Assembly (NCBI RefSeq): GCF_017357525.1
Contig: NZ_CP036172.1
Coordinates: 966,561-1,030,560 of the forward strand
Direction of reading: 5' to 3'
DNA length: 64,000 nucleotides
DNA from: Methanofollis aquaemaris
Lineage (GTDB): Archaea > Halobacteriota > Methanomicrobia > Methanomicrobiales > Methanofollaceae
Part shown: piece by piece, positions 1 through 64,000 of the stretch
Position numbering within the stretch: position 1 is the stretch's first letter
How the letters are laid out: each line of letters starts with the position of its first letter
Notes under the pieces: generated by a model
The model's input: only the letters and a program-made list of their open reading frames with translations
Database searches by the model: none
What the model was told of the DNA's origin: nothing
Made by a program: the position numbers and the translations under genes

Positions 1-20
1 GAGCGGGATCTAGGATCACT

Positions 21-85
21 ATGAAATTGCCCTCATGCGACATGCCTGAGGCATACGTTCGCTTCATGAGCGATTCTACAAAGCC
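21..85 (+). repeat. Dispersed 65-base repeat, copy A1
   Basis: Matches copy A2 (2059-2123) over its whole 65 bases, sharing the blocks ATGCCTGAGGC and CGATTC.ACA.AGCC. Inverted copies lie at about 25700-25759 and 35101-35160. All copies are intergenic. An A-rich tract follows directly. Confidence 0.7.
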
Positions 86-108
86 AAAAAAAAAGAAAAA
101 GAAAAAGA

Positions 109-1182
109 TCAGTCTAATCCTTTCTTTCCTGATTTCAATTCCTCGATCGATTCTCCTTCCTCGATCTTCTCTTCAAGCTGGCGGAGGAGGATGTCGACCT
201 CTTCAGGGCTCGGGATCTCTCCAAGGATCGTCTCGTCAAGACCCTCAACCGCCTCGGTCCCCTCTTCCTCGGGCATCTCCTCGGTCGCCCCGAGGAACTT
301 TGCGCTCTGCTTCACCAGACTTGAAATCTCGAACGGGAAGATGATCTTCGTCGCCTGACCCTCGGCCATCTGCTTGAGGGCATCGAGAGAGAGAACCGTG
401 ATCGCCTTCTTGTCCAGCGGCCTCGAACCGAGGGAGAGGATCCGCAGCCCCTGGGCCTCGCCCTGTGCCTGGAGGATCTTCGAGAGCCGCTCGCCCTCGG
501 CACGGAGCACTTTGCTCTGCCGCTCACCCTCGGCCTGGAGGATCATGGACTGCCGCTCACCCTCGGCACGAAGGATGGCGGAACGCTTGTCACCCTCGGC
601 ACGAAGGATCGCCGCACGCCGCTCACGCTCGGCCGCGGTCTGCTCGGTCATCGCCTGCTTGACCACACCCACCGGATCGACCTCCTTGATCTCCACCCGC
701 TCGACCTTCACGCCCCACTGGTCGGTCTCACGGTCCAGAATGTCGCGGAGTTTGGTATTGATCAGGTCCCGGTTGTAGAGAACCTCATCGAGTTCCATAT
801 CACCGATGATCCCTCTCAGACTCGTCTGGGCCAGAGCGACCGTCGCCATCCGATAGTTCGAGACCTCGAAGAACGCCTTCTCGGGGTCGACCACCCGGGT
901 ATACACAATCGCATCGACATTAGTCGGCGAGTTGTCCTTGGTGATCACCTCCTGCGAGGGGACGTCCATCACCTGGGTTCTGAGATCAAGTTTCTCCACC
1001 GTCGTGATGATCGGGACAACCCACCGGAAACCGGGGTTCAACCTCCCGATATATTTCCCGAGCCTGATCTGCAACCCCTGCTCATACGGCTGGACGATCA
1101 CAACCCCCCTGGACATGATATAGATCACGACCAGGATCAGAAAGATCGTGATGAGATTGCTTGCGATCTCTTCAAGTACCAT
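109..1182 (-). CDS. Stomatin/paraslipin-type SPFH membrane protein
   Basis: A 357-residue protein with one N-terminal membrane segment (residues about 8-24) followed by an SPFH/prohibitin domain (about 25-185). SPFH proteins form oligomeric scaffolds on the membrane. Residues 184-249 are six tandem 11-residue repeats of the type AEGERQSxILx, giving a long hendecad coiled coil. The C-terminus is acidic. The ATG at 1182 overlaps the stop codon of the upstream NfeD gene by one base (TAATG), so the pair is translationally coupled; an upstream in-frame methionine at 1281 would lie inside NfeD and was rejected. The NfeD-stomatin pairing is a well-known conserved operon. The precise role here is not known. 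Confidence 0.93.
   Translation of the reverse strand: MVLEEIASNLITIFLILVVIYIMSRGVVIVQPYEQGLQIRLGKYIGRLNPGFRWVVPIITTVEKLDLRTQVMDVPSQEVITKDNSPTNVDAIVYTRVVDPEKAFFEVSNYRMATVALAQTSLRGIIGDMELDEVLYNRDLINTKLRDILDRETDQWGVKVERVEIKEVDPVGVVKQAMTEQTAAERERRAAILRAEGDKRSAILRAEGERQSMILQAEGERQSKVLRAEGERLSKILQAQGEAQGLRILSLGSRPLDKKAITVLSLDALKQMAEGQATKIIFPFEISSLVKQSAKFLGATEEMPEEEGTEAVEGLDETILGEIPSPEEVDILLRQLEEKIEEGESIEELKSGKKGLD
436..633 (-). repeat. Tandem 33-base coding repeat in the SPFH gene
   Basis: Six in-frame units encode 11-residue repeats (AEGDKRSAILR, AEGERQSMILQ, AEGERQSKVLR and similar). The 11-residue period is that of a hendecad coiled coil. It is an unusually regular form of the coiled-coil region of this family. 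Confidence 0.8.
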
Positions 1183-1640
1183 TATTTCATCTCCTCCACC
1201 ACAATGTGCACCCCCTCGGAACGCACAACAACCACCTTCATCCCTTTCGGGATGATGCCATCTGTTGAGCGGGCACTCCACTCAACCCCCTCGATCGAGA
1301 CCTTGCCGCGGATACTCTCAGGTTCGACCTCTTTTATCACCAGCCCTTCAAGCCCAACGACCGAGTCGCGGCTGAGAGTCGTCGGCGGGTTCTCATCCGG
1401 GGTGATCCTGGAATAGAGCCAGACCGTTACGGCTGCAGCAGCAAGGGCTGTAACAACGCCCACGATGACCCCGATAGATGAGCCGAAGACATCGACCCCG
1501 AGTACGAAGAGAATCCCGAGGATGATCATCACCGTACCCGGAACTGCGATGAAAAAACCCGGGTTTGTTGCTTCGATCAAGAAAAAGAGGGCGCCGAGGA
1601 CGATGAGAATCCATCCGATAGAGATGCCCAGCAGTTCCAT
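1182..1640 (-). CDS. NfeD-like membrane protein
   Basis: A 152-residue protein with three or four hydrophobic segments (about 8-75) and a soluble C-terminal domain (about 90-150) of the NfeD OB-fold type. NfeD proteins partner with stomatin-like proteins, and the stomatin gene follows with a one-base overlap. The ATG at 1640 is preferred because a TATA-like CTTTATATC at 1660-1668 lies about 25 bases upstream, implying a nearly leaderless mRNA; a TTG at 1682 is an alternative start. It is the short NfeD form without a ClpP-like protease domain. Confidence 0.85.
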   Translation of the reverse strand: MELLGISIGWILIVLGALFFLIEATNPGFFIAVPGTVMIILGILFVLGVDVFGSSIGVIVGVVTALAAAAVTVWLYSRITPDENPPTTLSRDSVVGLEGLVIKEVEPESIRGKVSIEGVEWSARSTDGIIPKGMKVVVVRSEGVHIVVEEMK

Positions 1641-1721
1641 GTGTTGGAATTGAGTTCTCAGGATATAAAGATGCTCAATCAAGAGAATAGCAGATATAGC
1701 AGGACATATGGAATATGGAAT

Positions 1722-1737
1722 CTATGGGGCCCCATAG
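1722..1737. promoter_or_regulatory. Perfect 16-base palindrome upstream of NfeD
   Basis: CTATGGGGCCCCATAG is a perfect inverted repeat about 55 bases upstream of the presumed TATA element of the NfeD-stomatin operon. It could be an operator or half of a hairpin. Its function is unknown. Confidence 0.4.
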
Positions 1738-1850
1738 GGGGCCGATGAGAATCTCACAACTACCGTCGCGTCAACCCCCAAATGTCTGATAGGAGGCCCA
1801 CCGCACTCTTCACGGCAGAGCAGCGAGCAGGATCACCACTTCGTCGCCGC

Positions 1851-2035
1851 CCCGCCCCTATCCTCATCGTGGAGGGTCCGGGGGGATCTTCCACCACTCG
1901 CACCGGGGGTGTTGCCCCTGCGGACTCCCGGGATAAAGATCCGGACGGGAAGGCAGCGGGGTGATCGTTCAGAGGGTGTTCCCGTCCTCTGCCGATTCAT
2001 CACGCAGGGACAAGGGCATGATCAACCCCCGATGT
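1851..2035. repeat. GC-rich dispersed repeat, copy B1
   Basis: It contains the family hairpin (ACCGGGGGTGTTGCCCCTGC) and a tail that matches the B4 copy at 25805-25930 over more than 100 bases, including CCCGGGAT, GGAAGGCAG and TGATCGTTC. An inverted half copy (1852-1885) precedes it. The A2 element starts 24 bases further on. Confidence 0.65.
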
Positions 2036-2058
2036 TCACCCCCAGAAGAGGGATAACC

Positions 2059-2123
2059 ATGAAAATACTTTCATTCGGTATGCCTGAGGCGTGCTTTCGA
2101 CTCATGCCCGATTCAACACAGCC
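2059..2123 (+). repeat. Dispersed 65-base repeat, copy A2
   Basis: Same length and orientation as copy A1 (21-85) and clearly similar along the whole element. It lies immediately after the GC-rich B1 repeat, the same A/B adjacency seen at 25.7 and 35.1 kb. Confidence 0.7.
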
Positions 2124-2338
2124 GTAAAATCACTTTTTTTGTCTTCTTCATAAGGAGACCGCGATCATGAGAGCGGACACGCTCAGATCCCGGAGAGGAG
2201 AAGATAACCACATAAAGAGCAAATAAAGAGGACGAATCGGAAAAAAATGCTCAAAATCTACAATTTCAAGACATATAATATTCCAAATTAGAAGAAATCA
2301 TAAATATTATTAATGAGATCAAGGAGCATGGCGAGCAG

Positions 2339-3061
2339 GTGACCAGGAAACACGAGATCCCGAGACAGAAACACTACGCCCTCGGCTGGTACCACGAAGG
2401 GGTTACCCACCTCTCCATGCACGAATATGAGGAGGCCCTCTCGTACTTTGACCGAGCCCTCAAAGCTGTTCCCGATCACCCGGACTTTCTCATCGGCAAA
2501 GGCGAAGTCTTGATGGCCTTCGGAGAGCACCAGGACGCATACGAGTGTTTCCTTGCAGCCGCAACCGCCGAACCGGAGAACCTCAAGGGATGTATCCTCC
2601 TCGGCACCGCCCTCCTCAAACTCCGGAAATACGAACCCGCCGACGAGGCCTTTCTCGCCGCGATCACCCTCAACCGCTACGACGGCGAAGCATGGCTCGG
2701 CCACGCAATCGCATCCTATCATCTCGGTGAAGAGGCCGGAGCGAAGGAGGCACTTCTCACCTCATATCACCTCAAGCCAGAACAGCCCGAACTTATGTAT
2801 TACCTTGCAAGGACCGCCAGTTCAGATCAGGAGGCGATCAGTTATCTCGCCAGAGGCTGCCGTCTCGACCCGAAGAACCTCAACCTCATCACCGCAATAG
2901 CCGAGCGACTCATGAACATCGGACGATTTGAAGAGGCCGCGATCTTCTGCAGACGCGCCTGTGAACTCTGCCCCGAACATCCGGAAGTCAGAGCGGCCGC
3001 AGGGAGATGCAAAGAGGCGCAGAAAAAAAGTGAGTTAACCTCTCAGAAAAGCAACGCGTGA
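2339..3061 (+). CDS. TPR-repeat protein
   Basis: A 240-residue soluble protein made almost entirely of tetratricopeptide repeats, about six units from residue 12 to 230, with the typical pattern of W/Y, A and P residues (for example EEALSYFDRALKAVPDHP). TPRs form helical superhelices that bind partner proteins; the partner cannot be read from the sequence. The proposed start is GTG at 2339, with GGAG about 13 bases upstream and a TATA-like element near 2270-2280. The 3' end overlaps the convergent DUF89 gene by 27 bases. Monocistronic as far as can be seen. Confidence 0.85.
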   Translation: MTRKHEIPRQKHYALGWYHEGVTHLSMHEYEEALSYFDRALKAVPDHPDFLIGKGEVLMAFGEHQDAYECFLAAATAEPENLKGCILLGTALLKLRKYEPADEAFLAAITLNRYDGEAWLGHAIASYHLGEEAGAKEALLTSYHLKPEQPELMYYLARTASSDQEAISYLARGCRLDPKNLNLITAIAERLMNIGRFEEAAIFCRRACELCPEHPEVRAAAGRCKEAQKKSELTSQKSNA

Positions 3062-3892
3062 GCCCTTCGGCACGCCGACCATCTCCGCGATCGTCTCGCA
3101 CTTGACGGCCATCAGATGCGCGACCGGCGGGAAGTCATCGTATTCGGTCAGAGACTCGTAGTTTGCCATTCCCTTCGCGATGACCAGCGTGCACCGGCCC
3201 AGGGCATCAAGCAGTTCTGGCGGGGCCAGGTCCAGGTTCACACCGAGTTCGCGCTCGCCGGCTGTCGTCGTGAGAACCGCGTCGGCAAGAGCGTCAAGCC
3301 CGAGAGCGCGGGCGTCCTCGATCGTGGCATCATTCAGGATCGGAGCCCCCCTCACCACGACGGTCACCTCGGCCCCGGCCTCCTTGAGGTATCGGATCAG
3401 GAGCCGGTCAAAGACCACCTCACCGCAGTTGTCAGTCAGATACACCACACGATCACAGAGAGAGAGGATCGCATCGGTCTCGTCGATGGTCAGACCTTTC
3501 GGGAACTCCTCATCAAAGAACGCAAGAAAGTCGTCGGTCACCTGGTGGGACTGGACGCCATAGTCGAAGGTGTTGGCAAGGACCGCAGCACAGACATAGT
3601 CCCTGAAGGTCGAGAGCCCGGGCCCGATCACCTCGACGGCGGCGAGGGCATCGGCATTGTTCTCCCCTTTAAGCGCGAGATAGGGATCGTCGGAACCGAT
3701 CATCTCATACGCGCACCGGTGAACAGCACTCGCAATGACCGGGGCCGCAATTCCGGCATCCCGACCGGAGGCAAGAACCTCGGCCGCAGCGCGCCGCACC
3801 GCCTCGATCCGCTCCCGATCATCAAGCACCAGACCTGCCTCATAGACTACTCTTGAGAGGAGACAATCAGTACACCGCGGCTGAAACTTCAT
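3035..3892 (-). CDS. DUF89 / ARMT1-like damage-control phosphatase
   Basis: A 285-residue member of the DUF89 family, metal-dependent phosphatases thought to remove damaged phosphometabolites. The N-terminus has the cysteine pair CTDC seen in archaeal members. The conserved metal site DNCGEVVFD lies near residue 155, followed by VVRGAPILND and KGMANYES, all typical of the family. The length fits the archaeal/bacterial subfamily. The gene starts only 23 bases after tRNA-Pro on the same strand and may be read through from it. The substrate is unknown. Confidence 0.88.
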   Translation of the reverse strand: MKFQPRCTDCLLSRVVYEAGLVLDDRERIEAVRRAAAEVLASGRDAGIAAPVIASAVHRCAYEMIGSDDPYLALKGENNADALAAVEVIGPGLSTFRDYVCAAVLANTFDYGVQSHQVTDDFLAFFDEEFPKGLTIDETDAILSLCDRVVYLTDNCGEVVFDRLLIRYLKEAGAEVTVVVRGAPILNDATIEDARALGLDALADAVLTTTAGERELGVNLDLAPPELLDALGRCTLVIAKGMANYESLTEYDDFPPVAHLMAVKCETIAEMVGVPKGSRVAFLRG

Positions 3893-3914
3893 AAAAACAC
3901 CAAAAACAAAGAAA

Positions 3915-3989
3915 TGGGGTCACCGCGATTCGAACGCGGGTCAGAAGACCCCCAGTCTCCTAGGATGGTCCAGGCTACCCTATGACCCC
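3915..3989 (-). tRNA. tRNA-Pro (anticodon GGG)
   Basis: It folds as a complete cloverleaf: acceptor stem GGGGTCA/TGACCCC, anticodon stem GGAGA/TCTTC with loop CTGGGGG (anticodon GGG), and T arm CCGCG-TTCGAAT-CGCGG. The discriminator is A and CCA is not encoded. The CCA-adding enzyme is itself in this window, at 39.6 kb. Confidence 0.95.
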
Positions 3990-4013
3990 AATGACTCAAT
4001 ACTATTCGACCTC

Positions 4014-4024
4014 ACGATATATGT
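4014..4024 (-). promoter_or_regulatory. TATA box for tRNA-Pro
   Basis: Read on the minus strand, TACATATATCG lies 25-35 bases upstream of the tRNA 5' end, the normal position for an archaeal box A. Confidence 0.6.
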
Positions 4025-4135
4025 ACCCTTCCGTCCGGAGCGTATGCCCGGCCGGGTGTTGAGAGGCGATGGCCATCCAAACGCAGGAAAAAATTAAACC
4101 AAAAAAAGATGAATGGCCTGAATCAGGCACACAAC

Positions 4136-4348
4136 TCAGATCCTGAGCTGCTTGAATTTTTCGACGTTTTTCGTAAGTGCTTCAAGTTCGCTGTCGGTAA
4201 TCTGCATCCTGCTCCCAAGGACATTCACCTCACTGAGGAGTTGCTGGATCCTGACGTACATAATGTACATGATAAAGAGCTGGATGACGATCACGATACC
4301 AAGAATGATGAGGAGAATTCCTCCCATGTCAAATGCTTCTGCTGTCAT
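4136..4348 (-). CDS. Small membrane-anchored coiled-coil protein
   Basis: A 70-residue protein with one hydrophobic segment (about 9-30) followed by a predicted amphipathic coiled-coil helix (about 31-70). The family is not recognised. The ATG directly abuts the stop codon of minD (no gap), so it is very likely the last gene of the four-gene DUF2226-Roadblock-minD operon. By position it could be a membrane partner or localisation factor for MinD; that is inference only. Confidence 0.7.
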   Translation of the reverse strand: MTAEAFDMGGILLIILGIVIVIQLFIMYIMYVRIQQLLSEVNVLGSRMQITDSELEALTKNVEKFKQLRI

Positions 4349-5134
4349 CTAGTTTTTCCCCCTGAACAGTGTTCTTGCAAGACGGTCAATGAACCCTTCA
4401 CGCTCCTTAGCGCCGTCGTCATGATACTCGCAGCCTGCGATCTCCGCGGCGATCCTCTTGATCGCCCGTGATGCTGGGCTGGTCGGGTGTTTGATCACGA
4501 TCGGCGTCTTGTAGGCCGCCGACTCCCGGACAAATGTGTCCTCAGGGACAGCGCCCAGGGACTGAACCCCGAGCGACTTCTCGATCTTGCGCTCGACAAA
4601 ATCGACGTTATCTCTCCCGGCCCGATTGATGATCGCATACCTGACATTCCCCCCAACCAGTTCGGTCAGGATCTTCGTCTTGAGGGCGTCCACAATCGAG
4701 GAGAGTTCAGGGTTGACGACAAGGATTACCTCATCGGCGATCGCAAGCGGGACCACCCCGTCCCTGCTGATGCCTGCCGGAGCGTCGATAAGGAGATAGT
4801 CGCACTTGTTGACAAGTTCGTGCATCACCTCGCGAAGGCGGTCAGGATTGGCGTCCTGGAAGCCCTGAAGCGATATCCCGCAGGGCACCACCTTCAAACC
4901 GGCAGGGCCGTCGTAGACCGCCTCTTCAATGGTTGCCTTCCCGGCAAGCACCTCATGGAGGGTGACAGGGACATTCTCAAGCCCGAGCAGGATCCCGATG
5001 TTTGCCATGCCCACATCGGCGTCGAGGATATAGGTCTCCTTGCCAAGTTGTGCGAGGGCCGTCCCGAGATTGACCGTCGTGGTGGTCTTGCCCGTCCCGC
5101 CCTTGCCTGAAGCAATCGTATACGCTTTGATCAT
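4349..5134 (-). CDS. minD: MinD/ParA-family ATPase
   Basis: A 261-residue deviant Walker A ATPase with SGKGGTGKTTT at residues 8-18, the DADVGMANI motif, and LIDAPAGI as Walker B. MinD proteins dimerise on ATP and bind the membrane. The C-terminus (IDRLARTLFRG) looks like the amphipathic membrane-targeting helix of MinD. The start at 5134 has a GAGGAATGAG Shine-Dalgarno region; an in-frame codon seven residues earlier is less likely. It is in an operon with two Roadblock-type genes upstream and a small membrane protein downstream, suggesting a spatial-organisation or polarity role rather than bacterial-style MinCD division control. Confidence 0.9.
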   Translation of the reverse strand: MIKAYTIASGKGGTGKTTTTVNLGTALAQLGKETYILDADVGMANIGILLGLENVPVTLHEVLAGKATIEEAVYDGPAGLKVVPCGISLQGFQDANPDRLREVMHELVNKCDYLLIDAPAGISRDGVVPLAIADEVILVVNPELSSIVDALKTKILTELVGGNVRYAIINRAGRDNVDFVERKIEKSLGVQSLGAVPEDTFVRESAAYKTPIVIKHPTSPASRAIKRIAAEIAGCEYHDDGAKEREGFIDRLARTLFRGKN

Positions 5135-5185
5135 CTCATTCCTCGCCTGTTTCAATGTCTCTTCGTACAGATGGATGCAGAGGCC

Positions 5186-5779
5186 CTACAACCACCGTCG
5201 CAGAACCTCCACCGCATCATGCTCCATGTCCTGGACCCATGTATCAGGGATGTTGTGCTCAGTATGCAGGATGCCGACCAGACTGGAACCCTTGTGCTGG
5301 ATGCCGAAGAGCATCACCGTCGGGTCATCAGGGAGCCCACCTTCTGAGAAGATGTAACTGTATTTTGCGGCATCCGACGCGGCGTCTCCCTCAGAAGAGG
5401 CGACGACAAGACCATCGTCGGTCGAGATCGTGAAGGCATCGAGGTAATATTTCTCACAGAGTGCCTTCATACTCTCCAGAATATCGGCACGTCCCCCGAT
5501 GAGTTCAATCTTACGAGGAGGCTTCTCCCACTCGACCTCGCGGGAACGCTGGATATGTTTGAAGAGTTTAAACATATCCACCGGCCCCCGACCTGTGCCG
5601 CCAACCATCTCCCGGAGACGCCCGACCTGCTGGCTCTCCTGAGTATCCGTCCTCACCTCTTCGAGAAGGCCCCTGACCCGGACCATCTGGAGCACGCACC
5701 CTGCGATGCCGACCCCGATCAGGGTGAGGAGGACAACTATGATCTCCCCCAAAACAACAAGTGTCGTTCCGTCATCCAT
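5186..5779 (-). CDS. Membrane-anchored Roadblock/LC7-domain protein
   Basis: A 197-residue protein with an N-terminal membrane segment (about 7-31), a linker with coiled-coil character (32-60), and a C-terminal Roadblock/LC7-like domain (about 95-197; note LDAFTISTDDGLVVASS, the standard strand-turn-strand of the fold). Roadblock proteins regulate small GTPases and, in bacterial MglB, cell polarity. No small Ras-like GTPase is in this operon; the neighbouring NTPase is MinD, 51 bases downstream. It starts four bases after DUF2226. The Roadblock assignment is from pattern recognition and should be confirmed by profile search. Confidence 0.75.
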   Translation of the reverse strand: MDDGTTLVVLGEIIVVLLTLIGVGIAGCVLQMVRVRGLLEEVRTDTQESQQVGRLREMVGGTGRGPVDMFKLFKHIQRSREVEWEKPPRKIELIGGRADILESMKALCEKYYLDAFTISTDDGLVVASSEGDAASDAAKYSYIFSEGGLPDDPTVMLFGIQHKGSSLVGILHTEHNIPDTWVQDMEHDAVEVLRRWL

Positions 5780-5783
5780 ACTC

Positions 5784-6791
5784 TTACTTCACTCCTTTTT
5801 CCTTGTTTTCCCCGATGAGATGTCCGAGTTCCAGGCGGTCGAGTATCGAGACGTAACTGTCCTTCAGGTCGGCCGCCATCTGATCGGCATCGATTCCATC
5901 AAGGGCAGCCAGATCCCTGAATACCGGATCCTCATGAGGAACCTCTGCGGGCGCCCGGACATGACGCTCCCTTTCCAGATGTTTCCCTGCCCCGGATCCG
6001 CGGGTCAAATCCTTTCCAGCAGGAGACAAAGGTTCGGGCGCAGCACCAACCTCGCGCCTGCGCGTGGGAGGGACAGGGGGGGACGGGGGCTGCTCTTCGC
6101 CACCCTCCACCAGGCACCCCTGATTGAACTCCCTGGCGAGGGCGAGTTGCGGATCGGTCAGGGAGTATACGGCCACCTCTCCAGGGGCCGTCATCTCCCC
6201 GACTTTCACGAGCGCCGAGGCCCCGCGTTCACGCTCCCCCCCGGCGAGGATACATACTCCTCCCGAGAAGACGAGGGTAAAACTGTCAGAACCAAGGTTA
6301 AAAATGGCATATCCCGTGAAACCAGAATGTTTCAGACCATCAAGCATCTCCAGACCGGTCGCATTCCGTTTGATCTCGATGAGGCAACCTCTGGGCACCT
6401 GAAGAGAGGCGTTCTTCCCCTTCGCTGGCCCCGGCTCCGATTTCTGGCGATTACGAGGTTTCTCCTGGGAGGAGCACATATCAGAGCGTGGGACCGAGGC
6501 CTTCGCATTGAACTCAGCCGCCAGACGGATCTGCGGCCCGTTCAGGAGATACAAGGCCGCTTCTACCGGATCATCCGCCAGGCCTCTGACCGCATCCCAT
6601 GCACGAGCACCCTGAAGATCCTGGTACTCGGCAAGTATGCAGGTACCTTCAGAGAACACCAGCGAGATCGGGGCACCCTCATGGTTCACCATCACGTGGC
6701 CTGAGAAGGAAGTCTCCGCTATCTCAGCAAGTATGAAAGATAAAGAGATATCTCGCCTGATAGAAGAGAAGTTACCTCTCGGAATATCCAT
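5784..6791 (-). CDS. DUF2226-like protein with duplicated domain
   Basis: A 335-residue soluble protein with an internal duplication. Residues about 3-105 and 130-245 both begin PRG...I, then reach FxGY/HVxxxxxxxxxLVFSxGxCILA, and end in L.DPQ.rLA.EFN. This resembles the archaeal DUF2226 family, whose function is unknown. A proline-rich linker (about 248-270) leads to a C-terminal helical segment (about 290-330). It is the first gene of the MinD operon, with TATA-like AT-rich sequence at about 6815-6832. The repeated domain resembles effector-sensor modules found beside Roadblock genes, but no activity can be deduced. Confidence 0.7.
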   Translation of the reverse strand: MDIPRGNFSSIRRDISLSFILAEIAETSFSGHVMVNHEGAPISLVFSEGTCILAEYQDLQGARAWDAVRGLADDPVEAALYLLNGPQIRLAAEFNAKASVPRSDMCSSQEKPRNRQKSEPGPAKGKNASLQVPRGCLIEIKRNATGLEMLDGLKHSGFTGYAIFNLGSDSFTLVFSGGVCILAGGERERGASALVKVGEMTAPGEVAVYSLTDPQLALAREFNQGCLVEGGEEQPPSPPVPPTRRREVGAAPEPLSPAGKDLTRGSGAGKHLERERHVRAPAEVPHEDPVFRDLAALDGIDADQMAADLKDSYVSILDRLELGHLIGENKEKGVK

Positions 6792-7145
6792 TACTAGTTT
6801 GTAGTGATTGTAGATAATATAACTATATGTTAATCAGGCGAAATAGAACAAGATATATATGACCTCACAATGGCAGAGGGCAGGATTTAAAAACATACCC
6901 ATAATAGATAACACAGAATAGAAGTTCAGACACCAAAAAGGAGCATTTTCAAACTGAAAAAGAATATAGAGGGGGCCAATTGGCCCATTCAACTTCCAAA
7001 GACAAAAAATCCGAAAAATTTTAACAAATATCATAGAGAGTAAGGGGAAGGGGAATTTGAGCACCTTTTATTGAGAAGTAAGCCCCACATTTTCATCAAG
7101 AGAAAGCAAAATAAGTTATATGAGCAGAGGCAAGGTACGGTGGGC
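6792..7145. other. AT-rich divergent promoter region
   Basis: About 350 bases, much more AT-rich than the rest of the window, between two Roadblock-containing transcription units. TATA-like sequences point both ways: CATATAGTTATATTATC (about 6815-6832) to the left and AAGTTATATG (about 7112-7121) to the right. A perfect 14-base palindrome sits in the middle at 6973-6986. The open frames here are low-complexity and not gene-like. Confidence 0.6.
6973..6986. promoter_or_regulatory. 14-base palindrome between divergent Roadblock operons
   Basis: GGGCCAATTGGCCC is a perfect palindrome in an otherwise AT-rich divergent intergenic region. Its position suggests a shared operator; the cognate regulator is unknown. 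Confidence 0.35.
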
Positions 7146-7520
7146 ATGACAGAACAACTGGGATTGAAGGAGAGAATCAACCGGTTCATCAAGGGCATCA
7201 TGGAAGTAGAGGGAGTCTCGGCCTGTGTTCTCTCTTCCAGAGACGGGATCCTGATGGGCAAGGCATTTCCTGATAACATATCCGTACCCTCTTTTGCCGC
7301 CATGAGCGCAACGCTCCTGGCCTCCGCCGAAGCAGCAGCCAGCATCGCACACGTCCACCCCCCGCAGAAAATCGTGGCCACCGGCCAGGGCACATCGATG
7401 ATGGTGATCAGCGCCGGGGAGCGGACACTTGTCGCAGCAATACTCAAAGAAGACGCAGACCAGGAAGAGATCTATGCATCTCTGACGGAGATCGCGCGCG
7501 AGATCGCGGAGGTACTGTGA
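7146..7520 (+). CDS. Roadblock/LC7-domain protein
   Basis: A 124-residue, stand-alone Roadblock/LC7 protein without a membrane segment. Features of the fold: the core GVSACVLSSRDGILMGKAFP, a central helix rich in Ala/Ser, and the strand pairs MMVISAGERTLVAAIL. The ATG at 7146 is chosen because GGTGGG precedes it and TATA-like TTATATGAG lies about 25-30 bases upstream; an earlier in-frame ATG at 7071 would add a lysine-rich extension not typical of the family. It overlaps the response regulator gene by one base (TGATG), so a signalling partnership is likely. It is divergent from the MinD/Roadblock operon. Confidence 0.85.
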   Translation: MTEQLGLKERINRFIKGIMEVEGVSACVLSSRDGILMGKAFPDNISVPSFAAMSATLLASAEAAASIAHVHPPQKIVATGQGTSMMVISAGERTLVAAILKEDADQEEIYASLTEIAREIAEVL

Positions 7521-8155
7521 TGTATTCCATCATGGTCATCGACGACAGCCCTTTCATCGTAGATGTCTTCGTCACGATGCTGGAGCGCGGAGGGTACCAG
7601 GCAATTGCAGCCTACAGCGGAGAAGAAGGGCTTGAAATCCTCAAGACCGTAACCCCCAACCTCATCCTCCTCGACATCATGATGGAACCGATGGACGGTT
7701 GGGAAACCCTCGAAAATATCAAGATCAACCCTGAAACCAGAGACATCCCGGTGCTGATGCTAACCGCCAAGCAACTGACCCCCGACGAAGCCGAAGGTTA
7801 CGGGTCGTACATCGAGGACTATATTCTCAAACCGATCACCCACCGGGAACTCTATGAAGCGATCGAACGGGTGCTCCAGCGCCGCGAGATGATCAGAGAC
7901 GATGTCGAGCGCGCACATCAGGTCGGACTGGACCGACACCTGGTCGACGAATATGCCAGGCTTGCCAAGGGAGTCGATGTGAACACCCGACTGCTGCGCA
8001 TCCTTGAGACCACCTACAACATCAAAGACTCCAAAGCGAGCGAGAAGATATCGCTTGCAATCAAGAATATGGAGAACAGCATCAGGTTCCAGGAAAGCAG
8101 ACTCAAACAGATCAAAGAAGACATCGAGGCCCTCCAGCAAAAAAGTCCCCAATAA
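7520..8155 (+). CDS. Response regulator (receiver plus helical C-terminus)
   Basis: A 211-residue protein. The receiver domain (1-122) has all key residues: D8-D9 acidic pair, phosphoacceptor D52, T82 and K104 followed by P. There is no DNA-binding domain; residues 125-211 are helical and probably coiled coil (EKISLAIKNMENSIRFQESRLKQ). It therefore acts through protein-protein contact. The ATG at 7520 overlaps the Roadblock stop; a GTG one codon earlier is possible. No histidine kinase is nearby. Confidence 0.9.
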   Translation: MYSIMVIDDSPFIVDVFVTMLERGGYQAIAAYSGEEGLEILKTVTPNLILLDIMMEPMDGWETLENIKINPETRDIPVLMLTAKQLTPDEAEGYGSYIEDYILKPITHRELYEAIERVLQRREMIRDDVERAHQVGLDRHLVDEYARLAKGVDVNTRLLRILETTYNIKDSKASEKISLAIKNMENSIRFQESRLKQIKEDIEALQQKSPQ

Positions 8156-8716
8156 CAACTCTGCTAAAATTCTATTCTAGAGTTTGACAGCGAGGGGCCA
8201 GGCAGCCCCCTCCTTCAATCCCGTTATCTCCTCAGCCCCAACCCGAGTAGAGGCGTGTGGGCGACATCCCAGGCACCCAACAATGTTGTGCCGGGTTCCA
8301 CGACCCTGCTGGCGGTCAGGAGCACAGGTCGCCAGGAGAATACACTTGAACGACAGACCTTTTTGGCCGTGAAGAGAGCGCCGGGGACGACAACACCCCC
8401 CATGATCTCCTCGCTGCCCTCCCGTCCCCATTCCATCCCGGGGTTCCGGGGGCAGCGACCCCGACGCGAATGGTGGGGAGGCGAGAGACCAGACGGACCC
8501 CCCAACATAAGAATGAGAAATACGAACCCCCCCTCTCGCGCCGGGGGCGCTGCTCCCGGACCCCCCACAGCGAAGATAGGCAGGGGGCGGCACCACGCGC
8601 GTCACGATCACTTTCTGGCGATCGTTATGACCGTGCACTCCGGGGCGAGAAGAGAGAGAGTGCGGGGACCACAGGGTTGCGAAAAAAGTGTCAGACATTT
8701 GAGTGATGACAGGGCA
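8156..8716. other. Convergent intergenic region filled by GC-rich repeat
   Basis: About 560 bases between two convergent genes. It contains the B2 repeat with its hairpin (about 8538-8580) and further GC-rich palindromic sequence from about 8390. The open frames in both directions are arginine/proline-rich, run through the repeat and have no recognisable protein features. Confidence 0.65.
8390..8600. repeat. GC-rich dispersed repeat, copy B2
   Basis: The core CGCCGGGGGCGCTGCTCCCG followed by GACCCCCCACAGCGAAGATAGG matches the other B copies (B6 and B7 in inverse orientation). The stem CCGGGGGC / GC.CCCGG can fold strongly. The location between convergent genes would also suit transcription termination. 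Confidence 0.6.
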
Positions 8717-9145
8717 CTACTTTTCTTTTCCGATCAGCGCGACAGCCAGGGTCAGCACAGCGATGATGGCCACCGTCCCGGCCACATCATAGATATCAAG
8801 AGGTTCCAACCCATAGACAAGGATCTTGCGCACCATCGCCGTGAGACCAGCAATGAGGATCGGCCTGACCTGGAGCCGGCAGGTTCTGAAATAGGCCGTC
8901 ACAGTCTCCAGGATCTCGATAATAATGATTGTGACCAGGAGTGCATGCAGAACCCCGAGCACCCCTTCGGTCATCGAACCCCCGTCCAGAAGAACAAAAA
9001 ACCTGAGTGCAACGTCATATAAAGAAACGACAGCGAGGAGAGAGAGCACGATGGCGATCACAATATAGATGACCGAGTTGACGCCCATGATCGCGCGTAT
9101 CGCCCATCCCATACCCAGATGACACTCATCTCCGTTCTTCATCAT
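8717..9145 (-). CDS. PsiE-like four-helix membrane protein
   Basis: A 142-residue integral membrane protein with four hydrophobic segments, matching the phosphate-starvation-inducible PsiE family. The C-terminal half carries the family-typical RPILIAGLTAMVRKILV stretch. The function of PsiE is unknown. The start at 9145 is chosen because a TATA-like GATTTAAC lies about 25 bases upstream, giving a leaderless message; an in-frame ATG at 9181 would lie upstream of that element. Monocistronic, convergent with the response regulator. Confidence 0.75.
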   Translation of the reverse strand: MMKNGDECHLGMGWAIRAIMGVNSVIYIVIAIVLSLLAVVSLYDVALRFFVLLDGGSMTEGVLGVLHALLVTIIIIEILETVTAYFRTCRLQVRPILIAGLTAMVRKILVYGLEPLDIYDVAGTVAIIAVLTLAVALIGKEK

Positions 9146-9214
9146 CCGATGTTGCAAATCGAAGCAGTTAAATCTTATCATGACCTATAGAGCAATGGAT
9201 AATCGGGAGCGTAT

Positions 9215-9226
9215 GACCATATGGTC
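9215..9226. promoter_or_regulatory. 12-base palindrome upstream of tRNA-Lys
   Basis: GACCATATGGTC is a perfect palindrome between the divergent PsiE-like gene and tRNA-Lys. It may be chance or an operator. Confidence 0.2.
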
Positions 9227-9277
9227 CCGAAACCCTTATCTTCTCTGAAAGCATTGTAATAGTGCTGTCTGGACAAT

Positions 9278-9351
9278 GGGCCCATAGCTCAGTTAGGTAG
9301 AGCGCTTGGCTTTTAACCAGGTGGTCGGGGGTTCAAATCCCTCTAGGCCCG
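9278..9351 (+). tRNA. tRNA-Lys (anticodon TTT)
   Basis: Cloverleaf with acceptor GGGCCCA/TAGGCCC (one C-A mismatch), anticodon stem CTTGG/CCAGG around CTTTTAA (anticodon TTT), and a T arm with loop TTCAAAT. The discriminator is G and no CCA is encoded. It lies 72 bases upstream of rpoH on the same strand. Confidence 0.93.
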
Positions 9352-9423
9352 CTTCCATGGCCAGACTGTGGTTTTTACGTGGTGATAACCTGAACTTGAC
9401 TCTTTCTCACCCGGGGGATAAAA

Positions 9424-9675
9424 TTGAGCACCAGATTTAATGTTATAGATCATGAGATGGTGCCAGATCACCAGATAATGAGCGAGGGAGAGGTCGCGGA
9501 ACTGCTGTCCCGCTACCAGATCGCGCTCGAACAGCTTCCACGGATTTACGGCGACGATCCTGCAGTGAAGTCAATCGGGGCAACAACCGGAGATGTCATC
9601 AAGATTGTTCGGAAAAGTCAGACAGCAGGACTTGCCGAGTCGTATCGGTACGTGGTCAAGAGACCGAAAAAATAA
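9424..9675 (+). CDS. rpoH: RNA polymerase subunit H (Rpo5)
   Basis: An 83-residue subunit corresponding to the C-terminal domain of eukaryotic Rpb5, the jaw subunit of archaeal RNA polymerase. Diagnostic segments are DHEMVPDH near the N-terminus and [14 protein letters not shown]...YRYVV at the end. The start is a TTG at 9424 with GGGGGA five bases upstream. First gene of the RNA polymerase operon, directly followed by rpoB2 in the same reading frame after its TAA stop. Confidence 0.95.
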
Positions 9676-9690
9676 TCGGGGCGGATAAAC

Positions 9691-11262
9691 CTGTTAGATA
9701 GAAGTATTTTATCGCGGGCATACTTCTCAGGCGATCATGTCGCCCGCCACCAGCTGGACTCGTTCAATTACTTCCTTGAACACAACCTTCAGAAGGTGGT
9801 GGACGAACAGCGGATCATCGAGACTGATATCGAGAACAGAGGCAAGAACAGTGAGGCGGTCTGGGTCGAACTCGGGACGATCCATATCAAGAAACCGAGG
9901 GTCAGGGAGGCGGACGGCTCCCAGAGTACCCTCTTTCCCACCGAGGCGCGTCTGCGCAACCTCACCTATGCAGCACCACTCGAACTGGATCTAACCCTGG
10001 TCCAGGGAGACATACGCGGCGAACCCATCACAACAACAATCGGGCAGATGCCCATTATGATCGGGTCGGTAGCCTGCAATCTCTCAGAGATCCCCGGCAG
10101 CGAGCAGATCGACCATGGCGAGGATCCGTATGACCCGGGCGGCTATTTCATCGTAAACGGCTCCGAACGGGTGTTGATGACCCTCGAAGACCTCGCCTCG
10201 AACAAGATCATGACCGAGTTCACCGAGCGGTACAACGAGCGGATCTATGTGGCGAAGGTCTTCTCACAGTATCGTGGTTACCGTGCACTCGTCGTCGTCG
10301 AGAAAAACAAGAAGAACCTCCTCGAGGTCTCGTTCCCCTCGGTCGCCGGGCACCTCCGCTTCGTCGATCTGATGCGGGCCCTCGGTCTTGGGACCGACCG
10401 GGAGATCGTGGAGGCCGTTTCGACCGATGAGGAGATCCTCACCTACACGATGCAGAACCTCGAAGAGTCGGAGTGCGATTCGATCGAGAGTGGCGTCATG
10501 TACGTAGGCAAGAAACTCGCCCCCAACCAGACGAAGGAGTACCAGCGTCGGCGGGCTGAGTTCGTCCTCGATTCCTATCTCCTGCCCCACCTCAACTACC
10601 TGATGCCCGAGCACCTCAAAGAGGGCGACGAAGGTTACGAACGGACTATCGAGAGCGTCAGGCTCGCAAAGGCTCATTACCTCGGCCGCATGGCCGAGGC
10701 CTGCTTCGACCTGGTGCTTGGCCGTCGTAAGGTCGACGACAAGGACCACTACTCGAACAAGCGGCTCAAACTCGCCGGCGACCTGATGGAAGACCTTTTC
10801 AGGATCTCGCTCAACCGACTCACCAGAGATATCAAGTACCAACTCGAGCGGGCAAGCATGCGCCATCGCGACCTTTCGATCTCAACTGCGGTCAGGGCCG
10901 ACGTGCTTACCGAACGGCTCCTCCACCCCCTGGCCACAGGAAACTGGGTCGGAGGGCGGACCGGTGTCTCCCAGTTGATGGACCGGACCGACCGGATGAG
11001 CGTACTTTCGCACCTGCGCCGCGTTATCTCGCCGCTGTCCAGGTCACAGCCCCACTTCGAGGCCCGTGACCTGCACCCGACCCAGTGGGGACGGATCTGT
11101 CCATCCGAGACCCCAGAAGGTCCGAACTGTGGCCTTGTGAAAAACTTTGCACAGATGGTAGAGATCTCAAAAGGCTATGACAATACAGAGGAGGTCAAGA
11201 ACATCTTTTACAACCTCGGTGTCGAACCGTTGACCATCGGGATCGGAGGTGAGCAACAGTGA
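9691..11262 (+). CDS. rpoB2: RNA polymerase subunit B'' (non-canonical start)
   Basis: The N-terminal half of the split archaeal beta-like subunit, about 523 residues, covering protrusion, lobe and the start of the fork. It ends with the expected [21 protein letters not shown] region. The frame between the rpoH stop (9675) and the first GTG (9796) encodes [14 protein letters not shown] and [15 protein letters not shown], which match the N-terminus I know for this subunit, yet contains no ATG, GTG or TTG. The best start is CTG at 9691 with GGGGCGGAT just upstream; ATA at 9685 or ATT at 9706 are alternatives. The 3' end overlaps rpoB1 by four bases (GTGA). Confidence 0.93.
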
Positions 11263-13073
11263 AGAAATCACGCGTATTCCTTGACGGCTCACTCATAGGG
11301 CTGGTAGAGAACCCGAAAGAACTCGTCGATAAGGCCCGGGCGATGCGCCGACATGGAGCGGTCTCGGCCCAGGTGAACATCGCCTACGAGGAGTTCAACG
11401 GCGACGTGGTCATCAACACCGACCGCGGGCGGGCACGCCGCCCCCTCATCGTCCTCAAGGACGGCAAACCTCTGATCACCAACGACGACCTCGCCCACCT
11501 TCAAAACAACGATGAAACCTTTGGCGACCTTGTCAAACAGGGATTCATCGAGTTCGTCGACGCAGAGGAAGAAGAGAACCTCCTCATCGCGATCACCGAG
11601 GACCAGGTCACCCCCGAGCACACCCACCTCGAGATCGACCCCTCGCTGATCCTCGGGATCGGGGCGGCACACGTTCCCTTCCCCGAGCACAACGCATCAC
11701 CTCGTGTCACGATGGGCGCAGGCATGGTCAAGCAGGCTCTCGGTTTTGCGACGGCCAACATGAAATTGCGTCCCGACACCAGGGCCAACTTCCTCCACTA
11801 TGCCCAGAAACCGATGGTCTACACCCAGGCCTCGGACCTGATCGGATCTGACGACCGGCCAGCGGGCCAGAACTTTGTCGTGGGCATTCTCTCCTATGAG
11901 GGGTACAATATTGAAGATGCCCTCATCTTCAACAAAGCCTCTATCGAGCGCGGCCTTGGCAGATCTCACTTCTTCAGGACCTATGAAGGTGAAGAGCGGC
12001 GGTATCCGGGCGGTCAGGTCGACAGGATCGAGATTCCCGACGAGGAAGTTTCGGGCGCCCACGGCGCAGAGTTCTACCAGAACCTCGACGACGACGGGAT
12101 CATCAACCCCGAGACAGCCGTGCGCGAGAAGGACGTCCTCATCGGGAAGACCTCTCCACCGAGGTTCCTCGAAGAGCCAAGCGGCGAACTGATCGCCGTC
12201 GAGAAGCGGCGCGACACCTCGGTAACGATGCGGAGCAACGAGCACGGGATCGTGGACACGGTGATCATCACCGAGGGCGAGAACTCAGCCCGCCTCGTCA
12301 AGGTACGGACCCGCGATCTCAGAATGCCAGAGGTCGGGGACAAGTTTGCGTCCAGGCACGGACAGAAGGGTGTCATCGGGTGGATCGTCCCGCAGGAGGA
12401 CATGCCCTTCACCGAGGCCGGGATCGCCCCCGACCTCGTTATCAACCCACACGCCGTCCCGAGTAGGATGACCATCGGGCACATGCTTGAGATGCTCGGC
12501 GGCAAGGTCGGCGCCCTGGAAGGACGGCGGATCGACGCCACGCCCTTCCGCGGCGAGAAAGAAGAAGACATGCGCGCGGCCCTCAAAAAACTTGGGTTCT
12601 CACACACCGGCCGTGAAGTGATGTACGACGGCTACACCGGCAAACACTTCCAGGCCGACATCTATGTGGGGATCATCTACTACCAGAAACTCTACCACAT
12701 GGTGTCCTCGAAGATGCATGCCCGGTCCCGCGGCCCGATCCAGGTGCTCACCAGGCAGCCGACCGAGGGGCGTGCCCGCGAGGGAGGTCTCAGGTTCGGT
12801 GAGATGGAGCGCGACGTGATGATCGGTCACGGCGCCGCCATGGCCCTCAAGGAACGTCTGCTCGACGAGTCCGACAAGGTCGAGCAGTATGTCTGCGCCA
12901 AGTGTGGGATGATCGCGATGGTCGACCGCAAGCGTAACGTGACCCGCTGCCTCAACTGCGACAGCGAGACCGATATCTACCCTGTAGAAATGAGTTATGC
13001 GTTCAAACTTCTCCTCGACGAGATGAAGAGCATGGGCATCGCACCCAGGATGCGGCTGGAAGACATGGTATAG
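11259..13073 (+). CDS. rpoB1: RNA polymerase subunit B'
   Basis: The C-terminal half of the split beta-like subunit, 604 residues. It carries the hybrid-binding and wall regions ([12 protein letters not shown]; the lysine contacts the nucleic acid near the active site) and the C-terminal zinc ribbon CAKCGM...CLNCDS that clamps against A'. GTG start at 11259 with a near-perfect GGAGGTGA Shine-Dalgarno. The B''/B' split is typical of methanogens. Part of the polymerase operon; 13 bases to rpoA1. Confidence 0.97.
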
Positions 13074-13086
13074 GGGGGATGAGGAG

Positions 13087-15744
13087 ATGACAAGCCCGAA
13101 GAGAGTTGGAAAGATCGAGTTCGGCCTTCTCTCGCCGAAGGAGATCCGCCAGGTATCGGTCAGAAAGATCATCTGGGCCGACACCTATGACGACGACGGT
13201 TATCCCTATTCACAGGGATTGATGGACCTCAACCTCGGGGTCATCGACCCGGGGATGCGATGCAAGACCTGTGGCCAGAAAGCAAGCGATTGTCCGGGCC
13301 ACTTCGGCCATATCGAACTCGCAAAGCCAGTGATCCATGTCGGATACACCCGGTTGATCAGGAAACTCCTGCGAGTCACCTGCCGCAGCTGCGGCAGGAT
13401 CCTTCTCTCCCCTGAGGAGATCACCAAGATCGTCGGGGACGAGAAAGACGATGTCATCGGCGAACTGGTCACCGAGAAAGATATCAAGAAAGAGCGGGTC
13501 TGCCCATACTGCGACGAGCAGCAATTGAAGGTCAACTTCGAGAAACCGACGACCTTCTCAGAGGTCGTCGTCACCACCGACGACGCCGGGAAGGAGAAGA
13601 AAGAAGAGCACAAACTGACACCGGCAGATATCCGTGCCAGACTCGAACGGATCCCGGACGACGACCTCCGCCTCCTCGGGATCGACCCGACGGTGGCGCG
13701 GCCAGAGTGGACAATCCTGACCGTGCTCCCGGTCCCGCCGGTAACGATGCGTCCGTCGATCATCCTGGAGAACGGACAGCGTTCTGAGGACGACCTGACC
13801 CACAAACTCGTCGACATCATCAGGATCAACCAGCGTTTCAAGGAGAACCAGGACGCCGGTGCCCCGCAGTTGATCATCGAGGATCTCTGGGAACTCCTTC
13901 AGTACCATGTGACCACCTACATGGACAACGAGGTGGCCGGGTGCCCACCGGCACGTCACCGTTCTGGCCGACCCCTCAAGACCCTCTCACAGCGTTTGAA
14001 GGGGAAAGATGGCCGTTTCAGGGGTTCGCTCTCAGGGAAGCGTGTAAACTTCTCAGCCCGTACAGTCATCTCCCCCAGCCCATATCTTCACGTGAACGAG
14101 GTCGGGGTGCCCATGGCGATCGCCAACGAGATGACGATCCCGGTCCCGGTAAACGCACAGAATATCGAGGTGGCCAGGTCATATGTCAGAAACGGCCCTG
14201 AACGCATAAACCTCACCGACCCACCGGGCGCCAATTATGCCATCAGGCCAGACCAGCGGCGTATCCGCCTTTCCGACGAGAACAAGGAGGATGTTGCCGA
14301 GCAACTCGAACCAGGGTGGACCGTCGAGCGACAGATGCAGGACGGCGACCTCGTCCTCTTCAACCGTCAGCCCTCCCTGCACCGGATGTCGATCATGGCC
14401 CATCACATCAAGGTCATGGACGGCAAGACCTTCAGGTTGAACCCGGCAGTCTGTCCCCCATACAACGCCGACTTCGACGGGGACGAAATGAACCTCCATG
14501 TCCCGCAGACCGAGGAGGCGCGGGCCGAAGCCGAGATCCTGGTCAATGTTCAGGAGAACATCCTCTCGCCGCGTTTCGGCGGGCCGATCATTGGCGGTAT
14601 CCACGACCACATCTCAGGGATCTTTATCTTAACCCACGAAAAGCGCTGGTTCGATAAGAGCGAGACCCTCTATATGCTGCGGAACGTCGAGTTCGATCAC
14701 CTCCCCGAGCCCGATAAGGTCGTGGACGGGAAGCCCTACTGGACGAACAAGCAGGTCTTCTCGATGATCATCCCGGACAAGATCAACATGATCTTCCGGG
14801 CCTCTTCCTGCGAACACTGTGATGTCTGCAAGCGGGAGGCATGCGAGCGGGACACCTACGTCAAGATCAGAGACGGTGAACTGATCACCGGCACCATCGA
14901 CAAAAAGGCGATCGGCGCCTTCGACGGTGAGATCGTAAACCGTATCATCCGTCAGTATTCCCAGAAGCGGGGAGCACAGTTCATCGACGACGTGACCAGG
15001 CTCTCCATCCGCGGGATCATGCACGATGGATTCTCCTTCGGTATCGACGACGAAGATCTCTCCAAGACCGAGTATGGTCTCATCCGTGAGATGCTCGACA
15101 AGGCCGAGGACGACGTCCGCCGGCGGATCCAGATCTATGAGGAAGGACAGCTCGAACCGATGCCAGGCCGGACCGAGGAGGAGACCCTTGAAATGCAGAT
15201 CATGCAGGTGCTCGGCAAGGCTCGTGACCGCACCGGTGAGATCGCATCCCAGCACCTGGGTCTCTCAAACAGTGCTGTTGTGATGGCGGTCTCCGGTGCT
15301 CGTGGTTCGATCCTGAACCTGACCCAGATGGCCGGTTGTGTCGGACAGCAGTCTGTTCGTGGTGAGCGTATCGTGCGTGGTTACGACCAACGGACCCTGC
15401 CGCACTTCAAGCGCGGCGACCGGGGCGCGGGGGCTCACGGGTTTGTCAGGTCCTCATACAAGACCGGGCTCAACCCGACCGAGTTCTTCTTCCACGCCAT
15501 CGGTGGGCGTGAAGGTCTGGTCGATACTGCGGTCAGGACGTCGCAGAGCGGGTACCTGCAGCGGCGGATGATCAACGCTCTCCAGGACCTCAAGGTCGAA
15601 TACGACCGTTCGGTGCGGACCACCGGCGGCCGGATCCTCCAGTTCAAGTTCGGCGAGGACGGGACCGACCCGACAAAGAGCAACTATGGGGAACCGGTGG
15701 ATGTGAAAGGCGTCATTGAGAACGTACTCAAAGAGGAGGTCTGA
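13087..15744 (+). CDS. rpoA1: RNA polymerase subunit A'
   Basis: 885 residues, the larger part of the split beta'-like subunit. The catalytic magnesium motif NADFDGD is at 460-466 (D462, D464, D466). The N-terminal clamp has zinc ligands [14 protein letters not shown] and CRSCGR...CPYC, and a further cysteine cluster [12 protein letters not shown] lies near residue 575. ATG at 13087 follows GGGATGAGGAG. Two bases separate its stop from rpoA2. Full length, no sign of intein insertion. Confidence 0.98.
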
Positions 15745-15746
15745 AG

Positions 15747-16916
15747 ATGGACGAAGCAATGCGTACCGTCATCGAAGCGACAGATTTCCCTGACAGTACA
15801 AAAAACGACATGATCAAGTACCTCGAAGACCGGGAGATCACCCCCGAGCAGTTCGAGACGATCATGAAAGGGATCACCAAGGAGTACACCCGGACCAGGA
15901 TCGAACCCTGCGAGGCCTGTGGAGTCATCGCAGCCCAGTCTCTGGGCGAACCGGGCACGCAGATGACCATGCGTACCTTCCACTACGCAGGTGTGGCCGA
16001 GATCAACGTTACCCTCGGTCTCCCGCGTCTTATCGAGATCATGGACGCCAGGAAGGAACCCTCCACCCCGACGATGACCATTTATCTCGAGCCCGAGTAT
16101 GCCTCCGACCGTGACAAGGCCCGTGAGGTCTCATGGCAGATCGAGGCGGCGCCGCTCCACGAGTTCGGCGACATCGTCACCGATATGGCAAACATAAAAG
16201 TGGAAATGCGGCTGAACCCGGCGGTCTGCGACAAGCGCAAGATTTCGGTGGAGGAGATCATGGAGCGGGCCCCACAGAAGATCAAGGACCGTCGCCACTA
16301 CCGGGACTTCGAGTCTGATTCCGACGTCGCCGAGGCCAGGATCACCTTCTATCCCAAAAACGAGAGTTACCAGAACCTCTTCCAACTTGCCGAGCATGTC
16401 AGAGGTGTGATCGTGCAGGGGATCGACGACATCGAACGAGTCGTTGTTCGGAAAGAGAAGGGAGAGTATATACTTTATACTGAAGGCTCCAACCTAAAAG
16501 ACGTGTTCGAGGTCGAAGGTGTCGACACCACCCGTACCCGCACAAACAATATCAACGAGATATCTCAGATTCTCGGGATCGAAGCGGCACGGAACGCGAT
16601 CATCGACGAGATGAAAAACACCCTGGGTGAACAGGGTATCTCAGTCGATGTGCGTCACATCATGCTCATTGCAGATATGATGTGCATGGACGGTGAGGTC
16701 AAACAGATCGGGAGGCACGGAATCGCAGGCGAGAAGGAGAGCGTCCTTTCGCGTGCAGCCTTCGAGGTGACGGTCAACCACCTCCTCGATGCTGCGGTCG
16801 CCCATGAGACCGATATTCTCAATGGCGTGACCGAGAATGTCATCGTCGGCCAGCCGATTCAACTCGGAACCGGGGACGTCAAGTTGATTGCAAAACCCTT
16901 ACACCAGGAGAATTAA
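15747..16916 (+). CDS. rpoA2: RNA polymerase subunit A''
   Basis: 389 residues, the C-terminal part of the beta'-like subunit, containing the trigger-loop/bridge region ([21 protein letters not shown], residues about 54-73) and the jaw and cleft region ending in DVKLIAKP. The gene follows rpoA1 by two bases and precedes rpl30e by two bases, so all are expected on one transcript. Confidence 0.97.
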
Positions 16917-16918
16917 AA

Positions 16919-17209
16919 ATGGACTTTAACGAGTCTTTAAGAAGAGCTATCAAAACCGGAGAGGTCTTCCTTGGGCAGAACTCGACCGAAGAGTGTGTCA
17001 AGGCAGGGAAGGCCAAACTCGTAGTCGTCGCAAAGAACTGCCCTGCAGAGTTCAAGGAGGCCATCCTGGTCCGCGAGGACGTCGAGACATATGTCTACAA
17101 TGATTCAGGTGTCCAGCTCGGGAAGGCATGCGGAAAGCCTTTTGTTGTTAGCGCACTCGCCATCGTAGACGCAGGCGAGTCCGACATCCTCAGCATCAAG
17201 AGGGCCTAA
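16919..17209 (+). CDS. rpl30e: Ribosomal protein L30e
   Basis: 96 residues of the L7Ae/L30e RNA-binding fold. The segments GEVFLGQNSTEECVKAGKAK and LVVVAKNCP are typical. L30e between A'' and NusA is the standard archaeal arrangement. It has no intergenic space to nusA: the stop TAA ends at 17209 and the nusA ATG begins at 17210. Confidence 0.95.
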   Translation: MDFNESLRRAIKTGEVFLGQNSTEECVKAGKAKLVVVAKNCPAEFKEAILVREDVETYVYNDSGVQLGKACGKPFVVSALAIVDAGESDILSIKRA

Positions 17210-17662
17210 ATGGCAGAAATTAAAATTACCGAAGACTGTATGCGGTTGATCTCCCAGTTCGAGAACATGACCGGCGCTGGGAGCCGCGACTGCATCGTCG
17301 ACGAGCGGAACGACCGAATCATCTTTGTCATCAATCCTGGCGATATGGGGCTTGCAATCGGGAAGGGCGGTTCGACAATCAAGAAGGCTTCCGAAGTCTT
17401 CGGCAAGAGGATCGAGGTCGTCGAGTACTCAAACGAACCTGAACAGTTCATCAAGAACTGTTTCCTGCCGGCCCAGGTGACCTCTGTCGCCTTCGAGGAG
17501 GATGAAGAGGCCGGGACGGTTGCGTATGTGGACGTAAAGGCCGAAGAACGCGGTCTTGCCATCGGAAAGGAAGGCAAGAACATTTTCAAGGCAAAGAAGC
17601 TCGCAGCACGGCAGCACAGCATCGGAGATGTGCAACTCGTGCAGGACGACGAAGGCTTCTAA
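17210..17662 (+). CDS. nusA: Archaeal NusA-like transcription factor (two KH domains)
   Basis: 150 residues with two KH domains; the GxxG loops are seen in LAIGKGGSTIKKASEVFG (about residues 46-63) and LAIGKEGKNIFKAKKLA (about 110-126). Archaeal NusA lacks the bacterial N-terminal polymerase-binding and S1 domains, consistent with this short length. Last gene of the polymerase operon here: a T tract follows at once. The rps12-rps7-EF genes that often follow in other archaea are absent. Confidence 0.95.
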   Translation: MAEIKITEDCMRLISQFENMTGAGSRDCIVDERNDRIIFVINPGDMGLAIGKGGSTIKKASEVFGKRIEVVEYSNEPEQFIKNCFLPAQVTSVAFEEDEEAGTVAYVDVKAEERGLAIGKEGKNIFKAKKLAARQHSIGDVQLVQDDEGF

Positions 17663-17663
17663 A

Positions 17664-17678
17664 CCTCTTTTTTTTTCT
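17664..17678 (+). terminator. Poly-T terminator after nusA
   Basis: CCTCTTTTTTTTTCT directly after the nusA stop codon is a typical archaeal oligo-T terminator. The next gene has its own TATA box at 17691. Confidence 0.7.
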
Positions 17679-17690
17679 GACGACCAGATC

Positions 17691-17700
17691 GTCTATATAG
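17691..17700 (+). promoter_or_regulatory. TATA box, leaderless promoter
   Basis: GTCTATATAG lies 22-31 bases before the ATG at 17722, so the transcript should start at or next to the start codon. Confidence 0.7.
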
Positions 17701-17721
17701 TGGGGCAGCACCTGCTCCGTT

Positions 17722-18372
17722 ATGGTACTGAAAGCGCTCTTTCTCAACTGCACTCTGAAGTACTCTCCCGAAGTCTCAAACACCGAGGCACTGATCCGGA
17801 AGGCGATGGGGCTCTTCCATGACCTGGGAGTGGAGAGCGAGGTGGTGCGGGTCACCGACTATGTCGTCAGGTTCGGGACGTCATCAAACGAGGGGCAGGG
17901 GGACGAGTGGCCCGTGATCCTGCACAAGATCAAAGACTGCGATATCCTGGTGATCGGGTCGCCGATCTGGTTTGGGGTGAGGTCTTCAGTGGCACAGCAG
18001 GTTCTTGAACGTCTCGATGGCACCTATGCCGAAGGTAATCCCCAGAGCGGGCGGTATCCCCTGTACGGGAAGGTGGCCGGGGTGATCGTCACCGGCAACG
18101 AGGACGGGGCCCACACGGTGGCGGCCCACACGCTCTTCAACCTCACCCATCTGGGATGCACAATCCCGCCGAACGCCGACTGTTACTGGGTGGGAGATGC
18201 CGGACCCGGGCCCAGTTATATCGAGGCCGGGGGCGACCGCCACCTGTATACCAACCGGACGGTGCGCTACATGGTCCACAACCTTGCGTTCATGGCCGGG
18301 CTCCTGAAGGAGCACCCGATCCCGACGAACCTGAAAGCACTCGACGAGGAGGCGAGGGCGGTCAGCCGGTGA
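17722..18372 (+). CDS. NADPH-dependent FMN reductase / flavodoxin-fold protein
   Basis: A 216-residue flavodoxin-fold protein. The FMN phosphate loop region is NCTLKYSPEVSNTEALI (about 9-25), followed by IGSPIWFGVRSSVAQQVLERL (about 79-99) and GVIVTGNEDGAHTVAAHTL (about 117-135), both typical of the NAD(P)H:FMN oxidoreductase family. It probably reduces a quinone, flavin or metal complex in the cytoplasm; the substrate is unknown. Own TATA box; the VOC gene follows on the same strand with a separate TATA box. Confidence 0.88.
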   Translation: MVLKALFLNCTLKYSPEVSNTEALIRKAMGLFHDLGVESEVVRVTDYVVRFGTSSNEGQGDEWPVILHKIKDCDILVIGSPIWFGVRSSVAQQVLERLDGTYAEGNPQSGRYPLYGKVAGVIVTGNEDGAHTVAAHTLFNLTHLGCTIPPNADCYWVGDAGPGPSYIEAGGDRHLYTNRTVRYMVHNLAFMAGLLKEHPIPTNLKALDEEARAVSR

Positions 18373-18381
18373 GAATGGATC

Positions 18382-18390
18382 GTTTTATAT
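18382..18390 (+). promoter_or_regulatory. TATA box for VOC gene
   Basis: GTTTTATAT sits 23-31 bases before the ATG at 18413, consistent with a leaderless message. Confidence 0.55.
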
Positions 18391-18412
18391 CGACCGGTAG
18401 AGAGTGAGTGAC

Positions 18413-18898
18413 ATGGAGATCGCATTCAGGGGTCCGGTTCTCTTTGTCAAAGATATGGAGCGTGCAAAGGAATTTTATATCGACATCCTGGAACAGGAGG
18501 TGAGCCTGGACCTGGGGGTGAATGTCGGGTTTGTCGGGGGACTTGCCCTCTGGGAGCGAGGGTACGTGAACGACCTCCTCTTTGAAGGGAAGATGCCGGC
18601 AGACGAGGGGGCGCCGAGGATGGAGGTGTACTTTGAGACACGAGAGATCAAGGAGGCAGCTCGCCGCGTCGAGGCAGCGGGGATCAGGTTCCTCCATCCC
18701 CTCACCGAGCAACCCTGGGCACAGATGGTGATGCGGTTCTATGATCCGGACGGCCACATGATCGAAGTGGCCGAACCGATGGACACAACGGTTCTCCGCC
18801 TCGCCGACGAAGGGCTTTCAGAGGCGGAGATCGTAGAGCGGACCACTCTCCCCGGACCGGTGGTCGCGGCGTTCTTGCGCGGCGAGTGTTGTGACTGA
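18413..18898 (+). CDS. VOC-family (glyoxalase-like) protein with C-terminal extension
   Basis: A 161-residue VOC-fold protein: FRGPVLFVKDMERAKEFY opens the first beta-alpha-beta unit and MRFYDPDGHMIEVAEP closes the second, the usual place of the metal-binding Glu. VOC proteins include glyoxalases, dioxygenases and resistance proteins; the substrate is unknown. Residues about 125-161 form an extra helical tail (LRLADEGLSEAEIVERTTLP). ATG at 18413 fits the TATA spacing and aligns with the start of the paralogue at 26052; a GTG at 18404 is possible. The flanking sequence is duplicated at 26.0-26.4 kb. Confidence 0.85.
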   Translation: MEIAFRGPVLFVKDMERAKEFYIDILEQEVSLDLGVNVGFVGGLALWERGYVNDLLFEGKMPADEGAPRMEVYFETREIKEAARRVEAAGIRFLHPLTEQPWAQMVMRFYDPDGHMIEVAEPMDTTVLRLADEGLSEAEIVERTTLPGPVVAAFLRGECCD

Positions 18899-19030
18899 GG
18901 CCGGGTTCAGGGAAGTGCAACACTTCACCTCCCCCCGCTCTGGGCACTCCTGCTCTTCATTGCAGGGTTGACCTGGTGGGGTGCGGTGCAGCAACTTATG
19001 CTGGGTGTTCCCTTTGGGAACTGGCCGGCG
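18892..19030 (+). pseudogene. Truncated, frameshifted copy of the DUF6141-like membrane protein
   Basis: About 140 bases match the start of the intact gene at 26242 closely (GTGACTGAGG..., TCACCTC.CCC, CTCTGGGC, CCTGCTCTTCAT, GCAGG.TTG). One base is missing near 18941, which shifts the frame, and similarity stops at about 19030, where a truncated DUF475 gene on the other strand begins. It is a dead fragment. Confidence 0.7.
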
Positions 19031-19316
19031 CCGACTCCTCGATCGCCCCGGTCACCGCGGGGTCGTCGGAGAAGGTGGTGGTAAGCGCCCTGACCGGGCC
19101 GAGTGCCGGGGTCGTCGCCCAGACGATGAGCCAGGGCGGGACGCCCCGCACCACGAAGACCGCAAGGAGCGGGCCCCAGAGAAGGAACCAGCGTCTGGCC
19201 CGCGCCCCCATCGTGCCAAGCACCTCGGCGTTGATGATCGCGTTGTCGATGGATGAGATGATCTCGAAGAGACAGAGGCCCGCAACCGTGAGGAGGATCC
19301 CGAGGAGGTCGAGCAT
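18996..19316 (-). pseudogene. DUF475/TerC-like membrane protein, truncated to the N-terminus
   Basis: The first 90 or so residues (LDLLGILLTVAGLCLFEII, SSIDNAIINAEVLGTM) are the conserved N-terminus of DUF475, a polytopic membrane family of roughly 350 residues related to TerC. The frame ends after 106 residues, and its last residues (SSQREHPA) are encoded by the antisense of the neighbouring pseudogene fragment. The gene has therefore been cut by a rearrangement at about 19030. ATG at 19316. Probably non-functional, as most transmembrane helices are lost. Confidence 0.75.
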
Positions 19317-19380
19317 GGATGGTCAGAGGAGGAGGGATCTCTGAGAAATAAATCCAAGCGAAACGGGGAAGTGCGCCAGG

Positions 19381-20196
19381 TCATCGGATCGTCAGAACCC
19401 GACATATCCCCCGCACGCCGGCCATGAAGGCCGTCTCCTCCCCAAGAAGAGGGGTGACGGCGGGACCGGTCCGGCACACCGCTTCATCATATGGGAGGTA
19501 GGTGATCGTGGAAAAGAGGTGGCAGGGACCGACGGAGCGCCCCACCTCCTCCAGGTCGGTCTCACCGCATACCCGGTTCACCACCAGGTGAATATCACCG
19601 ATCCCGAGGGTGCGGGCGAAGTCGGCCGCACGGAGAGCGACGGAAAGAGCGCTCTGCGAAGGGTCGGCCACCACGAGCGCCCGGGAAAACCCTTCCGCCA
19701 CCGCCCGGCCGAGGTGCTCCACCCCGGCGAGGGTGTCGAGGAGGACCACCCCCTCTGTCCGGCGGACGAACTCGCTGATCGTCCCTCCAAGGCCGGTGTT
19801 CCCGAACTCTCCGACCCCATCGGCTACAAACAGCGTGAGACGCTCACCGAGCCGCATTCCACAGCGCTCCAGAGCGTCCGACACCCTGGGGCGGAGGTGC
19901 AGGAGCATGCCGGTGCCGCCCGTATCCTCCTCCACTCCACCCTCATGCCATGACGGCGGGACAAACTCGATCCCAGGGAGGCACCCCAGGGAAGCGGCAA
20001 GACGCCGCTCCGGATCGGCGTCCACGGCGAGCACCTCCATGCCCTGCATGACAAAGAGATGTGCGAGGAGGGCGACAAGGGCAGTCCTGCCCGTGCCCAC
20101 CCTGCCGGTGACAAGGAGCCTGAGCCCCCTCTCCTCTTCCCTGACCCCGCCCCTCATGACATCGAACGCCCGCTGGACCCCATCCTTCTCGATCAT
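19381..20196 (-). CDS. CooC/MinD-like P-loop ATPase with variant Walker A
   Basis: A 271-residue protein of the CooC/MinD class: DADPERRLAASLG after the P-loop, DTLAGVEHLGR as the Walker B/switch region, VVADPSQSAL, and a final NRV motif. CooC-type proteins insert nickel in CO dehydrogenase or act as iron-sulfur/metal chaperones. The P-loop reads GRVGTGRTAL: both lysines of the deviant Walker A motif (GKGGxGKT) are arginine, so ATP hydrolysis may be weak or absent. ATG at 20196 follows GGGGGT at good spacing; a GTG at 20217 is less likely. No CODH genes are in the window, so the client is unknown. Confidence 0.75.
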   Translation of the reverse strand: MIEKDGVQRAFDVMRGGVREEERGLRLLVTGRVGTGRTALVALLAHLFVMQGMEVLAVDADPERRLAASLGCLPGIEFVPPSWHEGGVEEDTGGTGMLLHLRPRVSDALERCGMRLGERLTLFVADGVGEFGNTGLGGTISEFVRRTEGVVLLDTLAGVEHLGRAVAEGFSRALVVADPSQSALSVALRAADFARTLGIGDIHLVVNRVCGETDLEEVGRSVGPCHLFSTITYLPYDEAVCRTGPAVTPLLGEETAFMAGVRGICRVLTIR

Positions 20197-20471
20197 GATC
20201 TCGACCCCCGGTTCCACTCTTCTGTCTCTTCATATCCATCTCGACAGACGTGGACCCTCCTCTCTTCAGACCGGGGAGGCATTGCCTCCACCAGGGAGAG
20301 ACACAGCCCTTCATCTCGTGAAACCGGGATCAGCCGGCGATCAAATTCTCCATTTTTATCCCCATTGTCCATTCCCCCTCCGTAACTCCGGGCATTCCAT
20401 GCCGCTCATCAGCAATAACTCTTGGGGCGAGGATCCGATGTCGGGAGATAATGGGGAAAAATGCCTCAGGG

Positions 20472-21653
20472 CTATACAAAGGCCCTTATAACGCGAGCAA
20501 GTCTTTCCATCCCTTCGTTGATGCTCGCCTCATTAGCATTGGAGAAGTTGAGACGGATGGTGTTCTCTCCACCGCCGTTTGCGTAGAAGGGGACACCAGG
20601 CAGGACGGCGACGCCCTCCTTCACACCGGCGGAGAAGATGTCCAGCGAAGAAACCCCCTCGGGCAGCGTGACCAGCATGAACATACCTCCCTGCGGGGTG
20701 GTGTGGGTGACGCCGGCAGGGAAGCGGTCATCGAGGAGGTCGCACATCAACCGGCAGCGCTCGCCATAGATTGCAGAGACTTTCCTGACATGGGCGTCGA
20801 GGTCGGTCCGGGTGAGATAACGGTGGAGGATCATCTGGCAGAAGAAATTGGAGTGGAGGTCTGCCGCCTGTTTAGCGACATTGAACTGTTTCAGGATGGA
20901 GGCCGGGGCGTATATCCATCCGATCCGCATACCGGGCGCAACGATCTTCGAGAAGGAACCTGAGATGAGCGCACCGTCTGGGAGATATTTCTTCACGGGA
21001 AGACGGGGTTGGCCGTCGAAGAAGAGTTCCCCGAAGGCGTCATCCTCGTAAAAGACTGTCCCCGAATCCTCGAGGATCGAGGCGACGGCCTGCCGTTTCC
21101 CCTGCGAGTAAGTGAGACCCGAGGGGTTCTGGGAGTTCGGGATCCCGTAGAAGAACTTGGGGGCCTTCTCGGCGACCATCGTCTCGAAGGCCTCCAGGTC
21201 AGGACCGTCCTCTTCAAGAGGGACGGCACAGAACTCAGGCTCGTACATCGAGAAGGCCTCAATGGCCCCGAGGTACCCGGGCTGCTCCACCCCCACGACG
21301 TCGCCGGGATCGAGGAAGATCTTGGCCACCAGGTCGAGGCACTGCTGGGAACCGTTGACGATCTGGATCTCCGGGGCAGTGGCCGGGATGCCAAGACGTT
21401 TCCGGTATCGTTCGGCAATGAACTCACGCAGCGGCAGGTAGCCGTCGGTCGTCGAATACTGGAGGGCGCACGCCCCTTCTTCGTCCATCACCTCGCGAGT
21501 GGCGCGGGCGATCCCTTCCACGTCGATGAGCGACCCGTCGGGGAGGCCGCCGGCAAAGGAGATGACGCCAGGCTCTCCCGAGACCCGGAAGAGTTCTTCG
21601 ATAAATGATTCAGGTGCTTTGTACATCCGGTCTGCAAAACGATAACTCATCAT
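20472..21653 (-). CDS. PLP-dependent aminotransferase, class I/II
   Basis: A 393-residue fold-type I aminotransferase of the MocR/2-aminoadipate aminotransferase type. Conserved elements: SFAGGLPDGSL near the N-terminus, NGSQQCLDLVAKI, the NSQNPSGLT motif, YEDDAFGELFF with the PLP-binding Asp, the Schiff-base lysine in SGSFSKIVAPGMRIGW, and the carboxylate-binding Arg in NTIRLNFS. It probably transaminates aromatic, branched-chain or dicarboxylic amino acids. ATG at 21653 follows GGGAGGT at seven bases. Apparently monocistronic. Confidence 0.93.
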   Translation of the reverse strand: MMSYRFADRMYKAPESFIEELFRVSGEPGVISFAGGLPDGSLIDVEGIARATREVMDEEGACALQYSTTDGYLPLREFIAERYRKRLGIPATAPEIQIVNGSQQCLDLVAKIFLDPGDVVGVEQPGYLGAIEAFSMYEPEFCAVPLEEDGPDLEAFETMVAEKAPKFFYGIPNSQNPSGLTYSQGKRQAVASILEDSGTVFYEDDAFGELFFDGQPRLPVKKYLPDGALISGSFSKIVAPGMRIGWIYAPASILKQFNVAKQAADLHSNFFCQMILHRYLTRTDLDAHVRKVSAIYGERCRLMCDLLDDRFPAGVTHTTPQGGMFMLVTLPEGVSSLDIFSAGVKEGVAVLPGVPFYANGGGENTIRLNFSNANEASINEGMERLARVIRAFV

Positions 21654-21790
21654 GATCCTTACCTCCCTTCCATACGCTCCCGAGCACATCGACCCTCTCT
21701 ACCTCCTCCGGGCCGGGCACTGTAGCAGCACGTATCTCAGAGATTCGAGGAGAGAGACCAAAAACATATCCTGTCGCAGGAGATGTCGCA

Positions 21791-22195
21791 ATGTTTATCC
21801 CTTCCAAAGGCCGATGCCGGTCGATGAAGTATCCAGTCACAGCCATCACGCTCCTGACCCTTGCCCTCGCTCTTGCCCTCGGTGCCGCCGGGTGCATGGG
21901 GGCCCCGGACCTGATCAGGGTCGGCGAGGAAGAGAATGGGAGCACGGTCACGATCGCCTCAGGTGGGCAGGTGGTCATCACGCTCCCATACGATACCATC
22001 ACCGGGAGTCAGTGGCGGACCGACCTCAGCGACGGCCTCGTCATCACCGACGAGCAGACCGCACCGGGGAGGCAGGAGTGGACGGTCGAAACTCTCTCCA
22101 CCGGCACCTTCACCTTCAGGGCCTCCCTGACGGGGACATGGGATCCCGAAAGTATGGCAGAAAAACGGTTTATCCTTACGATCCGGGCGGTTTGA
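21791..22195 (+). CDS. Chagasin-like (MEROPS I42) protease inhibitor lipoprotein
   Basis: 134 residues. An N-terminal signal ends in LGAAGC, a lipobox, so the mature protein should be membrane-anchored outside the cell. The mature part (about 100 residues) has the I42 layout: an early G-S-x-V strand, a TITGSQW loop equivalent to the NPTTGYxW inhibitory loop, and a C-terminal strand FILTIR. I42 proteins inhibit papain-type (C1A) cysteine proteases; such a protease is encoded at 54.8 kb. ATG at 21791 fits both AGGAG and a TATA element about 25 bases upstream; an ATG at 21824 is possible. Confidence 0.78.
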   Translation: MFIPSKGRCRSMKYPVTAITLLTLALALALGAAGCMGAPDLIRVGEEENGSTVTIASGGQVVITLPYDTITGSQWRTDLSDGLVITDEQTAPGRQEWTVETLSTGTFTFRASLTGTWDPESMAEKRFILTIRAV

Positions 22196-22240
22196 AGCAG
22201 AATCTGTGATCAAAGGATCGGAACGGATCAGGTCTCGGCC

Positions 22241-22345
22241 GAAAGGGAAGATGATCGCACTCACCAGTCCTTCCACTCGGCCGTCCCCCACCTATCGCCA
22301 TTGCGAGGGTCAAGGGGGCAGAGCCCCCGGCGAAGATGAGATCCC
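22241..22345. repeat. GC-rich dispersed repeat, copy B3
   Basis: The minus strand reads CGCCGGGGGCTCTGCCCCCT followed by a degenerate GACCCTC...GGCGATAGG, matching the B family. It sits between the convergent inhibitor and ABC transporter genes, where the hairpin could also act as a terminator. Confidence 0.6.
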
Positions 22346-22361
22346 CCTCCCCCCCACTCCT

Positions 22362-23069
22362 TCACAACGAATTCCTCCGCCTTCTCCCCTTCTCGCACTC
22401 CTCGGTCCGCTCGATCAGCCCGTCCCTCAGATAGATCACCCGGCAGAAATAGTCGATGTGCCAGTCCTCGTGGGTGACCATCACGATCGTCTGGCCGCGT
22501 TCCTCGTTGAGCCGCTCGAAGAGATCGAGGATCGTCTTCGAGGTGGTGGTGTCGAGGTTTGCACACGGTTCGTCGGCAAAGAGGATGGATGGATTGTTCA
22601 TCAGGGCGCGGGCGATGGCCACCCGCTGCTGCTCGCCGCCGGAGAGTTCCCCCTGCAGGTGGGCCCGCCGCTCCAGCAGCCCTACTTCGGCCAGGATCTC
22701 CCCGCTTATCCTGATCGCCTCCTCCTTTTGCATTCCGCCGACGAGAGCGGGAAGAAAGACATTTTCTTCGACGGTCAGTTCGGGCATGAGGGCATAGTCC
22801 TGAAAGACATAGCCCAGACGGTGCAGCCGGAACCTCGTCTTCTGCCGTTCAGAGAGGGCGAGGACGTCGGTCCCGTCGATCTCGATCGTGCCGGCGGTCG
22901 GGCGGTCGAGGAGACCGAGGGCATGGAGGAGGGTCGACTTGCCAGAGCCCGACGGCCCCATGATCCCGACAAACTCGCCGCTCCCTATGGTGAAACTGAC
23001 GCCGCGCAACGCATGGACCGCGACCTTCCCCATCAGATAGGTCCTGGCAAGGTCGGCGACGACGATCAT
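22362..23069 (-). CDS. ABC transporter ATP-binding protein (LolD/MacB type)
   Basis: 235 residues with Walker A GPSGSGKST, Q-loop YVFQDYALM, signature LSGGEQQRVAIARAL, Walker B ILFADEP and H-loop VTHE. The closest known types are the LolD/MacB-like ATPases that pair with FtsX-fold permeases and do not import nutrients but move lipoproteins, peptides or drugs outwards or transmit mechanical signals. It follows its permease gene by three bases. The C-terminus is short and basic (KGRRRRNSL). Confidence 0.95.
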   Translation of the reverse strand: MIVVADLARTYLMGKVAVHALRGVSFTIGSGEFVGIMGPSGSGKSTLLHALGLLDRPTAGTIEIDGTDVLALSERQKTRFRLHRLGYVFQDYALMPELTVEENVFLPALVGGMQKEEAIRISGEILAEVGLLERRAHLQGELSGGEQQRVAIARALMNNPSILFADEPCANLDTTTSKTILDLFERLNEERGQTIVMVTHEDWHIDYFCRVIYLRDGLIERTEECEKGRRRRNSL

Positions 23070-23072
23070 CCC

Positions 23073-24278
23073 CTACCCCCTGATCGCATCCAATATCTCC
23101 TCCCTAGTGGTCAACCATGCCGGGACATACCCGGCGACGAGCGAGACAGCAAAGAGTCCAAGGATACTCCGGGCGATGACCCCGGCGCCGACCACCGGTC
23201 GCACCTCGCCGCCCGGAAAGACCAGGGGGTTGGCGGTGAGGTACAGGAAGAGTGCGGCGGTGAGGGCAAGGCCCGCCGCCGTACCCAGAAGAGCGATGAA
23301 GGCGACCTGGGCAACGTACGAGTTGATGATCACCTGCCGCTCGATCCCGATCGCCTTGAGTATCCCGATCTGTTTGCGCTTGTTGACGGTGTTGATGAAG
23401 ATGATGATGAAGATGACGACGATGGCGATGATCAGGGAGACCAGGGTCGAGATGGCGTTGATGATGTCGAAACTCCCGATGGCGTCCTTCACAAACCCCT
23501 GGGCCTTCTCCCTGAAGGTCTTGACCTCCTCCTGGACGCCGTAACTCAGGAGCGTGACCTTCATCTCGGCCTCGGTGCCGGGCTCGACCAGCCTGACCAG
23601 CACCTGGGAAGCCTGGTCCGAGAGGCCGTAGACCTCCTCGATCTCCTGCATCGTGACATAGGCCTGGGCGTCCACCCCGACGGCCTGGGTCTCGATGATC
23701 CCCTTCACCCGGAGATCCCGGGTCACCCCGTTCCCGAAGGTGACCGTGACCGTGTCGCCTACCTGCACCCCGCCCAGCGAGTCGATCTTGTCTTTGGTCT
23801 CGTCCTCATTGCCCGCGAGGAGGGTGCCGAGGAGGACCTGCCCCCTGTCCCCATCGGAGAGAAACTCGCCGTCCACGACCCTGGAGGCGATCTGCGTCAC
23901 CTCCTGTTCATCGCTCGGCTTAAACCCGACGACCGAGGTGGCAAGCGAGGTGCCCCTGTACGCGATGGTCGCCCCGACCTGGATCCGCGGCGAGGTGCCG
24001 GCGACGCCAGGCACCCGATCGACCCGGTGCGTGAGACAGGTGACATCGTCGATGTAGAGATTGTTCTCTCGCGGCTCGATGACCAGGTCGCCGTAGGTGT
24101 AGTCGACCGACTGGCGGTCGAAGATCTCGATGACCCCGAGGATGATGGAGGGGAGGAAGACCAGGTTGACAAAGACCAGGGCGATGATCGCCACGGTCAG
24201 GAGAAAGGTCCACCGGTTCCCGCGCTGCACCGCCCGCGCCGCCAGGAAGAGCGAGACTGAAAGACTCATCTCCTTCAC
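23073..24278 (-). CDS. ABC transporter permease (FtsX/MacB type)
   Basis: 401 residues. One membrane segment near the N-terminus (about 25-48), a large extracytoplasmic domain (about 50-265), then three membrane segments (about 275-300, 325-350, 370-390). This is the MacB/FtsX topology. The start overlaps the stop of the upstream surface-protein gene by four bases (ATGA). With the ATPase it makes a complete ABC module; the secreted protein encoded upstream probably works with it. Confidence 0.93.
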   Translation of the reverse strand: MKEMSLSVSLFLAARAVQRGNRWTFLLTVAIIALVFVNLVFLPSIILGVIEIFDRQSVDYTYGDLVIEPRENNLYIDDVTCLTHRVDRVPGVAGTSPRIQVGATIAYRGTSLATSVVGFKPSDEQEVTQIASRVVDGEFLSDGDRGQVLLGTLLAGNEDETKDKIDSLGGVQVGDTVTVTFGNGVTRDLRVKGIIETQAVGVDAQAYVTMQEIEEVYGLSDQASQVLVRLVEPGTEAEMKVTLLSYGVQEEVKTFREKAQGFVKDAIGSFDIINAISTLVSLIIAIVVIFIIIFINTVNKRKQIGILKAIGIERQVIINSYVAQVAFIALLGTAAGLALTAALFLYLTANPLVFPGGEVRPVVGAGVIARSILGLFAVSLVAGYVPAWLTTREEILDAIRG

Positions 24279-25501
24279 TCCTCCTCGTTCTTCCTCCGTC
24301 TCATCCAGATGATGATCCCGACCGCCACGACGACGAGGACGACGACGGCGATGAGAAGTCCGGACCGGTCCCTGGTCTCGACGGTGAGACGAAGGTCCTC
24401 TTCGGCGACATGCTCTCCCCGGTCGTCACGGTAGGTGACGGTCAGTCGGTAGGGCCGGTCGCCGGCCTCCCCCGCCCTGAGGATGAAGACCGCAGGTGCG
24501 TCGTTGTCGGGCTCGATCGTCCCGACAAAGGCCTCTTTGTTCCCCTCGAACGGAAGGTCGACCGTCGCCCGCACCGAGTTGGCGTCGTCGGTGCCGGTGT
24601 TCTCGATCCTGATGATGAGAGTGAAGGGGTCACCGGCGGCAAGGCGCGGCGGGTCGGTGGAGAGGGAGGCGATCCCCATCTCGGCCCGGCCCTTCACCTG
24701 CACCCCGACAGTCTCAGTCATGTTCGTCTCGGTGGTGTCGGGGGCGCGGTAGGTGAGGGCGAGCGGAACCTGCTGGACGCCGGTCGGGGTCTTCCGATCG
24801 GTCATGAAGGTTAGGTTGAGCCCGACCTTCTCGCCCGGTTCGAGCGACTCGAAGTAGTAGTGTTCAGGGGTGAGGGAGACGAGGGAGTCGTTGGGCGAGA
24901 CCTGAACTGAGAGGTCGCGGGCCCCGGCCCCGCCGACATTCATGAGATCAAGGGCGAGGGAGAAGGACTCTCCGGGGACTACCTCATCGGGAAACGTCCT
25001 TGCCACCGTGATCGCCGGTCTCTTGATGACGGCATAGGCCGAGTTCACATTGACAGGAACCGGGAACTTCACGCTCCGCGCCCCCTGAACCCGCACCCAG
25101 ACCTCGGGAAAATAGATCCCCTCCTCGACCGGCGCCCTGACCAGGAAGGTGAGGGTGACCGACTGGCCGGGACCGACCTCGCCGACCCGGCCATAGGCTC
25201 CGTTCAGCACCTGGAGCCCCTCGCCCTTGAGGGTGACACTCTCGACGTAGGCGTTGATGGCCGTGCTCGTCGTCTCGGTCTGCGTCCCGGTTCCCGGCCC
25301 GACCGAGGTGTCCGAACTGGTCCTGACCGCCTCTTTTGCGGTGTTGGTGAGGGTGACGGTGATCGTCCCCTCGTCTCCGGGCATCAACACCCGGGGGGTG
25401 AGCGTGGCATTCGAGACGATCACCGTCGGTTCGTCGGCGGCCGCCTGGGAAACCAGGCAGAGAACAACAAGCAGGATAAGCGGTGGTATGTGGTGGTTCG
25501 T
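24275..25501 (-). CDS. Secreted COG1361-type surface protein of the ABC operon (apparent ACG start)
   Basis: About 408 residues: signal peptide, three or four Ig-like (CARDB/COG1361-type) domains rich in beta strand, one C-terminal membrane segment (about 383-402) and a basic tail. The first canonical start, GTG 25423, falls after the signal sequence. In frame upstream the DNA encodes NHHIPPLILLVVLCLVSQAAA, a clear signal peptide, preceded by ACG at 25501 with GGAGGG six bases before it. ACG differs from ATG by one base, so this is either a real non-canonical start, a start-codon mutation or a base error. It overlaps the permease gene by four bases and probably assists the exporter. Confidence 0.8.
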   Translation of the reverse strand, partial: TNHHIPPLILLVVLCLVSQAAADEPTVIVSNATLTPRVLMPGDEGTITVTLTNTAKEAVRTSSDTSVGPGTGTQTETTSTAINAYVESVTLKGEGLQVLNGAYGRVGEVGPGQSVTLTFLVRAPVEEGIYFPEVWVRVQGARSVKFPVPVNVNSAYAVIKRPAITVARTFPDEVVPGESFSLALDLMNVGGAGARDLSVQVSPNDSLVSLTPEHYYFESLEPGEKVGLNLTFMTDRKTPTGVQQVPLALTYRAPDTTETNMTETVGVQVKGRAEMGIASLSTDPPRLAAGDPFTLIIRIENTGTDDANSVRATVDLPFEGNKEAFVGTIEPDNDAPAVFILRAGEAGDRPYRLTVTYRDDRGEHVAEEDLRLTVETRDRSGLLIAVVVLVVVAVGIIIWMRRRKNEEE

Positions 25502-25699
25502 GTGACTCCCTCCACACCGGGATCAGGAGGATGACTTATTATGGTTTTGTGTGGTGTGCTGAACCGCTCATGCCAGCCCAGGGCATACCTGTTGTTCAGG
25601 GCAGGTCTTCCAGGTCCTGACAGGGGGATAAGGCCAGGGAGTGCTGGGATGACCTCGTCGTATGCCCCCGGGGTGCGCCTGGTGCATGGGGGATCTCCT

Positions 25700-25759
25700 G
25701 GTTCTGTAGAATCGAGCATGAACCCCTGGCTCAAGCATACGCGATGAAAATTGTTCAAA
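25700..25759 (-). repeat. Dispersed 65-base repeat, copy A3
   Basis: On the minus strand, CGCGTATGCTTGAGCC ... CATGCTCGATTCTACAGAACC matches A1 and A2, and is closest to A4 (35101-35160), with which it shares CTCAAGCATACGCGAT and GAAAATTGTTC on the plus strand. Confidence 0.7.
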
Positions 25760-25770
25760 TTCTGATCGAC

Positions 25771-25945
25771 GTGCCTTCCCGCACGCTTGCGCCGGGGGCT
25801 CTGCCCCCGTACCCCCGGGATGAAGATAGGGTCGGAAGGCAGAGGACTGATCGTTCTGAAAGTGGTTCTGTCTTCTGCGTATCAAGGTCATGCGGGGGAG
25901 CGGCGTGGTCAAATCCTCATTCCCCCCTATAGAGCCGATATTCGG
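25771..25945 (+). repeat. GC-rich dispersed repeat, copy B4
   Basis: The hairpin core GCCGGGGGCTCTGCCCCCGT is at about 25791-25810, then CCCCCGGGATGAAGATAGG. The tail matches copy B1 (1918-2035). It begins 12 bases after copy A3. Confidence 0.7.
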
Positions 25946-26051
25946 GATCATTTTCATGATAACCCCTCACTTTTCGGGCACGAGCATGAACCACCTGTCA
26001 CCCCCAGAGCCAATTGATATATGTTATCCTGACAAATGAAGAGGGAAGATC

Positions 26052-26249
26052 ATGGGGATCGCGTTCTGGAGTCCGGTCCTCTTTGTGAGAGATATGGAGC
26101 GTGCGAAGGAATTCTATATCGATGTCCTCGGGCAGGAGGTGGCCCTCCGCCTAGCCGACGAAGGGCTCTCTGCCGACGAGATCACAGAGCGGACCATGCT
26201 CCCCCTCCCGGTGGTCGAGGCGTTCCTCCGAGGGGCGTGCTGTGACTGA
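26052..26249 (+). pseudogene. VOC-family paralogue with large internal deletion
   Basis: A 65-residue open frame whose first 31 residues match the start of the VOC protein at 18413 (SPVLFVRDMERAKEFYIDVL) and whose last 34 match its C-terminal tail (LRLADEGLSADEITERTMLP). The central VOC domain, about 95 codons, is missing but the frame is kept. TATA box and GGAAG remain upstream, so it may still be expressed as a short protein, but it cannot form a VOC fold. It overlaps the next gene by eight bases. Confidence 0.75.
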
Positions 26250-26742
26250 GGTGAGGTGCAGGGAGGTGCAGCACTTCACCTCTCCCTGGCTCTGGGCGTT
26301 CCTGCTCTTCATCGCAGGATTGGCCTGGTGGAGCGCGGTGCAACAACTTGTGCTGGGCATTCCTTTTGGGAATAATCCGGCGTCTGATGGGGGGGTAGTG
26401 ATCATCGCCCTTATTTTCGGTATACTCTTCCCCCTTTTCTTCGTCGTCACACATCTCACCGTCGAGGTGCGGGACGACGGGATCTATTACCGTTTCTTCC
26501 CTCTCCACCTCGGGTTCAGGGCTATCCCCTGGGAGGAGATCAGTCGCCTGGAGGCCTGCACCTACCGTCCCTTCGTCGAGTTCGGAGGGTGGGGAATCAG
26601 GTGGGGCGGCCGGAACCGGAGGGCCTACTCCACCGGCGGGGACCGGGGGGTGCGGGTGTACCTGAGAGACGGGCAGATGGTCCTCCTTGGGAGCCGGGAT
26701 CCTGAGGCGCTCGTTGCCGCAGTGAACGCCGAAATGAGATGA
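26242..26742 (+). CDS. DUF6141-like two-helix membrane protein
   Basis: 166 residues with two membrane segments (about 15-34 and 50-70) and a C-terminal soluble domain with beta-strand character (VEVRDDGIYYRFFPLH, then VRVYLRDGQMVLLGSRDPE), which resembles a PH-like membrane domain. The GTG start at 26242 overlaps the broken VOC paralogue. A truncated and frameshifted copy follows the intact VOC gene at 18.9 kb, so VOC plus this gene were an ancestral pair. The family name is from memory and the function is unknown. Confidence 0.65.
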   Translation: MTEVRCREVQHFTSPWLWAFLLFIAGLAWWSAVQQLVLGIPFGNNPASDGGVVIIALIFGILFPLFFVVTHLTVEVRDDGIYYRFFPLHLGFRAIPWEEISRLEACTYRPFVEFGGWGIRWGGRNRRAYSTGGDRGVRVYLRDGQMVLLGSRDPEALVAAVNAEMR

Positions 26743-27100
26743 GAGACTCTACATGAAGGGCCTGGCGGGGGTTGCGAATTCTACGCACTCCACTCTCCTA
26801 TGATGAGGGCAGGTGAGGAGGGGCGGAGCAGAGAACTTTCCCCATAAGGCTTTGTACAACAGACCCTCACTAATTCCTGGTGTGAGCGCGCCTCCCCCGC
26901 CTTCCCTCAACTTCTCGCCGGGGGCCCTGCCCCCGGACCCCTGTTATCCTCGCATCGACAGACTCCGCACCATCTGATCCCTCCGTTGTGATTAGGGCAG
27001 GAAGGCAGAGCGACAGATCCTGACAGAGAACACTGTCGCCCCCCACCCATCCTCAATGCAGGGACAACTCATATCACTCCTCGCCGCAAAACCCGGAGCA
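26743..27100. other. Intergenic region with B5 repeat
   Basis: About 360 bases. The B5 repeat hairpin is at about 26915-26945; sequence related to the tails of B1 and B4 (GGAAGGCAGAG, GACAGATC) continues to about 27050. A possible TATA element, CTCATATCA, lies at about 27065-27073 for the PAP2 gene. Confidence 0.55.
26900..27050 (+). repeat. GC-rich dispersed repeat, copy B5
   Basis: CGCCGGGGGCCCTGCCCCCG followed by GACCCCTGTTATCCTCGC. The stem-loop is conserved; the following tail is diverged compared with B1 and B4. Confidence 0.6.
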
Positions 27101-28099
27101 ATGATTGGTGCTCTGCCGGCAGAGACCGGGATCGTCCTCGACGCCCAGGGATATCTCGGATGGGCTGCACCATTCTGGACGGTGGTCTCCTTCACCGGGG
27201 CGGCGGCGTTCTTTCTCCTCCTTCTCCCCCTCGTCTACTGGTGCGTCAGCCCCCGCCTGGGGCTGCGGCTCGGTCTCCTCCTAGCGATCTCGGTCGGAGT
27301 CAACACCGGTGCGAAACTTCTCCTCGCCACCCCGCGTCCGTACTGGGTGAGCACCGCGGTGCATCCGCTTGCCGTCCACCCCTCCTTCTCGATGCCTTCA
27401 GGGCATGCCCAGAACGCCGTCCCCTTCTGGGGACTCCTGGCTGCCTGGACCGGGTGGAAGCGGTGGGCCGTGGCCGGGGCGACGGTGCTCGTCCTCCTCA
27501 CCGGGCTCTCGCGGGTCGTCCTCGGCGTCCACTTTTTCAGAGATGTCCTGGCCGGTTGGGCGATCGGGGCTGTCCTCCTCGTCGGTTTTCTCTGGCTGGA
27601 GAGGCCGGCATCGGCATGGGCGAAAGGTGTCCCCTGGCCCAGAAAGATCGCGGCTCTCCTCATCGGGGCGGCCGCCCTGGTCGTCCCCGCGGCGGTGGCC
27701 GTCCTCTACCTCCAGGCACCGCTCCCTGCCGCGTGGGTCGAGACGGCGACGGCAACCTCAGGCCTCCCAGCGGCGCTCGCCATCGATCCCTACTCCATGA
27801 CCCCGGCCCTCTTTGCGGCCGGCACCCTCTTCGGGATCGGTGCCGGGGCCGCCTGGACCGGCACCGACTTCGACGCCGGCGGCAGTCTCCGGGTGCGGAC
27901 TACCCGCTATCTCCTCGGGACATTCCTCGCCGCCCTCATCTGGGTGGCCCTCGACCTCGCCTTCGGATGGATGGGCGGTGCGCCGACCTGGCTCCTCGAT
28001 CTGCTGCACCCAGCGGCCCTCGGGTTCTGGATGACCGGGGGGGCTCCGCGGCTCTTTGCCAGGGCCGGGCTCCTCGGAGCGAAAGAGGAACAGAGATAA
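27101..28099 (+). CDS. PAP2-superfamily membrane phosphatase
   Basis: About 332 residues, eight or more membrane segments. The full phosphatidic-acid-phosphatase signature is present: KLLLATPRP (KxxxxxxRP), PSGHAQN (PSGH) and SRVVLGVHFFRD (SRxxxxxHxxxD), so it should be catalytically active on a lipid or isoprenoid pyrophosphate at the membrane. The C-terminal half adds further hydrophobic segments beyond the core domain. The start is uncertain: ATG 27101 fits a TATA-like element about 30 bases upstream, while ATG 27056 lies inside the repeat. Confidence 0.88.
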   Translation: MIGALPAETGIVLDAQGYLGWAAPFWTVVSFTGAAAFFLLLLPLVYWCVSPRLGLRLGLLLAISVGVNTGAKLLLATPRPYWVSTAVHPLAVHPSFSMPSGHAQNAVPFWGLLAAWTGWKRWAVAGATVLVLLTGLSRVVLGVHFFRDVLAGWAIGAVLLVGFLWLERPASAWAKGVPWPRKIAALLIGAAALVVPAAVAVLYLQAPLPAAWVETATATSGLPAALAIDPYSMTPALFAAGTLFGIGAGAAWTGTDFDAGGSLRVRTTRYLLGTFLAALIWVALDLAFGWMGGAPTWLLDLLHPAALGFWMTGGAPRLFARAGLLGAKEEQR

Positions 28100-28326
28100 A
28101 GTGACAACGCCATCCAGGATTTCTCCCGGACGGTGCCGCACCTTCTCTCCTCTTCCCAGACCTCACAGAAAAAGAAATTTCAGGACACTCTCGGGGAATA
28201 TTCAGACAATAGGCGTTTCGATCCACCGGATCCCCTCTCCGTCCCGGAGATGAATTTGTATTTCGACCGAAACAATAGATCCAGATATATAGAAATTATT
28301 TAATTTGGTAGCGCCATCCCAGAGCT

Positions 28327-29088
28327 ATGTTCCAGATCCATGGGGTTAACCGGATGACACCCCTCACTCAGCGCGGCACCCGCCTCATCTGCTGGTGTAT
28401 GCTCATTTTTCTTGTCCTCGTCCCGGCATGGGGGGCCGGACTGCAGGTCGGCGTGGAGGGTGACCTGCCCGGCGAGGTCGCCGAAGGGGAAGGTGTGGCG
28501 TTCACGCTCATCCTCACCGGCCTCCCGCCTGCCGCCGACGACCTGGTACTTGAGACCGATCTCGTCCCTGAGGAGGGCACGCCTCTCTTCTCGCTTGAAG
28601 GAACAGAGACCGTCTCCAACAGCACACCGTTCATCGTCCCCCTCCCCGCGGCGAACAGCCCGCTGAAGATCGCCGTCACCGGCCAGACCCCCAGAGCCGC
28701 GGATGTGCGGCAGTGCGGGGCGGTCACCCTCACCACCTATGACCCCAGGCTGAGCGGCTACGCCTACTACCGGGTGAGGTTCACCGACGACGAAGGCAAC
28801 CGTCTGGCCGAGAGCGACACGCGGGTCTTCGCTCTCAGGGTCGAGGCCATCGAGGAGTTCAACGAGAAACTGAGAGGCATATCGGATCCCTTCATGGACG
28901 CATACCTCCAGGACCTCTTTGACAAAGGACTTGTCGGGGAGGCGAACGCCCTTGCCGACCACGAACTCTCAAAAGAATCGACAGTCCCGACCCTCTGGGC
29001 GGTCGCGGGCATCGTCCTCGCCGCAATCGCAGCCCTGATCGTCGGGATCAGGATCGGCGGACGAGAATCTGAGGTGAGTGAAGAATGA
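28327..29088 (+). CDS. Secreted, C-terminally anchored protein of tubulin-like operon
   Basis: 253 residues. Signal sequence (hydrophobic core about 22-33, ending near WGA), a beta-rich extracellular domain (about 40-175) with a helical segment (LRVEAIEEFNEKLRGI...), then a membrane helix (about 215-237) and a short acidic cytoplasmic tail. The family is not recognised. ATG 28327 lies about 25 bases after TTTAATTT; an ATG at 28354 is an alternative. Its stop overlaps the start of the tubulin-like gene by four bases (ATGA), so the two are translationally coupled and probably work together across the membrane. Confidence 0.8.
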   Translation: MFQIHGVNRMTPLTQRGTRLICWCMLIFLVLVPAWGAGLQVGVEGDLPGEVAEGEGVAFTLILTGLPPAADDLVLETDLVPEEGTPLFSLEGTETVSNSTPFIVPLPAANSPLKIAVTGQTPRAADVRQCGAVTLTTYDPRLSGYAYYRVRFTDDEGNRLAESDTRVFALRVEAIEEFNEKLRGISDPFMDAYLQDLFDKGLVGEANALADHELSKESTVPTLWAVAGIVLAAIAALIVGIRIGGRESEVSEE

Positions 29089-32000
29089 AGCGTGAAAGAG
29101 AGGCCGGAACCGCCCTCCAGCTCCCGATAGACCTGACGATCTGCGGACTCGGCGGGTGCGGGAAAAAACTGGTCGGCGAGATCTGCAGACAGGAATGGTT
29201 CCTGAACTACTACTCCAGGACAGGCCGACACCTGAGCATCTATACGATGGACACCGACGCCAACGAGCGGTTTCAGGACGAAGCCATGCGGGAGAGGGTG
29301 CTTGAGACCGTCGACACCCTGGGTGGCCGGGGCAATATCGAGTACGACGCCCTGTACCTCCCCAACCTCGCGAACATCAGCCAGGTCTCCGACCTCGCCG
29401 GTCTGGACATCGCCGAGAAGATCAAAGGAACCAAATCCGAACCCGGCACCGCGGTCTGGTGGCTGAACGACCCCTCGGAAGAGGGCCTGCACTTCGACGA
29501 ACTCAGGACCATCGACCCCTTCGTCACCGACGACTTCGGCGGCGGGGTGCACAGGCGGCGGGCGATCTCCAAGGCGATCCTGTATAAGGTGATCAACGAG
29601 GGACAAGCAAGCGGGTTCCCCATGTTCTCGACGATGGGGACGACGGTCATCGTCGTCGGGCTCGGCGGGGGGACAGGTTCGGGGATGTTCATCGATCTCG
29701 CCCGGTATATCAGGGGACAACGGGGCGAGACCGCCCAGGTCTGGCTGTATATCGTCCTCCCGACCACCATGGAAGGGGAGAAGGAACAACTCAACGCCGC
29801 CGTCGCCCTGACCGAACTGGAATATCTCAACCAGAACGAACGACTCTTCAACTACATCGTCCTCACTCCGCTCGGCCCGACCGGGTACAAAAAAGGTGAG
29901 GAGGCACGGGAGGAGGTGCACGAGTTCGACGCTGTCTTCCCGTACATCTTCACCAACTTCCTCCACCTAGAGAAGGGCGACATCAATATCGGAGACGCAA
30001 AAAAACCGTACGCCTCGTTCATCATCGCCGACGCCCATGTCATTTCCTATCCGGTCGAGGAGTTGCGGCGCCTCAAGGAGGAGTACGAGGTGGTCATCGA
30101 GGAACTGGAGGAGATCACCGCCAGCAGAAAACACCTCAACCAGGCGGTCGGCGACCTCCTGGACGAGAACGGGTTGACTGCAGTGGTTCCGCCGACGAGG
30201 AGCGACTTCGACTATATCAAAAAGGAGTTCGGGACCATCGAGAAGGTCTGGAGGAATGAGATCGGCAGGCTCCTCGACTACCAGACCGGCATCGCCGTCG
30301 AGTTCTTCATCGAGAACAATGTCCCGCCGGAACTCCGTCCCGACATGGTCAGGACCTACGACGACCTCGTCGCTTTTCTCGCACGGGTCAGGACCTTTGC
30401 CCAGGCGGTGAAGGAGGACGAACTCAAGGACGACCTTGACCGGAAACTCTTCCGAAGTCTTCCCGAGTCGTTTCATGCCCTTGAGACCACGGCCAGGCTC
30501 TTCAGGCGGATCGCCGCCATCGACGACGAGGCGATGCATGCCGCCCTGATGGAGACTCTCAAAGGGAGAGAGGAAGTCGCGCCGTTTGTGCGGGAGGTGG
30601 TCGGCAGACGAAAAGAAGTTCTGGACGAGGCCCACCTCCTTGAGACGGCCCTGGCGGAGAAGAAGGGCGACCTCGATCGAATGGAGGCCCAGAAGGAGGA
30701 GATCGACCGGTCGGTCGAGCGCACTCTCTCGGACGTGGACATCATGCTCGACCAGTTCGTCACCCTGAAAGAGAAGGCCAGGGCAATCGAGGGGCCGGAG
30801 AAGGGGTTGCAGGAGTCGATCAACAGGAGTATCGAGGCCCTCCAGAAAAAAAAGGTCAAGGCCGGGGACAAAGAGGCGTGGCTCAGGGCCGCCGGGGTCG
30901 CCGAGGTCCAGCAGGAGATCACGGCGTTGTCCCATGAGAGCGGCGAAGGTCTTGACAGCCTGGCCGACCTCGTCGAGGCGATCGCCCTGTATCACTATTA
31001 TGAGATGCGGGTTGCGCGGATCGACGCCGGGGGCATCGGCTCAAAGGTTGTCGGGTTCATCAACAAAAAACCTGCACGGGAACGGAAAAAATTCGAGGCG
31101 CTCAGAAGAGAGAAGGAGGAGTTCATCAAGGCGAACGCGAGGTACTGGAACCTCCAGATCGATCCGTCCTTCGAACTCAGGTTCCCCGAGGACTTCATCG
31201 TCGCGGGTCTGCAGCGGCGGGCCGAGGAACTGAGAAGAAAGATCACCGAGACCCTCTTCGCCCACCTTCCTCTCGACGACCCGGAGGGAGTCGAGGCCCT
31301 CTTCGAGGCCGGTGAGCGGGGAACAATCAGGGCGGCCCTCAGGGACCGCCTCAACGGAGCGGCCCTCAGACAGGAAGGGTTCACCGAGAAGTACACCGCA
31401 CACGAAGAGGAGTATTCGAAACTCGGCAGGCAGACCAGGGAGAAACAGGAGATGGTCCATGCCCTCGAAGAGACCGAAGAGGTGACCGACAGAACCTTCC
31501 CGCAGAGGCGGGAGATCAACCGGCACTACCGGACCTTCTCGGATACCATCGTCAGGATCAACGAGGAGAAGACCTACGGGAAACACACAAGGAAGGGGTT
31601 GTATATGACAAAATTCGGGGACATCAACCCCAGGATCCTCTCGCTCATCCATGACGACTCCTCACTGTGGGACCTGGACTGGGAAGACAACGGCCGCAAA
31701 GAACTGGACAAACTGGTGGCCGAGATCACCGGGACGTACAAACATCTCATCGACAACTACAAACTCGGCATCCACAACCTGATGGTCCCGATCAGCGCGA
31801 CCGAGCGGTGGAACTTCGGGAAGGTCGGTCTGATCGTCGCTTCACCCTCTGACTACATTGCACGGACCATCGCAAGCGCACGGGTGGGGGATCTGATGAC
31901 CCGCGAGGTCAACGAGACCCTCGCGCTCAGGAACATCAACGATTCCCGTCTGGTCACGCACAACCACACCAGGCCCTGGGAGATCGCCCTCACCTTCGTC

Positions 32001-32258
32001 GCCTCCGCCTCGTTCCTCGACAATATCTCGCCGCTCATCGCCGGGGGCGGATACTGGGAGATATATGAGAAGAATCGGGACAATATCCTCCATCATGTCC
32101 TCCTGATGCATGAGGGCAAATATATCACCAGAGAACGGTTGCTCGATCTCAAAGAGGCGGGACAGCTCTCGAACCTGGAGAAAAAAGGGACCAATATCTC
32201 TGATGTGATCCTGGAACTCTACACGGTCAAGGGGATCCGGGAGGCACTGCCCAGATGA
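29085..32258 (+). CDS. Giant tubulin/FtsZ-like GTPase with coiled coils
   Basis: 1057 residues. The N-terminal third (about 14-340) is a tubulin/FtsZ-superfamily GTPase domain: a first nucleotide loop GLGGCGKK (21-28), DTDAN (56-60, ribose/T3-like region), and the tubulin signature GGGTGSG (194-200). It most resembles the tubulin-like domain known as Tubulin_2. Downstream are long coiled-coil segments (about 335-365 and 520-610, and again near 780-840) and a C-terminal domain of unknown fold (about 840-1057). It is three times longer than FtsZ and lacks the usual FtsZ C-terminal peptide. It is linked by four-base overlaps to a secreted protein upstream and a membrane GTPase downstream, suggesting a role in membrane shaping rather than division. 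Confidence 0.85.
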   Translation: MKREREAGTALQLPIDLTICGLGGCGKKLVGEICRQEWFLNYYSRTGRHLSIYTMDTDANERFQDEAMRERVLETVDTLGGRGNIEYDALYLPNLANISQVSDLAGLDIAEKIKGTKSEPGTAVWWLNDPSEEGLHFDELRTIDPFVTDDFGGGVHRRRAISKAILYKVINEGQASGFPMFSTMGTTVIVVGLGGGTGSGMFIDLARYIRGQRGETAQVWLYIVLPTTMEGEKEQLNAAVALTELEYLNQNERLFNYIVLTPLGPTGYKKGEEAREEVHEFDAVFPYIFTNFLHLEKGDINIGDAKKPYASFIIADAHVISYPVEELRRLKEEYEVVIEELEEITASRKHLNQAVGDLLDENGLTAVVPPTRSDFDYIKKEFGTIEKVWRNEIGRLLDYQTGIAVEFFIENNVPPELRPDMVRTYDDLVAFLARVRTFAQAVKEDELKDDLDRKLFRSLPESFHALETTARLFRRIAAIDDEAMHAALMETLKGREEVAPFVREVVGRRKEVLDEAHLLETALAEKKGDLDRMEAQKEEIDRSVERTLSDVDIMLDQFVTLKEKARAIEGPEKGLQESINRSIEALQKKKVKAGDKEAWLRAAGVAEVQQEITALSHESGEGLDSLADLVEAIALYHYYEMRVARIDAGGIGSKVVGFINKKPARERKKFEALRREKEEFIKANARYWNLQIDPSFELRFPEDFIVAGLQRRAEELRRKITETLFAHLPLDDPEGVEALFEAGERGTIRAALRDRLNGAALRQEGFTEKYTAHEEEYSKLGRQTREKQEMVHALEETEEVTDRTFPQRREINRHYRTFSDTIVRINEEKTYGKHTRKGLYMTKFGDINPRILSLIHDDSSLWDLDWEDNGRKELDKLVAEITGTYKHLIDNYKLGIHNLMVPISATERWNFGKVGLIVASPSDYIARTIASARVGDLMTREVNETLALRNINDSRLVTHNHTRPWEIALTFVASASFLDNISPLIAGGGYWEIYEKNRDNILHHVLLMHEGKYITRERLLDLKEAGQLSNLEKKGTNISDVILELYTVKGIREALPR

Positions 32259-33667
32259 GAGTGCGCAACCGGGAAAGGCTGCTGAGAGAGGGCGTCGTCG
32301 TCGTGCTGGCCTTCGCCCTCTCGGTGGTGCTGCTCAGAACCACACCGCAGGTCATCTCCGGGCCGATACCACCCTGGTCCGGGTCGCCGGCGATGTTCTG
32401 TCTGGGCTTTCTGGTTCCCGGCGCACTGGGTCTGCTGGTGGAAGAACGGACGAGGTCGGGGGGGGTGGCGCTACTCGCTTTCACCGTACCTCTCTTCTTC
32501 TTCTCCTTCCTCAATTCGCCCCAGCCCGGGTTCACTGCCCTCCTCGGCGGCCTGGGTGCCGGAGCGGCCGTCGCCCTCGGCACCTTCTGGAAGAACCGCT
32601 CCGACATCCTCTCATGGGCCAGTCGTTTCGTCGTCAAACTCTTCTCGGTCACCATGGCGGCCGTCATCATCATCCTGCTCGTCTCCGCACCCGTTCTCTC
32701 CCTGGCGGGAGGGTTGGCCGTCATCATCGCCCTCACTTTCCTGGCCCTCTGGGCCGTCCGCAGGGTCAGGAGGTCGGAGACCTTCATCCTGGGACCGAAG
32801 GGATCTGGAAAGACTCTCCTTCTCCTCGCGATGTACAGCCATATCGTCAGGGAGTTCTCAGGGCGGAGAGAGGAGGTGATCCTCGCGGAGGACGAAGAAA
32901 AAATGCGAATTGAAGATCTCCTCTCAGGTCTGGAAGAGGGAATACTCCCTCCTCCGACAGAGGAGACTGGCCTTGCGGTCTATCGCCTTTCTGGACAGAG
33001 GTTCGAGATCGCGCCGGTCAGGGTCGCCTTCGTCGACTATGCCGGGAAGTACGCGGCGCCGCTCTCCGGGACGGCATATGCCGATGCCCTCAAGAGGGTC
33101 GCCGCAGCGGTCGGGGCCGAGCCGCGCCTGGTCGAGGCGAAGATCGGCAGTTTCGAGTACCTGAAACACCTCAAAGAACACCACGCCGGGGCGATCGCCG
33201 GGGAGATGGACGTCCTCGTTCCCGTCTGCATCCACCGGCACCTGGAAAAGGCCGGGAAGGTGCTCTTCCTCATCGACGGCGATCATATCGTACACTTTCA
33301 CCAGGAAGGGCGCAGGGCGCTGACCCATCTCTTCGGGCAATACTCGCGGGTGATGGAGAGCCTGGGTGACGATCGGGTCTACGGTTTTGTCGTCACGAAG
33401 ACCGACAGGATACGGGATCTTGCAGAGATCGACGAGACATCAGAAGGAGCGGAGCGGATAGAACGCGAGATCTATCAGCAACTCATCCAGATCAGCACCT
33501 TCAATGAGATCCACAACCGCGCCCTCTCGGTCCCGGTCTATTTCCTTGCGGTCAGCACCGATGCAACGCTCAAACCGGCCGGGGCGGGAGAGGGCAATGG
33601 CCGGGAAGATACACTCAGACAACTCTATCCCTGGAGGATCGACGAACTTGTCAGGTTCGGGTTCTGA
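32255..33667 (+). CDS. Membrane-anchored P-loop GTPase of tubulin-like operon
   Basis: 470 residues. The first 170 are hydrophobic with about five membrane segments; a basic RRVRR stretch then leads into a cytoplasmic P-loop domain. Walker A is GPKGSGKT (180-187), the switch II motif is FVDYAGKY (DxxG), and TKTD in VVTKTDRI stands in the place of NKxD, so guanine specificity is likely. The fold resembles small G proteins such as the SRP receptor beta/Arf group, but I do not recognise the exact family. It overlaps the tubulin-like gene by four bases and is probably its membrane partner. Confidence 0.8.
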   Translation: MRVRNRERLLREGVVVVLAFALSVVLLRTTPQVISGPIPPWSGSPAMFCLGFLVPGALGLLVEERTRSGGVALLAFTVPLFFFSFLNSPQPGFTALLGGLGAGAAVALGTFWKNRSDILSWASRFVVKLFSVTMAAVIIILLVSAPVLSLAGGLAVIIALTFLALWAVRRVRRSETFILGPKGSGKTLLLLAMYSHIVREFSGRREEVILAEDEEKMRIEDLLSGLEEGILPPPTEETGLAVYRLSGQRFEIAPVRVAFVDYAGKYAAPLSGTAYADALKRVAAAVGAEPRLVEAKIGSFEYLKHLKEHHAGAIAGEMDVLVPVCIHRHLEKAGKVLFLIDGDHIVHFHQEGRRALTHLFGQYSRVMESLGDDRVYGFVVTKTDRIRDLAEIDETSEGAERIEREIYQQLIQISTFNEIHNRALSVPVYFLAVSTDATLKPAGAGEGNGREDTLRQLYPWRIDELVRFGF

Positions 33668-33695
33668 AATGTTCGTCAGAGCGTGAGGAGAGACA

Positions 33696-34238
33696 ATGGG
33701 AGAGAAGGTTGAGAATATTGTCGTCCTCCTCGTCGGGGTGCTCCTCCTCGTCGGTGCCCTTGCAGTCCAGCAGCCGTTCCCTCTCTTCCCGCCGGAGAGG
33801 AACGGAGAAATAACACCCACGGTGCCCACACCGGAGAGCACCTACACCCCTGCCGGCACACAGGAGATCTTTCGCTATGCCTCCGCGGGGTACGAGAACC
33901 AGACCTTCGTCGTCCCGGTGAATGCGACAGCACCGCCGCTGACGATCAGGTACTCGGTCACCCCGCGGCTGATCGAGGAGGGTTCGGACCGCGTTCCCTC
34001 ACTCGACTCCTGGTTCGTGGTCAGGGTCGTCGACGAGGAGGGCACCGTCGTCGGAGAAGATGGATACGGCACACCTGCGGGGGAAAAGGGAGGATACAGT
34101 CGGAATGAGAAAGGAAATCTTGAAGTCTTTGCCGCAGGGGTCTACACCGTCGAGATCAGGTTCCACGAGATGATCGCCGAGATCGTCGTCGAGACAGAGA
34201 CACCGCTTACCCCACAGCCATCCCCAGGATCTCCTTGA
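33696..34238 (+). CDS. Membrane-anchored extracellular protein, last gene of tubulin-like operon
   Basis: 180 residues: one N-terminal membrane segment (about 8-27, not clearly cleaved), a proline/threonine-rich linker (about 35-55), and a beta-rich extracellular domain (about 60-170: TIRYSVTPRLIEE, SWFVVRVVDEEG, GVYTVEIRFHEM). The family is unknown. It follows the membrane GTPase by 28 bases. Its 3' end overlaps the convergent response regulator by 32 bases. With the first gene it gives the operon two proteins facing outside and two facing the cytoplasm. Confidence 0.7.
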   Translation: MGEKVENIVVLLVGVLLLVGALAVQQPFPLFPPERNGEITPTVPTPESTYTPAGTQEIFRYASAGYENQTFVVPVNATAPPLTIRYSVTPRLIEEGSDRVPSLDSWFVVRVVDEEGTVVGEDGYGTPAGEKGGYSRNEKGNLEVFAAGVYTVEIRFHEMIAEIVVETETPLTPQPSPGSP

Positions 34239-34989
34239 GCCTGACCATGTGCCCGACCTCGGTCCCTTCCCTGGCGGCGATGACGTCCACCCGAAGCCTG
34301 GCGGTTCTGGTCCGCCCGTCCCTGGCGGTGATCTGGACCACATAGGGTTGATCGAGGAGGGCGGCGGTATGGATGTCGTTGAGGAGCGTCATCCTGCCAA
34401 ACCTGACCGGGGATGAACGCTCTTTCATCACCAGGACGGCCGGCAGGGGTCTGAGGAAGGCCTCTTCATATCCCCAACCGGTGAGGCGGCAGGCAAACCA
34501 GTTCATGAAGATGATCCCGCCGTCCTTCCCCGCGAGGAGATAGGCGTCGTCATGGGCCATCATCGAGAGGAGGGCGGTGCGCCTCTCTTCGACACCCGGG
34601 TTGTTCAGCAGGAAGGTGCGATACGCCACTTCGAGCGCAGCACCGAGGGACTCTGCGGTGAAGGGCCTGGTGAGGTACCCGATGGGCTCCGCTTTTCTGG
34701 CCCGTCCCAGGATGTCGGGGTCGGCATGTGCCGTCAGGAAGGCCACCGGCGTGTTCAGGCAGTGGAAGATGTAGGCTGCGGCATCGATCCCGTCGAAGGT
34801 CGTCCTGAGATCGATATTCATCAGCACCAGACCAGGAGCCCTCTCCACCACCTGCTTGAAGGCTTTCACGGGGGTGGCGACAATCCCGGTCACTCTATAG
34901 CCGAGGCTGACGAGCATCTCCCCGGTACGTTCGGCGAGTTCGGCATCGTCTTCGACGATAAGGACATCGGGCTTTTTATCAGGCACCAT
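34207..34989 (-). CDS. Atypical response regulator with PAS-like domain
   Basis: 260 residues: a receiver-like domain (about 7-125) and a PAS-like sensor domain (about 140-250). The acidic pair (E13-D14-D15) and T87 are present, but the phosphoacceptor Asp is replaced by Asn58 (LVLMNIDL instead of LVLMDI.L) and the conserved Lys by Arg108 (YLTRPF). It is therefore a pseudo-receiver that is unlikely to be phosphorylated in the normal way. ATG at 34989 follows GGGGGA; a much longer open frame upstream runs into a repeat and was rejected. A TATA-like ATATATTATC lies at about 35035-35045. Confidence 0.85.
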   Translation of the reverse strand: MVPDKKPDVLIVEDDAELAERTGEMLVSLGYRVTGIVATPVKAFKQVVERAPGLVLMNIDLRTTFDGIDAAAYIFHCLNTPVAFLTAHADPDILGRARKAEPIGYLTRPFTAESLGAALEVAYRTFLLNNPGVEERRTALLSMMAHDDAYLLAGKDGGIIFMNWFACRLTGWGYEEAFLRPLPAVLVMKERSSPVRFGRMTLLNDIHTAALLDQPYVVQITARDGRTRTARLRVDVIAAREGTEVGHMVRLKEILGMAVG

Positions 34990-35100
34990 ATCACATGATC
35001 CCCCATGAAAAGGGCATGCTACCATATTTGTGAGATAATATATATGTCTTGCGTACTTCTGACGCGTAAAAAATGATAGAATGGACTTTGTTGCAATTCT

Positions 35101-35160
35101 GGCTTTGTTGAATTCGGCATGAACCTTGGGCTCAAGCATACGCGATTGAAAATTGTTCTG
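35101..35160 (-). repeat. Dispersed 65-base repeat, copy A4
   Basis: The minus strand reads CGCGTATGCTTGAGCCC ... CATGCCGAATTCAACAAAGCC, matching A1-A3. Adjacent to GC-rich copy B6. Confidence 0.7.
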
Positions 35161-35217
35161 AGTAGGGTTTCGAGGTATGGATAGTTCCCTCTCCTCGCAA
35201 CAAGGCACCTGGGAGGA

Positions 35218-35300
35218 TAATATTCAATCGCCACCCCCTGGCTATCTTCGTCGTGGAGGGTCCGGGGGGCACGGCCCCCCGCCGTAAGAAAGCGGTGAAG
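35218..35300 (-). repeat. GC-rich dispersed repeat, copy B6
   Basis: On the plus strand GGCTATCTTCGTCGTGGAGG, then GTCCGGGGGGC...GCCCCCCG. It is nearly the same as B7 (61783-61829) and the inverse of B2 and B4. The hairpin GGGGGGC/GCCCCCC is conserved. Confidence 0.65.
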
Positions 35301-35422
35301 ATTCTGCGATGAGGGCGGCCCTTCGTTTGCCTGCCTTCCCCCTATCAAATCGCGCCGGGGGCGGGATCAGGTCAGCCCCGAATTCACACTCCTGAAGAGA
35401 AATTTTACCCGGCCAGAAGATC

Positions 35423-36457
35423 TCAGATCTTGCCCCGGCGTCTCCGCCATACTTCGAGGAGACCAAAGCACCCGGTGAGCATCATGTCCCCGAAGGGCGC
35501 CGCCTGGTAGGCGTCAGGGAGGAGACGGGCGCGGTTCGGACCGGTGACCGCGATCGGTGTCTCGCCGATCGCCTCCCTCACCGCCGCACCATGCCCGCCA
35601 TCCTCGAAGACCTCCTCGTTGGTGAGGGTGCCATCCTGCAGTTTTCCGAGGAAACGATTGAGTCGTGCGGGGTCGAGAGAGGAGGTGTGATGCTCGAAGA
35701 GTCCCAGCACCTCGGTGCCCCGTAGCGTGAAGGCCAGGGTGTGGCCGTTGCCGACATTGACCAGGGTCACGCCGTCGGCGTTCGCCTGCGCCGCAACCCA
35801 GGGGTCGAGGAGGGCGCCGATCGCCGCCACCGGTCCGGTGTCGGTGACCAGGGCGTCGGGCGCCCCCGAGAGTACGGCCTGCATCCTGCTCATCGGAGGG
35901 TACGGCGGGTCGGGGGCAAGGGCGAAGAGATCCCAGTCCCCTTCTTCCAGGAGTTTCTGGAAGACCGAGAACCGGAAGATCCGGTTGGAGACCTTCGGGG
36001 AGAACCCGTGGTCCTGGACGGCGATTGCCACCCGTTCGGGATACGGGACGCCAAAGAGCGCAAGGGCGGTCTGCAACTCGTGGACCATATAGTCCCCGGT
36101 CCGCACCGTCACGGCATCGGCAGGCGCCTCGTCGGCGACCTCCACTCCGAAGGCCGCCACCCGTGCCGGGTCGTCGTGGACCGTCAGGGCGGCCTCGGGC
36201 GTGGCCGTCACCCTGACGCCCGCGGCCAGGGCGGCCTCCCGCACTGCGAGCACGCTCCCGCCCCCGCCCATACACGCACCCTCCAGATGAATGGGGCGGC
36301 CCGACCGGGCGGCCTCGCGCACGGCATTGCCGACGACGACCGTCGGGGACGGGAGGACCAATTTGACCGAGTTCTCGACCGGCACCTCGGGGTCGTACAG
36401 GAGGACGTCCTGTGTCCCCCGTCCGACATCGATGGCAAGGATCCTCCTATCAACCAT
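35423..36457 (-). CDS. DUF1786 protein (ASKHA-like fold)
   Basis: A 344-residue protein with an N-terminal phosphate-binding-like motif LAIDVGRGTQDVLL, typical of sugar-kinase/actin-type folds, and glycine-rich segments GACMGGGG and VNVGNGHTLAF. It matches DUF1786, a family that Pfam has labelled a putative pyruvate-formate-lyase activating enzyme; there is no CxxxCxxC radical-SAM motif in it, so that label is doubtful. It starts three bases after nrdD, itself a member of the glycyl-radical enzyme family, which makes a role in that system plausible. Activity is unproven. Confidence 0.75.
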   Translation of the reverse strand: MVDRRILAIDVGRGTQDVLLYDPEVPVENSVKLVLPSPTVVVGNAVREAARSGRPIHLEGACMGGGGSVLAVREAALAAGVRVTATPEAALTVHDDPARVAAFGVEVADEAPADAVTVRTGDYMVHELQTALALFGVPYPERVAIAVQDHGFSPKVSNRIFRFSVFQKLLEEGDWDLFALAPDPPYPPMSRMQAVLSGAPDALVTDTGPVAAIGALLDPWVAAQANADGVTLVNVGNGHTLAFTLRGTEVLGLFEHHTSSLDPARLNRFLGKLQDGTLTNEEVFEDGGHGAAVREAIGETPIAVTGPNRARLLPDAYQAAPFGDMMLTGCFGLLEVWRRRRGKI

Positions 36458-36460
36458 CGA

Positions 36461-38626
36461 TCACGCCTCCAGTTTTCCCCTGACCTGCGGATCGCCGTGA
36501 TATTCCTTGAACCGTTTCAGGGAGACGGTCAGGTCGCGGGTGAAGGCGAAGTAGCCGATCTGCGTCTTCCGGCAGAGGTTCATCGCCATATCGTACAGCC
36601 CCCGCGGGTCCGGCCGCGCCTCGCCGAGCCAGATATGGAAGATGTTGCCGCCGTCGACGATCGGGAAGAAGACGTGCTCCACCTCCATCCGCCTGGTGAG
36701 GGGGACGTCGGCCCCTGGCGAGACATGGGTGCCGTTGGTGTAGTAGACCGGGAGGTCCCGTGTCGTCCCGCAGTCGGCGACCGCCGTCTCGGTGTCGCCC
36801 TGCATCACGCCGAGCGCCGCCTCCCTGAACTGGTCGTCGAGCATGTCCGCGACCGCAAAGCGTTGTCCGGTCGTCTCGGCCGGCGTCCGTGCCAGGGCGA
36901 TGGTCATCCCGTTCTTCTCGGAGAGCGTCCGGGCATAGAGTTCCATCTCGGTCATCGCCCGCACCGCCATCTTGAAGGCCCCCTTCGACTCGTGGATCTG
37001 GTGGCCGGTATGGTGCTGAACCATCTCGTTCACCCCCACGACCCCGATGGTGTAGACCAGACTCTCGAGGTCGACGGCCACCGCCCCGCGCTCACCGGTC
37101 TGCGGGTCTTTCGGCCGCTGCATCGCAAAGGGCATCCGGCCGTTCGTCCGGATCGTCTCCATCCACCGCCGTTTGACCTTGAAGACCTCGACGGCCACGT
37201 CCATCAGAGCGCGGAGTTCGGCGAAGAGACGTTCGTCCTCGCCTTCGGCCTTGAAGGCGGCCCGCGGACAGTTGACCGAGACGACCTCCCAGGAGCCCAT
37301 CGAGAAGTGCGACCCGTCCTTGAAGGAGAGTTTCTCCTCGAAGTGATCGTCCTTCTCGTAGGTGGAGGAGAACTGGTAAGCGCAACACTGGTAGCACGAG
37401 ATCCCCTTCCCGGCCCCGCGGTACGGCGGGAGCTGGTTGTCGTAGTAGGGTGTCCCGAACTTGGAGGCAAGTTCGAAGGTGAGAAGATAGAGATCCTGGT
37501 AGGTCGGGAGGTCGGGATGAGTACGGTTGAACACCTCGTCTTCGACCATGAAGTCGGGCTCGATGGAGATCTCGGGCTTCGGGAAAGAGAAGGGCTTGCC
37601 CCAGTAGTCGCCCTCGAGCATCACCTCCATCATCGCCTTGAAGAGGAGGCGGACCTCGCGCTCGAACTCGCCGTAGGTCCGGAGAGGCGCCTGTCGGCCG
37701 TCCCAGACCTTGCCCTTGTAGACGCAGGGTTTGTCCCACCAGAGGCTTGGGACACCCGGCGAGAGCTGGACCGACGAGAAGACGAGTTGTCCGCCGCGGG
37801 CGACCATCATCTGGGTCATCTCGTAGACGAACATCTGCATCAACTGCTTCATCTCGCCGTACTCCATCCCCTCGAAGTACGGGGCCATGAAGGTGAGGAA
37901 GTTGTAGTAGCCCTGCCCACCCGCAAAGTTGGTCTGAGCGCTTCCGAGTGCCTTGACCGCATGGAGAACCGCGACCTCGGCGCGCCTGGCTGGACCGGCA
38001 ACCGAGGCCTTGGTCCCGTTGCCGTCGGGCATCAGCCCGTAGTAGAAGAAGTAGCGGAGATCCCAGTCCTGGCAGAAGGGGCGAGAGCCAAAGTATTCCA
38101 GGTCATGGATATGAAGGTCGCCGGCCAGGTGGCGGTCGGCAAGTTCGGGCGGGAGTTGGAGGAGGTACTGCTCCTTGGAGATCTTGTCGGCCTTTTTCTT
38201 ATGCGAGGTCTCGGCGTTCTCCTGGAGGTTGGCGTTGTCGTGGGCTTCGAAGCCGCGGCCGACGTCGATGAGGTGGGCGTCGTAGACCGGGGTGCCGACC
38301 CTGGTGCAGACATTCCTGTACTCCACCATCCCCTTCTCCAGGAAGACCATGTTGACGATCTCGCGGATCAGCGCCCCGGAGAGGAAATGCAGGTCCAGGT
38401 TCCGGATCCGTTCTTCGACGATCCGTCCAATCTCCTCGGCCTGCTCCTTCGTCGCCGGCGCATACCCGTAAAAGTGCTCGACAAGCCGGGTTTCTTTCTC
38501 GATCTGAGCGACGATCTTGGCGCGGTCCCACTCGAAGATATGCCCCTCGGTGGAGCGGACCTTCGGGAGGGGCGGGACGAAGACACCGTCAAGCGTCGCC
38601 TGTTTGCTCTGCCGGTCCACCGTCAC
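36461..38626 (-). CDS. nrdD: Anaerobic ribonucleotide reductase-like NrdD lacking glycyl-radical C-terminus
   Basis: 721 residues. An N-terminal ATP-cone-like segment (KVRSTEGHIFEWDRAKIVAQ) is followed by a full catalytic barrel: NVCTRVGTPVYD, HIHDLEYF, GSAQTNFAGGQGYYNF, SCYQCCAYQF, VNCPRAAFK and IVDGGNIFHIWLGEA. Class III reductases normally end in a four-cysteine zinc site and an RVxGY glycyl-radical loop; here the frame stops soon after IGYFAFTRDLTV, with neither. The GTG start at 38626 overlaps the glutaredoxin-like gene (GTGA). The operon glutaredoxin-nrdD-DUF1786 is intact, so either this is a variant enzyme or the glycyl domain is supplied elsewhere. No nrdG activase is seen in the window. 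Confidence 0.85.
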   Translation of the reverse strand: MTVDRQSKQATLDGVFVPPLPKVRSTEGHIFEWDRAKIVAQIEKETRLVEHFYGYAPATKEQAEEIGRIVEERIRNLDLHFLSGALIREIVNMVFLEKGMVEYRNVCTRVGTPVYDAHLIDVGRGFEAHDNANLQENAETSHKKKADKISKEQYLLQLPPELADRHLAGDLHIHDLEYFGSRPFCQDWDLRYFFYYGLMPDGNGTKASVAGPARRAEVAVLHAVKALGSAQTNFAGGQGYYNFLTFMAPYFEGMEYGEMKQLMQMFVYEMTQMMVARGGQLVFSSVQLSPGVPSLWWDKPCVYKGKVWDGRQAPLRTYGEFEREVRLLFKAMMEVMLEGDYWGKPFSFPKPEISIEPDFMVEDEVFNRTHPDLPTYQDLYLLTFELASKFGTPYYDNQLPPYRGAGKGISCYQCCAYQFSSTYEKDDHFEEKLSFKDGSHFSMGSWEVVSVNCPRAAFKAEGEDERLFAELRALMDVAVEVFKVKRRWMETIRTNGRMPFAMQRPKDPQTGERGAVAVDLESLVYTIGVVGVNEMVQHHTGHQIHESKGAFKMAVRAMTEMELYARTLSEKNGMTIALARTPAETTGQRFAVADMLDDQFREAALGVMQGDTETAVADCGTTRDLPVYYTNGTHVSPGADVPLTRRMEVEHVFFPIVDGGNIFHIWLGEARPDPRGLYDMAMNLCRKTQIGYFAFTRDLTVSLKRFKEYHGDPQVRGKLEA

Positions 38627-38892
38627 TCACCCGAGGCAAGACCGTCGACGAGTTCGCCGCGCACATGTCCGTCCTCGAAGAGATCTGAGGAGGTGTAAAA
38701 ATCGTCCCCGAGCCTGAGCACCGGGGCTTCGTTGACAAAGACGCCATTCACCCGCATTTCGGTCAGTGACTCGGCGGATGACATATCCTGCTCCTCATAG
38801 GGGTAGCCTTTCTCGGCGAGGTATGCCTTGAGGAGGTCGCAGTTCGGACAGAATTCAAGGGTATAAACAGTAAATTGCGGATATCCAGCCAT
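38623..38892 (-). CDS. Glutaredoxin/NrdH-like redoxin
   Basis: 89 residues of thioredoxin fold with the redox motif CPNC (about 14-17) after VYTLEF, and a cis-Pro region EAPVLRLGD. Small redoxins of this kind are the electron donors for redoxin-dependent class III ribonucleotide reductases, as shown for a Methanosarcina enzyme. It overlaps nrdD by four bases and is first in the operon, fitting that role. The C-terminus (about 65-89) is longer than in minimal NrdH. Confidence 0.85.
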   Translation of the reverse strand: MAGYPQFTVYTLEFCPNCDLLKAYLAEKGYPYEEQDMSSAESLTEMRVNGVFVNEAPVLRLGDDFYTSSDLFEDGHVRGELVDGLASGE

Positions 38893-39062
38893 GGAAAATA
38901 CTCTCCCACGATCCTCTAAAGTGATCAGTTCAGCCCGTATAGTATCGGGATGATCCCATATGGATTGATCCCATCAGCACGGAAGACCTTCAATGGGAGA
39001 GAGAATGAAGGTTGTGATCTCGTGCGATGGTGCTTTGTAGAATGGTGGCATATCATGCTGGT

Positions 39063-39611
39063 ATGGTCCGGGCCTTTGTCGCAATAGAACTCTCTGAAGA
39101 GATAAAAGAGGGGCTGCGGGACGCACAGGTGCACCTCGGTGACTGTAACGCGCGGCTGAAGATGGTGGACCCAACGCTGGCGCATATCACCCTCAAATTC
39201 CTCGGCGAGGTGGAGCCTGAGCGGATCGAGCAGGTGGAAGAGGCACTGCGCGGGGTGCGGGGCGCGCCCTTCACCCTCACGGTCGGAGGGGTCGAGGGGA
39301 GCAACCGGCGCCGGCCGCGGGTCGTCTGGTGCACGGTGGCGGACGGCGGCGAGACGGCACGTCTGGCGGCGGCGGTGGAGAAGGCCCTTGAACCGCTCGG
39401 GTTCGAACGGGAAAAACGGCAGTTCACCCCGCATATCACCCTGGCGCGGGTGCGTGAGTTCGACCCGTCGCTCCTTGAGGTGATCGAGGATCTCGCCACG
39501 GCCAAACCAGGAGCATGCGAGGTGAGGGCGATCATCCTCAAGAAGAGTACCCTGACCAGGACCGGTCCGATCTACGAGACCTTGATGGAGGTGTCTCTGG
39601 GTGAGAAGTAA
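39063..39611 (+). CDS. thpR: RNA 2',3'-cyclic phosphodiesterase
   Basis: 182 residues of the 2H phosphoesterase family. Both catalytic histidine motifs are clear: HITLKFLG (about 42-49) and HITLARVRE (about 123-131). The protein opens a 2',3'-cyclic phosphate to a 2'-phosphate, and was long known as 2'-5' RNA ligase (LigT). ATG at 39063 starts the standard MVRAFVAIEL; an earlier in-frame ATG at 39027 would add a poor extension. It overlaps the cca gene by 11 bases, a common archaeal pairing of RNA-end enzymes. Confidence 0.93.
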   Translation: MVRAFVAIELSEEIKEGLRDAQVHLGDCNARLKMVDPTLAHITLKFLGEVEPERIEQVEEALRGVRGAPFTLTVGGVEGSNRRRPRVVWCTVADGGETARLAAAVEKALEPLGFEREKRQFTPHITLARVREFDPSLLEVIEDLATAKPGACEVRAIILKKSTLTRTGPIYETLMEVSLGEK

Positions 39612-40971
39612 TGTCGAAGAGGTGGTGCTCGGACGGATCAAGCCGCGCCCGCCCGAACAGCAGGAAGTCCTCGGGGTGGCCGAGGAGATCATCGGGGCGG
39701 TGAACCTCTCCGGCCGGGCCGAGGCGATGCTCGTCGGTTCGGTGGCACGCGGCACCTGGGTACGGGGCGACCGCGATCTGGACATCTTCATGCTCTACGA
39801 CCCGGAGCTCCCACGCGAGGCGCTGGAAGAGTACGGGCTTGGTCTTGCGAGGGACGTTGCAAAGCGGTTCGGAACCGACTGGCGGGAGAAGTACGCCGAG
39901 CACCCGTACATCAATGCCACCATTCATGGAATGGACGTCGACCTGGTCCCCTGCTACCGGGTGGCGAGCGGGGCGGAGATCAGGAGCGCGGTCGACCGGA
40001 CGCCGTTCCACACCCGCTATATCAGGGAACGGATCGCACCGCTCGTCGAGGACGTCCTCCTTCTGAAACAGTTTACAAAGGCTGGTGGGGTGTACGGTTC
40101 CGACCAGATGACCGAAGGGTTTGCCGGGTATCTCTGCGAACTGCTGGTCCTCCACTATGGGGGGTTCACGCCGCTAATCGAGGCCGCAGCCCGCTGGAAG
40201 CCCGGACTCTTCATCGATCTCGAAGAGCACGCGGCCAGGTCTTTCGACGACCCGATGGTAGTCATCGACCCGGTGGACCCAAGGCGGAATGTGGCGGCCT
40301 CGGTCTCCATCTCCAAGATGTTCGCCTTCGTCGAACTCTGCCGGGGCTACCTGGAGGTACCCTCGGAGGACTTTTTCTTCCCGCCGGAGGTGGTACCCTT
40401 CACCCTGGAGGAGTTCGAGGTCGAGGCCGCCCGCCGCGGGACGCATCTCTTTGCGGTCTCCTTCGAGACCCCTCCCTTCATCCCCGACGTCGTCGTCCCG
40501 CAACTCCGCCGGAGTCTGGAGGGGATGCGGGCACTTCTTGAGCGCTCAGGATTTTTGGTGAATCGTGCCGAAGAAGTGATGGGGGAGGAACGGTGTCTGC
40601 TCCTCTTCGAACTCTTCTGCCGGGAGATGCCGGCGGTCGTCAGGCACATCGGCCCGCCGGTCTGGAGTCGATCGAATGCCGAGAAGTTTGCGGGCAAATG
40701 GCGCGAGTGCGAGCGTTTCGCTGGTCCGTACATCGAGGACGGACGGTACATCGTCGAGGTGGAACGGAAGTACACGCATGCCGCCGACCTCCTGGCCTCG
40801 CCTGAGGTGCTCGGCGTGGGCCTGGGCAAGCATGTGAAGAAAGCAATGGAGAAGGAATGGGTGGTGCTTGAGGGTTCGGAGTGCTGGAGCCCCGAGTTCG
40901 CCGATTTCCTCACCCGGTTCCTGCAGAAGGAAACGCCCCTGACAAGAGTGTTGCGGGAGCGGGAAGAATAG
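39601..40971 (+). CDS. cca: CCA-adding enzyme (tRNA nucleotidyltransferase, archaeal class I)
   Basis: 456 residues. The nucleotidyltransferase motif GSVARGTWVRGDRDLDIF (about 46-63) supplies the metal-binding DLD, with a third Asp in MDVDLVPCYR. Neck and body domains follow, and a tail domain reaches LGKHVKKAM. It adds CCA to tRNA 3' ends, which is needed here because both tRNA genes in the window lack it. GTG at 39601 inside the thpR 3' end. Confidence 0.95.
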   Translation: MRSNVEEVVLGRIKPRPPEQQEVLGVAEEIIGAVNLSGRAEAMLVGSVARGTWVRGDRDLDIFMLYDPELPREALEEYGLGLARDVAKRFGTDWREKYAEHPYINATIHGMDVDLVPCYRVASGAEIRSAVDRTPFHTRYIRERIAPLVEDVLLLKQFTKAGGVYGSDQMTEGFAGYLCELLVLHYGGFTPLIEAAARWKPGLFIDLEEHAARSFDDPMVVIDPVDPRRNVAASVSISKMFAFVELCRGYLEVPSEDFFFPPEVVPFTLEEFEVEAARRGTHLFAVSFETPPFIPDVVVPQLRRSLEGMRALLERSGFLVNRAEEVMGEERCLLLFELFCREMPAVVRHIGPPVWSRSNAEKFAGKWRECERFAGPYIEDGRYIVEVERKYTHAADLLASPEVLGVGLGKHVKKAMEKEWVVLEGSECWSPEFADFLTRFLQKETPLTRVLREREE

Positions 40972-41023
40972 GCACTACCGCCCAACGATCCATTTTTTCA
41001 CTCGTCGAACCGCACAACAGATG

Positions 41024-41329
41024 TCACGGCCCTGAGTTTTTATCCTGCCCGGAAACATCCTCGATCGCCCTGGCGACTTCGTCAATACCTTCGAGTGACT
41101 TTGAAAAGACCCGGAGTCTCTCGTTTGTTTCGGCTTCTTTTCGCACTTTCTCCCTTGCCCACATCATCCCTGCACAGAGGAGGCCCAGAAAGAGTACGAA
41201 GAAGAAAGGCAAAATAAGCACGCCGATCTCGATGCCGAAGACCATATACATCAGCACCAGGAGGAGAAATATCTCAGCGATGACGATAGGGGCCAATATC
41301 ACAAATTTTGATGAGAGTGTTCTGTGCAT
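41024..41329 (-). CDS. Two-helix membrane protein, unknown family
   Basis: 101 residues: two closely spaced membrane segments (about 10-30 and 35-57) followed by a charged cytoplasmic helix of coiled-coil type (AREKVRKEAETNERLRVFSKSLEGI). The family is not recognised. ATG 41329 is chosen because GGAG precedes it by eight bases and an excellent TATA element, AAAATATATTT, lies near 41340-41352; the ATG at 41374 is upstream of that TATA. Single gene. Confidence 0.65.
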   Translation of the reverse strand: MHRTLSSKFVILAPIVIAEIFLLLVLMYMVFGIEIGVLILPFFFVLFLGLLCAGMMWAREKVRKEAETNERLRVFSKSLEGIDEVARAIEDVSGQDKNSGP

Positions 41330-41439
41330 TATCCCAACTCCAGACCGGAATACCAGAAATATATTTTCAGACATATCATTATTCTGATCCAGGTCATTGG
41401 AGGGGGATCTGATGAGAAGAAGAGAGTTCTAGCGACCGG

Positions 41440-41616
41440 TCATTCGATATCCCGGATATATCGGATGAAAGAATCGAGTGCCCCTTGAACGGCCGGAGGG
41501 ATCTCCGCTCTTGAAAATGTAACTCTGTAGATATCCGCCATCTCCCCTCTCATCTTGACCCGACAATCGGATCGATCGACCGGAGGGCTTCCGGAGAACT
41601 GAGATCTAAACTTCAT
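41440..41616 (-). CDS. Possible 58-residue protein
   Basis: An open frame of 58 residues starting MKFRSQFSGSPPVDR and ending SFIRYIRDIE. It contains DCRVKMRGEMADIYRVTF and looks like a real small folded protein rather than noise: balanced composition and a helical C-terminus. It lies downstream of glnK on the same strand, after a 68-base gap. There is no strong Shine-Dalgarno. I do not recognise the family. Confidence 0.45.
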   Translation of the reverse strand: MKFRSQFSGSPPVDRSDCRVKMRGEMADIYRVTFSRAEIPPAVQGALDSFIRYIRDIE

Positions 41617-41684
41617 AGCAACATTTTCCGGGGTCCAGAGTCGGACCCCGGGAAACTGGTGTAAGAAAATTGTAGAGAGAAGGC

Positions 41685-43381
<1,697 letters not shown>

Positions 43382-43414
43382 GGATGTGTCGCTCCCTCCT
43401 CTGCGAGGAGATAG

Positions 43415-43446
43415 AAGGAAGTTTCCATCCAATCTATAAAAAAGTA
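43415..43446 (-). promoter_or_regulatory. amt promoter with short palindrome
   Basis: TATA element TTTTTTATAG (about 43435-43446 on the minus strand), followed towards the gene by the palindrome GGAAACTTCC (about 43417-43426). It resembles an NrpR half-site pair, GGAA/TTCC, but with a 2-base instead of the normal 6-base spacer. Regulatory meaning unproven. Confidence 0.4.
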
Positions 43447-43572
43447 TACATTGGGGCAGGGCCAGGACACTTCCCGGTTAGACCATATCGACAGACATAT
43501 AAAATCAGAGACATTTCCGATCCTATGGACCCCATGAGCACCATCACAGGGCCACACCCACGAGGTTGAACT

Positions 43573-43845
43573 ATGGAAGAAGAGTATGAAGGCCCATTCT
43601 GTCAGAACTGCGGGATGCCGATGAGAAATCCCGGCGAACACGGAACCGAAGAGGACGGGTCACCCTCTGAAGACTACTGCGTCCACTGCTACCGGCAGGG
43701 GTCATTTATCGACCCCGATATCACCATAGAAGAGATGGCCGAGCTCTGTGCGAAAACGATGGCAGAAATGGACATTATGCCCCATGAAAAAGCCAGAAAC
43801 CTGATGTATTCTTTTCTCCCCGCCCTCAAACGCTGGAAGTCCTGA
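43573..43845 (+). CDS. Putative zinc-ribbon protein
   Basis: 90 residues. The N-terminal half has two cysteine pairs, CQNCGMPM (about 10-17) and YCVHCYRQG (about 36-44), the pattern of the putative zinc-ribbon family zf-ribbon_2; the C-terminal half is helical (ITIEEMAELCAKTMAE). Function unknown. ATG at 43573 follows GAGGT at six bases, with a TATA-like ACATATAAAATC near 43494-43505. Divergent from amt. Confidence 0.8.
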   Translation: MEEEYEGPFCQNCGMPMRNPGEHGTEEDGSPSEDYCVHCYRQGSFIDPDITIEEMAELCAKTMAEMDIMPHEKARNLMYSFLPALKRWKS

Positions 43846-43876
43846 AGGCCAGGCGAAAGGGGGGAGGCTGCTCCCC

Positions 43877-44890
43877 TCACCTCCGAGCCATCTTCTTCTC
43901 CGCCAGGGCCTCCACCCGTGCAAGGTCGACCGGTTCCCCCACCTCAAGGAGACCGGCGTTCATCGCCTCCTCGAAGAAGCCCCTACCCGCCGAAGTCCTG
44001 ATGAGCAGGGTGGTGTAGCCCTCCGGACTCCCCACCGCACCCGCCGAGATGTCGGCCCCCCACGCCGCAAAATCGGTGCAGTGCCGGCACCCCTCGGGGA
44101 TGCATGTCTCCAGTTCGTCGAGCGGGATCTCGAAGATCTGCTCGCCGGCCGTCACCTTGAGACTCCCCCTGACATCCATCCTTTCGATCTCCCAGGGCTC
44201 GATCCCGAGTTCGCCCCTGACCTTCCCCTCCATCAACCGCTCGTAGTCAAACGTCTCGGTGCAGAAGAGCCCGACCACCAGGCGGACCGCCCTGGCATAG
44301 GGGGCATGGAGATCGAGGCCGCTCGAACGTATCCGTGCGAGAGCCGCGGCCGCACACGGCAGGGCGACAACGGCGACCCGCCGATACTTGCGGACGACCA
44401 CCGCCTCCTTCAGGGCGGCAAGGAGCGGCACCCACCAGTTGTACCTGCTCCCCGCCTGAGCGACGAGCGCCTCCTTCTCGGTGATCACCACCGACTGCGG
44501 CTTTCTGGTCCAGGGATCCTGGGCGACCGTAACAACCGCGTCGACCAGGCCTCTCTCAAGGGCGTTGACCAGGAGCGCCGTCACCGCCCCACCACTCTGC
44601 CGTCCCGGAATCGGGAAGGTCGCCTTCGCCGTCACCGCCAAGAGATAGTCGCCGACCGGATCCTCTGGCAGACTCAGATCCTCGACCCGCGGACACGCCA
44701 GATAACAGGAGCCGCACGATACATCGTCCGCCTCCATCTTGCAGTACCTCGGCGGCTCAGGGTGGGCGGGCGAACCCGGCGGGAAGGTGAAGGCATCGGC
44801 CGGGCAGACCGCCGTGCAGGCCCCGCACCGCGTGCAGAGCCCTTTCTCCCAGACTTCGCGTTCAAGATCCTTGTAATTCTTCTCAGCCAT
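43877..44890 (-). CDS. FrhB-like F420-dependent dehydrogenase subunit, glutamate synthase-associated
   Basis: 337 residues. Two iron-sulfur cysteine motifs at the N-terminus, CTRCGACTAVCP (about 19-30) and CGSCYLACP (about 59-67), followed by the FrhB/FdhB-type flavin and F420-binding region (GRQSGGAVTALLVNALERG, VALPCAAAALARI, LFCTETFDYERLM, CRHCTDFAAWGADIS). FrhB subunits oxidise or reduce coenzyme F420. It is the last gene of the split gltB operon, five bases after the GltB3 gene, so it probably brings electrons from F420H2 to glutamate synthase. ATG at 44890 follows GGGAG. Confidence 0.85.
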   Translation of the reverse strand: MAEKNYKDLEREVWEKGLCTRCGACTAVCPADAFTFPPGSPAHPEPPRYCKMEADDVSCGSCYLACPRVEDLSLPEDPVGDYLLAVTAKATFPIPGRQSGGAVTALLVNALERGLVDAVVTVAQDPWTRKPQSVVITEKEALVAQAGSRYNWWVPLLAALKEAVVVRKYRRVAVVALPCAAAALARIRSSGLDLHAPYARAVRLVVGLFCTETFDYERLMEGKVRGELGIEPWEIERMDVRGSLKVTAGEQIFEIPLDELETCIPEGCRHCTDFAAWGADISAGAVGSPEGYTTLLIRTSAGRGFFEEAMNAGLLEVGEPVDLARVEALAEKKMARR

Positions 44891-44895
44891 TCTCT

Positions 44896-45639
44896 TCACT
44901 CCCACGTATATTTCCCGGCAAACGGACGGGCGCTCGCCGGCCCGATCCTCGTATAGTCGTCGGCAAGGAGAGGGGCGGCATCGCATCCGAAGTGTCGGCA
45001 GTACTCCTCGATAAGCGGCCTGATCCCGGCGCGTTCCTCGTCGCCGAAGGATTTTTTCACCGCACCCACCGCCAGACAGCCATCGTCGACCTCCCCCCTG
45101 ACAAAGATCTCGCCGCCATGGATCCCGCTGGCAAGCCCCCGTTCGGCAAAGGGCTCTTTTGAGCCCCGTCTCAGGAGGAGGATCGTCCCCCCGGCCATAT
45201 ACTCGCCAAGGAAGGCCCGCGCCTCCCCGCCGACAACCAGGTACGGGTGGCGGGCATTGTAGGCCTTCATGTGGATCCCGCCGCGGTAGCCGATATCGTC
45301 CCTGACAAAGACCATCCCGCCCCGCATCGAATGGGCGACCGCGTCCCCCGCACTCCCGTGGATGACCAACCTCCCGGCCTCCATCGTGTTCCCCGGCGCA
45401 TGATCGGCATTGCCGTGGACGACCACCGTCGGCCCCCGCATAAACATCCCGATATCGCCGCCCGGCACGCCGTTCACGACGAGCGTCACCTCGCCCACCA
45501 GACCGTCGGCGATGAACCGCTGGCCCAGCACATGCTCGATGACGATCTCGTCCTCGCCCGCGGCCACCGCCTCGCGCACCTGCCGGTTCAGGGGGGTGTA
45601 GTGAAGACCCGCCGCATCAATTTTCTTGACCATCTTCAC
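44896..45639 (-). CDS. Glutamate synthase domain 3 (GXGXG) subunit
   Basis: 247 residues, the right-handed beta-helix GXGXG domain of the glutamate synthase large subunit, encoded separately as in many archaea. It shows the repeated Gly pattern (GDIGMFMRGPTVVVHGNA, AGRLVIHGSAGDAVAHSM, GGMVFVRDDIGYRGG). GTG start at 45639 overlaps the stop of the central subunit by four bases. The domain has a structural role around the ammonia tunnel. Confidence 0.93.
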   Translation of the reverse strand: MKMVKKIDAAGLHYTPLNRQVREAVAAGEDEIVIEHVLGQRFIADGLVGEVTLVVNGVPGGDIGMFMRGPTVVVHGNADHAPGNTMEAGRLVIHGSAGDAVAHSMRGGMVFVRDDIGYRGGIHMKAYNARHPYLVVGGEARAFLGEYMAGGTILLLRRGSKEPFAERGLASGIHGGEIFVRGEVDDGCLAVGAVKKSFGDEERAGIRPLIEEYCRHFGCDAAPLLADDYTRIGPASARPFAGKYTWE

Positions 45640-47147
45640 GCCCCCGCCGGCAGAACATCCAGCACCTCTAACATCCCCTCGTCGAGCATATACCCGCGCA
45701 ACCGATCGCGGTTGCCCCGCAGACTCTCGATCGCGTTGATCCCCGCTGCGCCCATCAGTTCGGAGACCTCCAGGGTCCAGGCCTCGATGAGGTTGGCGAC
45801 ATGCACCGCCTCCTTCTCCGGGTCAAGACGGGCAACCAGGTCGGGGCGCTGGGTGGCGATCCCCCACGGGCAGAGCCCGCGGTAACAGTTGCCGCAGACC
45901 CGGCAGCCCATCGCCACCAGAGCCGCGGTCCCGATATAGATGGCATCGGCGCCTAGGGCGATCGCCTTGGTCACGTCGGCGGAGTTCCTGATCCCGCCGC
46001 TTGCAATGACCGAGATCTCGTTACGCACCCCCTGGTCGCGGAGTTTGGCGTCCACCGCCGAGACCGCCGCCTCGATCGGAATGCCCACATGGTCGCGGAA
46101 GACCTTCGGCGCCGCCCCGGTCCCGCCGCGGAAGCCGTCGACCACCACGGCGTCGGCACCCGACCTGGCGATCCCGGCTGCGATCGCCGCGGCGTTATGG
46201 ACCGCAGCGATCTTGACGAAGACCGGCTTTTTCCACTCAGTCGCCTCCTTGAGAGAACGCACCAGCTGCGCCAGGTCCTCGATGGAGTAGATGTCGTGGT
46301 GGGGCGCCGGGCTGATCGCATCGCTCCCGAGCGGGATCATCCTGGTGCAGGAGACATCGGCGCAGACCTTCTCACCAGGCAGGTGGCCGCCGATCCCCGG
46401 CTTGGCGCCCTGCCCGATCTTTATCTCGATCGCCGCCCCGCGTTCGAGATAGTCGATCCCGACCCCGAACCGCCCTGAGGCCACCTGCACGATGAGGCGG
46501 TCCTGGTACGGGTAGAGGTTGGGGTGCATCCCACCCTCGCCGGTCCCCATGAAGGTTCCGGTCTTATGCACGGCCCTTGCCAGGGCGAGCTGGGCGTTGA
46601 GCGAAATCGCCCCATAACTCATGTGTCCGATCATGATCGGTGTCTCAAGCATGAGGTTGGGGGTGAGCTTCGTCTCCAGTTCCACATCGCCGGCCCCGGT
46701 CCGCGAGAACTCCAGTCTCTTCGGTTTCTTGCCGATGTAGGTCCGCAACTCCATCGGCTCCCTGAGCGGGTCGATGGAGGGGTTGGTGACCTGGCAGGCG
46801 TCGAGGAGGAGGCGATCGAAGATCGAGGGAAGGGGTTGGGCATTGCCCATCCCGGCAAGGATCACCCGACCGGTCCTGGCCTGGTTGAAGATCGCCTCCC
46901 GCGCCTCGACGGTCCAGACCGGATGAGAACGGTAGTCCACCGGCCGCTCCTCCAGACCAATCGCGTCGCGGGGACACATGGCGATGCAGCGATGGCATGC
47001 CGTGCAGTTCCTGGAGACGGCGGTGATTTTGTCGCCCTCCCATCTGAACGTCCCATACGGACAGTTCTCAATGCACCGCCCACACTCCATGCACCGGTCG
47101 CGGTCGATGGTGACCCTGTACTTCACAGGGACACTCCCCAGCACCAT
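45636..47147 (-). CDS. gltB: Glutamate synthase central/FMN subunit with ferredoxin domain
   Basis: 503 residues. The N-terminal ferredoxin-like domain has two 4Fe-4S motifs, CMECGRCIENCP (about 19-30) and CTACHRCIAMCP (about 48-59). The remainder is the FMN-binding barrel that makes glutamate from 2-oxoglutarate and ammonia: GHMSYGAISLNAQ, GTGEGGMHP, KPGIGGHLPGEKV, VVDGFRGGTGAAP, and the 3Fe-4S-type cysteines in MGCRVCGNCYRGLCPWG. This is the archaeal-type GltB with its own ferredoxin domain. Start and stop codons overlap on both sides. Confidence 0.95.
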   Translation of the reverse strand: MVLGSVPVKYRVTIDRDRCMECGRCIENCPYGTFRWEGDKITAVSRNCTACHRCIAMCPRDAIGLEERPVDYRSHPVWTVEAREAIFNQARTGRVILAGMGNAQPLPSIFDRLLLDACQVTNPSIDPLREPMELRTYIGKKPKRLEFSRTGAGDVELETKLTPNLMLETPIMIGHMSYGAISLNAQLALARAVHKTGTFMGTGEGGMHPNLYPYQDRLIVQVASGRFGVGIDYLERGAAIEIKIGQGAKPGIGGHLPGEKVCADVSCTRMIPLGSDAISPAPHHDIYSIEDLAQLVRSLKEATEWKKPVFVKIAAVHNAAAIAAGIARSGADAVVVDGFRGGTGAAPKVFRDHVGIPIEAAVSAVDAKLRDQGVRNEISVIASGGIRNSADVTKAIALGADAIYIGTAALVAMGCRVCGNCYRGLCPWGIATQRPDLVARLDPEKEAVHVANLIEAWTLEVSELMGAAGINAIESLRGNRDRLRGYMLDEGMLEVLDVLPAGA

Positions 47148-48196
47148 CAGCGCACCCTCCCGATCACCGGTTCGCCTGCACGCGGCATCCAGACGCGGTC
47201 CAGTTCAGGGGCCATCCTCCGGATCGCCGCCTCTTCACTGGAGATATAGAGGCGGTCCCCCTCCTCGGCGGCGACCAGGGGCCTGAGTTTGATCCGGTCG
47301 GTGAACCCGACGATCCCGTCCCGGTTGGCGACCACGATCGCAAACGGCCCGTTCATCATCGCTGAACCGTAGGTGAGACGGATGGCCCGGTATAGATTCT
47401 TCTCGCGCTCGGGCATCCCGTCGATCTCGTCCCAGAACGGCGGGGCAAGTGCACGGACGGCGAGGCCCTCGTCGAGGCCGTGCCGACGCGCCAGCAGGTC
47501 GACGAGATAGGCCACCACCTCGGTGTCGGTGAACATCGTGCACTTGTAACCGAAACTCTCGATATACCGGCGGTTGGTGCCGTAACTGGTGATCTCGCCG
47601 TTATGCACCACACTCCAGTCCAGGAGATTGAAGGGGTGGGCCCCGCCCCACCAGCCCCGGGTGTTGGTCGGGTAGCGGTTGTGGGCGAGCCAGATGTAAC
47701 CCTTATAATCCTGGATACGGTAGAAATCGGCGACCTCCTCGGGCCATCCTGCCGCCTTGAAGACCCCGATATTCTTACCGGAAGAATAGATCAACGTCCC
47801 CGGTATCGCGGTGTTCACCTTCATCACCAGATAGGTGACGATGTCCTCCTCAGGCGAGGGCGTCCCGGTCATCAGCGAGGGATCGGGCCTGAAGAAGTAG
47901 CGCCACGGGGTGTGGACCTTCTTCAGGTGCGGTTGCTCATAGGTCGGGATCTCTTCTTCATGGACGATCGCTCCCCAGGTCTCAAGGAGGGTGTCCAGCG
48001 CGGCCTTGGTCTCGATGATATTGTCAAAGAATACATGGAGGGCGTAGCACTCGGCATACTCGGGGTAAGCACCGTACACCGCATACCCGGCACCTTCGCC
48101 GCTGCCCCGTTCATTCATCATCGCGAGAGCATCTCTGATCCTGGCGCCGTCCATCGCCGCCCCCGAACGGTCGACGACACTGATGATTCCACACAT
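47147..48196 (-). CDS. Glutamate synthase glutaminase (class II amidotransferase) subunit
   Basis: 349 residues. It begins MCGIISVV, so Cys2 becomes the N-terminal nucleophile after removal of methionine, as in all class II glutamine amidotransferases. Further family elements: WLAHNRYPTNTRG, HNGEITSYGTNRRYI and FTDTEVVAYLVDLL. It releases ammonia from glutamine for the central subunit. First gene of the four-gene gltB operon; the ATG at 48196 must be the true start, though the frame is open further upstream. Confidence 0.95.
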   Translation of the reverse strand: MCGIISVVDRSGAAMDGARIRDALAMMNERGSGEGAGYAVYGAYPEYAECYALHVFFDNIIETKAALDTLLETWGAIVHEEEIPTYEQPHLKKVHTPWRYFFRPDPSLMTGTPSPEEDIVTYLVMKVNTAIPGTLIYSSGKNIGVFKAAGWPEEVADFYRIQDYKGYIWLAHNRYPTNTRGWWGGAHPFNLLDWSVVHNGEITSYGTNRRYIESFGYKCTMFTDTEVVAYLVDLLARRHGLDEGLAVRALAPPFWDEIDGMPEREKNLYRAIRLTYGSAMMNGPFAIVVANRDGIVGFTDRIKLRPLVAAEEGDRLYISSEEAAIRRMAPELDRVWMPRAGEPVIGRVR

Positions 48197-48252
48197 AATC
48201 CGCTCCAACACCACCCAACAGGGTGGCAGTGCTCGCAACCAGTTGACCCAGT

Positions 48253-48286
48253 AACCATATATAGTATTGGGTGGAACCATGTTTCC
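48253..48286 (+). promoter_or_regulatory. glnA promoter with NrpR-type operator
   Basis: CATATATAG (about 48256-48264) is the TATA box. The perfect dyad GGAA-CCATGT-TTCC at 48273-48286 lies between it and the glnA ATG at 48290. GGAA-N6-TTCC is the operator bound by the archaeal nitrogen repressor NrpR. The same TATA sequence read on the minus strand can serve the divergent gltB operon. Confidence 0.75.
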
Positions 48287-48289
48287 ATT

Positions 48290-49618
48290 ATGCCAGCCGA
48301 TGAGGTTACAGCACTGCTGGAGAGAATCAAAGCAGACAACGTCAAATTTATCCGTCTGCAGTTTTCCGACCTCCAGGGGCAACCGAAAAATGTGGCGATC
48401 CCGCCCGTCCAGGCAGAGAAGGCCCTGACCGATGGCATCTCATTTGACGGCTCATCGATCGAGGGTTTTGCCAGGATCGAAGAGTCCGACATGGTGCTGA
48501 AGCCCGACATGGCGACCTACACCCTCCTCCCCTGGAGGAAGGAAGAAGGACGGGTCGCCCGTTTCATCTGTGACGTCCATCTCCCGGACAAGAGACCGTT
48601 CGAGGGCGACCCGCGGCAGATCCTCAAGAAGGTCGTGGCCGACGCGGCCAGGGACGGGTACGAGTTCAACACCGGACCTGAACTGGAATTCTTCCTCTTC
48701 AAGATGATCAACGGGAGGCCGTCCCTTGAGTTCCAGGACCATGGCGGGTATTTCGATCTCGCGCCCACCGACCTTGCCGAGAATGTGAGACGGGCCATCG
48801 TCCTCGCACTCACCGAGATGGGCTTTGTGGTCGAGGCCTCGCACCACGAGGTGGCCAAGAGCCAGCATGAGATCGACTTCAAGTACGGACCCGCCCTCCA
48901 GACGGCGGACAACGTGGTCTCCTTCAAGTTCGCCACCAAGACAATCGCCCTCATGAATGACCTTCATGCCACGTTCATGGCCAAGCCGATCTATGGGATC
49001 AACGGGAGCGGGATGCACACCAACTGTTCGCTCTTCAAGGACGGCGAGAATGTCTTCTATGATCCGGACGCACCGCGCCAGCTCTCTGAGACCGCCCTGC
49101 ACTTCATCGGCGGTGTCCTGAAGCACATCCGGGGTATCACCAGGATCGCGAACCCCACCATCAACTCTTACAAGCGCCTGGTCCCCGGCTACGAGGCGCC
49201 GGTCTACATCTCATGGAGCGCCTCGAACCGGACGGCCCTCTGCAGGGTCCCCTCCCCCCGCGGCAAGTCCACCAGGATGGAACTGCGCAGCCCTGACCCG
49301 ACCTGCAACGCCTACCTCACCTTTGCGGTGATCCTTGCTGCAGGGATGGACGGGGTGAGGAACAGGATCGAACCGCCGGCAAGCGCCGACCAGAACATCT
49401 TCGAGCTCTCGAATGAAGAGAGACAGGCCGCCGGGATCGACACCCTGCCCGACAACCTCCTTGAGGCGAACGAGTACCTGCTGAAGGACGAACTCCTCTG
49501 CTCGGTCCTGGGGAACCACGTCGTCGAGAACCTCACCAGGCTCACCGAGATGGAGTGGGACAGTTACCGTTCGATGGTCCACCCCTGGGAAGTGGAGCAC
49601 TACTTCTACCAGCACTGA
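48290..49618 (+). CDS. glnA: Glutamine synthetase type I
   Basis: 442 residues, the short GSI-alpha length. Landmarks: FDGSSIEGFARIEESDM, the metal site EFFLF, HHEVAKSQHEIDFKYG, NGSGMHTNCSLF with the catalytic loop, YKRLVPGYEAPVYISWSASNRT, and STRMELRSPDPTCNAYL. The adenylylation loop with a modifiable Tyr (NLYDLP) is replaced by NIFELSNEE, so regulation is by feedback and PII rather than adenylylation. ATG at 48290; the open frame upstream runs antisense through gltB1 and is not real. Divergent from the gltB operon. Confidence 0.97.
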   Translation: MPADEVTALLERIKADNVKFIRLQFSDLQGQPKNVAIPPVQAEKALTDGISFDGSSIEGFARIEESDMVLKPDMATYTLLPWRKEEGRVARFICDVHLPDKRPFEGDPRQILKKVVADAARDGYEFNTGPELEFFLFKMINGRPSLEFQDHGGYFDLAPTDLAENVRRAIVLALTEMGFVVEASHHEVAKSQHEIDFKYGPALQTADNVVSFKFATKTIALMNDLHATFMAKPIYGINGSGMHTNCSLFKDGENVFYDPDAPRQLSETALHFIGGVLKHIRGITRIANPTINSYKRLVPGYEAPVYISWSASNRTALCRVPSPRGKSTRMELRSPDPTCNAYLTFAVILAAGMDGVRNRIEPPASADQNIFELSNEERQAAGIDTLPDNLLEANEYLLKDELLCSVLGNHVVENLTRLTEMEWDSYRSMVHPWEVEHYFYQH

Positions 49619-49894
49619 GGGTCAGGACTCACTTCCCCTATTTTTAGTCGCGCTCCATCCCATACGTTGAGCACCACACCGCTCTCTTCCATGAGATAAA
49701 CGGCCGTTTGAGCGGCAGAAATCTATTTATGTACATTGGCCTGGAGTTCAACAGATTAAACAACTATGATATGGACCCATATTTTAATATTGCCCATAAA
49801 TAGATCATAAAATCGCAATCAAAGGTATTTGGGAGCATTTTTCATTCATCCAACCATACCGATCAGACATAGAATTCATAGAACTGGTTGAACC
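49619..49894. other. AT-rich region before large secreted protein
   Basis: Starts with the sequence CCCCTATTTTTAG after glnA, a likely terminator, then an AT-rich stretch with several TATA-like elements (for example CCCATAAATAGATC near 49793-49805) that probably drives the two-gene surface-protein operon. No gene seen. Confidence 0.5.
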
Positions 49895-52800
49895 ATGTAC
49901 CGATGTAAACAAGAACACCATACTCGCGCGGCCGCACTGGCCGTGGCCGTCACGCTCCTCTGCTGTGTGCTGGTCATGCCCGCTGCCGCCGAAGACACAG
50001 CCCTTGGGGCGGCAATCGACGCCCCAGACCTCGTATGGACGACCGACACCTCCACAAAGGCGTGGACGGTCGATACCGAACATGCCGTGAAAGGCGGAAG
50101 TTCTGCCAGGAGCGGGCCGGATTTAAGCTGGGGCGACTCGAAGATCGAGACCTCGGTCACCGGCCCAGGCACTCTCTCCTTCTCATGGAACGTCTCCTCC
50201 CCTTCGAGTGACTATTACATGTTCTCGATCGACAGTGCCGAGCAGAAGCAGATCTCCGGCACCGAGTCTGTCTGGACAGAGGAGTCTTTTGAGATCAGTG
50301 CCGGCGAGCACACCCTCACCTGGACCTATCACAAAGGGGGCATGGGCGTCCAAAACCAGAACGGCGGATGGCTCGACGCGGTCACCTTCGCAGCGGGAGA
50401 GTGTACCGACTTCTCCGCCAACGTCACCACCGGCATGGCACCCCTTGCCGTGCAGTTCACCGACCTCTCCACCGGCGACGTGAGCGGATGGGACTGGGAC
50501 TTCGGCGACGGTCCAGACCACGCCACCGTGAAGAGTCCGGTCCATGTCTACCAGGACGCCGGCACCTACGATGTCACCCTGACCGTCCAGAAAGGTGGGT
50601 CTCCTGACACGGTCAAGAAGACAGAGTTCATCGAGGTCGTACAGGCCCGGACTCTCGGCGACGCTGTGGGCGCATCCTCCCTTGCCTGGACCACGGGCGG
50701 CAAAGCCACCTGGGGCGTCGACATCACGGACGGCGTGACAGATGGAGACAGTGCCAGAAGCGGTTGCCTCTCCAGCTCTGGGTCCACCGGGATCAACACC
50801 ACAGTCAGCGGCGCCGGCACCCTCTCCTTCGACTGGAAGGCAAACATCCAGTATAACTCTATGTTCGGATCCCAGGGCAGCCTGGAATTCTCCATCGACG
50901 GTGCGACCTCATCTGACGGGAACAACTACAGGAAGATCACGGCGACTAAAGACTGGGCGCATGAGTCTTTCGACCTCGGCGAGGGCGAGCACACACTGCA
51001 GTGGACCTACGCGGCCAAGATGAGTGACAAACCCGAGAACGGCGGCTGGCTCGACAACGTCACCTTCACCCCGAAGGCGGTGCCAGAACCCACCACCCTC
51101 AAAGAGGCCCTCGACGCCCCGAACCTTGAGTGGACCACAGATGGAGCATTTGAATGGACGGTCGACACTGAGAACGGCGTGAAAGGCGGCGGCTGCGCAC
51201 GGAGCGGTCCGCTTGAATACAGTTACCAGGAATCAAACCTCCTCACCAGCGTCACCGGCCCCGGCACCTTCACTTTCTGGTGGAACGTCTCCTCCAGCAC
51301 TGAGGAATACTATTATTTCGCAATTGACGAAGACGAGAATGTCATTTCCAGTATCAATGGTACCAACCACACGTGGGAGGAGTGTACCGCTGAGATCGCA
51401 CCTGGCAAGCACACCCTCAAGTGGTGTTACTTCCGGTTCACTGATGAGCCAGAAGGCGAGGACTGCGGTTGGGTCGACAATGTCTCCTACACCCAGCATA
51501 TCGCCACCGCCTTCACTGCCAACACCACCGGCGGTGAAGCCCCGCTCACCGTGCAGTTCACCGACCAGAGCACCGGCGCGATCACCTTCAGACTCTGGGA
51601 CTTTGGCGACGGCACCACCTCCGACGAGCAGCACCCGGTCCACACCTTCGAGGCCGGCACCTACGACGTCTCCCTGACCGTCACCAGAGACGGCGTGGAG
51701 GAGACCGAGACAAAGACCGGGTATATCCATTCGGTCGGCGAGGTCACCCTTGCCGAGGCCCTGGACGCCCCTGACCTCGCGTGGACCACCGGCGGCAATG
51801 CCACCTGGTCGGTCGTGAAGGGCCCAGAGTATGTCGGTGCCTGCGCCGGCAAGAGCGCCGGGGCACTGACCTGTAGCCAGAACTCCTGGGTCCGGACCAC
51901 CGTCACCGGTCCCTGCACCCTCTCCTTTGACTGGAAAGTGAAGCCTGGCAAGGTATATGGGATGGCAATGGGCAGGATGGAGTTCGCAGTCGACGACGCC
52001 GACCAGTACGACGACCTCTACAAGAAGATCCAGCACGGCTCCGACTGGTACCATGAGACCTACCACATCGGCCACGGCATTCACACTGTCACCTGGACCT
52101 ATTCAACATCCACAACCGACGCCGAGGAGAATGGCGGTTGGCTCGACAACGTCACCTACACCTACGGCGGCGGCGAACCGGTCGCGGACTTCGTCACCAA
52201 CGTGACCGAGGACCGCGGCATGGCGCCCCTGGCCGTGCAGTTTGCCGACAACTCCACCGGCTTCCCGACCGCATGGTCCTGGGACTTCGGCGACGATTCG
52301 GCACCGGCCACCACGGAGCGGGCGACCCATGTCTATACCAACCCCGGCGAGTACCCGGTCACCCTGACGGTCACCAACATCGTCGGGAAGGACGCTGACG
52401 GCAAGGCCGTCCTCGGCACCGACAGCGTGACAAAGACGATGAAGGTCGTCAAGGCCATCTCGCTCGGCACTGCGGCCGACGCTCCCGACGAATTTGTCTG
52501 GACGACCGGCGGCGACGCCGAATGGTTCACTGACCTTTATTGTGCCCTGAAGGGCGGAAGTTCCGCGAGGAGCGGGGTCATCTCATCCAAGGAGAACACC
52601 TCCTGGATCGAGGCGACGGTCACTGGTCCGGGCGTGCTCACCTTCAACTGGAACATCAATTCCAGTGCCACCACCTACAGCGGGCTGCTGAAGTTCTCGG
52701 CCAACGGCGTCCCGGTCTCAGAGATCAAGGGAACCCATGACGGCAAAGACTGGCCTGGCGTATACTATGAAGTCCCGCCCGGCGAGCAGACCTTCAGGTG

Positions 52801-54829
52801 GACCTACTCCAACGAATACCGGTACAAAGAGAACGACTGCGGTCACCTCGACAATGTCACCTACACCTCGGGCGCCATCCTCCCGACGGCCGCCTTCGAG
52901 GCCAATGTGACGCGGGCGATGGCCCCGGCGACAGTGCAGTTCAACGACACCTCTGCAGGATGCCCTACCGCATGGTCCTGGGACTTCGGCGACGGCGCCA
53001 CCTCTGACAAGCGGCACCCGACCCACACCTTCGAGGAGGTCAGGGAGTACACTGTCACCCTGACGGTCACCAACGACGCCGGCACCAGCACCACGACGCA
53101 GACCATCACGCTCGTCCCCTTCGCCACCCTCGGCGAGGCCGTCGAGGCCCCTGACCTGGAGTGGTCCACCGGCGGCGACGCCCCATGGTTCGTCGACGTC
53201 GACTGCGTCCACATCGGCACCACCTCGGCGCGGAGCGGCGCCATCGGCAGCAGCCAGGAGTCCTGGCTCCAGGCAAACATCACCGGCCCAGGCTACCTCG
53301 CCTTTGCCTGGAACGTCTCCTCTGAACCCAGGCACGACTACCTGAGACTCTACATCGACGGGGAAGAGGAGAAGAACCTCTTCGGTTTCCCTGAGAACTG
53401 GACAGAAGAAGAGTACAGGCTCGGGTTCGGCACGCACGCCGTCAGGTGGGTGTACGAGAAAGATTCCACCTCCGATATGATGGAGGACTGCGGCTGGGTC
53501 GACAATGTCACCTTCACGCCCGTAGACGACACCGACTTTGTCGGCAACGTCACCTGGGGCGAAGTCCCGCTCACCGTTGACTTCACCGGGTACACGACCG
53601 GCACCGCGACCCGCTGGGCCTGGGACTTCGGCGACAAGGAGTCGACGGTCGGCAGGAACCAGACGCACACCTACACCACGCCCGGTGTCTACAATGTCAC
53701 CCTCATCGTGAAGAAGGACACCGCCCCTGAAGGCCAGATGGAGGTCAAGAACGGCTACATCACCGTCACCCCGACCTTCGAGGAGGCCCTCGACGCCGAA
53801 GGCCTCGTCTGGAAGACCGGTGGCGACGCCCCATGGTTCGTCCAGTTGAACGAGTCCTTCACCGGCGGGAGTTGCGGGCAGAGCGGCGCCATCGACGAGC
53901 GCCACCAGCAGTCATGGATCCAGACCACCGTCACCGGCCCCAAGAACCTCACTTTCGACTGGAAGGTCTCCTCCTATAAGGGCTACTCGATGAAGTCCTC
54001 AGACGCCCTCAACTTCTCCATCGACGGCGAAGTGCAGGACGAGATCGCCGGCACCGACGAAGGATGGCAGCGCACGACGTACACCCTGGCGAGGGGCGAG
54101 CACACCCTGCGGTGGGTGTATGAGAAGCGTTCATACAGCAGCACCACCGGGGAAAACTGCGGATGGCTCGACAACGTCACCCTCACCGATATCGCACCGG
54201 TGATCTCGTTTGCGCCGGCCCCGGCGATGGTCGCCGCCGGCACCGAGCGCGAGGTCGCCATCGTGGCGGATCACTTCCCTGAAGGCTTGAAGAACATCAG
54301 CCTCACAGTCAGCCTTGAGAATACGCACGCCGAGATCACCGGCGTGACCTCGGCCTCCATGGCGGACACCCTCTCGTACTCGGGTGTGCCAGGCACCACC
54401 GTCACTCTCTCCGCACGCGACGACGGCAACACCATCGAGGCAGGTGCCGAGGATGTCGTCCTCGCCACCCTGAAGGTCAAAGGTCTTACCGACGGCACAG
54501 CCGGGATCACGGTCAGCGACGCTGTGGTTTACACAGACAACAGCGAAGAGACTGTCGTAATCTGCAGGCCGGGCGCCATCGATGTCGTCGGCCTCTCGCC
54601 CCTCCCCGGATGCACGCACATCCCCGGCGACGGTGACGGCGACGGCCTCTTCGAGGACGTGAACGGCGACGGCACCCTGAACGCCGACGATGTCAGGGTC
54701 TACTTCGAGCACTTCGAGAGCATCTTCTCGCAGAAGAACCCGCGGGTCTTCGACTACAACAGCAACGGCCGGATCGACTTCGACGACGTCGTGACGGTCC
54801 ACCGCGCCATGGAGACCGACAGAACATGA
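49895..54829 (+). CDS. Giant modular PKD surface protein with cohesin-like and dockerin domains
   Basis: 1644 residues with a signal peptide (to about 31). Seven copies of a ~135-residue jelly-roll-like module (start about 33) share ARSG, TVTGPGTLSFxW and CGWLDNVTFT motifs. Five are followed by a PKD domain with the WDFGDG signature; modules 2 and 7 are not. After module 7 come a cohesin-like domain (about 1434-1565; GTEREVAIVADHFPEGLK) and a type I dockerin (about 1573-1640) with two calcium loops, DGDGLFEDVNGDGT and DYNSNGRIDFDD. Dockerins bind cohesins, so the protein can be both docked and dock others. It lacks a C-terminal membrane helix. It probably forms part of the cell surface. The protease gene follows after 17 bases. 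Confidence 0.88.
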   Translation: MYRCKQEHHTRAAALAVAVTLLCCVLVMPAAAEDTALGAAIDAPDLVWTTDTSTKAWTVDTEHAVKGGSSARSGPDLSWGDSKIETSVTGPGTLSFSWNVSSPSSDYYMFSIDSAEQKQISGTESVWTEESFEISAGEHTLTWTYHKGGMGVQNQNGGWLDAVTFAAGECTDFSANVTTGMAPLAVQFTDLSTGDVSGWDWDFGDGPDHATVKSPVHVYQDAGTYDVTLTVQKGGSPDTVKKTEFIEVVQARTLGDAVGASSLAWTTGGKATWGVDITDGVTDGDSARSGCLSSSGSTGINTTVSGAGTLSFDWKANIQYNSMFGSQGSLEFSIDGATSSDGNNYRKITATKDWAHESFDLGEGEHTLQWTYAAKMSDKPENGGWLDNVTFTPKAVPEPTTLKEALDAPNLEWTTDGAFEWTVDTENGVKGGGCARSGPLEYSYQESNLLTSVTGPGTFTFWWNVSSSTEEYYYFAIDEDENVISSINGTNHTWEECTAEIAPGKHTLKWCYFRFTDEPEGEDCGWVDNVSYTQHIATAFTANTTGGEAPLTVQFTDQSTGAITFRLWDFGDGTTSDEQHPVHTFEAGTYDVSLTVTRDGVEETETKTGYIHSVGEVTLAEALDAPDLAWTTGGNATWSVVKGPEYVGACAGKSAGALTCSQNSWVRTTVTGPCTLSFDWKVKPGKVYGMAMGRMEFAVDDADQYDDLYKKIQHGSDWYHETYHIGHGIHTVTWTYSTSTTDAEENGGWLDNVTYTYGGGEPVADFVTNVTEDRGMAPLAVQFADNSTGFPTAWSWDFGDDSAPATTERATHVYTNPGEYPVTLTVTNIVGKDADGKAVLGTDSVTKTMKVVKAISLGTAADAPDEFVWTTGGDAEWFTDLYCALKGGSSARSGVISSKENTSWIEATVTGPGVLTFNWNINSSATTYSGLLKFSANGVPVSEIKGTHDGKDWPGVYYEVPPGEQTFRWTYSNEYRYKENDCGHLDNVTYTSGAILPTAAFEANVTRAMAPATVQFNDTSAGCPTAWSWDFGDGATSDKRHPTHTFEEVREYTVTLTVTNDAGTSTTTQTITLVPFATLGEAVEAPDLEWSTGGDAPWFVDVDCVHIGTTSARSGAIGSSQESWLQANITGPGYLAFAWNVSSEPRHDYLRLYIDGEEEKNLFGFPENWTEEEYRLGFGTHAVRWVYEKDSTSDMMEDCGWVDNVTFTPVDDTDFVGNVTWGEVPLTVDFTGYTTGTATRWAWDFGDKESTVGRNQTHTYTTPGVYNVTLIVKKDTAPEGQMEVKNGYITVTPTFEEALDAEGLVWKTGGDAPWFVQLNESFTGGSCGQSGAIDERHQQSWIQTTVTGPKNLTFDWKVSSYKGYSMKSSDALNFSIDGEVQDEIAGTDEGWQRTTYTLARGEHTLRWVYEKRSYSSTTGENCGWLDNVTLTDIAPVISFAPAPAMVAAGTEREVAIVADHFPEGLKNISLTVSLENTHAEITGVTSASMADTLSYSGVPGTTVTLSARDDGNTIEAGAEDVVLATLKVKGLTDGTAGITVSDAVVYTDNSEETVVICRPGAIDVVGLSPLPGCTHIPGDGDGDGLFEDVNGDGTLNADDVRVYFEHFESIFSQKNPRVFDYNSNGRIDFDDVVTVHRAMETDRT
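49980..54190 (+). repeat. Seven tandem ~400-base coding modules
   Basis: The modules begin near 49995, 50640, 51090, 51735, 52455, 53115 and 53770. Each encodes one jelly-roll-like unit with conserved TTGG/TTD near the start and LDNVT near the end. Nucleotide similarity between copies is moderate, so the expansion is not recent. Confidence 0.75.
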
Positions 54830-54846
54830 GACAGGTGGCTTGAGAA

Positions 54847-57800
54847 ATGAATTCCAACATACTGAAAGGTCTGGCAGGCGCGCTCCTCTGCGTCTGTCTC
54901 CTTCTCTGGGTCGCGGCCCCGGCAGCCTCCGCACTGGAGGTGACCGAGGCACCGCTCAACCCTGAGTTTGTGAAATATCTTGAGGAGAAAGAGGCCCCGG
55001 CCGACCGCATGATGACGGCCGCCGCCGCCCCTATCGAAGAAGGCGAACACACCGACAAGATCTGCGGCGAGATCCCCTCGCCGGTGACCGTCGCCTGGCC
55101 CGAGGGCAGCGAGGTGCAGACCACCTCGGCCTTCAGGCCCGCACCCTCGGAGAGCCGTTGTGACCTCCGCGACGAAGGGCGGGTCGGGTCGGTGAAGGAC
55201 CAGGGAGAGTGCGGGAGTTGCTGGTCGTTTGCGGCCCTCGGTTCCCTGGAGTCCACGCTCCTCCCCGAAGAGGTCCGGGACTTCTCCGAGAACAACCTGA
55301 AAAACACCCATGGCCTGGACTATGCCCACGACAAAGGCGGGAACGCCTACATGGCCACCGCCTACTTCTCCCGCTGGTCTGGCCCGGTGAACGAGTCCGA
55401 CGATCCCTACAGCGAGGTCTCGGGCGTCTCCCCCACAGGGCTCACCGTGCAGAAGCACGTCCAGGACGTGGACTTCCTCCCGGTGCGGAAAGACCGCTCC
55501 AACGTCACCCTGATCAAGCAAGCGGTCAAGGAGTACGGCGGGGTCTACTCCTCGATGTACTGGTCGAACGGGTTCTACGACGAGGGGCATGCCAGTTACT
55601 ATGACCCCTGGCTCGTCGGCGGCGGCCATGCCGTCCTGATCGTCGGCTGGGACGACACCTACAGCAAAGACAACTTCACCTTCACCCCGCCTGGCGACGG
55701 TGCGTTCATCGTGAGGAACTCCTGGAACGCCGACTGGGGCGACGACGGCTACTTCTACCAGTCATACTACGACGCCGACCGCGGCTGCAAGGCGATCTTC
55801 ACAGCAGAAGATACCAACAACTACCGCGACGTCTATTTCCACGACCCCCTGGGTTGGACCTCGGCGATCGGGATTGGGAGCGAGACGGCGTACGCCGCCA
55901 ACGTCTTCACCGCCACCTCTGGCAACAGCCTGGGCGCGGTCGGGTTCTTCACCCCGGCCCCGAACGCCGCCTACGAGGTCTCGGTCTATCTCGACCCGAC
56001 CGACAGCCCTCTCTCCGCAGACGGTCCGGCGACGACCATCTCAGGCACCCAGGTGTTGCCTGGCTACCACACGCACCCGCTCACGACGCCGGTGCCTCTG
56101 AAACCCGGCCAGACGTTCTCGGTGGTCGTGAAACTCACGACGCCGAACTATTACCAGCCTCTTGCAGTCGAGAAACCGATCGCAGGCTTCTCCTCCGGCG
56201 CAAAGGCGTCGGCAGGCGAGAGTTATGTCAGCGCCGACGGCGTCGAGTGGGAAGACCTCACCACCACCATGCCCAACACCAATGTCTGCCTGAAGGCCTA
56301 CACGGTCTACGAGGAGCCGAAACTTTCGTTCAATACCGCCCATTCATCTCTGAACGCAGGTGACGAGACCGAGGTCGCCATCACGATGAGCCGCGCTCCC
56401 TGGGGGCTTGCCGGCTACGAGATCGACGTCTCGGTCGCCGACCCTGAGGTCGCCACCATCACCGGCGCCTCCTACCCCGCCTGGGCGACGCTCAACCTCT
56501 CGCGCGAGACCGACGGCGGTCTCATGATGCGGGCGGTCGACCTTGAGGACGCCGTCCATGCAGGCGACGAGGACGTCGTGCTCGGCACGGTCAGGGTGAA
56601 AGGCCTCATCGGCGGGTCTTCAGACCTGAAGATCGCCGTGCGGCAGATCGACGGCGACGGCGGCGATCTGGTCACCACCACGGCAAACACGAGCAGCGTC
56701 GCGATCACGCCGGCCGGAGAAAATGAACAGGCCGAGAAAGTCAGACTGGACCTGCCGGGATGCAACTTCTCAGGTGCGAATGTCTCGGTGACGGCCTCGG
56801 CAGACGCCCGGGTTTCTGAGGACAGAAAGAGCATCATCATCTCCGGGGATTCCTTCGACCTGACCATCAGGACCATCGGAAGGGTGACCGAGGAGGGCGG
56901 CACCATCAAAGGCACCGTCGAGAACTTCGTCATCCAGACCAGGGCACTCACGGTCCGATCCGAGGATGCCGGCGAAGTCCGCGGCTCGGCCATGGCAGAC
57001 CTCTCCAGCGTGCCTGAGGGTGCCGCCGTCACCACGGCCCTGAGAACCGAAGCAAGGGCCGGGACGATGGAGATCTTCGAGCGTGCGGCCGCAGAAAACG
57101 GACTGACAATCGACGCCCTCGCCGCGTCCCTTGAGATCCGGACCACCAATCTCAACGACGGCGAGGAGATCACCGGCGCCACCGTGCTGATGAGCGTCCC
57201 GACCGCCTGGGTGGAGGCGCACGGCGGTGCAGAAAACATCACGATCATCCGCAGTGGCGACGACGGGACGGCAACAATCCTCCGGACCCACGTTCAGGGG
57301 ACCGAAGACGGCATGACCACCTTTGCCGCCACGTCACCTGACGGATTCTGTGAGTTCGGGCTCGTTGCCGTCTCGGCGGCACCGATCGAACCGACACCGG
57401 TACCGACCACTGAACCTGTCCATGTCTCCTCGCCCAGCAGCGGCGGCAACAGTCAGTCGGACACCGCAGTCGGTACGACGGGCGCCCTCCATGCAGGGGA
57501 GAACATCACCCTGAAGATGCGCAACACCCCGATCACGGCGGTAACGCTGAGGGCGAACGAAGACATTGACAGCCTCATGCTCTCGGTGAAGAAGACTTCA
57601 CGCCCGTCGGCAGCCGATGCCCCTGAGGGCGCGGTCTATGCTTACGTTGAGGCGACCCTGTACCACACCACCGAAGACCACCTCTCCAGCGAGACCATCA
57701 CCTTCGCCGTGCCCACGGCATGGATGGAGGCGCATTCCTGCACTGCCAGCGACATCGGCCTCTTCAAGCATGTCGACGGCGCATGGAAGCCTCTCAAGAC

Positions 57801-58059
57801 GGTGGTCACCGGTGAAAACAGCGGCATGGCACACTTTGATGCGGAGAGCGACGGCTTCTCCACCTTCGCCATCGCCGCAACCGCGGGGACGCCTGAGACC
57901 CTGACACCGACCGTGACCTCGACCAGCGCCGAATCAGGTGTGGTGACCCCGGCAGAGACCGGAGCGGTCCCGGCGGCGACGACACAGAAGTCGCCTCTGC
58001 CCCTCTGGGCCGCGGCCCTCGCGATCGGCGCCGCCGTCCTCCTGGCAAGGAAACACTAA
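54847..58059 (+). CDS. Surface papain-like (C1A) cysteine protease with cohesin-like and PGF-pre-PGF-like domains
   Basis: 1070 residues: signal peptide (to about 29), propeptide-like segment, then a C1A catalytic domain with oxyanion Gln119, nucleophile Cys125 (GECGSCWSF), His261 (GGGHAVLIVGWDD) and Asn291 (RNSWNADWG), all intact. Next a lectin-like domain (about 325-490), a cohesin-like domain (about 495-625; GDETEVAITMSRAPWGLAGYE), one beta domain (about 640-840), a PGF-pre-PGF-like domain (about 885-1015), a Thr/Pro-rich linker and a final membrane helix before KH. It therefore sits on the cell surface. It may capture the dockerin of the protein encoded just upstream. A chagasin-type inhibitor is encoded at 21.8 kb. 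Confidence 0.9.
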   Translation: MNSNILKGLAGALLCVCLLLWVAAPAASALEVTEAPLNPEFVKYLEEKEAPADRMMTAAAAPIEEGEHTDKICGEIPSPVTVAWPEGSEVQTTSAFRPAPSESRCDLRDEGRVGSVKDQGECGSCWSFAALGSLESTLLPEEVRDFSENNLKNTHGLDYAHDKGGNAYMATAYFSRWSGPVNESDDPYSEVSGVSPTGLTVQKHVQDVDFLPVRKDRSNVTLIKQAVKEYGGVYSSMYWSNGFYDEGHASYYDPWLVGGGHAVLIVGWDDTYSKDNFTFTPPGDGAFIVRNSWNADWGDDGYFYQSYYDADRGCKAIFTAEDTNNYRDVYFHDPLGWTSAIGIGSETAYAANVFTATSGNSLGAVGFFTPAPNAAYEVSVYLDPTDSPLSADGPATTISGTQVLPGYHTHPLTTPVPLKPGQTFSVVVKLTTPNYYQPLAVEKPIAGFSSGAKASAGESYVSADGVEWEDLTTTMPNTNVCLKAYTVYEEPKLSFNTAHSSLNAGDETEVAITMSRAPWGLAGYEIDVSVADPEVATITGASYPAWATLNLSRETDGGLMMRAVDLEDAVHAGDEDVVLGTVRVKGLIGGSSDLKIAVRQIDGDGGDLVTTTANTSSVAITPAGENEQAEKVRLDLPGCNFSGANVSVTASADARVSEDRKSIIISGDSFDLTIRTIGRVTEEGGTIKGTVENFVIQTRALTVRSEDAGEVRGSAMADLSSVPEGAAVTTALRTEARAGTMEIFERAAAENGLTIDALAASLEIRTTNLNDGEEITGATVLMSVPTAWVEAHGGAENITIIRSGDDGTATILRTHVQGTEDGMTTFAATSPDGFCEFGLVAVSAAPIEPTPVPTTEPVHVSSPSSGGNSQSDTAVGTTGALHAGENITLKMRNTPITAVTLRANEDIDSLMLSVKKTSRPSAADAPEGAVYAYVEATLYHTTEDHLSSETITFAVPTAWMEAHSCTASDIGLFKHVDGAWKPLKTVVTGENSGMAHFDAESDGFSTFAIAATAGTPETLTPTVTSTSAESGVVTPAETGAVPAATTQKSPLPLWAAALAIGAAVLLARKH

Positions 58060-58074
58060 ATCTTTTTTTTTGTT
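58060..58074 (+). terminator. Poly-T terminator after protease gene
   Basis: A run of nine T residues directly after the TAA stop of the protease gene, before the convergent glycosyltransferase gene. Confidence 0.65.
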
Positions 58075-58110
58075 CAGTTGTGCATATGACAGGGGAACAA
58101 CAACCCCCCC

Positions 58111-59319
58111 TCACAAGATCACATCATTCAACACGTCGAGCCAGTCCCTGAGCAGCCTCGTGATCAAGAACTTCTCCTTCACCGTCCTCCTCGCGTTCTT
58201 CCCGAGGCGCCGGGCCAGGCCGTCGTCCTGGAGGATCTGGACCACCCGCTCGGCACACCCATTGATGTCCTGCGGGTCGACCAGGAATCCATTCTCGCCA
58301 TCGGTGATCTGGAGACCGATGCCCCCCACCGACGAGGCGACGACCGGCCGTCCCTTCCAGAGCGCCTCGGTGACCGTGAGCCCGAACCCCTCGCGCAGCG
58401 ACTTCTGCACCACCACGTCCGAGGCCCGCTGGAGGGCGTTGACCAGGATGTTATTCTCGCTGTTGATGACGATGACATCACCGTTATTACTGAGTTGCGA
58501 CGCCTTGCGCTCCACCCGCTCGAAGATCTCCTGCCCTTCGGGATCGTCTGCCGCCATGCTCCCGCAAAGGACAAGCCGGCAGTCCACCTCCTTCTCGACC
58601 TCCTGGTAGACTTCGAGGACACCCTCCGGGTCTTTCCAGGTATCAAAACGCGAGATCTGGGTGATCAGGGGTTTGTCGGTCGGGATGCCGAACTTCTCGA
58701 GGTACCGCTCGGCCAGGTCTTCGGGGATCTCGATGTTTTTGGGGGAGAGCGGGTCGAGGGCCGGGTGGACCACCTGCTGCTCCACCGGCAGATCCTCCTT
58801 GAGATATCTTGTATTGGAGACGAGCATCAGATCATATCTCAGCAGATACTGCTTGAGATAATCCCAGAGTTCTTTGTTCGGGTCGCTGAGGTCGATATGG
58901 CAGCGCCAGATCCAGGGCTGCTGTTTTCGGCAGCACCTGACAAGGGGAAGAGGTTGGGGGTCGTGGATGATGACACAGTCGTGATCGATGTGGGTGTAGA
59001 CCTTGAAGTCCTGACTCGCCCTGACATACAGGCTCTTCTTCATCTCGGTGAGGTTCACCTCGGCGCCCTGGAGGGCATTGTGGAACTTCTTAGTGATAGT
59101 GAAAAAGTCCGGATTGCCATGAAGAATCCTCCAGCCCATGTCGACGCCGAGGTCGTTCATGAGCGGGACCACCGAGGAGAGAAGTTCGGCCACCCCTCCC
59201 CCCTGGTAGGTCGAGTTGATGCAGAGGACATGTTTGCCGGTCAGGCCCCTGGCCTTCTGGTAGATCTCATAGATCTGCCGGTCGCTCACGATCCCATGGT
59301 AGTCATCCAGGCTTCGCAT
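58111..59319 (-). CDS. Trehalose glycosyltransferring synthase-like GT4 enzyme (TreT-like)
   Basis: 402 residues, a GT-B glycosyltransferase of family 4. INSTYQGGGVAELLSSVVPLM at the N-terminus and EGFGLTVTEALWKGRPVVAS in the C-terminal domain (the E-x7-E motif) are characteristic, and DHDCVIIHDPQPLPLV plus the overall length match the trehalose synthase TreT group, which joins a nucleotide sugar and glucose to trehalose. ATG 59319 follows GGGGGAGACGGT. It is 52 bases downstream of the trehalose-6-phosphate synthase gene on the same strand. Confidence 0.88.
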   Translation of the reverse strand: MRSLDDYHGIVSDRQIYEIYQKARGLTGKHVLCINSTYQGGGVAELLSSVVPLMNDLGVDMGWRILHGNPDFFTITKKFHNALQGAEVNLTEMKKSLYVRASQDFKVYTHIDHDCVIIHDPQPLPLVRCCRKQQPWIWRCHIDLSDPNKELWDYLKQYLLRYDLMLVSNTRYLKEDLPVEQQVVHPALDPLSPKNIEIPEDLAERYLEKFGIPTDKPLITQISRFDTWKDPEGVLEVYQEVEKEVDCRLVLCGSMAADDPEGQEIFERVERKASQLSNNGDVIVINSENNILVNALQRASDVVVQKSLREGFGLTVTEALWKGRPVVASSVGGIGLQITDGENGFLVDPQDINGCAERVVQILQDDGLARRLGKNARRTVKEKFLITRLLRDWLDVLNDVIL

Positions 59320-59371
59320 ACCGTCTCCCCCGGGTGCGTCCATGCACCCACCCCCACGGGAACCCGCGCCC

Positions 59372-61594
59372 TTATATCTCTTGCCCGCCGTCAGGCCGGA
59401 GGCAGTCTTCGAGGAGGGCTCGCACTTCCCTGAGCGACCTCACATGGACCCTGGCCTTGGAGAGGCCCATCCCGACCTTGACCGAGCACGCCCCCTCAGG
59501 AAGGGCCTCGAAGAGATATTCGTCGGTCCAATCGTCTCCCACACCAAGGACAAAATCCCATGGACCTTCATCCAGCCACCTGGCCGCCGCCCGCCCCTTG
59601 TTGTAGCCGGCACTCTTCACTTCGAGCACCCGACTCCCTTTCAGGATGTCCAGGTCGCGATGGGCGGTCAGGTCAAAGAGCATGCTCCTGAGTTCCTTCA
59701 CCCTGGCAGAGGCCAGGTCGGGATCGGCCATCCGATAGTGCCAGACCAGGGAGAAGTCTTTCTCCTCGATGAAGGAACCGGGAGTCCGGTCGACGTAGAT
59801 TTCAAGGACCGGTCTGATCTCCTCCTTCCACTCCTGCTGGAGGGGGCCGGTCATCTGCCACTCGCTGCCAGGCCGGCATGCCCAGACCCCGCGCTCGGCG
59901 ATGAGTCCGACGTCCAGGCCGCCGAACCACTCAGTAAGGGTCCGGCGGTCCCTGCCGCTGATCATCACCACCTCGGTCCCCTCCTCGGCGGCCAGGGTCC
60001 CCAGCAGGGAAAGAAGAGCGGAGTCAGGGACCGCATGTTCCGGCCTGGAAGCAAACGGAGCGAGAGTACCGTCATAGTCGAGGAGAAGGAGACGCCGCCC
60101 GGCTGCCTGGTACTTCCGGACCAACCTTTCACGCTGCTCAGTCGAGAGGAGTGAGGCCTCAAGTTCTCTCTGTCTCGTTTTCGTTGCCTTCAGACGCTGC
60201 ATGAAGTCCCTGGCCCAGTGGAGGATATGGTAGCGCCGGAGCCGTTCCTGCATCCACCGGTTCCGCCGCACCTGCTCGTTCTCGGGCATGGTGAGGGCAT
60301 CCTTGAGGGCGCCGACCATCTCCTCGGTGTTGAAGGGGTTGACGATGATCGCCTCGCCGAGTTCGGCGGCGGCGCCGGCCATCTCGCTCAGGACCAGGAC
60401 ACCAAGGCCGTCGTGTTTGGTGGCCACGAACTCCTTGGCCATCAGGTTCATCCCGTCCCGCAGTGAGGTGACAAAGGCGACGTCCGCGATCTGGTAGAGG
60501 GCGACGAGAGTCTCGAAAGGGAGGACGTCGTAGAGGTACCTGACCGGTGCCCAGTCGATGGTGCCGTGCTTCCCGGTGATCTCACCGACCAGCCGGTCCA
60601 CCTGCCGTTTGAGGGTACGGTACTCCCGCACCGCCGTCCGGGACGGGACGGCGACGACGATGAGGACCACCCCGTCCCTGTACTCGGGGTAACGCTGGAG
60701 AAAGAGGTCGAAGGCGCGCAACCGCTGCGGGATCCCCTTGGTGTAGTCGAGGCGATCGAAGGAGAGGATGACCCGTCTGCCGCCGTACTTCTCTCGCAGC
60801 CGTGCCGCCTCCTCCCTCACGCCCGGATCATCGACCGCCCCGGAGTACCGGGTATAGTCGATGCCCATCGGGAAGGTGTCCACCTTCACCAGGCGGTTTC
60901 CGGTCAGGATCTCACCTGAGGTGTGCTGGTACCCAAGGATCCGCCGGACGCTGTCGGTGAAATGGCGGACATAGTCGTAGGTGTGGAACCCGATGAGATC
61001 AGCACCGAGGAGGCCTTCGAGGATCTCCCGGCGCCAGGGGAGGATCCTGAAGATCTCGTAGGATGGGAAGGGGATATGGTTGAAGAACCCGATGGTGGCC
61101 CTCGGGAGTTCTCTGCGGAGCAGGGCAGGGAGGAGAAGGAGATGGTAGTCATGCACCCAGATTATGTCGCCCGGCCGATACTCCCTGACGACCGCCTCGC
61201 AGAAGGCCCGGTTCACCTGTTGATAGGCCTCCCATGAGACATTCTCCCAGGTGCTGCTGGTATGGAAATAGTGGAAGAGCGGCCAGATGGTGGAGTTGCA
61301 GAAGCCGTCATAGTAGGCACCTATTTCGTCGGCGTCGAGGAAGACCGGGATGCAGGCGCGTTCCTCCAGCATGGCGGCGACCTCTTCCATACCTTTCTCG
61401 CCGAGTGTCCCCGAGTCGGCGCCCGGCCATCCGACCCAGACACAGTTGTGGTCCTGGTAATAAGATGCGAGTCCTGTTGCAAGTCCGCCAACGCTCGGCT
61501 CCACGCTGAGATTCTCGCCGTCCTGCCGGACACTGTACGGAAGCCTGTTCGAGATGATGAGCGTCCGCCGCCCTTCTGTGCCGGTATCGATCGT
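59372..61594 (-). CDS. Bifunctional trehalose-6-phosphate synthase/phosphatase (apparent ACG start)
   Basis: About 740 residues. The N-terminal OtsA-like domain (to about 480) has WVHDYHLLLLPALLR, IGFFNHIPFPSYEIFR, SFDRLDYTKGIPQRL and SLRDGMNLMAKEFVA; the C-terminal HAD phosphatase domain has LLLDYDGTLAPF, ISGRDRRTL and GVGDDWTDEYLF. The two steps to trehalose are thus in one protein. In-frame upstream of the first canonical start (GTG 61504) the DNA encodes RRTLIISNRLPYSV, the universally conserved OtsA N-terminus, with no ATG/GTG/TTG back to the stop at about 61688. The likely start is ACG at 61594, with GGGGGA just upstream. Confidence 0.88.
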   Translation of the reverse strand, partial: TIDTGTEGRRTLIISNRLPYSVRQDGENLSVEPSVGGLATGLASYYQDHNCVWVGWPGADSGTLGEKGMEEVAAMLEERACIPVFLDADEIGAYYDGFCNSTIWPLFHYFHTSSTWENVSWEAYQQVNRAFCEAVVREYRPGDIIWVHDYHLLLLPALLRRELPRATIGFFNHIPFPSYEIFRILPWRREILEGLLGADLIGFHTYDYVRHFTDSVRRILGYQHTSGEILTGNRLVKVDTFPMGIDYTRYSGAVDDPGVREEAARLREKYGGRRVILSFDRLDYTKGIPQRLRAFDLFLQRYPEYRDGVVLIVVAVPSRTAVREYRTLKRQVDRLVGEITGKHGTIDWAPVRYLYDVLPFETLVALYQIADVAFVTSLRDGMNLMAKEFVATKHDGLGVLVLSEMAGAAAELGEAIIVNPFNTEEMVGALKDALTMPENEQVRRNRWMQERLRRYHILHWARDFMQRLKATKTRQRELEASLLSTEQRERLVRKYQAAGRRLLLLDYDGTLAPFASRPEHAVPDSALLSLLGTLAAEEGTEVVMISGRDRRTLTEWFGGLDVGLIAERGVWACRPGSEWQMTGPLQQEWKEEIRPVLEIYVDRTPGSFIEEKDFSLVWHYRMADPDLASARVKELRSMLFDLTAHRDLDILKGSRVLEVKSAGYNKGRAAARWLDEGPWDFVLGVGDDWTDEYLFEALPEGACSVKVGMGLSKARVHVRSLREVRALLEDCLRPDGGQEI

Positions 61595-61966
61595 TCCGTC
61601 CCCCGACCCAGGATCTGCATTCTTTACAGATAATCTTTCTCTGACGGTCGGGGTCGGATCCGGTCGGCATCCTCCGACCCCGTTAGTTCACGAAAAATTA
61701 TGATCAGACGACTCTGGTGAATTCCTTAACCACTCTCCTTATGGCAAAGCGGCGGGTGGTTACAGAATACGTTGCCGTCCCTCGGCTATCTTCGTCCGTG
61801 GGGGGTCCGGGGGTCTCCCCCGGCGTGAGAGAACAGTTGAAATGTCTTCATCCTTCTGGGGAGTCATGTAGGGGCAAGGGTGTGAGCAGCCCCTCATGGT
61901 CACGCCAGAAGAGGAATGCAACAGAGCCAGAATTACTGGATCCTGCGGGGGTGGGAGTGGTCCCCC
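61595..61966. other. Intergenic region with B7 repeat
   Basis: About 370 bases between two minus-strand genes. It contains the leader and probable promoter of the trehalose gene, the B7 repeat (61783-61829) and GC-rich sequence without a convincing gene. Confidence 0.55.
61783..61829 (-). repeat. GC-rich dispersed repeat, copy B7
   Basis: Plus strand CGGCTATCTTCGTCCGTGGG, then GGGTCCGGGGGTCTCCCCCGGCG. Almost the same as B6 at 35239-35286. Confidence 0.65.
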
Positions 61967-62722
61967 CTACTCGCGCACCACCGGTGAGGCGTTCTCGTCG
62001 AAGGGGTTGGTCCGCATCGCCAGGGAGAAGAGGTACGGATAATTTTCCTTGAGATATGCCATGTAGTCGAGCCACTGGACGACCAGGAGGCGGTAGGCCC
62101 GGTTGACATCGTTGTTCAGGTGGGCAAGGTCGGTCGCGGGGGTATGCGCAAGGTCGTCGCGCCGTTCGAGTTCGTCGGCAAGGTGGAAGACCGCTCGCAG
62201 CACCTCGGTGAAGTGTTCGTGTTCGAGGAGTACCGGGTTTTCCAGGAGACGCAGGAGGAAGGGACGTTTCTGGATCAGAAACGACCTGATCTCACTGAGT
62301 TCGTCGGCGTCCACCGTCACCTGAGAGGGGTGGTCGGTGATACAGGCCCGCACTTCATCAAACTCTTTCGCAGACCAATCGTCCCCGACCATCAGGTCGC
62401 ACCGGATCGCGTCCATGCCGACGTCGCGGTCGGAGAGCCTGACCAGGAGGCGGGTGCCGACCTCAGAGAAGAAGGTTCCGATGACCATATTCAACTTCTG
62501 GAGTTTGTCCCGTCTCGCCCGCACCGTGAGGAGTTGGTTTAAGATGAGCGTGACAAGCAGAACATTGATCGGGAGGAAACCCAGGGCATTGAAGATGTAA
62601 TAGTAGGTGTTCTCAGGGGTGCCGAGGACGAGGAACTTCACCGTATAGATCGCAACACTTGCCATCACCAGGAAAATTCCAAGCCTGGTCTCCCAGGTTA
62701 GCCGTATCATGGACCGATTCAT
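61967..62722 (-). CDS. Membrane protein of unknown family
   Basis: 251 residues: two membrane segments (about 14-34 and 45-64) and a cytoplasmic helical domain (about 70-251) with conserved-looking segments NMVIGTFFSEVGTRLLVRL and NDVNRAYRLLVVQWLDYMAYLKENYPYLFSLAMR. I do not recognise the family, though similar proteins occur in methanogens. ATG 62722 or the ATG four codons later may be used. It lies upstream of the trehalose genes on the same strand with a 372-base gap, so a shared transcript is not certain. Confidence 0.7.
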   Translation of the reverse strand: MNRSMIRLTWETRLGIFLVMASVAIYTVKFLVLGTPENTYYYIFNALGFLPINVLLVTLILNQLLTVRARRDKLQKLNMVIGTFFSEVGTRLLVRLSDRDVGMDAIRCDLMVGDDWSAKEFDEVRACITDHPSQVTVDADELSEIRSFLIQKRPFLLRLLENPVLLEHEHFTEVLRAVFHLADELERRDDLAHTPATDLAHLNNDVNRAYRLLVVQWLDYMAYLKENYPYLFSLAMRTNPFDENASPVVRE

Positions 62723-62811
62723 CGTGCATCATGGTTGATGCCCGACAACAAAAAATACCTGCGATTGAAGAAGACGGAAAAAAAGAGTGCGTGAATTTTA
62801 TACAGGTCGGC

Positions 62812-64000
62812 TCAGACCCAGCCGCGCAGCTTCATCGCGTCGACGACGCGCTTCATGGCCAAGGTGTAGGCGGCCTGGCGCATGGAGATGCTGTGCTCCT
62901 GTGCGATCTCGGCGACCTCGTGGTAGGCGCGGGTCATCTTCTTGCCGAGACGGGCCTGGACATCGTTCTCCTCCCAGCGGTCGAGGGAGAAGTTCTGGAC
63001 CATCTCGAAGTATGAGACCGTCACACCGCCTGAGTTGCAGAGGAAGTCAGGGATAACGGTGATGCCCTTCTTGAAGAGGATCGCGTCGCCCTCCGGGGAG
63101 ATAGGGCCGTTTGCAAGTTCACCGACGATGGTCGCCTGGACTTTGTCTGCGTTCGTCTCGTTGATGGCGTTCTCAAGAGCCGCGGGGATGAGGATGTCGA
63201 CCTTCAGGGCAAGGAGATCGTCGTTGGTGAGATTCTCCGCACCCTCGAAGTCCCTGACTGAGCCGGTCTTTGCCTTGTGGGCGGCGAGTTTCTTGAGGTC
63301 GAGGCCTTCTTCGTTGTAGATCGCACCGTGGCTGTCGCTGACCGCGACGATGGTGCATCCGAGTTCTTCGCCCAGGGTGGCGGCGTGAGAGCCGGCATTC
63401 CCGAAGCCCTGAATCGCGATCTTCGCCTGGGTGAGGTCGATCCCGTGGTCCTTTGCCGCCTCTTTGAGGACATACCAGCCGCCGCGGGCGGTGGCGTCGC
63501 CCCTGCCTGCCGAGCCGCCGAGGAGGATCGGCTTGCCGGTGATGACACCACAGGCATTGTGGCCGACAAGGGTCGAGTACTCGTCCATCATCCAGATCAT
63601 GATCTGGGGGGTGGTGTAGACGTCAGGGGCCGGGACGTCGCACTCAGGGCCGATGTCCTTGTAGATCGCCCGGATGTAGGCGCGGCTCAGCCGTTCGAGT
63701 TCGCCCTCGGAGAGTTCCTTGGGGTTGCAGATGATACCGCCCTTGCCGCCGCCGAGGGGAAGGTCGAGGAGAGCGCACTTCCAGGTCATCAGTGCTGCAA
63801 GAGATCGGATGGTGTCGATGGTCTCGTGGGGGTGGAACCTGATCCCGCCCTTCGTGGGGCCAAGGGCACTGTTGTATTGGACACGGAAGCCCTGGAAGAC
63901 ACGGACTGTGCCGTCGTCCATCCGTACCGGGAGGGCTACGTGGATCTCACGCATCGGAGTTTTGAGGAACTCCTCGACATTCGGGGAGATCCCAAGGAAT
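62812..64000 (-). CDS. gdhA: Glutamate dehydrogenase (5' end outside window)
   Basis: 396 residues are visible and the frame continues past the window edge (residues [15 protein letters not shown] just before it), so perhaps 20-30 N-terminal residues are missing. The glutamate dehydrogenase signatures are present: [21 protein letters not shown] with the catalytic Lys, NAD(P)-binding [10 protein letters not shown], and the C-terminal [17 protein letters not shown]. It interconverts glutamate and 2-oxoglutarate plus ammonia, complementing the GS/GOGAT route encoded at 42-50 kb. Confidence 0.95.

Follow-up and report, generated by a model that had tools for sequence, protein, structure and literature searches.

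The window is a stretch of 64,000 nucleotides from Methanofollis aquaemaris, whose genome forms a single contig of 2.75 Mb. Within it, four genes, P1 to P4, follow one another on the forward strand and encode proteins of 253, 1057, 470 and 180 amino acids. These coordinates and lengths are exactly those of the initial annotation of this DNA, which had also correctly tied the first three genes by 4-bp start/stop overlaps (P1/P2 at 29085-29088, P2/P3 at 32255-32258). P4 starts 28 bp past the end of P3 and shares its last 32 bp with a convergent response-regulator gene. The features of the locus are as follows (window coordinates; + is the forward strand):

28276..28326, +, candidate archaeal TATA box, an AT-rich stretch with TATATA about 40 nt 5' of the P1 start (read by eye only)
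28327..29088, +, P1, secreted/anchored ectodomain protein (ORF, hydropathy)
29085..32258, +, P2, FtsZ-like-1 GTPase of 1057 aa (Tubulin_2 match, AF2, Foldseek, hhalign)
29130..30173, +, P2 residues 16-363, tubulin-type GTPase domain (AF2, hhalign, alignment)
30579..30845, +, P2 residues 499-587, long paired helices/coiled coil (AF2; PDB profile matches to coiled-coil proteins)
31797..32255, +, P2 residues 905-1057, mixed alpha/beta C-terminal domain with PW[ED]xxLT...FLDN (AF2, alignment)
32255..33667, +, P3, six-TM membrane GTPase, DO-GTPase-like (AF2, Foldseek, DO-GTPase2 profile)
33035..33049, +, P3 switch-II motif DYAGK (residues 261-265), with Lys265 in place of Glu (homologue alignment)
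33696..34238, +, P4, membrane anchor plus ectodomain, lineage-restricted accessory gene (ORF, hydropathy)

The operon is genuine. All four genes are under purifying selection when compared with the closest relative (dN/dS of 0.26 for P1, 0.11 for P2, 0.26 for P3 and 0.32 for P4); against a farther congener, the orthologues of all four genes gave values of 0.20-0.57. Pfam identified the near neighbours as a PAP2 phosphatase and a response regulator, which flank the P1-P4 block, together with DUF1786 and a ribonucleotide-reductase-like gene. Neither P1-P4 nor the scanned close neighbours had a Pfam match to a vWA domain or a protein kinase.

The largest product, P2, is a genuine tubulin-superfamily protein. 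It matched Pfam Tubulin_2 (PF13809) at 1e-12 with 48.5 bits (cut-off 27) and Pfam Tubulin (PF00091) at 5.6e-7. The AlphaFold2 (AF2) model, with 34 homologues in the alignment, had a mean pLDDT of 86.7. Its top Foldseek matches in the PDB were gamma-tubulin, CetZ1 and beta-tubulin, with TubZ close behind, all at a probability of 1.00 and spanning about 310-360 columns of the N-terminal part only. A profile of residues 1-362 aligned by hhalign to CetZ of the same order with Prob 96.6 and E 5e-10. The tubulin fold suggested earlier for residues 1-350 is thus supported by the Tubulin_2 match, the model, Foldseek and hhalign, and the reported GGGTGSG at 194-200 is present as the T4 loop. This loop and the T1 loop, GLGGCGKK, are near-invariant over 34 homologues from Methanomicrobiales, Methanosarcinales, Archaeoglobi and haloarchaea. 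The top PDB profile match of P2, 7zr2, was set aside as a coil artefact, the match sitting in the coiled coil.

In the AF2 model, the N-terminal elements of P2 follow the order S1-H1-S2-H2-S3-insert-H3-S4-T4-H4-S5-H5-S6. After S6 come a helix (276-297), a loop with Asp304, a strand (312-321) and a helix (324-361) that leads into the helical/coiled-coil part, where long helices at 499-550/552-587 and 766-830 precede the domain at 905-1057. In this last domain, which is kept as far as haloarchaea, strands 913-919, 954-959 and 966-976 are predicted around helices 923-946. By order of elements in the model, we propose that 276-297 corresponds to H7, Asp304 to the T7 acid, 312-321 to S7, 324-361 to H9 and 913-976 to S8-H10-S9-S10. 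The H7/T7 assignment is inferred from the hhalign register of the N-terminal part to CetZ, which agrees with the proposed one. Judged from strand order only, residues 905-1057 may be a remnant of the tubulin activation domain. As a sequence profile, this part gave a Prob of only 0.1 against the CetZ/FtsZ C-domains in hhalign, and Pfam returned neither FtsZ_C nor CetZ_C in P2. We therefore rejected its identification as FtsZ_C/CetZ_C by profile, and a split activation domain stays a proposal. Since the C-terminal domain is unmatched to CetZ/FtsZ and Foldseek covers only the N-terminal part, P2 need not polymerise.

P3 is a membrane protein with a cytosolic GTPase domain. Hydropathy and the AF2 model (pLDDT 85.7) both give six membrane helices (6-29, 40-60, 64-87, 92-112, 116-144 and 148-167), not the five first annotated, and their cytosolic ends are positively charged. 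The GTPase domain occupies residues 174-470 and carries GPKGSGKT, DYAG and TKTD, as annotated. Foldseek ranked the TRAFAC GTPase YcjX first (E 1e-4), followed by weaker matches to Nog1, eEFSec, SR-beta, Fzo1 and Arf proteins; the predicted structure of P3 is that of a TRAFAC-type GTPase. The Pfam profile DO-GTPase2 scored P3 at 22.3 bits, under the cut-off of 27, and other P-loop proteins across the genome scored equally high, so we call P3 DO-GTPase-like only; for the same reason PF19993 was rejected as a specific finder of P3. Among the P3 homologues, 23 of 25 matched DO-GTPase2, the best at 3.6e-6.

P1 and P4 face outward. By hydropathy, P1 has an N-terminal hydrophobic segment (20-38), a C-terminal membrane helix (223-241) and an ectodomain in between, and P4 has an N-terminal membrane anchor (5-23) followed by an ectodomain. 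A Pfam search with P1 gave no match. The topology as a whole supports the arrangement envisaged in the initial annotation, with two nucleotide-binding proteins inside and anchored ectodomain proteins outside.

The order P1-P2-P3 was kept in all 25 Methanomicrobiales operon loci examined, P1 being truncated by a contig end in one of them, and also in Methanosarcina, Methanolobus, Methanosalsum, ANME-2 and Geoglobus. A P1 homologue lies immediately 5' of P2 in Methanomicrobiales, Methanosarcinales and Archaeoglobi; in haloarchaeal loci with P2 it was undetected. There, a P3 homologue is found near P2, usually directly downstream, and some loci encode kinase or other cytosolic domains joined by one helix to beta-sandwich ectodomains. 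Of the four-gene unit first annotated, then, P1-P2-P3 holds in homologues, but P4 does not: it is present in six of the nine P2-bearing Methanofollis genomes and in one other Methanomicrobiales operon, and missing from nearly all the rest.

Three Methanofollis genomes (G002, G004 and G007) are without P2, their only weak matches being short FtsZ/CetZ-type proteins. In each, the PAP2 and response-regulator genes stand 8-14 bp apart with the whole P1-P4 block missing, and past the empty site the order of the next two genes, DUF1786 and the ribonucleotide-reductase-like gene, is unchanged. At this site, therefore, P1-P4 occur or are missing as a single block, and gain and loss would both fit. Two further genomes, G001 and G003, do not have the cassette at a separate genomic site, since the cassette and DUF1786 share a contig there, about 9-11 kb apart; their arrangement is a local rearrangement. 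A quick tree, to be read with care for its several long branches, put the Methanofollis P2 inside a Methanosarcinales-type clade, apart from the P2 type usual in the rest of the Methanomicrobiales (37% identical). One genome, G006, carries both P2 types, with two full operons and a diverged third P2. The tree placement and the co-occurrence in G006 together suggest transfer or an old duplication.

Other operons of Methanomicrobiales and Methanosarcinales have one more gene, c3, directly 3' of P3. Most c3 proteins are 470-740 residues long, with a single membrane helix between a cytosolic domain and an ectodomain; the Geoglobus match is weak (3e-4). Many Methanomicrobiales encode a PEGA-repeat protein right after c3. 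None of 18 c3 members matched any Pfam family, GAP1 included, so we rejected the identification of c3 as GAP1, and the label of regulator rests on position and topology. The gene is missing from window-type Methanofollis operons, and a c3 profile, searched without a positive control, found no match in the M. aquaemaris genome. P3 differs at one position in the same genus. Among homologues from outside Methanofollis, haloarchaea included, every readable motif has Glu as the residue after D-Y-x-G, which corresponds to Gln61 of Ras; the nine Methanofollis genomes with a window-type P3 all have Lys, Arg or Ser there (Lys265 in the window copy). As read from these alignments and gene orders, Methanofollis has lost both c3 and the usual Glu of P3 at the catalytic-residue position. 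The joint loss suggests that c3 acts on the P3 switch; being confined to one clade, it counts as one evolutionary event. P4 was also considered as a leftover of the c3 ectodomain, which hhalign did not support (Prob 14).

We compared the cassette with described systems. FtsZ-like 1 (FtsZl1) was described by Makarova and Koonin in 2010 with a GTPase neighbour that is membrane-linked in archaea; its type protein, Huta_2051, has 1051 aa, and vWA or protein kinase genes are frequent but not defining operon companions (PMC2875224). Our archaeal P2 profile also picked up bacterial sequences of about 460-1130 aa with E from 1e-6 to 2e-17, among them proteins of cyanobacteria, Chloroflexi and Ignavibacteria, so the P2 family is that FtsZ-like-1, and the link to these authors' families drawn in the initial annotation is upheld. 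P2 shares with FtsZl1/Tubulin_2 the size, an N-terminal tubulin-type GTPase with GGGTG(S/T)G, a long coiled coil and a C-terminal domain, and also coexistence with ordinary FtsZ and, as neighbour, a diverged P-loop GTPase whose motif is of the TxKD type and which in archaea associates with the membrane. The Methanofollis version differs in having no vWA/kinase gene, a constant ectodomain partner in P1, a P3 without the switch-II Glu, and no c3. The cassette is real and well conserved, but a member of a family whose pairing with a GTPase is already known and hence not new. What goes beyond the published accounts that we found (2010 supplements aside) is the topology of P3 with six membrane helices, P1 as a constant partner, the empty site seen for the block as a whole, the loss of c3 and Glu, and the proposed split activation domain. 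The authors reported that T6-H7 and C-domain similarity was not identifiable in the family (PMC2875224), and our model of P2 suggests why the second half of the tubulin fold may have been missed.

Like the DO-GTPase/GAP1 systems, the cassette has a TRAFAC GTPase with N-terminal membrane helices beside a coiled-coil tubulin protein; in relatives, an additional gene immediately 3' of the GTPase gene is a further point in common. Kaur et al. 2020 (PMC7159879) name a conserved Walker-B Glu as a hallmark of DO-GTPases and describe GAP1 as a gene that typically comes after that of the GTPase. P3, in contrast, falls under the Pfam cut-off, the Walker-B Glu is not conserved in Methanofollis, and neither GAP1 nor an effector or HSP70 could be recognised. 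CetZ and FtsZ1/FtsZ2 share the GTPase fold and T4 loop with P2, but in the same genome they measure about 360-400 aa (one CetZ-type protein, 638 aa) and have neither the insert of about 500 residues nor a membrane-GTPase operon. ArvABC of Haloferax (PMC10927574) is likewise an archaeal operon around a membrane-linked GTPase; ArvA, however, belongs to the small Arf-like GTPases and is partnered by DUF2073 and DUF2072 proteins, whereas P3 has six membrane helices and another family match. No DUF2073, DUF2072 or Arf-like small GTPase was among the Pfam matches of P1-P4.

We give about an even chance to the reading that the cassette represents the archaeal FtsZ-like-1 (Tubulin_2) membrane system in its Methanofollis form and works as follows. 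Its most likely function would be to form a polymer scaffold, driven by GTP and anchored to the membrane, with extracellular sensing as the gate. P2 would bind GTP through its intact T1/T4 pocket and presumably assemble head to tail at the inner face of the membrane, with the helical/coiled-coil insert of about 500 residues as lateral spacer or docking arm. P3 would be both anchor and switch, recruiting or releasing P2 through a putative contact, while the ectodomains of P1, and in some species P4 too, might sense an envelope or extracellular condition and report it to P3. In most relatives c3 would set the nucleotide state of P3. The Methanofollis P3, with neither c3 nor the switch-II Glu, would be expected to be slow in GTP hydrolysis or to respond to P1/P4 alone.

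Local envelope scaffolding or remodelling seems the most likely end use, at a little under even odds. The membrane-remodelling machine of the initial annotation remains a published proposal, favoured by Makarova and Koonin and disputed by reviewer 1 of their paper (PMC2875224), and Kaur et al. assign related gene sets to conflict (PMC7159879). That FtsZ-like-1, found in archaea and bacteria, puts the tubulin fold to one more use has been a prediction since 2010; as the initial annotation had it, no experimental work on this gene set is known, and we found none on any family member in the open literature. The function becomes directly testable, given a core of three genes in a methanogen genus that can be cultured, congeners with a clean empty site, and the loss of a putative regulator along with a catalytic-position residue. 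A bolder and rather speculative extension would make P2 a complete tubulin-type protein, its activation domain split between the H9 and S8 equivalents by the coiled-coil insertion, which would project from the filament as a long arm; Methanofollis P3 would then be a hydrolysis-impaired, c3-independent switch that arose with the loss of its regulator and of the residue at the Ras Gln61 position.

Next among the end uses comes defence-type sensing, which we consider unlikely. The GTPase and the tubulin-like protein would form a threshold switch, with a polymer built on sensing an invader at the membrane so as to stop or kill the cell. Kaur et al. made such an assignment for DO-GTPase/GAP1 systems that include membrane components and tubulin proteins with coiled coils (PMC7159879), and the nesting of the Methanofollis P2 within Methanosarcinales-type copies, the several copies in G006 and, mildly, the patchy, blockwise distribution agree with it. 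The missing GAP1 match argues against it, as do, each mildly, a Pfam search that found no effector domain in the operon, a PADLOC run with no meaningful match for P1-P4, and neighbours that are housekeeping rather than defence genes. More doubtful still is a device for signalling or transport across the envelope, with P2 as a GTPase scaffold that does not polymerise and with ectodomains that would bind a ligand or the S-layer. Reviewer 1 argued for transport or signalling from gene contexts, although the 2010 authors state that the tubulin-type GTPases characterised so far make filaments (PMC2875224); relatives do encode PEGA, CarboxypepD_reg and kinase-TM-ectodomain proteins, yet no transporter or ligand-binding domain was recognised in the window operon. 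A classical cell-division or cell-shape role, redundant with FtsZ/CetZ, would fit the membership of P2 in the tubulin superfamily but is very improbable, as two FtsZ-like genes and CetZ-type genes are already present elsewhere in this genome, and three congeneric genomes do not have the block.

In the genome G006, we noticed an extra, very diverged paralogue of the Tubulin_2 GTPase P2, immediately 3' of a second complete P1-P2-P3-c3-PEGA operon; its branch was among the longest in the P2 tree. A shorter Tubulin_2 protein of 720-740 aa occurs in another family of Methanomicrobiales. Its partner has 270-290 aa, a protein with an HD-CE domain is encoded close by, and this is apparently a different Tubulin_2 system. 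The genome of the window also carries a second unusual tubulin-family gene, encoding a CetZ of 638 aa with about 270 additional C-terminal residues.

Further tubulin-family loci
L090 14571-17861 (G006): diverged extra P2 paralogue, 25% identical
L071 4918-9934: shorter Tubulin_2 locus
L072 6509-11332: shorter Tubulin_2 locus
L077 6532-8448 (G000:C1 about 1340531-1342447): 638-aa CetZ gene, CetZ_C 4.6e-43

The contig L118, which is assigned to a Bacteroidota MAG, holds the archaeal operon in full. Its P2 is very close to a Methanoculleus sequence, and its presence there is probably binning contamination. In methane-oxidising archaea, Borg elements code for PEGA proteins and for a Tubulin_2 protein whose tandem repeats vary (PMC9879509); these elements may be a mobile reservoir of the system described here.

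Near the cassette, the ribonucleotide-reductase-like gene of Methanofollis relatives contains in-frame insertions as large as inteins that interrupt it, and similarly long open frames adjoin the cassette on contigs L085-L088.

Ribonucleotide-reductase-like open frames
Window 36461-38626: 721 aa
L216 236-3847: interrupted, 1203 aa
L217 394-5403: interrupted, 1669 aa

Two large surface-protein genes lie side by side at window 49895-58059, the larger encoding a protein of 1644 aa that has five PKD domains, the smaller one of 1070 aa that combines a papain-like protease with a lectin-like domain.

Follow-up and report, generated by a model that had tools for sequence, protein, structure and literature searches.

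Two adjacent genes of Methanofollis aquaemaris, P0001 and P0002, probably make up a cohesin-dockerin cassette for surface attachment, each supplying one half, in which P0001 would be docked on P0002 at the cell surface. Both lie in the window, i.e., the whole 64,000-nucleotide stretch of DNA that was analysed, and their features are collected in Table 1. According to the proposed mechanism both proteins would be secreted; P0002 would be retained at the membrane by its C-terminal anchor, and P0001, which is anchorless, would be held in a calcium-dependent manner by its C-terminal dockerin on the P0002 cohesin. The long PKD-repeat protein and the papain-like protease with its lectin-like domain would then sit jointly on the cell surface. 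The cohesin of P0001 itself (the "cis" cohesin) may pack with the dockerin as one rigid, X-module-like unit, or may offer a further docking site. The binding, its need for calcium, the location on the surface and the role of the pair (surface proteolysis or adhesion) are our inferences.

Table 1. Positions within the window of P0001, P0002 and their domains.
Feature	Position	Strand	Description
P0001	49895..54829	+	1644 aa; secreted PKD/repeat protein (predicted) ending in a cohesin-dockerin (Coh-Doc) dyad; without C-terminal membrane anchor
P0001 putative signal peptide	49895..49990	+	residues 1-32; translation read by eye
P0001 repeat region	49991..54184	+	5 PKD stretches alternating with copies of a ~110-residue repeat
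P0001 cohesin domain	54203..54586	+	residues 1437-1564; "cis" cohesin immediately N-terminal to the dockerin
P0001 dockerin	54599..54802	+	residues 1569-1636; 8 residues short of the C-terminus
P0001 dockerin calcium loop 1	54656..54691	+	residues 1588-1599, DVNGDGTLNADD; sequence reading
P0001 dockerin calcium loop 2	54752..54787	+	residues 1620-1631, DYNSNGRIDFDD; sequence reading
P0002	54847..58059	+	1070 aa; starts 17 bp 3' of P0001; C1A/Lectin_like protease (predicted) with cohesin and membrane anchor
P0002 Peptidase_C1 domain	55156..55761	+	residues 104-305; Pfam 95 bits; Cys125, His261, Asn291
P0002 Lectin_like domain (PF18560)	55831..56304	+	residues 329-486; Pfam 165 bits
P0002 cohesin domain	56323..56703	+	residues 493-619; proposed receptor of the P0001 dockerin
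P0002 PGF_pre_PGF domain, best stretch	57511..57876	+	residues 889-1010; 91.5 bits
P0002 C-terminal hydrophobic anchor and basic tail	57991..58056	+	residues 1049-1070; 17-residue Kyte-Doolittle mean 2.2

Domains of the two proteins

A preliminary description of this DNA had assigned a cohesin-like domain and a two-loop dockerin to the 1644-residue protein, and this was borne out. Pfam Dockerin_1 (PF00404) matched P0001 residues 1587-1639 at 23.9 bits (curated cut-off 22.9), and P0001 was the top Dockerin_1 match in a profile search of the genome (E 1.5e-6). The dockerin hallmark, two 12-residue F-hand calcium loops near the C-terminus, is present, and an AlphaFold2 model places a helix after each loop; loop 1 has Ala (Ala1597) at a position occupied by Phe/Tyr in 175/216 dockerins and may be the idle face, whereas loop 2 has Phe1629 and Asp1630. 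The ~110-residue repeat matched no Pfam family, and the cargo in the window includes no glycoside hydrolase by Pfam. The neighbour had been described as a protease with a C1A catalytic set, a cohesin-like domain and a membrane anchor, in agreement with the Pfam matches, motif positions, family profile and hydropathy found here. The Cys-His-Asn set of papain family C1A was located in P0002 by motif search, and protease activity is predicted.

Pfam Cohesin (PF00963) matched neither protein, even at E up to 10, and a search of the genome with it matched two other loci; the domains are thus cohesins by fold that the Pfam model does not cover. A profile built without members from this genome matched P0002 at 118.6 bits (E 1.7e-35) and P0001 at 75.6 bits (E 3.6e-22), scores far beyond chance, and on these sequence scores the two cohesin-like domains are one family. 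The earlier proposal of docking had been made to depend on a cohesin fold, and the AlphaFold2 model of P0001 residues 1425-1644, covering cohesin and dockerin (pLDDT 92.8, pTM 0.84), has one: the best Foldseek match of the cohesin part was 2xdh, an Archaeoglobus fulgidus cohesin (E 3.8e-10, TMt 0.75), nearly all of the top 50 rows were cohesins, and VIA gave Z up to 16.3. Cohesins were also matched in a structure search with an anchored haloarchaeal homologue. The P0001 domain is accordingly modelled as a clear cohesin jelly-roll, and the P0002 domain is assigned the same fold through its homology to the P0001 family. No cohesin chain was found in a PDB sequence search at E up to 10, either with the cohesin profile or with two Archaeoglobaceae members of the family.

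Several family positions (Gly-Tyr, Pro-x-Trp) that the P0002 cohesin retains are lost from the cis cohesin of P0001. The idea that cis cohesins are degenerate, so that their dockerins must go to the neighbour, was rejected as a general claim: columns chosen independently, on the other classes, gave 12 vs 8 with 7 ties, and an earlier count in its favour of 20 vs 1 among 27 pairs was circular because its columns had been picked on the anchored class.

Distribution, pairing and cargo

The dockerins belong to one subtype in which loop positions 10-11, common across the family, are Phe/Tyr and Asp/Asn; in classical dockerins these positions are Ser/Thr. When the dockerin profile was searched against PDB sequences, EF-hand calcium-binding proteins came first and dockerin chains (5lxv_B, 2y3n_B) lower. 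The search for further members that had been suggested for this genome yielded seven cohesins and three dockerins, the latter all of this subtype. Archaeal cohesins and dockerins had been called rare, a view that does not fit the presence of this dockerin subtype in 45/150 genomes of the order and 91/392 of the phylum. It was also present in 11/55 genomes of the family searched around genome G267, which we take to be Archaeoglobaceae; one genome of the genus of G267, perhaps A. fulgidus, gave no match. Phage records held no dockerin match, and the plasmid search returned 12 archaeal records.

A large archaeal cohesin family, unannotated in current domain models, pairs with this one dockerin subtype. 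Among the 150 genomes of the order, 43 had both dockerin and cohesin, 2 dockerin alone, 9 cohesin alone and 96 neither. The order-wide listings hold the best 150 matches each for dockerin and cohesin, and our survey covered 140/163 of the regions around these, with 23/24 regions of genome G116 left out. Counts were made for the survey and for a set of named loci; the two are not independent, since they overlap (e.g., L032 and L168 denote one record), and both take in related genomes, by which any p-value is inflated. ORFs shorter than 150 aa or running off the contig at the C-terminus were excluded from the anchor and adjacency counts, and the survey adjacency count leaves out genomes G068, G116 and G134.

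In both sets, dockerin and C-terminal membrane anchor were mutually exclusive on one protein. A C-terminal membrane segment was found in 0/130 dockerin ORFs vs 35/96 cohesin-only ORFs of the survey, and in 0/96 vs 17/30 of the named loci, by a crude hydropathy cut under which three P0002 orthologues scoring 1.5 were counted as anchorless. The dockerin ended at most 10 residues from the C-terminus in 127/130 survey ORFs and 95/96 ORFs of the named loci.

A cohesin-only gene lay immediately downstream of 35/50 Coh-Doc ORFs in the survey (27/51 in the named loci), compared with 10/41 dockerin-only ORFs (4/45); immediately upstream of dockerin ORFs, whether Coh-Doc or dockerin-only, the counts were 10/91 and 0/96. 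Only 45/91 survey dockerin ORFs outside the three omitted genomes adjoin a cohesin gene, and 21 of these 45 cohesin neighbours passed the membrane-anchor cut. The P0001-P0002 pair itself is adjacent in 8/12 genomes of the genus (its own included) and also in G007; the adjacent pair was not found in the other 4/12 genomes of the genus.

The cargo is interchangeable, being a PKD protein or an S8 protease in this genome and a PhoX phosphatase in haloarchaea, and beta-propellers and GDSL lipases occur in relatives. The Pfam tallies cover 32 and 56 survey dockerin proteins with complete ends, from which close orthologues and G134 were partly dropped. Methanosarcina shows the opposite polarity: the dockerin is on the C1/lectin protease, and the cohesin and anchor are on the PKD neighbour. 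A C1-Lectin-Doc gene adjoins a Coh-PKD(16)-PGF-CTERM gene in G266, and a Methanosarcina vacuolata plasmid carries C1-Lectin-Doc, PKD-Doc and Coh-PKD together; the C1-Lectin-Doc gene of G076 has no neighbouring cohesin gene. As judged from sequence comparison, the predicted docking of P0001 on P0002 is supported by the recurrent pairing, the dockerin/anchor exclusion and the Methanosarcina polarity swap.

Candidate partners of the P0001 dockerin

The preliminary description had proposed the neighbour's cohesin as a possible partner of the first protein's dockerin. The comparative evidence (pairing, exclusion and swap) favours this proposal, but structure prediction, if anything leaning negative, did not support the binding itself. 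A single-chain prediction for a haloarchaeal dockerin (L184) and its neighbouring anchored cohesin, joined in one frame by reading through the stop, gave a pTM of 0.56 from an imperfect alignment in which each of the 8 cohesin-only rows had ~24 residues placed over the dockerin; by our estimate, this is about the value expected for two independently moving domains.

An unlikely alternative is that P0001 docks on itself: its dockerin would bind the cohesin of another P0001 copy or that of the same chain, forming head-to-tail chains or a closed dyad with the neighbour as only one possible end point. Cohesin and dockerin do lie in one polypeptide and are modelled jointly at high confidence (pTM 0.84), and Coh-Doc dyads are widespread: 48 were extracted from the named loci, and one genome has ~20 giant Coh-Doc proteins. 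Against this, a separate cohesin gene adjoins Coh-Doc genes far more than dockerin-only genes, and the P0001 cis cohesin is without family positions that P0002 keeps, though this is not general. Docking in A. fulgidus, moreover, goes across two genes: the ORF2375 dockerin is reported to bind the ORF2376 cohesin strongly and specifically (PMC9705933).

It is likewise improbable that the main partner is some other cohesin of the cell, with cargo shared rather than paired by gene; examples would be the PKD-Coh protein at 2739 kb and the 240-aa Coh-anchor protein from a second cluster (L011). The seven cohesins and three same-subtype dockerins of the genome would permit this, as would the loop residues common across the dockerin family. 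Genome G068 has at least 39 dockerins vs few cohesins among the matches listed, so one-to-many docking must occur there. A free pool, however, needs no adjacency, and each Coh-Doc gene keeps adjacency with its own cohesin gene.

Last, it is very unlikely that the "dockerin" serves only as a cap (for calcium binding, folding or stability) and that the adjacency is a matter of shared regulation with no physical docking, as the rank of EF-hand proteins above dockerins in the PDB matches and the weak L184 docking prediction might suggest, against which stand the strong association between dockerin and cohesin across genomes (43/2/9/96), the dockerin/anchor exclusion with the polarity swap, and the measured A. 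fulgidus precedent.

Known systems and the role of archaeal dockerins

The proposed P0001-P0002 cassette shares with the bacterial cellulosome (CipA-type scaffoldin, type I/II) the cohesin jelly-roll, the C-terminal dockerin with duplicated calcium loops, and anchoring via cohesin-bearing proteins. It differs in that there is no multi-cohesin scaffoldin, P0001 and P0002 having one cohesin each (the single cohesin of P0001 does not bear out the earlier term scaffold); in its cargo, which here is PKD repeats and proteases and in relatives PhoX, beta-propellers and lipases; and in the Phe/Tyr and Asp/Asn residues of dockerin loop positions 10-11. In the X-module/dockerin dyads of CipA and CttA a beta-sandwich module directly precedes the C-terminal dockerin. 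The P0001 Coh-Doc is similarly predicted to pack as a unit (pTM 0.84), except that the preceding module is itself a cohesin.

A close comparison is with the non-cellulosomal ORF2375/ORF2376 pair of A. fulgidus, where, as here, a dockerin and a cohesin are encoded by consecutive (there consecutively numbered) genes. The best fold match of the P0001 cohesin is likewise from A. fulgidus (2xdh), but the P0001/P0002 family cohesins have no detectable sequence relation to it (PDB search, E up to 10), and the protease/PKD cargo and membrane anchor are features of the P0001/P0002 pair. For the non-cellulosomal cohesin and dockerin proteins of ANME archaea, a role in fixing proteins at the cell surface has been suggested (PMC9012536, PMC5244752). 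The available parts of these papers list domains from existing models and do not describe this cohesin family, the Coh-Doc/Coh-anchor pair or the anchor exclusion; in them the non-cellulosomal function of archaeal cohesins and dockerins is termed unknown or unclear (PMC5244752, PMC9012536). Literature searches found no paper with both dockerin and Methanosphaerula and, in a loose search with several methanogen genera, no paper on dockerin; it is on these searches that we call the cassette undescribed.

We tentatively raise, as somewhat short of probable, the wider reading that this is a general, unrecognised archaeal surface-display system. One model-missed cohesin family and one dockerin subtype, with its Phe/Tyr-Asp/Asn code in both loops, would form a transferable alternative to C-terminal membrane anchors, through which Coh-anchor proteins receive very varied cargo (PKD adhesins, beta-propellers, papain and subtilisin proteases, PhoX and GDSL lipases). 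In some methanogens dozens of cargoes would share one receptor or a few, cellulosome-like without a cellulosome, and Coh-Doc dyads may chain head to tail. Archaeal cohesin counts based on Pfam are likely underestimates, since current models miss the family, and the mesophilic and halophilic cohesin-dockerin pairs are offered as tools. The comparative pattern gives a concrete and testable answer on the archaeal role, that the dockerin would replace the membrane anchor and the cohesin would be the anchored receptor one gene apart, and the plug-and-socket gene pairs with differing cargo across archaea suggest a general mechanism for keeping secreted proteins at the cell surface.

The cohesin-like domain of P0001 and P0002

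The genes for P0001 (secreted PKD/repeat protein) and P0002 (anchored protease) lie 17 bp apart on the + strand of a complete archaeal genome of 2.75 Mb. P0001 (1644 aa) begins with a signal-peptide-like N-terminus and has five PKD stretches, interspersed with copies of a repeat of about 110 residues (window 49991-54184; about 7 copies, DAPDL.WTT...SARSG...GW.DNVTF) that has no Pfam family. The C1A catalytic set that the preliminary description read in P0002 (1070 aa) was found complete within its Peptidase_C1 domain.

Domain features of P0001 and P0002 (residue numbering of each protein)
Protein	Feature	Residues	Remark
P0001	Cohesin-like domain	1437-1564	
P0001	Dockerin	1569-1636	8 residues remain to C-terminus
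P0002	Peptidase_C1		Cys125, His261, Asn291 present
P0002	Lectin_like		
P0002	Cohesin-like domain	493-619	
P0002	PGF_pre_PGF		
P0002	Hydrophobic anchor	C-terminus	

Pfam Cohesin did not match the cohesin-like domain of either protein, and matched the genome at two other places; a PDB sequence search with a profile of 35 family members returned no cohesin at E up to 10. The fold was assessed by AlphaFold2 prediction of P0001 residues 1425-1644 with 45 relatives (pLDDT 92.8, pTM 0.84), and the cohesin assignment proposed earlier for P0001 was upheld: the top Foldseek match of the model was 2xdh, a non-cellulosomal cohesin of Archaeoglobus fulgidus (E 3.8e-10), nearly every one of the top 50 rows was a cohesin, and VIA-align gave Z up to 16.3 across 130 residues. 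The predicted fold of an anchored haloarchaeal relative likewise matched cohesins. The P0002 domain was assigned by sequence homology, at E 1.7e-35 against a profile lacking members from its own genome.

Dockerins and membrane anchors

Gene patterns were counted in regions around the best 150 dockerin and best 150 cohesin matches in the order (survey), and in a second, overlapping set of named loci. By a crude hydropathy cut, a C-terminal membrane segment was present in 0/130 dockerin ORFs versus 35/96 cohesin-only ORFs of the survey, and in 0/96 versus 17/30 of the named loci. In 127/130 and 95/96 ORFs, respectively, no more than 10 residues separated the dockerin from the C-terminus. A cohesin-only gene directly followed 35 of the 50 ORFs with a cohesin-dockerin dyad in the survey (27/51, named loci), but just 10 of the 41 dockerin-only ORFs (4/45); directly upstream of dockerin ORFs of both kinds, such a gene was found in 10/91 and 0/96 cases. 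The absence of anchors, the terminal position and the neighbour pattern together argue that the dockerin behaves as a substitute for a membrane anchor. Dyad genes tend to be accompanied by a receptor gene of their own, with dockerin-only cargo more dispersed.

Among the matches listed for 150 genomes of the order, a dockerin occurred in 45 and a cohesin in 52; the two occurred together in 43, the dockerin alone in 2, the cohesin alone in 9, and 96 had neither (Fisher p 4e-26, ignoring relatedness of genomes). The dockerin subtype was present in 91/392 genomes of the phylum, and scanning named genomes identified 79 loci, from methanogens, haloarchaea, ANME, Archaeoglobaceae and a small number of other groups. 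Two loci titled bacterial (L197, a Candidatus Fraserbacteria MAG; L232, an uncultured bacterium MAG) encode Coh-Doc-Coh-Doc proteins of this family. A 5.8-Mb Methanosarcina-like genome (G453) has 30 cohesin matches, many within giant ORFs (1000-4000 residues) with the dockerin after the cohesin.

The search of the M. aquaemaris genome for further members that the preliminary description proposed gave, in total, 7 cohesins and 3 dockerins of the P0001/P0002 subtype. A second cluster at 2383-2389 kb is organised alike, with an S8 protease that terminates in Coh-Doc, an overlapping gene for a 240-aa cohesin with membrane anchor, and then a Coh-PKD...PKD-Coh-Doc gene. The last is split by a frameshift within near-identical PKD repeats (L011 5206-7384; genome 2383.2-2385.4 kb), which may reflect a pseudogene, phase variation or a sequencing error; in relatives G015 and G027 it is a single unbroken ORF. 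A second dockerin/cohesin set, recognised by Pfam, lies at 1850-1866 kb (L009) and 2343-2358 kb (L010). One group comprises an S8-Coh-Doc protein, an A2M/TED-like protein whose end partially matches a dockerin, and a protein of 253 aa that is hydrophobic at its C-terminus; in the other, a dockerin protein of 334 aa precedes a membrane-anchored protein of 604 aa that has a Pfam cohesin match. At 2737.8-2740.9 kb (L027 5843-8920), a PKD-Coh-PKD protein stops abruptly next to an opposite-strand transposase-like ORF.

Cargo and the swapped protease/PKD pair

The cargo of the cassette is interchangeable. Genome G068 has at least 39 dockerins versus 5 or 6 cohesin matches among those listed, and Pfam on 32 of its dockerin proteins found NHL propellers (10), PKD (8), CBM6 (7), C1 peptidases (4) and GDSL lipases (3); in a set of 56 dockerin proteins, 55 of which came from genomes other than that of M. 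aquaemaris, PKD was found in 21 and S8 in 5. The haloarchaeal Coh-Doc protein was a PhoX phosphatase in 3/3 scanned, followed at many loci by a short gene for a cohesin with membrane anchor; in a plasmid copy of the pair from Salarchaeum, the two products carry the annotations "alkaline phosphatase PhoX" and "hypothetical protein".

The most telling comparison for P0001-P0002 is a pair of opposite polarity. Methanofollis has the dockerin on the PKD protein and the cohesin and anchor on the protease, whereas G266 has a C1-Lectin-Doc gene and, 13 nt downstream, Coh-PKD(16)-PGF-CTERM, and on a Methanosarcina vacuolata plasmid the gene of a C1/Lectin_like protease with terminal dockerin adjoins genes for PKD-Doc and Coh-PKD proteins. 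That PKD protein and protease stay adjacent though dockerin and cohesin swap sides is expected if docking joins the two. In the parts examined, the swapped cluster was found in just 2/80 genomes of the family containing G266 (G266 and G401), and these may have a single common origin; the same search gave 4 other C1-Lectin ORFs with their own anchor. No cohesin gene adjoins C1-Lectin-Doc of G076.

Docking and known archaeal systems

When a haloarchaeal dockerin and its adjoining anchored cohesin were folded as a single chain, the domains were confident and a fixed arrangement was not supported (pTM 0.56), in contrast to the cis Coh-Doc dyad of P0001 (pTM 0.84). The predicted rigidity of the latter may represent a dyad resembling the X-dockerin unit, or else docking in cis. 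A general degeneracy of the cis cohesin was also considered and failed an unbiased check. Loop codes were parsable for 216 of 218 distinct dockerins: position 10 was Phe/Tyr in 175/216 (loop 1) and 201/216 (loop 2), and position 11 Asp/Asn in 125/216 and 151/216. The code shared by the two loops hints at a dual binding mode; in the P0001 dockerin these positions are Ala-Asp (loop 1) and Phe-Asp (loop 2).

Cohesins and dockerins are already known from A. fulgidus and from ANME (PMC9012536, PMC5244752), and P0001/P0002 is therefore a variant of something known. Features that seem new within the literature searched are the cohesin family, as yet unannotated, the exclusion of anchors from dockerin proteins, the cassette of two genes whose cargo is interchangeable and the protease/PKD pair of opposite polarity. 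According to PMC9705933, the ORF2375 dockerin of A. fulgidus binds the ORF2376 cohesin strongly and specifically, which is an experimental precedent for the proposed docking. Most likely, P0001 would be secreted and then caught by the cohesin of P0002, which would be membrane-bound and hold P0001 through this domain.
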